This document shows, one piece after another, positions 1 through 14,668 of a stretch of 14,668 nt of DNA. Positions within the stretch are counted from its first letter, which is position 1, and each line of letters starts with the position of its first letter. Origin of the DNA: Thermotoga sp. (GTDB lineage: Bacteria > Thermotogota > Thermotogae > B3-G13); the NCBI GenBank assembly GCA_003641555.1, contig QNAT01000004.1, forward strand, positions 1 to 14,668. Direction: 5' to 3'. Below the pieces are notes generated by a model, which was not told the origin of the DNA, made no database searches, and saw nothing but the letters and a program-made list of their open reading frames with translations. The position numbers were made by a program, and so were the translations under genes.

Positions 1-677
1 AATACATTACCCATTGCTACGATCTCACCCTCTTTGAGCAAAATGATCCCATCACACATCTGTGCAGCAACGTTGACATCGTGGAACGCACCTAAAACTG
101 TCGTATTTTCCTCTTCGTTTTTTCTCTTTATCACTCCGATCAGGTCAGCTCTATGCCCTATATCCAGATGAGCAGTGAATTCATCTAATAACAAAAGCCG
201 AGGTTCTTGAACGAAAGCCCTCGCTATTACGGTTCTCTGCCTCTCACCACCACTTATCGCCTTTATATTTCTTCTTTCCAATCTCTTGATCTCTAATTTC
301 TCCATCCATCTGTCCACCAGATCTATTTCTTCTTTTGTAGACGAATGAAATACAGAAGAATAGGGCATCCTACCCATCCAGACTATATCCTTTACCGTAA
401 ACGCAAAGAGCGGGCTGAATTCCTGTGAGACTACAGAAATCACCCGAGCTATCTCATGCCTACGATACGTTTTCACTTCTTTTCCAAAGACCTCAACCGA
501 TCCTATTTCATATCTTAAAACTCCTGAAATAATATTGAGTAAAGTACTCTTACCACTTCCATTTGGTCCGAGTAGACCGACTATCTTTCCTGGTTCAATA
601 TCAAAAGATATATCATTTAATGCTTTATTTCCATTTTCATAAGAAAATGAAAGATGATCAACATCTATCGCTTTCAT
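1..677 (-). CDS. btuD: Cobalamin/corrinoid ABC transporter ATP-binding protein, C-terminus cut by window edge
   Basis: This is the ATPase of a BtuCD-type importer and works at the inner face of the membrane. I translated the minus strand by hand from the ATG at 677: 225 codons are present and the frame stays open past base 1, so the C-terminus lies outside the window. The motifs seen are Walker A GPNGSGKST (residues 37-45), a Q-loop near SQEF (84-87), the ABC signature ISGGERQR (141-148), Walker B LLLLDE (161-166), a D-loop AHLD (169-172) and the switch histidine in FHD (H199). All catalytic positions are intact. Its start overlaps the btuC stop by 4 nt (ATGA), so translation is probably coupled. 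Cobalamin rather than iron-siderophore substrate is inferred from the upstream cobalamin riboswitch and the adjacent cob operon, because the protein family alone does not separate the two. Confidence 0.93.
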   Translation of the reverse strand, partial: MKAIDVDHLSFSYENGNKALNDISFDIEPGKIVGLLGPNGSGKSTLLNIISGVLRYEIGSVEVFGKEVKTYRRHEIARVISVVSQEFSPLFAFTVKDIVWMGRMPYSSVFHSSTKEEIDLVDRWMEKLEIKRLERRNIKAISGGERQRTVIARAFVQEPRLLLLDEFTAHLDIGHRADLIGVIKRKNEEENTTVLGAFHDVNVAAQMCDGIILLKEGEIVAMGNV

Positions 678-1678
678 ACTCTCTTACCCTTCTTCATTAA
701 ATAGATGAAAAGCGGCGTACCTATGAAAGCCGTCACGACACCTATGGGAACTTCTGCAGGTGAGGCTACAGTTCTCGCAATGCTATCACACACGGGTAAG
801 AATATAGCCCCTATAACTGCAGATAACGGCAGCACCAATCTGTTATCCGCCCCTACAATAAACCTGGCTACATGAGGTATGACCAAACCTACAAAGCCTA
901 TGATTCCTGTATTGGATACGATGAAGGCAGTCATGAGAGAAGAGGTGATCAAGAGTACGATCTTAATACGCTTTGTTTCCACCCCTAAGTGCATAGCTTC
1001 TTCTTCTCCCAAAGCCATAGCATTTAATTCTGAAGAAAAGAAGAATAGAAAAATGCTTCCAATGATAACCGGAATGAAGGTTATTTCAAAAGTTCCCCGG
1101 CTTGCGTTAGAAAGGCTTCCAAACAACCAGAACATTACATTTGTAGTACCACGCCAACCAAATACTATTGTAAGAGTAGTAGCCGCACCAAATAGCATGC
1201 TCACTATTACCCCTGCGAGTATTACCTGTCCAACAGGTAATTTTCCTCCTTGATTGGCTATCAGGTAAGTCAACAATCCTGCAAAAAGGGCAAATAAAAA
1301 CGCAACAGGAGATACATAACCTATTAAAAATACATTGAAGAGTTGTTGAAGGGCAAAGACCAATGTTGCTCCAAAGGCTGCACCAGAAGATATACCTAAG
1401 ATGTATGGATCGGCAAGTGGATTTTTTAACAATGCTTGAAGGGTTGCACCTACTACTGCTAAACCCCAGCCTGTTGTCATTCCCAACAATACTCGGGGTA
1501 GGCGTATTTCAAGAATTACGGTAGAAAGAGGAGTTCTTCTTTTATTCCCGAGTAGTATATCAAATAATGACATAAATGATATATGTACAGTGCCAAGTTT
1601 AAGGGTAAGTATGGCAGTCGCAAAAGCGACCACCATACTCAAAGGTAACCAGATCAATAATTTCTTTTTCCACTCCAT
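674..1678 (-). CDS. btuC: Cobalamin/corrinoid ABC transporter permease (FecCD/BtuC family)
   Basis: This 334-residue polytopic membrane protein is the usual length for a BtuC/FecCD permease. Hydrophobic segments run almost throughout, beginning with LLIWLPLSMVVAFATAILTL near the N-terminus. Family hallmarks are visible: RLPRVLLGMTTGWGLAVVGA (about 59-78), NPLADPYILGISSGAAFG (about 86-103), and the C-terminal GIIGFVGLVIPHVARFIVG block, followed by a segment ending in GTPLFIYLMKK. The IPHVAR region corresponds to the loop that contacts the ATPase in this family. The ATG lies only 3 bp after the btuF stop and no good Shine-Dalgarno is visible, so translation is probably coupled to btuF. The stop overlaps the btuD start. 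The substrate is inferred from context, as for btuD. Confidence 0.93.
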   Translation of the reverse strand: MEWKKKLLIWLPLSMVVAFATAILTLKLGTVHISFMSLFDILLGNKRRTPLSTVILEIRLPRVLLGMTTGWGLAVVGATLQALLKNPLADPYILGISSGAAFGATLVFALQQLFNVFLIGYVSPVAFLFALFAGLLTYLIANQGGKLPVGQVILAGVIVSMLFGAATTLTIVFGWRGTTNVMFWLFGSLSNASRGTFEITFIPVIIGSIFLFFFSSELNAMALGEEEAMHLGVETKRIKIVLLITSSLMTAFIVSNTGIIGFVGLVIPHVARFIVGADNRLVLPLSAVIGAIFLPVCDSIARTVASPAEVPIGVVTAFIGTPLFIYLMKKGKRV

Positions 1679-1681
1679 TGT

Positions 1682-2608
1682 CTATTTTTTGAAGAAATAC
1701 TTGTTCAACAGCTCAACTGCATCTACTAAGCGAGGACCCGGTCTGTAAAGAATATTTTCATCCACAAAATATATATGTTTATTCTTTACCGCTTTTATAT
1801 TTCCCCAACCAGGGCGATGTGTGACAAACGAGATGACTTTATCACGCGCTTTTCCTGTTCCCATCGCTTTGCCCTCAGGTATTATTATGATATCAGGGTC
1901 GTTCATTACCACAAATTCGGGATTTATGGGCAGCCATCCACTCGGACCGATCAGCCTACCAGTAATGTTTCTTCCCCCAGCCAGAGAAATTGCCTCATTC
2001 AAAAAAGAACCTGCTCCTGGTGCCCATATATCCTTATACTCTCCACCCACGAGAACCTTTGGTCTCTTGTCTATGGGTATGTTATATGCAGATTTTGCAA
2101 CTTTCATAAGACGATCATTCAATTCCTTCACTTTTTTCTTCCCCACATCAGGATCACCCATGACAACAGAAACTAAAACAATATCCTTGAACATGCCATC
2201 AAAATTCTTTGGATCGACAACTATTACTGTAAATCCCAACTTTCTCAAACCCTCAACACCTTTGGTTTGGAATCCACCAGTTGCAAAAATGACATCTGGA
2301 TCGAGTAACGCGATTTTCTCTTTGTTCAATGGTGCCATCTGTCCTATTCGAGTGATTGATTTAACCTGGGGGGGATAGTCGGCATAATCCGTAACGCCAA
2401 CTACTTTATTACCAAAGCCCAGGTAAAATAGTATTTCAGTATTTGCTGGGGCAGTGGATACAATTTTCTGGGGTTCACTGTTGATAACCACCAATGTATT
2501 AGAGTCATCTACTACAGACAGAGGATAAGTCGTCGTACCAGCAAAAGCAGTGATCAAAGAAAATGTTAAAACGAGAATACTAAAGAAGACAATAAGACTT
2601 CTCTTCAT
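1682..2608 (-). CDS. btuF: Periplasmic cobalamin/corrinoid-binding protein
   Basis: This is the substrate-binding component of the ABC importer. I chose the ATG at 2608 (308 aa, MKRSLIVFFS...) over an upstream in-frame TTG at 2623. The TTG is itself part of the Shine-Dalgarno TTGGAGGTG, which sits 6 nt before the ATG. A signal peptide is clear (hydrophobic core LIVFFSILVLTFSLI, probable cleavage after AFA). There is no lipobox cysteine, so the protein appears free in the periplasm rather than lipid-anchored. Family features include PQKIVSTAPANTEILFYLG early on, LLDPDVIFATGG mid-protein, and GGRNITG plus the typical BtuF/FhuD tail. It is first in btuF-btuC-btuD, about 110 nt downstream of a cobalamin riboswitch, which is the main argument for a corrinoid ligand. 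Confidence 0.9.
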   Translation of the reverse strand: MKRSLIVFFSILVLTFSLITAFAGTTTYPLSVVDDSNTLVVINSEPQKIVSTAPANTEILFYLGFGNKVVGVTDYADYPPQVKSITRIGQMAPLNKEKIALLDPDVIFATGGFQTKGVEGLRKLGFTVIVVDPKNFDGMFKDIVLVSVVMGDPDVGKKKVKELNDRLMKVAKSAYNIPIDKRPKVLVGGEYKDIWAPGAGSFLNEAISLAGGRNITGRLIGPSGWLPINPEFVVMNDPDIIIIPEGKAMGTGKARDKVISFVTHRPGWGNIKAVKNKHIYFVDENILYRPGPRLVDAVELLNKYFFKK

Positions 2609-2670
2609 GCTATACACCTCCAATTAATATGATACGTAACAAACAAAAAAAATCATCAGGAGATATACAG

Positions 2671-2715
2671 TTAAGAGAAGCCGCTTACGTGATCTTGATA
2701 TGCAAATTTAAACAT
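2671..2715 (-). CDS. Short open frame directly behind riboswitch 1 (leader peptide or gene remnant)
   Basis: A 14-codon frame (MFKFAYQDHVSGFS) starts at the ATG at 2715, with a very strong Shine-Dalgarno AGGAGGTG ending 5 nt upstream, and stops 62 nt before btuF. The Shine-Dalgarno belongs to the block shared with riboswitch 2, and the similarity between the two loci ends right after it. The element thus carries its own ribosome-binding site but no long gene follows. It may be a translated leader, or the stub of a gene deleted at this site. I know of no matching family. Expression is plausible from the signals alone, but function is unknown. Confidence 0.35.
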   Translation of the reverse strand: MFKFAYQDHVSGFS

Positions 2716-2720
2716 CTTGC

Positions 2721-2905
2721 CACCTCCTCTAACCGCGAAGGACGGTTTTTTATGAGTTCTCATGGCAGGTCTCCTGACTCGTGGTTCATCCTCTTCCCGG
2801 CCTTCCCAGACATCGTGTCCAGTGGCGTTACATCGGGATTCGTCCCCACTCACAGTGGCGCGTCCGTACCGGATTTCCACCGGTTTCCCTTACACCATGA
2901 AACTA
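2721..2905 (-). promoter_or_regulatory. Cobalamin riboswitch 1 (leader of btuFCD)
   Basis: Read on the minus strand, this holds the adenosylcobalamin aptamer core: GCCACTG in the conserved middle and the B12-box-like GAGTCAGGAGACCTGCC. A closing P1 stem pairs AGTT(T)CATGG at 2905-2895 with CCATGAGAACT at 2765-2755. A small hairpin at 2747-2731 (stem AACCG/CGGTT, loop TCCTTCG) sits just before the Shine-Dalgarno AGGAGGTG (2728-2721). No U-run follows the hairpin, so control is probably at translation initiation rather than by termination. The loop CCTTC can pair with GAAGG in the GGGAAGGCC segment of the aptamer, as in the known L5-L13 kissing loop. High B12 should repress. The aptamer is 151 nt long. 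Confidence 0.93.
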
Positions 2906-2912
2906 CATAATT

Positions 2913-2918
2913 ATTATA
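2913..2918 (-). promoter_or_regulatory. -10 element of the riboswitch 1/btuFCD promoter
   Basis: The minus strand reads TGGTATAAT here: a perfect TATAAT with the extended TGn motif. It is placed so that transcription would start at about 2906, the first base of the riboswitch. No good -35 hexamer is visible (TTCTTA at a 17-nt spacer is weak), which is common for extended -10 promoters. No terminator hairpin separates it from the decayed cobD just upstream, so read-through from the cob operon is also possible. Confidence 0.6.
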
Positions 2919-2957
2919 CCATGTTCCGAACACAATAAGAAAAAACTAAACAGGTAA

Positions 2958-3537
2958 TCAGTATAAATAAGACTTAATAATTTTGATAAGTTTCCTATCT
3001 TCCTCTGGTTTTTTGGTCGATACTCTTACATATTCTGGCAGTCCGAAAGATGCGCAATTTCTAAACCATCATATTGTTACGCATAAGCTCTGTAAGTAGT
3101 TTATCCTTATTTTTGACTTTGACAGTGCAAAAATTAGCTGCAGTTTTAACACCAGGTATTTTAGAGACAAACTTTTTCTCTTCCCAAATCTTCGGCATTG
3201 ATTCCTTCAAAAACTGCCTATCATCCTGCAAGATTTTCTCTATAAATGCTTTTCCTATAGCACCTATGCTCCATGGCATCTTTACATTTCTCATTTTACC
3301 GTATGGGTCTAAAAAATATCCGATTCTTATGCCTGGTAGGCCATAAGATTTTGTGTAAGTTCTAAGATGTATCGCACCATCGTAAACATAGTGCTTTTCC
3401 CAATTATCTGGCATATCTTCTCGACTCTTCGAGTGCTGCATAAAAGAATTTTGGAATATAGGGATTCACAGAAATAGAAAAATCAATAACACCTCCAGTA
3501 TAATCGCAAATGGCAGATAAAGGTATAATATCTAAGT
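2958..3537 (-). pseudogene. cobD: Decayed cobD (L-threonine-O-3-phosphate decarboxylase), internal deletion plus frameshift
   Basis: The intact PLP enzyme would make (R)-1-aminopropan-2-ol phosphate for the nucleotide-loop arm. Three pieces in three frames are visible. Piece one (about 3537-3404, ends in TAA) reads GGVIDFSISVNPYIPKF...EESRRYAR, the N-terminal region, with no obvious start codon. Piece two (about 3425-3061) reads DMPDNWEKHYVYDGAIHL, then RTYTKSYGLPGIRIGY with the PLP lysine. Piece three (about 3073-2958) reads [20 protein letters not shown] and the natural C-terminus. Roughly the first half of the large domain is missing between pieces one and two. Pieces two and three are separated by one extra T in GTTT near 3068. 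The ATG at 3441 that would open a 126-codon frame is an out-of-frame reading of piece one, not a real start. Homology calls are from remembered motifs of the CobD/HisC family. Confidence 0.85.
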
Positions 3538-4125
3538 GCTCTTTTTATATCTTTTTTTCAGGGAGTTTTTTTCTTCCAGAATGATATACGTTCCTTTTTT
3601 CTCTAATTTTCTATCCAATACATCAGCCATCGCACTTATGGAGTATGTACCGTTTATCTTAATGCCACCGTACTTTTTCACGGAATCCCAAACACCTTTG
3701 AAATTCAAAGGCAAGAAGAACAGTACACACAGCCTTGCAGGAACAAAGTTAAGAACATCATCTATCCTTGCAGCGGCCTTACCAAACTTCTCATACATTT
3801 CATTTCTGTATCCTATCATTGCATCCATCGTGTTCGTAAATCTTTGGAATAGTATGCCTGGCAAAACCAAACAAGAGGTAATAACTCCGTTAAATAAATT
3901 GTGCTCCATTTTTTCATCTAAAAACTGTATTACTTTTCCTACCCACACAACAGGATGAAAAGCATGTTTTGGTTCACCGCAGAATTTGTTGAAGACAAAA
4001 CCCTTAATGAGATCGCATTCTCTTTGTGTAAGTAGTTCCATTGTTCCAACTATAGCAGCAAAAGAACCACCTCGTTCGATATCTGTAACTATTATTGTGT
4101 CCGCGTTAACAGCTAAGGAACAACG
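3532..4125 (-). pseudogene. Chimeric remnant: middle of cobQ/cbiP fused in frame to a deleted cbiB
   Basis: One open frame of 198 codons joins two genes. From 4113 it reads [20 protein letters not shown] and IVGTMELL...[11 protein letters not shown], the GATase-independent amidotransferase core of cobyric acid synthase (CobQ/CbiP, family motif DIDRGGxFAS...KGFIINKF). At CGEP it switches to [20 protein letters not shown], the N-terminus of adenosylcobinamide-phosphate synthase CbiB. After a hydrophobic stretch ([14 protein letters not shown]) it jumps to [20 protein letters not shown] and [14 protein letters not shown], the CbiB C-terminal half. The CbiB centre with its usual RD and ATVE..AEN motifs is missing, as is the whole CobQ glutaminase domain. 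The ATG at 4041 would give a 169-residue protein, but it lies inside CobQ sequence with no convincing ribosome site. Neither activity can be expected to survive. Confidence 0.85.
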
Positions 4126-4222
4126 CTATAACCTTTGCGAGTCAATATACGGCAAATTGCAGCTGCAATTAAGGATTCCCTACACCAGATGAAGTACCCA
4201 CGACCATAATAGATTTTCCCAT
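4113..4222 (-). pseudogene. cobQ: Decayed N-terminus of cobQ/cbiP (cobyric acid synthase)
   Basis: The ATG at 4222 lies 2 nt after the cobS stop, with a good Shine-Dalgarno (GGAGAAG) inside the cobS 3' end. The frame begins MGKSIMVVGTSSGVG, the P-loop start of CobQ/CbiP, then hits TAA after two more codons. One base to the side, the reading [20 protein letters not shown] continues the same protein. The break is one missing A in the P-loop lysine codon (AAA reads AA near 4176), so GVGKS is interrupted. After VVP a TAG follows and about a hundred expected residues are missing before the CobQ core resumes in the next entry. The position shows cobQ was once the fifth gene of the cobT operon, translationally coupled to cobS. 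Confidence 0.85.
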
Positions 4223-4224
4223 AT

Positions 4225-4917
4225 TTACTTCTCCAGGAAAATCGGCACAGATATGATAAATAACTGGCTCAGCAAACATGTGGCTCCTAGTACATCGCCT
4301 GTGTATCCATCTATTTTCTTTTCGGTTAACAATTTCATTATAAGGGCTGCTAAAAACGCTATGGTGATCGATGCAAGATAAAATTTCAAATTGAAGATAA
4401 GTGGTGCAGTAAACGCCAAACTCCAGAATGTATTTTTTGTATCATAAGGATAAAACAAACTCCCTAACCCTTTTTCTTTAGCAGGACGCGATATATTCAT
4501 TAGAATGTTCATAGAAAATCTGCCAAAGACACCCATGTATATAAGTGCTATAGCTTCTGTTTTGACAAAGGCATACAGATAAGCTGCACAGAAGAAAAAT
4601 GCGAAAAACACAGCAAATGGACCAATGTTCCCTTTTGACATTATCTCCATGCGTTTTTTTTCATCTCCTTGATAGAAAAAGCCGTCAAATGTATCGAGCA
4701 AGCCATCAAAATGGAAAAGATCGAAGAAATAGAATCCGATCACGATAGATAAAATCTGCCACAGCAAGTTCGAGGAAATACCCTTCAAAAACATATAGAG
4801 AAAACCTGAAAGATAACCTACAACTGTAAAATACCTCGTAGTATGTCGCATGTCACCGCTACCTCCTATAGGAAGCCTGCTCAGAAAGGATATGGTAAGT
4901 CTTATCTCATTTATCAA
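4225..4917 (-). CDS. cobS: Adenosylcobinamide-GDP ribazoletransferase (cobalamin synthase)
   Basis: This integral membrane enzyme joins adenosylcobinamide-GDP to alpha-ribazole(-phosphate), the last assembly step of the nucleotide loop. The 230 residues are slightly short but complete for CobS. The signature acidic motif HFDGLLDTFDGFF (residues 69-81) and the following EIMSKGNIGPFAV (91-103) match the family's DGxxDxxDG and IGxFG blocks. A second conserved block, GYTGDVLGA, is at 204-212. Several hydrophobic membrane segments fill the rest. The start is a TTG at 4917, supported by GGAGAG 6 nt upstream. The gene overlaps the 3' end of cbiR by 11 nt, and the ruined cobQ begins 2 nt after its stop. 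It is the last intact gene of the operon. Confidence 0.93.
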   Translation of the reverse strand: MINEIRLTISFLSRLPIGGSGDMRHTTRYFTVVGYLSGFLYMFLKGISSNLLWQILSIVIGFYFFDLFHFDGLLDTFDGFFYQGDEKKRMEIMSKGNIGPFAVFFAFFFCAAYLYAFVKTEAIALIYMGVFGRFSMNILMNISRPAKEKGLGSLFYPYDTKNTFWSLAFTAPLIFNLKFYLASITIAFLAALIMKLLTEKKIDGYTGDVLGATCLLSQLFIISVPIFLEK

Positions 4918-5497
4918 GGATATCTCTCCATAATTTAATAGAATCTTTAAGATCCTCTATATCGAATACCTCAAAATTGATCAGTATTTCGTCTATCATA
5001 TAATCCTTTATAACATCTGCCGTTTTTTTGTTAAGTGATAAATGATCTCTTCCTTTCTCGACGCCCATGGCATGAATTTCAACGATGTTATCTTTCAAAC
5101 TATTGGGGAAAGAAACACCGAGAATATGATGTCCTACATCAAATACCATCCTCTTATAAGGTTCAATGCGATCAATCAGATTCTCAATAGATACTCGATC
5201 ACTCCAGGAGTGTTTTTCCCACCCTTCGAGGGGATGTAAAACGTAATTTAAAACGGGAAACTTTGCATCCTCAATGAATTTAATCGCTTTATGTACGTGT
5301 TCCAGGTTATCAGTTGGTAGATGAATGGTATAAGAGAGATCAAGATCGAGAAGACACGGCATTTCCTTGTGTAGAAGTCTTTTGGTATCTTCATCCCATG
5401 TGTAAACGAGAAGCTCGACAAAATCAACAATGCCTTCGAGAATTCTTGCATTCTCGATATACGTGCCAGGAACAACCCAGGATGTAGAACCTATCAC
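4907..5497 (-). CDS. cbiR: CbiR-like cobamide-remodelling hydrolase (AP endonuclease 2/xylose isomerase-like TIM barrel)
   Basis: This 196-residue protein resembles xylose-isomerase-like TIM barrels in layout. It opens IGSTSWVVPGTYIENARILE and has strand-end metal-ligand-type residues spread along the chain: E28 in FVELL, H59 in YTIHLP, H88 in VLHPLEGW, D120 and H123 in FDVGHH, H142 in EIHAMG, H152 in RDHLSL and E176 in NFEVF. The known member acting on B12 is CbiR of Akkermansia, which cleaves the lower-ligand loop of cobamides to allow rebuilding with another base. The position between cobU and cobS, with a 4-nt overlap (GTGA) upstream and an 11-nt overlap downstream, strongly supports a cobamide role. 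It starts with GTG at 5497. Alternative readings are a generic sugar isomerase/epimerase fold or an alpha-ribazole-handling enzyme. The fold and pathway are fairly sure, the exact reaction less so. Confidence 0.68.
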   Translation of the reverse strand: MIGSTSWVVPGTYIENARILEGIVDFVELLVYTWDEDTKRLLHKEMPCLLDLDLSYTIHLPTDNLEHVHKAIKFIEDAKFPVLNYVLHPLEGWEKHSWSDRVSIENLIDRIEPYKRMVFDVGHHILGVSFPNSLKDNIVEIHAMGVEKGRDHLSLNKKTADVIKDYMIDEILINFEVFDIEDLKDSIKLWRDILDK

Positions 5498-5982
5498 TTT
5501 ATCTTCACACCTATCCCAGAAACCATAAAGTAAACCTCATTGGCCTGGAAAGCAAGAGTAGAATTGAGTTTTCCAAGTTCCTCAACATATTTTCTAGTTG
5601 TGGCATTGGCAGGGATGATACCCATTCCCACCTCATTACTCACAATTATTTCATTCCCATTAAGAGAGTCTATTAACTTTTTTACCATATTTTCAATGTT
5701 AATATTGTAATGCATAAGATTTCCCAACCAGGTGGTCATGCAGTCAATCACAAGCACATCGTAATTTGAAAGTTCGTTAAGAACATTTGGAATGTAAATG
5801 GGTTCCTCAAATGTATCAAAGGATGTGCTGCGTTTCTCCTTGTGTCTTTCTATTCGTACTTTCATTTCCTCATCGAATGGCTCCGCTGTTGCCAGAAAAG
5901 CTCTTCTTTCTCCCATTTTCATCGCAAGTTGTAAGGCAAAGGAACTTTTTCCTGACTTTTCCCCACCAGTTATGAGAATCAT
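5494..5982 (-). CDS. cobU: Adenosylcobinamide kinase / adenosylcobinamide-phosphate guanylyltransferase
   Basis: This bifunctional cytoplasmic enzyme phosphorylates adenosylcobinamide and transfers GMP to give adenosylcobinamide-GDP. The 162-residue length is slightly under the usual 170-180. The motifs are the P-loop GGEKSGKS (6-13), RIERHKEKR (43-51) with H47 as the expected guanylylated histidine, Walker B-like VLVIDCMTTWLGNL (76-89) and SNEVGMGIIP (115-124). The closing segment LGKLNSTLAFQANEVYFMVS is typical of the family. The ATG at 5982 overlaps the cobT stop by 4 nt (ATGA), with AAGGGGT as ribosome site inside the cobT 3' end. If the neighbouring CbiR releases adenosylcobinamide-phosphate, only the guanylyltransferase half is needed for remodelling. 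The kinase half would still serve imported cobinamide. Confidence 0.95.
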   Translation of the reverse strand: MILITGGEKSGKSSFALQLAMKMGERRAFLATAEPFDEEMKVRIERHKEKRSTSFDTFEEPIYIPNVLNELSNYDVLVIDCMTTWLGNLMHYNINIENMVKKLIDSLNGNEIIVSNEVGMGIIPANATTRKYVEELGKLNSTLAFQANEVYFMVSGIGVKIK

Positions 5983-6989
5983 AATTCATTACCCCTTACA
6001 ATGTTTGCATCATCAAACGTTGTCATTTCTCTTATCATGTGGATAGCAGCTTCGATTATGCTAAAAGACAGGACTGCTCCTGTACCTTCACCAAGTCTCA
6101 TATCAAGATCCAATATAGGCCTAAGTTTTAATCTATTCAGTATTACTGAATGCCCTTTAACTTTTGATTTATGTCCTGCAAACATGAAATCAACAACCTT
6201 TTGGTCTATATTATAAGCAATCAATGCGGCAGCTGTAGTTGGAAAGCCATCCAACACCACTGGCAATCTATTGTTTGCGCATTCAAGAATGAATCCGGCT
6301 ATCTCTCCAAAACAAAAACCTCCAACCTTTGAGAGTACATCTATTGGATCTTTGAAAGGAGAATGAATTTCCATAGCTTTTCTTACAACTTTTTCTTTTT
6401 TCTCTAATTGTTCCTTGCTTACAACCGTTCCAATATCAATGATATCTTCAAGTTTGTATCCAAAAGCTGTGGCAATCGCAGTTGCAGTTGTTGTGTTACC
6501 TATTCCCATATCACCAACAGCTATTAGATCTACTTTTCTATCAATAGCATGCCTTGCTACTTTTTTTCCGTAATCTATTGCACATTTTGCCTTTTTCCTT
6601 GTCATTGCTGTTTCTTTCAAAAAGTTCCTTGTTCCACGGCCAATTTTCATCTTCAAAAGTCCTGGACTTTCAGGAAAGTCAAAATCAACACCTGCATCCA
6701 CAACAAATACTTCACTACCAACGTGCCGTGAAAAAACATTTATAGCCGCTCCCCCCTTCAAGAAATTAAAAACCATTTGAGCAGTAACTTCCTTTGGAAA
6801 TGCAGAAATTCCTTCTTCAACGATTCCGTGATCCCCAGCGAAAACATATACAGCCTTTCTTCTCGGAAGTTCTGGAATTACCCTTCCCTGTATCATTGCC
6901 ATCTTAATGGCTATTTCTTCAAGGTAACCAAGACTTCCTTTTGGCTTGGCCAAATTGTTTAACCTTCTCTTGATATCATTTTTTAACAT
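5979..6989 (-). CDS. cobT: Nicotinate-nucleotide--dimethylbenzimidazole phosphoribosyltransferase
   Basis: This enzyme activates the lower-ligand base by moving phosphoribose from nicotinate mononucleotide, giving the alpha-riboside phosphate used by CobS. The 336 residues are full family length. Landmarks are LAKPKGSLGYLEE (13-25), VFAGDHGIVEEG (49-60), GDMGIGNTTTATA (159-171), LDGFPTTAAAL (246-256) and LDLDMRLGEGTGA (293-305), where E301 matches the catalytic glutamate of the Salmonella enzyme. It starts with ATG at 6989 and has only a modest ribosome site (ATAGGAA about 10 nt upstream). It is the first intact gene behind riboswitch 2, but nearly 400 bp separate them. Presence of the base-activating enzyme beside CbiR fits exchange of the lower ligand. 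Confidence 0.96.
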   Translation of the reverse strand: MLKNDIKRRLNNLAKPKGSLGYLEEIAIKMAMIQGRVIPELPRRKAVYVFAGDHGIVEEGISAFPKEVTAQMVFNFLKGGAAINVFSRHVGSEVFVVDAGVDFDFPESPGLLKMKIGRGTRNFLKETAMTRKKAKCAIDYGKKVARHAIDRKVDLIAVGDMGIGNTTTATAIATAFGYKLEDIIDIGTVVSKEQLEKKEKVVRKAMEIHSPFKDPIDVLSKVGGFCFGEIAGFILECANNRLPVVLDGFPTTAAALIAYNIDQKVVDFMFAGHKSKVKGHSVILNRLKLRPILDLDMRLGEGTGAVLSFSIIEAAIHMIREMTTFDDANIVRGNEL

Positions 6990-7002
6990 GCTTATATTCC
7001 TA

Positions 7003-7126
7003 TCACAATGGTATTTTTAAGAGCCAAAACCAAAGTGAATTGTCATATCGATCCCATACAGTAGAGGCATTTGGTACTTGCTGAAAAATAACAAACAAAA
7101 CTCTTTAAAATGAGAATTTTCTTCAT
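7003..7126 (-). pseudogene. Possible small gene remnant directly upstream of cobT
   Basis: A strong Shine-Dalgarno (GGGAGGTA, 7138-7131) lies 4 nt before an ATG at 7126. The frame begins MKKILILKSFVCYF and stops at 7043 after 27 codons. Switching frame near the middle gives VPNASTVWDRYDNSLWFW and LLKIPL, then a stop at 7003, only 13 nt before cobT. The operon-like spacing at both ends suggests a frameshifted or internally deleted gene. I do not recognise the family. It may equally be a short unrelated leader frame, as the evidence is only the start signals and the spacing. Confidence 0.3.
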
Positions 7127-7162
7127 ACCATACCTCCCATTTAAATGTAATATACCAATTTC

Positions 7163-7277
7163 ACTCTAAAAAGAGAATTATTCACCTTCGGAGAATCGGA
7201 CAGGTTTAAAAACCAATTCCTACAAAGGATGGTCCGACACCATTTACAACTATGAGCAAATATACTCTTTTTAGAGT
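7163..7277. repeat. Inverted-repeat segment related to the 95-bp hairpin element
   Basis: A 13-bp inverted repeat (7163-7175 against 7265-7277, CTCTTTTTAGAGT type) bounds about 115 bp. Inside, 7195-7223 matches the right end of the element at 12404-12432 at 26 of 29 positions, starting with ATCGGACAGGTTTAAAAACC. TCGGAC (7196-7201) can also pair with GTCCGA (7232-7237). This looks like a degraded or partial copy of the same dispersed repeat family. The last codons of the 54-codon frame behind riboswitch 2 are made of this repeat. Confidence 0.55.
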
Positions 7278-7370
7278 AGGATAAGTATAAATGAACAGTG
7301 AGATATTCCGAAGGAAATATATATAAGTCAAGAGAAACCACTTGTACTCAATATGAAAACTTGCCATCAT
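7206..7370 (-). CDS. Short open frame directly behind riboswitch 2 (doubtful gene)
   Basis: A 54-codon frame begins with two consecutive ATGs (7370 and 7367), immediately after the riboswitch Shine-Dalgarno AGGAGGTG. The product would be hydrophobic and tyrosine-rich (HIEYKWFLLTYIYFLR, then LFIYTYPTLKRVYLLIVV) and could form one or two membrane segments. Its last residues (GPSFVGIGF) come from a dispersed repeat, and the corresponding short frame behind riboswitch 1 is unrelated. I therefore think it is more likely a chance frame or a gene stub than a conserved protein. It is nevertheless the only frame directly exposed to the riboswitch's translational control. Confidence 0.25.
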   Translation of the reverse strand: MMASFHIEYKWFLLTYIYFLRNISLFIYTYPTLKRVYLLIVVNGVGPSFVGIGF

Positions 7371-7372
7371 CG

Positions 7373-7557
7373 CACCTCCTCTAACCGCGAAGGACGGTTT
7401 TTTATGAGTTCTCATGGCAGGTCTCCTGACTCGTGGTTCATCCTCTTCCCGGCCTTCCCGGACATCGTGTCCAGTGGCGTTACATCGGGATTCGTCCCCA
7501 CTCACAGTGGCGCGTCCGTACCGGATTTCCACCGATTTCCCTTATACCATGAAACTA
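7373..7557 (-). promoter_or_regulatory. Cobalamin riboswitch 2 (leader of the cobT-cobU-cbiR-cobS operon)
   Basis: The aptamer spans 7557-7407 (151 nt) and the expression platform runs on to the Shine-Dalgarno at 7380-7373. By eye it differs from riboswitch 1 at only about three positions across some 185 nt, including the same GCCACTG core, GAGTCAGGAGACCTGCC, the P13-like hairpin (7399-7383) and AGGAGGTG. The closing stem AGTT(T)CATGG/CCATGAGAACT is identical. It points on the minus strand toward the cob operon, about 385 nt away. The lack of a U-run after the hairpin again suggests control of translation, which makes its action on distant cobT indirect. Confidence 0.93.
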
Positions 7558-7564
7558 CACCACT

Positions 7565-7570
7565 ATTATA
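7565..7570 (-). promoter_or_regulatory. -10 element of the riboswitch 2 promoter
   Basis: The minus strand reads TATAAT (GGAGTATAATAG), placed to start transcription at about 7558, the first base of the aptamer. A TTGATC lies 19 nt upstream as a possible, over-spaced -35. The arrangement mirrors the promoter of riboswitch 1, which also has TATAAT 7-8 bases before the aptamer. Confidence 0.55.
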
Positions 7571-7606
7571 CTCCAAAAAAATTGAAACCGATCAAAAGAT
7601 AGTTTT

Positions 7607-7634
7607 AGGGCTGCCAGGGATCCCTGACAGCCCT
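7607..7634 (-). terminator. Strong hairpin after the 5'-nucleotidase gene
   Basis: A 14-bp stem with essentially no loop (AGGGCTG.CAGGGA against TCCCTG.CAGCCCT) lies 16 nt after the stop codon at 7651. The single mismatch on the plus strand (C7614/A7627) becomes a G-U pair in minus-strand RNA, which supports the minus orientation. The run after the stem is AAAACTATCTTTT, a poor U-tract, so efficiency is uncertain. It separates the nucleotidase from the riboswitch 2 promoter. Confidence 0.6.
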
Positions 7635-7650
7635 ATTTGTTAGAAAACCC

Positions 7651-9141
7651 TTACTTTTCCTTTTTCCCAATCACTTTAATACGATTTTGCACCTTAATAT
7701 CTATGACTTTTTGTGCGATCACCGCTTCGATCTCTGTTTGTGCCAGCGGAATGTGTGTATTAACCTTATTATGAGCCTCCAGATCGAAATATTTATCCTT
7801 ATCGTGTCCTATACCGTAATCGTTAAAGGTCCCCGTGTATATTTTATTGAGATCGAGAGGCTTCCCATTAACATAGATGTCTGTCACTCTTTCACCATAT
7901 TTTTTGTTCATATTAACAGTGCAAGTGATCCCCGACATCTGTAGATAATCCCATCCTCTCTCGAAGTTCCATTCCAATATATGTTTTAATTCTGCACCCG
8001 AAACCGTAAAAGTGGCAAGTGTATTATGGAATGGTGAGATCTCCATGATGTCTTTTTTGGTTATTGGCCCAGCTGGGAGATCTTTTCTTATCCCACCACT
8101 ATTTTGAAAGGCAAAATCTGTTCCCGTTTTAGCTCTCATTACATCAGTTTGCCAATCACCGATGTTGCTTTCTGGTTGAGTGCGAACCCATGGAGTTTTT
8201 AATTGTCCAATAACTGTCCCAAATTCCTCATCGATCATCTTCTGGTATTCCTCCACCATAGCTTTGATTTTGGCAGGGGGTTTTGCTTTTTCAGCAGATA
8301 ACCAGAGATCCTCTTCCTTTACCGATACAATTTTCTTATTCTCTACATCAATGGTGATCTTTCCTATGCCACCATCTTTACCAGAAGGTCCGGCTGCAAC
8401 ATAGATCCCATTGATCTTCGCTACATTACCAGAAGGACCTACTTCTCCTCCCTTTGCTGGTGCTTCTGCGGGTAAGATCAAATCTACGTTCGGTTGTGCG
8501 GCTGCTTTAGTATCTTCTTTTCCACCTTGTACGAGGACAAAGATCAAATCAGTACGTGGTTTCAAGAATTTAGCATACATGTTTACAACAGGGGCAATTG
8601 GAAGTACATCTAATCCTTCCGTGTTTTCTTTTATGATCTCTATTTTGAAGATCTCTTCCATTACTCCGATTATACCTATTCTTAATCCATTAACGTTGAT
8701 TATAGTGTAAGGCGGGAAGAATGGTTCTCCTGTTGAAGTGTAAACCACGTTCGCACAAACGGTTGGAAAATCAGCCAGCATGGCATAACCTATACAATTT
8801 TCCTGCCCTTTATCGAATTCATGATTTCCAGGGGTCCATACATCATATCCTAATTCATTCATGAATTCGATCATCGCTCCACCCAAAACACCTTTATAAG
8901 CTACATCAGAAATGAGCGTTCCTGTATTCACATCCCCGGAATCAACGACTATAACTCTGTTCGGATATTCTTTCCTCAATTTGATTATTTCAGCTGCCCA
9001 TGCTTCCATACCACCTTTACCTTTTTTAGGCAGATACATGCCATGCACATCATGACTCTGAACGATTACATATTCTGCTGCACTGGCAAGCAAACCCAAC
9101 AATAACAATCCTACGATCAGAATAACCATTACCTTTCTCAT
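7651..9141 (-). CDS. Secreted 5'-nucleotidase/UshA-family protein with an incomplete metal site
   Basis: The 496-residue protein has an N-terminal signal peptide (MRKVMVILIVGLLLLGLLAS, cleavage near ASA), then a calcineurin-like metallophosphoesterase domain and a C-terminal 5'-nucleotidase domain. Metal motifs present are SHDVHG (29-34, normally TNDxHG), VDSGD (66-70) and TPGNHEFD (97-104). The two other histidine motifs normally expected, SHxG and GGHSH, are absent: the corresponding places read LVQGGKED and DLILPAEAPAKGGE. The C-terminal substrate domain looks normal (ESNIGDWQTDVMRAKTG, NSGGIRKDLPAGPITKKD, ISPFHNTLATFTVSGAEL). The start is supported by GGAGG 8 nt upstream. Family members hydrolyse nucleotides or UDP-sugars outside the membrane; this one may be weak, use a different ligand set, or mainly bind. 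It lies downstream of dnaE but probably has its own promoter. Confidence 0.88.
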   Translation of the reverse strand: MRKVMVILIVGLLLLGLLASAAEYVIVQSHDVHGMYLPKKGKGGMEAWAAEIIKLRKEYPNRVIVVDSGDVNTGTLISDVAYKGVLGGAMIEFMNELGYDVWTPGNHEFDKGQENCIGYAMLADFPTVCANVVYTSTGEPFFPPYTIINVNGLRIGIIGVMEEIFKIEIIKENTEGLDVLPIAPVVNMYAKFLKPRTDLIFVLVQGGKEDTKAAAQPNVDLILPAEAPAKGGEVGPSGNVAKINGIYVAAGPSGKDGGIGKITIDVENKKIVSVKEEDLWLSAEKAKPPAKIKAMVEEYQKMIDEEFGTVIGQLKTPWVRTQPESNIGDWQTDVMRAKTGTDFAFQNSGGIRKDLPAGPITKKDIMEISPFHNTLATFTVSGAELKHILEWNFERGWDYLQMSGITCTVNMNKKYGERVTDIYVNGKPLDLNKIYTGTFNDYGIGHDKDKYFDLEAHNKVNTHIPLAQTEIEAVIAQKVIDIKVQNRIKVIGKKEK

Positions 9142-9207
9142 AAAAATCCTCCTTTCAAATATTTGGATGATGTTCCGCTAAGTCCAATCTCCTAATTTAC
9201 CAGATAT

Positions 9208-9219
9208 ATCACCTCCTTT
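9208..9219 (-). promoter_or_regulatory. Orphan extended Shine-Dalgarno sequence
   Basis: The minus strand reads AAAGGAGGTGAT, fully complementary to the canonical 3' tail of bacterial 16S rRNA (ATCACCTCCTTT). No ATG or GTG with a real open frame follows at usable distance; the nearest candidate is CTG with a three-codon frame. The nucleotidase's own ribosome site (GGAGG) is about 60 nt further downstream. Confidence 0.5.
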
Positions 9220-9239
9220 GATATTCAATCATCATAAAA

Positions 9240-9245
9240 ATTATA
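9240..9245 (-). promoter_or_regulatory. Possible -10 element for the 5'-nucleotidase gene
   Basis: A TATAAT on the minus strand, in the 131-bp gap after dnaE, lies about 100 nt before the nucleotidase start. No good -35 is seen at 16-18 nt; GTGACA occurs closer than usual. The leader between it and the gene contains the orphan Shine-Dalgarno. Confidence 0.4.
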
Positions 9246-9272
9246 TCATAAGTCACTGTCACTAATTATTCA

Positions 9273-12239
9273 TCATTTATAGATCTCATATCTAAACGGC
9301 AAGGTCAATTCATATCCTTCGAATACTATCCTCACTCGCTTGCCGTTTGGCGAACGTTTTAATCTCTTCGCTAATGCCTTTACTTCTTCAAATGTAGAAC
9401 ATCTGAATTCTATTCCTTCCTGTCTTTTCATATTCCTTTCCTTTGGAAAGACTACTCCTATATGTTCTCGTTCTTTTCTCTCTTCATAATCTCTATCGAA
9501 GAACTCATCGTAGGAATCGATCTTCTTCAACAACATATCTTCTGTTCCACTGTTTGCAAAGAGAGAAGATTGTTGAGATGCCCGACGTTGAGACCTACTC
9601 AATTGCAATAGATCTGGCAAGAACGTTATCATAGCTTTCCTATTTGGCACCAGAGAATCGAATGCCCCAGCCCATATGAGGGATTCAATAGATTTCTGAT
9701 TCAGACTATGATCTCCTATTCTCAAGAAAAGGTGAGTTACATTTTTGAAATCTTCTCTTTTTCGTTCCATCATTATCTTATCTACGAGGTTCCCCCCGAC
9801 TCCTTTTATTCCCAGCAAGCCGAACCTTATACCTTTCCCCGTTTCTGGAATGAATTTTTCTTCGCTCTTGTTCACATCTGGAGGGAGTACATGGAACCCC
9901 ATTCTTTCTACCTCTCTTATGTATATCTTCAACTTATCCGTATTCCCCATCACACTCGTTAAAAGGGATGCCATGAATTCCAGGGGATGATGAGCCTTCA
10001 AGTAAGATCCCCAATATGTTATGTGCGCATATCCGGCACCATGGCACTTGTTAAAGCCGTATCCAGCGAAGGCAGAGATCTGTTCGAATATCTTTTCTGC
10101 CACGTCTTTACCTGTTCCATTTTTTACACATTCCTCTATGAATTTATCGTGTTGTTTTGCCATCACCTTTACCTTTTTCTTTGCCATTGCTCTCCTGAGG
10201 ATATCCGCTTCACCCAGACTGAAGCCAGCAAGACGATTTGCAACCTGCATAACCTGTTCCTGATAGACCATTACACCATAAGTCTCCTTCAACACAGATT
10301 CCAACGATGGATGTGGATAATTCACAGGTTCCCTTCCTGTCCTTCTGTTTATATATGTATCCACAGCACCTGATTCCATAGGTCCTGGTCTGTGTAGACT
10401 CAGTGCCGTTATGATGTCTTCGATGGAATGAGGTTTCATATTACGCAAAAGCCTTTTCATCCCTTCACTTTCCAATTGAAATATACCAACCGTATCTCCT
10501 CTTGCTATCATATCGAATGTCTTCGTGTCATTTAATGGAATCGAATAGAGTTGGGTGATATCTTCATTGAGATGGGTGAGGGTTTCGTGAATAACAGTGA
10601 GGGTACGCAGCCCAAGAAAGTCCATTTTCAGCATACCCAGCTCTTCCAGGTCATCCATAGGAAATTGTGTTATCACATCGTTACCACTCTTTGCCAGCGG
10701 AAAATAGTTTACAAGGGGTTTATCACTTATTACCACCCCCGCTGCGTGCACGGAAACATGCCTCGGTAGGCCCTCTAATCGGAGAGAATAATCGATCATC
10801 TGTCGAACGAGACCATTTGAATCGTAGGCTTTCCTTATCCCTCTTATATTCAGAGAATCACTGAGGGAAAATCCAAACGGGATAGTCTTCGCTATTCTAT
10901 CAACCAGGGCATAATCTACACCTAAAACCCTACCCACATCCCTTATCACTGCTCTCGATGCCATTGTTCCGAAGGTAATGATCTGAGCAACGTTTCCTTC
11001 ACCATACTTTTGTCTCATGTAATCGATGATCTCCTGCCTTTTCGTATCTTCTATATCTATATCTATATCAGGCATACTCACCCGCTCTCGATTTAGAAAT
11101 CTCTCGAAGATCAGTCCGTATTTCAAAGGCTCAACATCGGTTATCCCAAGGGCATAAGAAACTATACTTCCTGTCGCAGAGCCTCTTCCTGGACCTATCA
11201 GAATATTATGTGTCTTCGCATAATTCGCCATATCCGCAACGATGAGGAAATAATCTGCATATCCCATATCGCAGATCACTTTTAGTTCATATTCCACGCG
11301 CTCTTTCACATCTTTCCTGCTTTCGGCATATCTTTTGTGTATGCCTTCCCATACTTTTTTTCTCAAGACATCGGTAGATGATTTGTCATCGGGCAGTGGG
11401 AAAAGTGGCATATGTGAGTGTGAGGTATCGAAATCAAATTCACACATCTCTGCAATTTTCATCGTATTCATCAAAGATTCGGGAACATCCTTGAATATAG
11501 TAAACATTTCTTCTGCACTTCTAAAGTAGTATTGATCACTTCCATAGGAGTAAGTGCCAGGCTTGAATCCCTTTCCTCCTCTCCCAACCTGGACAAGCAC
11601 CTCATGAACAGGGGCATCTTCACGTTTTAGGTAATGTACATCGTTGGTTGCCACACAAGGCAGGCCGAATTTCTTTGAGAGTTCTATCAGTTTTGATGTA
11701 ACTATCTTCTGTTCCTTCAAGCCTTCATCTTGCAGTTCGAGATAGAAATTTTCTTCACCAAAGGCATCTCTGTACTCCATTATTGTCTTTATCACCTTAT
11801 CTTCATTTGCCTGTAAGATCAAACGTGGGATCTCAGCCGAGAGACAACCGGAAAGGCATATCAAACCCTTGCAATTGTTGAAGAGCAATTCTTTTGTTAT
11901 TCGCGGCTTACCTATACCTTTTCCAGTTACAAATGCAGTGGTAATGAGTTTCGAGAGGTTGGCATATCCTTCTTCATCTTTTACCAATAGGGTGAGATGG
12001 TTATTTTTTCTGGAAGTTCCTGTTTCATTCCTCAGATATATCTCACAACCGATTATAGGTTTTACGGAAATTGCTTTCATGGCTTTATAGAATTTAAAAG
12101 TACCGTACATATTACCATGATCTGTCATAGCTACGGCTTTCATGCCATGTGCAGCAACTGTATTTGCCAGATCCTTTATCTTTACCATAGAATCCAGGAG
12201 GCTATATTCCGTATGAAGATGGAGATGAACGAAATCCAT
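9273..12239 (-). CDS. dnaE: DNA polymerase III alpha subunit (DnaE), short C-terminus
   Basis: This is the catalytic subunit of the replicative polymerase. I chose the ATG at 12239 (988 aa); a TTG one codon earlier is also possible. Positions below count from that TTG. The N-terminal PHP domain looks metal-competent: HLHLHTEYS (6-14), MTDHGN (39-44), GCEIYL (65-70) and NDVHY (200-204). The polymerase domain has GPGRGSATGS (350-359), the catalytic PDIDIDIE (391-398) and the third aspartate in KMDFLGL (539-545). GIFQLESEG (586-594), SLHRPGP (615-621) and GYGFNKCHGAGYAHITYW (728-745) follow the C-family pattern. A helix-hairpin-helix region is at about 806-824 and a clamp-binding motif QSSLF at 891-895. 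Only about 95 residues follow, so the usual OB-fold and tau-binding tail of roughly 1,100-1,160-residue DnaE proteins appear reduced or absent. Confidence 0.95.
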   Translation of the reverse strand: MDFVHLHLHTEYSLLDSMVKIKDLANTVAAHGMKAVAMTDHGNMYGTFKFYKAMKAISVKPIIGCEIYLRNETGTSRKNNHLTLLVKDEEGYANLSKLITTAFVTGKGIGKPRITKELLFNNCKGLICLSGCLSAEIPRLILQANEDKVIKTIMEYRDAFGEENFYLELQDEGLKEQKIVTSKLIELSKKFGLPCVATNDVHYLKREDAPVHEVLVQVGRGGKGFKPGTYSYGSDQYYFRSAEEMFTIFKDVPESLMNTMKIAEMCEFDFDTSHSHMPLFPLPDDKSSTDVLRKKVWEGIHKRYAESRKDVKERVEYELKVICDMGYADYFLIVADMANYAKTHNILIGPGRGSATGSIVSYALGITDVEPLKYGLIFERFLNRERVSMPDIDIDIEDTKRQEIIDYMRQKYGEGNVAQIITFGTMASRAVIRDVGRVLGVDYALVDRIAKTIPFGFSLSDSLNIRGIRKAYDSNGLVRQMIDYSLRLEGLPRHVSVHAAGVVISDKPLVNYFPLAKSGNDVITQFPMDDLEELGMLKMDFLGLRTLTVIHETLTHLNEDITQLYSIPLNDTKTFDMIARGDTVGIFQLESEGMKRLLRNMKPHSIEDIITALSLHRPGPMESGAVDTYINRRTGREPVNYPHPSLESVLKETYGVMVYQEQVMQVANRLAGFSLGEADILRRAMAKKKVKVMAKQHDKFIEECVKNGTGKDVAEKIFEQISAFAGYGFNKCHGAGYAHITYWGSYLKAHHPLEFMASLLTSVMGNTDKLKIYIREVERMGFHVLPPDVNKSEEKFIPETGKGIRFGLLGIKGVGGNLVDKIMMERKREDFKNVTHLFLRIGDHSLNQKSIESLIWAGAFDSLVPNRKAMITFLPDLLQLSRSQRRASQQSSLFANSGTEDMLLKKIDSYDEFFDRDYEERKEREHIGVVFPKERNMKRQEGIEFRCSTFEEVKALAKRLKRSPNGKRVRIVFEGYELTLPFRYEIYK

Positions 12240-12337
12240 CAACGCATTTCCCCTTCAGAGTACGTTGTTATTCAGTCATAAAATATACTAAAAGTATGTA
12301 TTTGCTCACACCATAAAAGGTATCAAAGCGTTACTTT

Positions 12338-12432
12338 GTAGGGAGAGGGGTTTACCTCCTGTCCGATTCGCCAGAGGCGAATGATATTATGGAACTCCGT
12401 TCCATCGGACAGGTTTAAAAACCTGTCCCTAC
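12338..12432. repeat. 95-bp multi-hairpin repeat element (MITE- or REP-like)
   Basis: The ends are inverted: GTAGGGA (12338-12344) against TCCCTAC (12426-12432). Inside, CCTGTCCGAT (12358-12367) pairs with ATCGGACAGG (12404-12413). This encloses two perfect 7-bp hairpins: ATTCGCC-AGA-GGCGAAT (12366-12382) and ATGGAAC-TCC-GTTCCAT (12389-12405). The right arm can alternatively form a 10-bp stem with a 2-base loop (12407-12416 with 12419-12428). The whole can fold like a three-way junction on either strand. It lies between polX and dnaE, and a partial copy is near 7195. No open frame is associated, so it would need helper functions to move, if it moves at all. Confidence 0.7.
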
Positions 12433-12486
12433 GATCCTTTTGAAACGATCACATCTTAACATCCTGTTTTCAAATACCCCTATATC

Positions 12487-12609
12487 ATGTTCATTTCTTT
12501 CGTCTTGATACAAGTCAAACGAACCAAAGAAAAGATCAGGATCAGTACGAAATTTGCTAAAATCCTTCGTAAAAATATTAAAATGGGTGGACTCGCTTCG
12601 CTCAGACAG
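12487..12609. repeat. 123-bp dispersed direct repeat, copy A
   Basis: It begins ATGTTCATTTCTTTCGTCTT and ends CTCGCTTCGCTCAGACAG. It aligns without gaps to copy B at 14546-14668, with about 15 mismatches over 123 bp by eye (roughly 88% identity). The two copies point the same way and bracket polX. Copy A has lost the perfect left-hand stem seen in copy B. Confidence 0.85.
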
Positions 12610-12749
12610 TATCATTTTCTTAACGCATTTTTCCTCGAATTCCTTAACGCAAATTTCGTAATGCCAACTTAAATTCAGAAACAACTCCATCTTGCACCAT
12701 ACTTTAATTATTGTTTTCTCTGTGTCTCTGTGACTCTGTAGCTGAACAG

Positions 12750-14480
12750 TTACCAACTTTTTATGAACTTCTCGAATTCTCTGAGTGAAAGGGTATTTAT
12801 AACATCGTTTTTCGTCAGCCAGGCTCGGCGAGCGATCCCTATTCCGTACTTCATATCGGCTAAACCTTCTTTTGAATGGGCATCTGTCCCTATCGAAAAT
12901 CTCAGTCCGTACATCTTTTTCGCTCGCAGGGCATTTATATCGTTGAGATCAAGCCTCTTTGGGTTTGCATTTATTTCGAACATTGTACCAGTATTCTTTG
13001 CCTCTTCGAGGAGTTCTTCTAAATCCACATCATATCCTTCTCTTTCTCCGATTACCCTTCCCGTTGGATGAACGATTATCTTTATCTTCTTCATCCTCAT
13101 CACATTCTTTATCCTTTTCATCATCTTATCTTTCGATTGTGTGAGACCTGTATGAACCCCAGCAGTACAGATATCGAAGAGATCCAGGGCTTCTTCAGGG
13201 AAATCCACGCTTCCATTTGAAAGTATGTTGAGTTCTACCCCCAGGAATATCCTGAACCCATCACCAAATTTTTTGTTTAACTCTGCGATCTCTCTCCCTT
13301 CTCTTTTGTATTCTTCGATTGAAAGGCCAGAGGCTACCCCGAGAGCCCTCGCATGATCAGTGATAACTATGTATTCGTATCCCAGTTCCATTGCCTTCTT
13401 TGCAACTTCTTCAATAGTATTAGCACCATCTGAATATCTCGTATGAACATGGGTATCCCCTTTTATATCTGATGATTCAATCAAGATGGGAAGATCATTT
13501 GCCATTGCACTTTCAATTTCCCCCCTATCCTCCCTCATTTCCGGTGGAATCCATGGTAAACCGAGAAGGTCGTAAACATCTTCTTCTCTTTCACCTCCAA
13601 CCTTTTTCCCACTTTTCACTTCAAAAACCCCATACTCGTTTATCTTATATCCCTTCTTTATAGCGAGTTCTCTTAACTTTATGTTGTGTTGTTTTGAGCC
13701 GGTAAAGTATTGGATCGCTGCGCCGAAAGATAAAGGTTCGACAACTCTAAGGTCAACTTGAATATTTTCATTCGTAAGGATCGATGTCTTCGTTTCTCCG
13801 CTCACAAGAACATCTTTTAGCATAGGAACCTCAGCAAAAGTTTTCATCACTTTCTCCGATTCTTTGCTAGTTACAAGGATATCTATGTCTCCTACGGTTT
13901 CCTTCATTCTCCTTATACTTCCGCATATCTGAAACCTTTCAATAGGAGAATTTCTTTTTAGAAAATCGACGATAGTTTCTGCCAGCGGAAGTGCAAGTCC
14001 GATCGATACCCTCTTTTCTTCCTTTTTCTTCCTCAATCCTTGAATTGCTTTCAGTATATTCTCTTCTTTTTTCAGACCGAATCCTGGAAGAGAACGTATC
14101 TTTCCATCAAGTGCAGCTTTTTTCAATCCTTCGACCGTCTTTATACCAAGATGTTTGTAGAGAGCCATTGCTCCCTTTGGCCCGAGACCAGAAACTTTCT
14201 CCATCTCGAGTAGAGAAAAAGGGACTTTACTCTTGAACTCTTCGAGTTTCTCAATTTTCCCGGTTTCCAGGTATTGTACGATCTTCTTTGCTATTCCAGA
14301 GCCAATGCCCCTTATTTCTGTAAGTTTTCCATCTCTTGCTAAATCTTCGATAGGACCTGGTAAATTTTCGATCGTCCTAGCCGCTCTGGCATACGCATTA
14401 ACCTTAAACGGATTTTCTCCTGCCAGTTCAGCAAGTGAAGCAAGTTCATAGAACTTCTGAGATACTTCTTTATTTCTCAT
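12750..14480 (-). CDS. polX: DNA polymerase X family protein with PHP exonuclease domain
   Basis: The 576 residues are the standard length for bacterial/archaeal PolX. The N-terminal part has helix-hairpin-helix motifs (IRGIGSGIAKKI about 56-67, VSGLGPKGAMALY about 96-108, LPGFGLKKEENIL about 131-143). The polymerase palm has GSIRRMKETVGDIDILV (187-203) with aspartates D198 and D200, and D243 in QVDLRVV. A complete-looking PHP domain follows: DTHVHTRYSDG (342-352), ITDHARALG (373-381), GVELNIL (414-420), AGVHTGL (440-446), HPTGR (471-475), EINANPKRLDL (502-512) and GTDAHS (531-536). The family fills short gaps in base excision repair, and the PHP domain gives 3'-5' exonuclease or AP-endonuclease activity. 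ATG at 14480 follows GGAAGGT. It appears monocistronic, since repeats lie on both sides. Confidence 0.95.
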   Translation of the reverse strand: MRNKEVSQKFYELASLAELAGENPFKVNAYARAARTIENLPGPIEDLARDGKLTEIRGIGSGIAKKIVQYLETGKIEKLEEFKSKVPFSLLEMEKVSGLGPKGAMALYKHLGIKTVEGLKKAALDGKIRSLPGFGLKKEENILKAIQGLRKKKEEKRVSIGLALPLAETIVDFLKRNSPIERFQICGSIRRMKETVGDIDILVTSKESEKVMKTFAEVPMLKDVLVSGETKTSILTNENIQVDLRVVEPLSFGAAIQYFTGSKQHNIKLRELAIKKGYKINEYGVFEVKSGKKVGGEREEDVYDLLGLPWIPPEMREDRGEIESAMANDLPILIESSDIKGDTHVHTRYSDGANTIEEVAKKAMELGYEYIVITDHARALGVASGLSIEEYKREGREIAELNKKFGDGFRIFLGVELNILSNGSVDFPEEALDLFDICTAGVHTGLTQSKDKMMKRIKNVMRMKKIKIIVHPTGRVIGEREGYDVDLEELLEEAKNTGTMFEINANPKRLDLNDINALRAKKMYGLRFSIGTDAHSKEGLADMKYGIGIARRAWLTKNDVINTLSLREFEKFIKSW

Positions 14481-14545
14481 ATTTACCTTCCTTATCTGTC
14501 ATATAAAAATTGTAAAATGTTAATCTATTTTTGATCCACCAATTT
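14481..14545 (-). other. Short upstream region of polX
   Basis: Between copy B of the repeat and polX there are 65 bp. They contain the ribosome site GGAAGGT, ending 3 nt before the ATG, and AT-rich sequence (TTTACAATTTTTATATGAC on the minus strand) that could hold the promoter. No clear -35/-10 pair is visible. Confidence 0.3.
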
Positions 14546-14668
14546 ATGTTCATTTCTTTTGTCTTGATACAAAAGAAACGAACCAAAGAAAAGATCAAGG
14601 CTAGTACGAAATTTGCTAAAATTCTTCGTAAAAATGTTAAAAATGATAAACTCGCTTCGCTCAGACAG
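14546..14668. repeat. 123-bp dispersed direct repeat, copy B (reaches the window edge)
   Basis: This is the same unit as copy A, starting ATGTTCATTTCTTTTGTCTT and ending exactly at the last base of the window, so it may extend further. It contains a perfect 10-bp inverted repeat, TTTCTTTTGT / ACAAAAGAAA, separated by CTTGAT, and the closing CTCGCTTCGC. No protein frame is associated. Confidence 0.85.

Follow-up and report, generated by a model that had tools for sequence, protein, structure and literature searches.

Described systems for cobamide and cobinamide salvage

CbiR of Akkermansia muciniphila splits a cobamide to adenosylcobinamide phosphate (AdoCbi-P) and alpha-ribazole, and its locus holds cobDQ and cbiB, according to the excerpt of the source used here (PMC7733943). 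Like CbiR, the amidohydrolase CbiZ, which is followed by CbiB, opens the nucleotide-loop side of cobamides. CbiZ cuts a different bond to yield cobyric acid and hence needs CbiB, whereas CbiR does not (excerpts of PMC7733943 and PMC5282855). For the Thermotogae, a cobinamide salvage cluster with a patchy distribution and losses has been described, and the salvagers listed include Kosmotoga olearia and Thermotoga lettingae (excerpts of PMC3403396, PMC5282855 and PMC6461909). From pathway knowledge and the excerpt of PMC5282855, CobU alone permits cobinamide salvage without cbiB, cobD and cobQ.

The stretch of DNA analyzed here (the window, 14,668 bases), from a Thermotoga relative of the class Thermotogae, holds a cluster of the same kind, but the excerpts of the three Thermotogae accounts mention neither CbiR nor relics of cobQ, cbiB and cobD, and the window presents the loss half-way. 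Both the enzyme and its gene set belong to known types; only the half-decayed state is new.

A cobT-cobU-cbiR-cobS operon behind a cobalamin riboswitch

The sequence-only reading had placed a four-gene block at 4225-6989 with overlapping coding ends around cbiR, and the open reading frames and family models agree with these coordinates. The end of each gene overlaps the start of the next, by 4 bases (cobT/cobU), 4 bases (cobU/cbiR) and 11 bases (cbiR/cobS), and a cobalamin riboswitch lies upstream.

7399..7566, minus strand, cobalamin riboswitch before the operon (RF00174, 106.8 bits)
5979..6989, minus strand, cobT, nicotinate-nucleotide:base phosphoribosyltransferase (TIGR03160, 414.4 bits; PF02277, 418.9 bits)
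5494..5982, minus strand, cobU, AdoCbi kinase / AdoCbi-P guanylyltransferase (PF02283, 173.3 bits; NF004469, 165.5 bits against a cut-off of 161)
4907..5497, minus strand, cbiR, predicted cobamide remodelling phosphodiesterase, 196 residues (NF041277, 115 bits against a cut-off of 105)
4225..4917, minus strand, cobS, AdoCbi-GDP ribazoletransferase (PF02654, 140.8 bits; TIGR00317, 106.1 bits, below the cut-off)

The nucleotide-loop genes cobT, cobU and cobS are present in the operon by family models. CobU contains GGEKSGKS, which we take to be the P-loop of the kinase. For CobS, the score against the TIGR00317 equivalog model lies below the cut-off of 110, as does that of CobS from the relative G051 (97.2 bits). 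In the gap between the riboswitch and cobT (7398-6990), a further relic gene was sought and rejected, as no match better than E 0.055 was obtained among the loci compared.

A second cobalamin riboswitch precedes genes for an importer.

2747..2914, minus strand, second cobalamin riboswitch, before the importer genes (RF00174, 110.1 bits)
1682..2623, minus strand, btuF-like substrate-binding protein (PF01497, 109.4 bits)
674..1678, minus strand, putative btuC-like permease (open reading frame; named from sequence reading and position)
3..677, minus strand, putative btuD-like ATPase, running off the contig end (open reading frame; named from sequence reading and position)

The btuF-like protein scored 85.1 bits against the BtuF model NF002894 (cut-off 234) and higher, 131.4 bits, against TIGR04281, also below the cut-off.

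The 196-residue protein as a short CbiR

The gene between cobU and cobS, on the same strand and thus beside cobamide genes, starts with a GTG codon that overlaps the cobU stop. The HMM comparison, in which the protein passed the NF041277 equivalog cut-off, together with the retained candidate metal ligands, supports the earlier assignment of this predicted TIM-barrel protein to CbiR. In an alignment of 62 of the 63 sequences found, including its own (P0060, with 67% of the query covered, was left out), the candidate ligands H59, H88, E105, D120, H123, H142, H152 and E176 are invariant and D151 is nearly so. We presume that these conserved His/Asp/Glu positions correspond to the ligands of endonuclease IV, in the AP endonuclease 2 superfamily. 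Among the genomes of the class, the frames taken as CbiR scored 101.5-158 bits and the next protein 68.5 bits; by this split (101.5 versus 68.5 bits), another sugar enzyme of the AP endonuclease 2 superfamily was rejected as the identity.

The AlphaFold2 model (pLDDT 97.2) predicts the TIM-barrel fold of the superfamily. The PDB structure closest to it is 3wqo, which is D-tagatose 3-epimerase-like (15% identity; TM 0.70, normalized to query length; rmsd 5.6), while a sequence search of solved structures with the CbiR profile gave none at E 0.01, and Pfam PF01261 did not match the window protein. The protein has 196 residues against the 249 positions of the family model, of which positions 111-162 are missing. 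It probably extends the CbiR family to a very short barrel, and we know of no assay of any CbiR of such short form.

Akkermansia CbiR belongs to the same NCBIfam equivalog family, a likeness by family model rather than by direct alignment. The two share the conserved His/Asp/Glu residues and the accompanying cobT, cobU and cobS, with rebuilding from Cbi-P as proposed there (excerpt of PMC7733943), whereas cobQ, cbiB and cobD are decayed in the window. The product that the sequence-only reading had suggested, AdoCbi-P, is that of the Akkermansia enzyme according to this excerpt, and by homology it would also be that of the window protein.

Relics of cobQ, cbiB and cobD downstream of cobS

Directly 3' of cobS lie relics of cobQ, cbiB and cobD, disrupted by frame changes and deletions. 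These are the three genes that had been read as decayed, and their pieces match the intact genes of relatives (tblastn).

3973..4223, minus strand, cobQ relic, three short pieces in three frames (tblastn with intact CobQ of four relatives)
3532..3978, minus strand, cbiB relic, two stretches (PF03186, 128.4 bits in two stretches; comparison with intact relatives)
2961..3511, minus strand, cobD relic, three pieces in three frames (tblastn with intact CobD proteins; TIGR01140, 45.8 bits)

For cobQ, the matching pieces span 4216-3973, an internal deletion is seen and the glutamine amidotransferase half is gone. For cbiB, the stretches 3978-3862 and 3864-3565 lie in one frame and correspond to residues 14-52 and 149-248 of 296 in the reference P0065, the middle being deleted; the last cobQ piece shares this frame (open reading frame 3532-4041). 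For cobD, the pieces span 3511-2964, about 145 central codons are deleted, and the score is far below the TIGR01140 cut-off of 290.55. With their intact counterparts in relatives, the longer relic pieces share 37-58% identity, within the range of the living genes compared with the same relatives (34-62%), which suggests from sequence comparison that the decay is recent.

The available genome and the proposed pathway

The assembly is a metagenome-bin draft of 362 contigs, 71.7% complete. Within this available part, no intact cbiB, cobD or cobQ was found. Its only CobD-family match (E 1.2e-12, position not given) is as strong as the relic in the window. CbiC, the single corrin-ring marker sought, is absent from the same 71.7% complete assembly. 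A corrinoid adenosyltransferase is present at C73 (PF02572, 215.2 bits), and B12-binding domains occur at two loci, MetH-like and methylmalonyl-CoA mutase. This gene content fits cobamide and cobinamide salvage with remodelling started by CbiR.

The locus is likely to be a riboswitch-controlled operon for corrinoid salvage and remodelling, beside which the weakly selected cobQ, cbiB and cobD are decaying. By analogy with characterized homologues, the BtuFCD-like importer would take in cobamides; once adenosylated, these would be split by CbiR into AdoCbi-P and alpha-ribazole, and cobinamide from outside could join through the kinase activity of CobU. CobU would make AdoCbi-GDP, CobT would activate a new lower base, and CobS would join this base to AdoCbi-GDP. 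Selection on cobQ, cbiB and cobD would be weak because they serve only cobyric acid or a precursor and ring synthesis is not seen, and this may have led to their decay. Since CobU alone salvages cobinamide, CbiR is unnecessary to explain the gene loss; absent ring synthesis together with CobU salvage would be enough for the cobyric-acid branch to disappear.

Related clusters

The cluster cobT-cobU-cbiR-cobS-cobQ-cbiB-cobD is intact in the relatives G022, G019 and G028, and G040 and G029 have the same gene order without cobT in the stretch covered. CbiR at the same place in these intact clusters indicates that it predates the decay. An AIRS-like neighbor occurs in some relatives, for which a firm family was sought and none found.

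The relative G051 (locus L120) has a four-gene operon with the same genes in the same order, 70, 64, 64 and 55% identical to those of the window (cobT, cobU, cbiR and cobS, respectively). It differs from the window in that cobQ, cbiB and cobD have left no convincing trace in the 1.1 kb after cobS; a single 23% match (E 2.4e-4, composition correction off) was taken as chance. In G002, G083 and G047, no relics were found in the 1.0-1.5 kb past cobS.

CbiR and the loss of cbiB

The sequence-only reading had proposed a shift to direct remodelling, in which cutting of cobamides to AdoCbi-P by CbiR made the cobyric-acid branch redundant and so drove its loss. The decay part of that proposal stands, and the three decayed genes are indeed those upstream of AdoCbi-P. 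In addition, CbiR genomes without intact cbiB (G000, G002, G083, G015, G009, G047 and G051) occur across several families of the class, and the cbiB state changes at least four times on a 32-row tree. This tree comprises 27 of the 28 class CbiR genomes (G078 was left out) and 5 of 20 loci from a peptide-pattern scan; in the rows of G009 and Caldiserica only 32-33% of the positions are occupied, and the letter composition of six rows is unusual. The part in which remodelling replaced an older route finds no support, as relatives carry cbiR with intact cobQ-cbiB-cobD and CbiR was already in the cluster before the loss. Moreover, 21 of the 28 class genomes with CbiR keep cbiB, against 8 of the 75 without CbiR. 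Among genomes bearing CobS, which was sought in 61 of the 103 class genomes, 11/16 with and 7/11 without CbiR keep cbiB (Fisher p = 1.0, relatedness ignored). The predicted co-occurrence of cbiR with cbiB loss was therefore not borne out, and, with relatedness ignored, CbiR was rejected as a predictor of that loss. The 20 loci of the scan, which used one peptide pattern on contigs and is no census, represent 19 genomes once L143 is left out; cbiB is kept in 12 of these, or in 12 of the 15 new ones without the repeats G002, G083, G015 and G009. We therefore consider it unlikely that CbiR drove the loss, and cbiB loss beside cbiR is by itself no evidence of remodelling replacing an older salvage. 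Nor is an absence of ring synthesis sufficient for the loss, since cbiB is retained in 13 of the 20 class genomes that have CbiR but no CbiC. CbiC was found in 8 of the 103 class genomes, all 8 of which carry CbiR and cbiB, and none of the 29 class genomes with intact cbiB has a second copy.

The operon could also be one of plain cobinamide salvage, with CbiR as a marginal or non-working passenger; the retained P-loop of CobU would fit this. A cobinamide salvage cluster is also known in the lineage (excerpts of PMC3403396 and PMC5282855). However, cbiR is open, overlaps both neighbors, keeps its ligand positions and persists beside three rotting genes, and its product is 64% identical to G051 CbiR, which together make a passenger quite improbable. 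A draft as fragmented and incomplete as the present one might also raise the suspicion that the decay is an assembly artefact and that cobQ, cbiB and cobD are whole in the living cell. Against this, separate deletions and frame changes affect three genes between intact neighbors on either side, and the 169-residue relic frame (4041-3532) occurs as a single protein sequence on two contigs, where the longest, at 25,548 bases, exceeds the window contig of 14,668 bases. It is thus no error of the window contig alone, though both contigs may derive from the same reads. An artefact is very hard to credit, and salvage with remodelling beside weakly selected, decaying genes remains the preferred reading.

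Possible stages of cluster erosion

More tentatively, and with the odds against it, the seven-gene cluster of the class may be eroding stepwise, on several independent occasions, to a four-gene remodelling operon centred on CbiR. The amidotransferase half of CobQ would go first, CobQ itself next, and CbiB and CobD last. The window would be a rare mid-stage, and CbiR would enable the cell to survive the last step by turning all imported cobamide into AdoCbi-P. The natural stages on offer, namely seven genes, a truncated cobQ, no cobQ, four genes and relics, allow one to ask whether CbiR alters which corrinoids support a cell.

The cobamide operon and its decayed downstream genes

The window corresponds to contig C4 in a draft genome (G000; 1.80 Mb, 362 contigs, 71.7% complete), whose relatives indicate the class Thermotogae. 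The locus is arranged as follows.

7566–7399, minus strand: cobalamin riboswitch 1, preceding cobT, cobU, cbiR and cobS
downstream of cobS, minus strand: relics of cobQ, cbiB and cobD, then riboswitch 2
2914–2747, minus strand: cobalamin riboswitch 2, then btuFCD-like genes

Successive living genes share 4, 4 and 11 bases. The relics were mapped with P0065, a CbiB protein, and with intact proteins from four relatives. For cobQ, two pieces of 13 and 21 residues, each in its own frame, are followed by a gap of >110 codons and 47 residues in a third frame, and the amidotransferase half is gone. For cbiB, residues 14–52 and 149–248 remain in the frame of the last cobQ piece, separated by ~100 codons. 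For cobD, both ends and a central piece remain: ~145 codons are missing after the N-terminal piece, and the frame changes before the C-terminal end. The relic stretch spans ~1.26 kb, versus 3.3 kb of intact genes at the same place in the relative G029. The frame shared by the last cobQ piece and cbiB occurs as a single protein sequence on two contigs, of which the longest has 25,548 bases. These fragments in shifted frames with internal gaps, set against the relatives' intact proteins, confirm that the three genes lying beside the operon have decayed, as the sequence-only reading had claimed.

The longer relic pieces are 37–58% identical to the relatives' proteins, and for the living CobU, CbiR and CobS the identity is 62, 58 and 47% to the G029 proteins and 34–60% to those of other cbiB-bearing relatives. 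Because the relic identities lie near those of the living genes, we take the decay to be recent. Among the titles and abstract openings of the open-licence papers retrieved on CbiR, cobamide remodelling and cbiB pseudogenes, no paper on such relics beside cbiR was found.

The riboswitch regions 7571–7321 and 2919–2663 (minus strand) are direct repeats (90% identity over 257 columns) that flank the entire operon plus the relics; recombination between them would delete both. In G001, the sole same-genus genome (90% complete), neither CobS nor CbiB was found, and no CbiR above the cut-off. A 5'-nucleotidase-like gene (7651–9141, PF02872) lies upstream of riboswitch 1, and nothing ties it to the operon.

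Identity of CbiR

The TIM-barrel protein scored 115 bits against the CbiR equivalog model, above the curated cut-off of 105 and clear of the next best protein in the class (68.5 bits), confirming it as CbiR. Class-wide, whole frames counted as CbiR scored 101.5–158 bits, including the G060 frame (101.5 bits, under the cut-off), which was counted because of its position between cobU and cobS. The window CbiR matched no Pfam family at E 0.01, and a PF01261 search of its genome gave eight places, none on the window contig. The protein is short, model positions 111–162 being absent between two matched stretches; 195–199-residue proteins are common among the best CbiR matches. Across 62 aligned sequences (of the 63 found), the window protein among them, H59, H88, E105, D120, H123, H142, H152 and E176 are invariant. 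The AlphaFold2 model (mean pLDDT 97.2) has ten strands, eight of which we read as the barrel, and among PDB structures a D-tagatose 3-epimerase-like protein matches it best (TM 0.70 by query length, rmsd 5.6). CbiR homologues occur in 22 phyla, according to PMC7733943.

CbiR and the retention of cbiB

If CbiR cuts cobamides to AdoCbi-P, cobQ, cbiB and cobD could become dispensable, and CbiR would be expected to go with cbiB loss. Among 103 genomes of the class, CbiR was found in 28 (27 above cut-off, plus G060) and intact cbiB in 29: both in 21, CbiR without intact cbiB in 7, cbiB alone in 8 and neither in 67. The seven are G000 (relics), G002, G009, G015, G047, G051 and G083, several of them incomplete drafts. 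The two genes thus co-occur, as expected for members of a single pathway (Fisher p = 6e-10, not corrected for relatedness). Eight of the 103 genomes have CbiC, all of them with both genes; cbiB was kept in 13/20 CbiR genomes without CbiC versus 8/8 with it (p = 0.07).

Among the CobS-bearing genomes of the 61-genome set, 11/16 with CbiR keep cbiB versus 7/11 without (p = 1.0), G009 (CbiR, no CobS) falling outside this comparison. For the 19 genomes behind further CbiR loci, 12 keep cbiB; four of the 19 are again G002, G083, G015 and G009, so that 12/15 new ones keep it. The proposed link between CbiR and cbiB loss therefore fails in this sample. The operon, the CbiR identity and the decay stand, and the evolutionary account is partly right. 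The window carries a known kind of cobamide operon in a telling intermediate state.

Cluster forms in relatives

G022, G019 and G028 carry the complete cobT-cobU-cbiR-cobS-cobQ-cbiB-cobD-cobO, and G040 and G029 carry cobU-cbiR-cobS-cobQ-cbiB-cobD, without cobT within the stretch examined. G051 has a bare cobT-cobU-cbiR-cobS, 70, 64, 64 and 55% identical to the window's genes. In the CobU+CbiR+CobS tree (32 rows), G000 pairs with G051 (support 94/88, not starred), and the pair sits beside the cbiB-bearing G029 and G032 (100/99); at least four cbiB state changes are needed. Since the G000 relics are still well preserved, the loss in G051 was probably separate.

For G014, G034, G085 and G086, a shortened, amidotransferase-less cobQ occupies its usual place between cobS and cbiB (L106:6789–7649, L108:7834–8547, L167:7131–7847 and L168:6177–6893), with the synthetase half and C-terminal tail kept in an open frame of ~290 residues. 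No CbiC was found in these four genomes. Another such CobQ-like frame lies elsewhere in the stretch examined in G084 and G091. The shortened form is possibly an ammonia-using enzyme or an early stage of loss.

The remaining corrinoid pathway

In the 71.7% complete draft, neither a cbiB other than the relic nor CbiC was found. The single CobD-family match (E 1.2e-12) has the strength of the window relic, and GATase_3 matches reach at most 36.2 bits, versus 126–169 for the relatives' CobQ-type proteins. One CobA/CobO/BtuR adenosyltransferase adjoins a gyrB-like gene. B12-binding domains scored above cut-off at four places; from a reading of the ORFs, one of these appears to encode a MetH-like protein and another a methylmalonyl-CoA mutase. 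The Thermotogae cobinamide salvage cluster and its losses are already known, as is salvage in Thermotoga lettingae and Kosmotoga olearia (PMC3403396, PMC5282855 and PMC6461909).

An AIRS-like protein of ~235–265 residues is encoded directly before cobU-cbiR or cbiR (L107:5436–6152, L164:4895–5614, L145:200–907, L146:838–1623 and L148:7204–7998) and, in L116 (1046–1750), after cobD; none of the six stretches yielded a cobT. The likeness to AIR synthase is weak, four of the six matching PF00586 when E values as high as 1 are admitted (best 3e-4). This protein is a candidate alpha-ribazole kinase (CblS-like), which would reuse the alpha-ribazole released by CbiR. Its neighbour in L116 has a weak, below-cut-off match to an ECF transporter component; a similar-looking neighbour in L107 has no family match. 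Between cobD and the AIRS-like gene of the G029 cobamide cluster lies a PAB0415-family putative ATP pyrophosphatase (L116:1747–2445, 317 bits).
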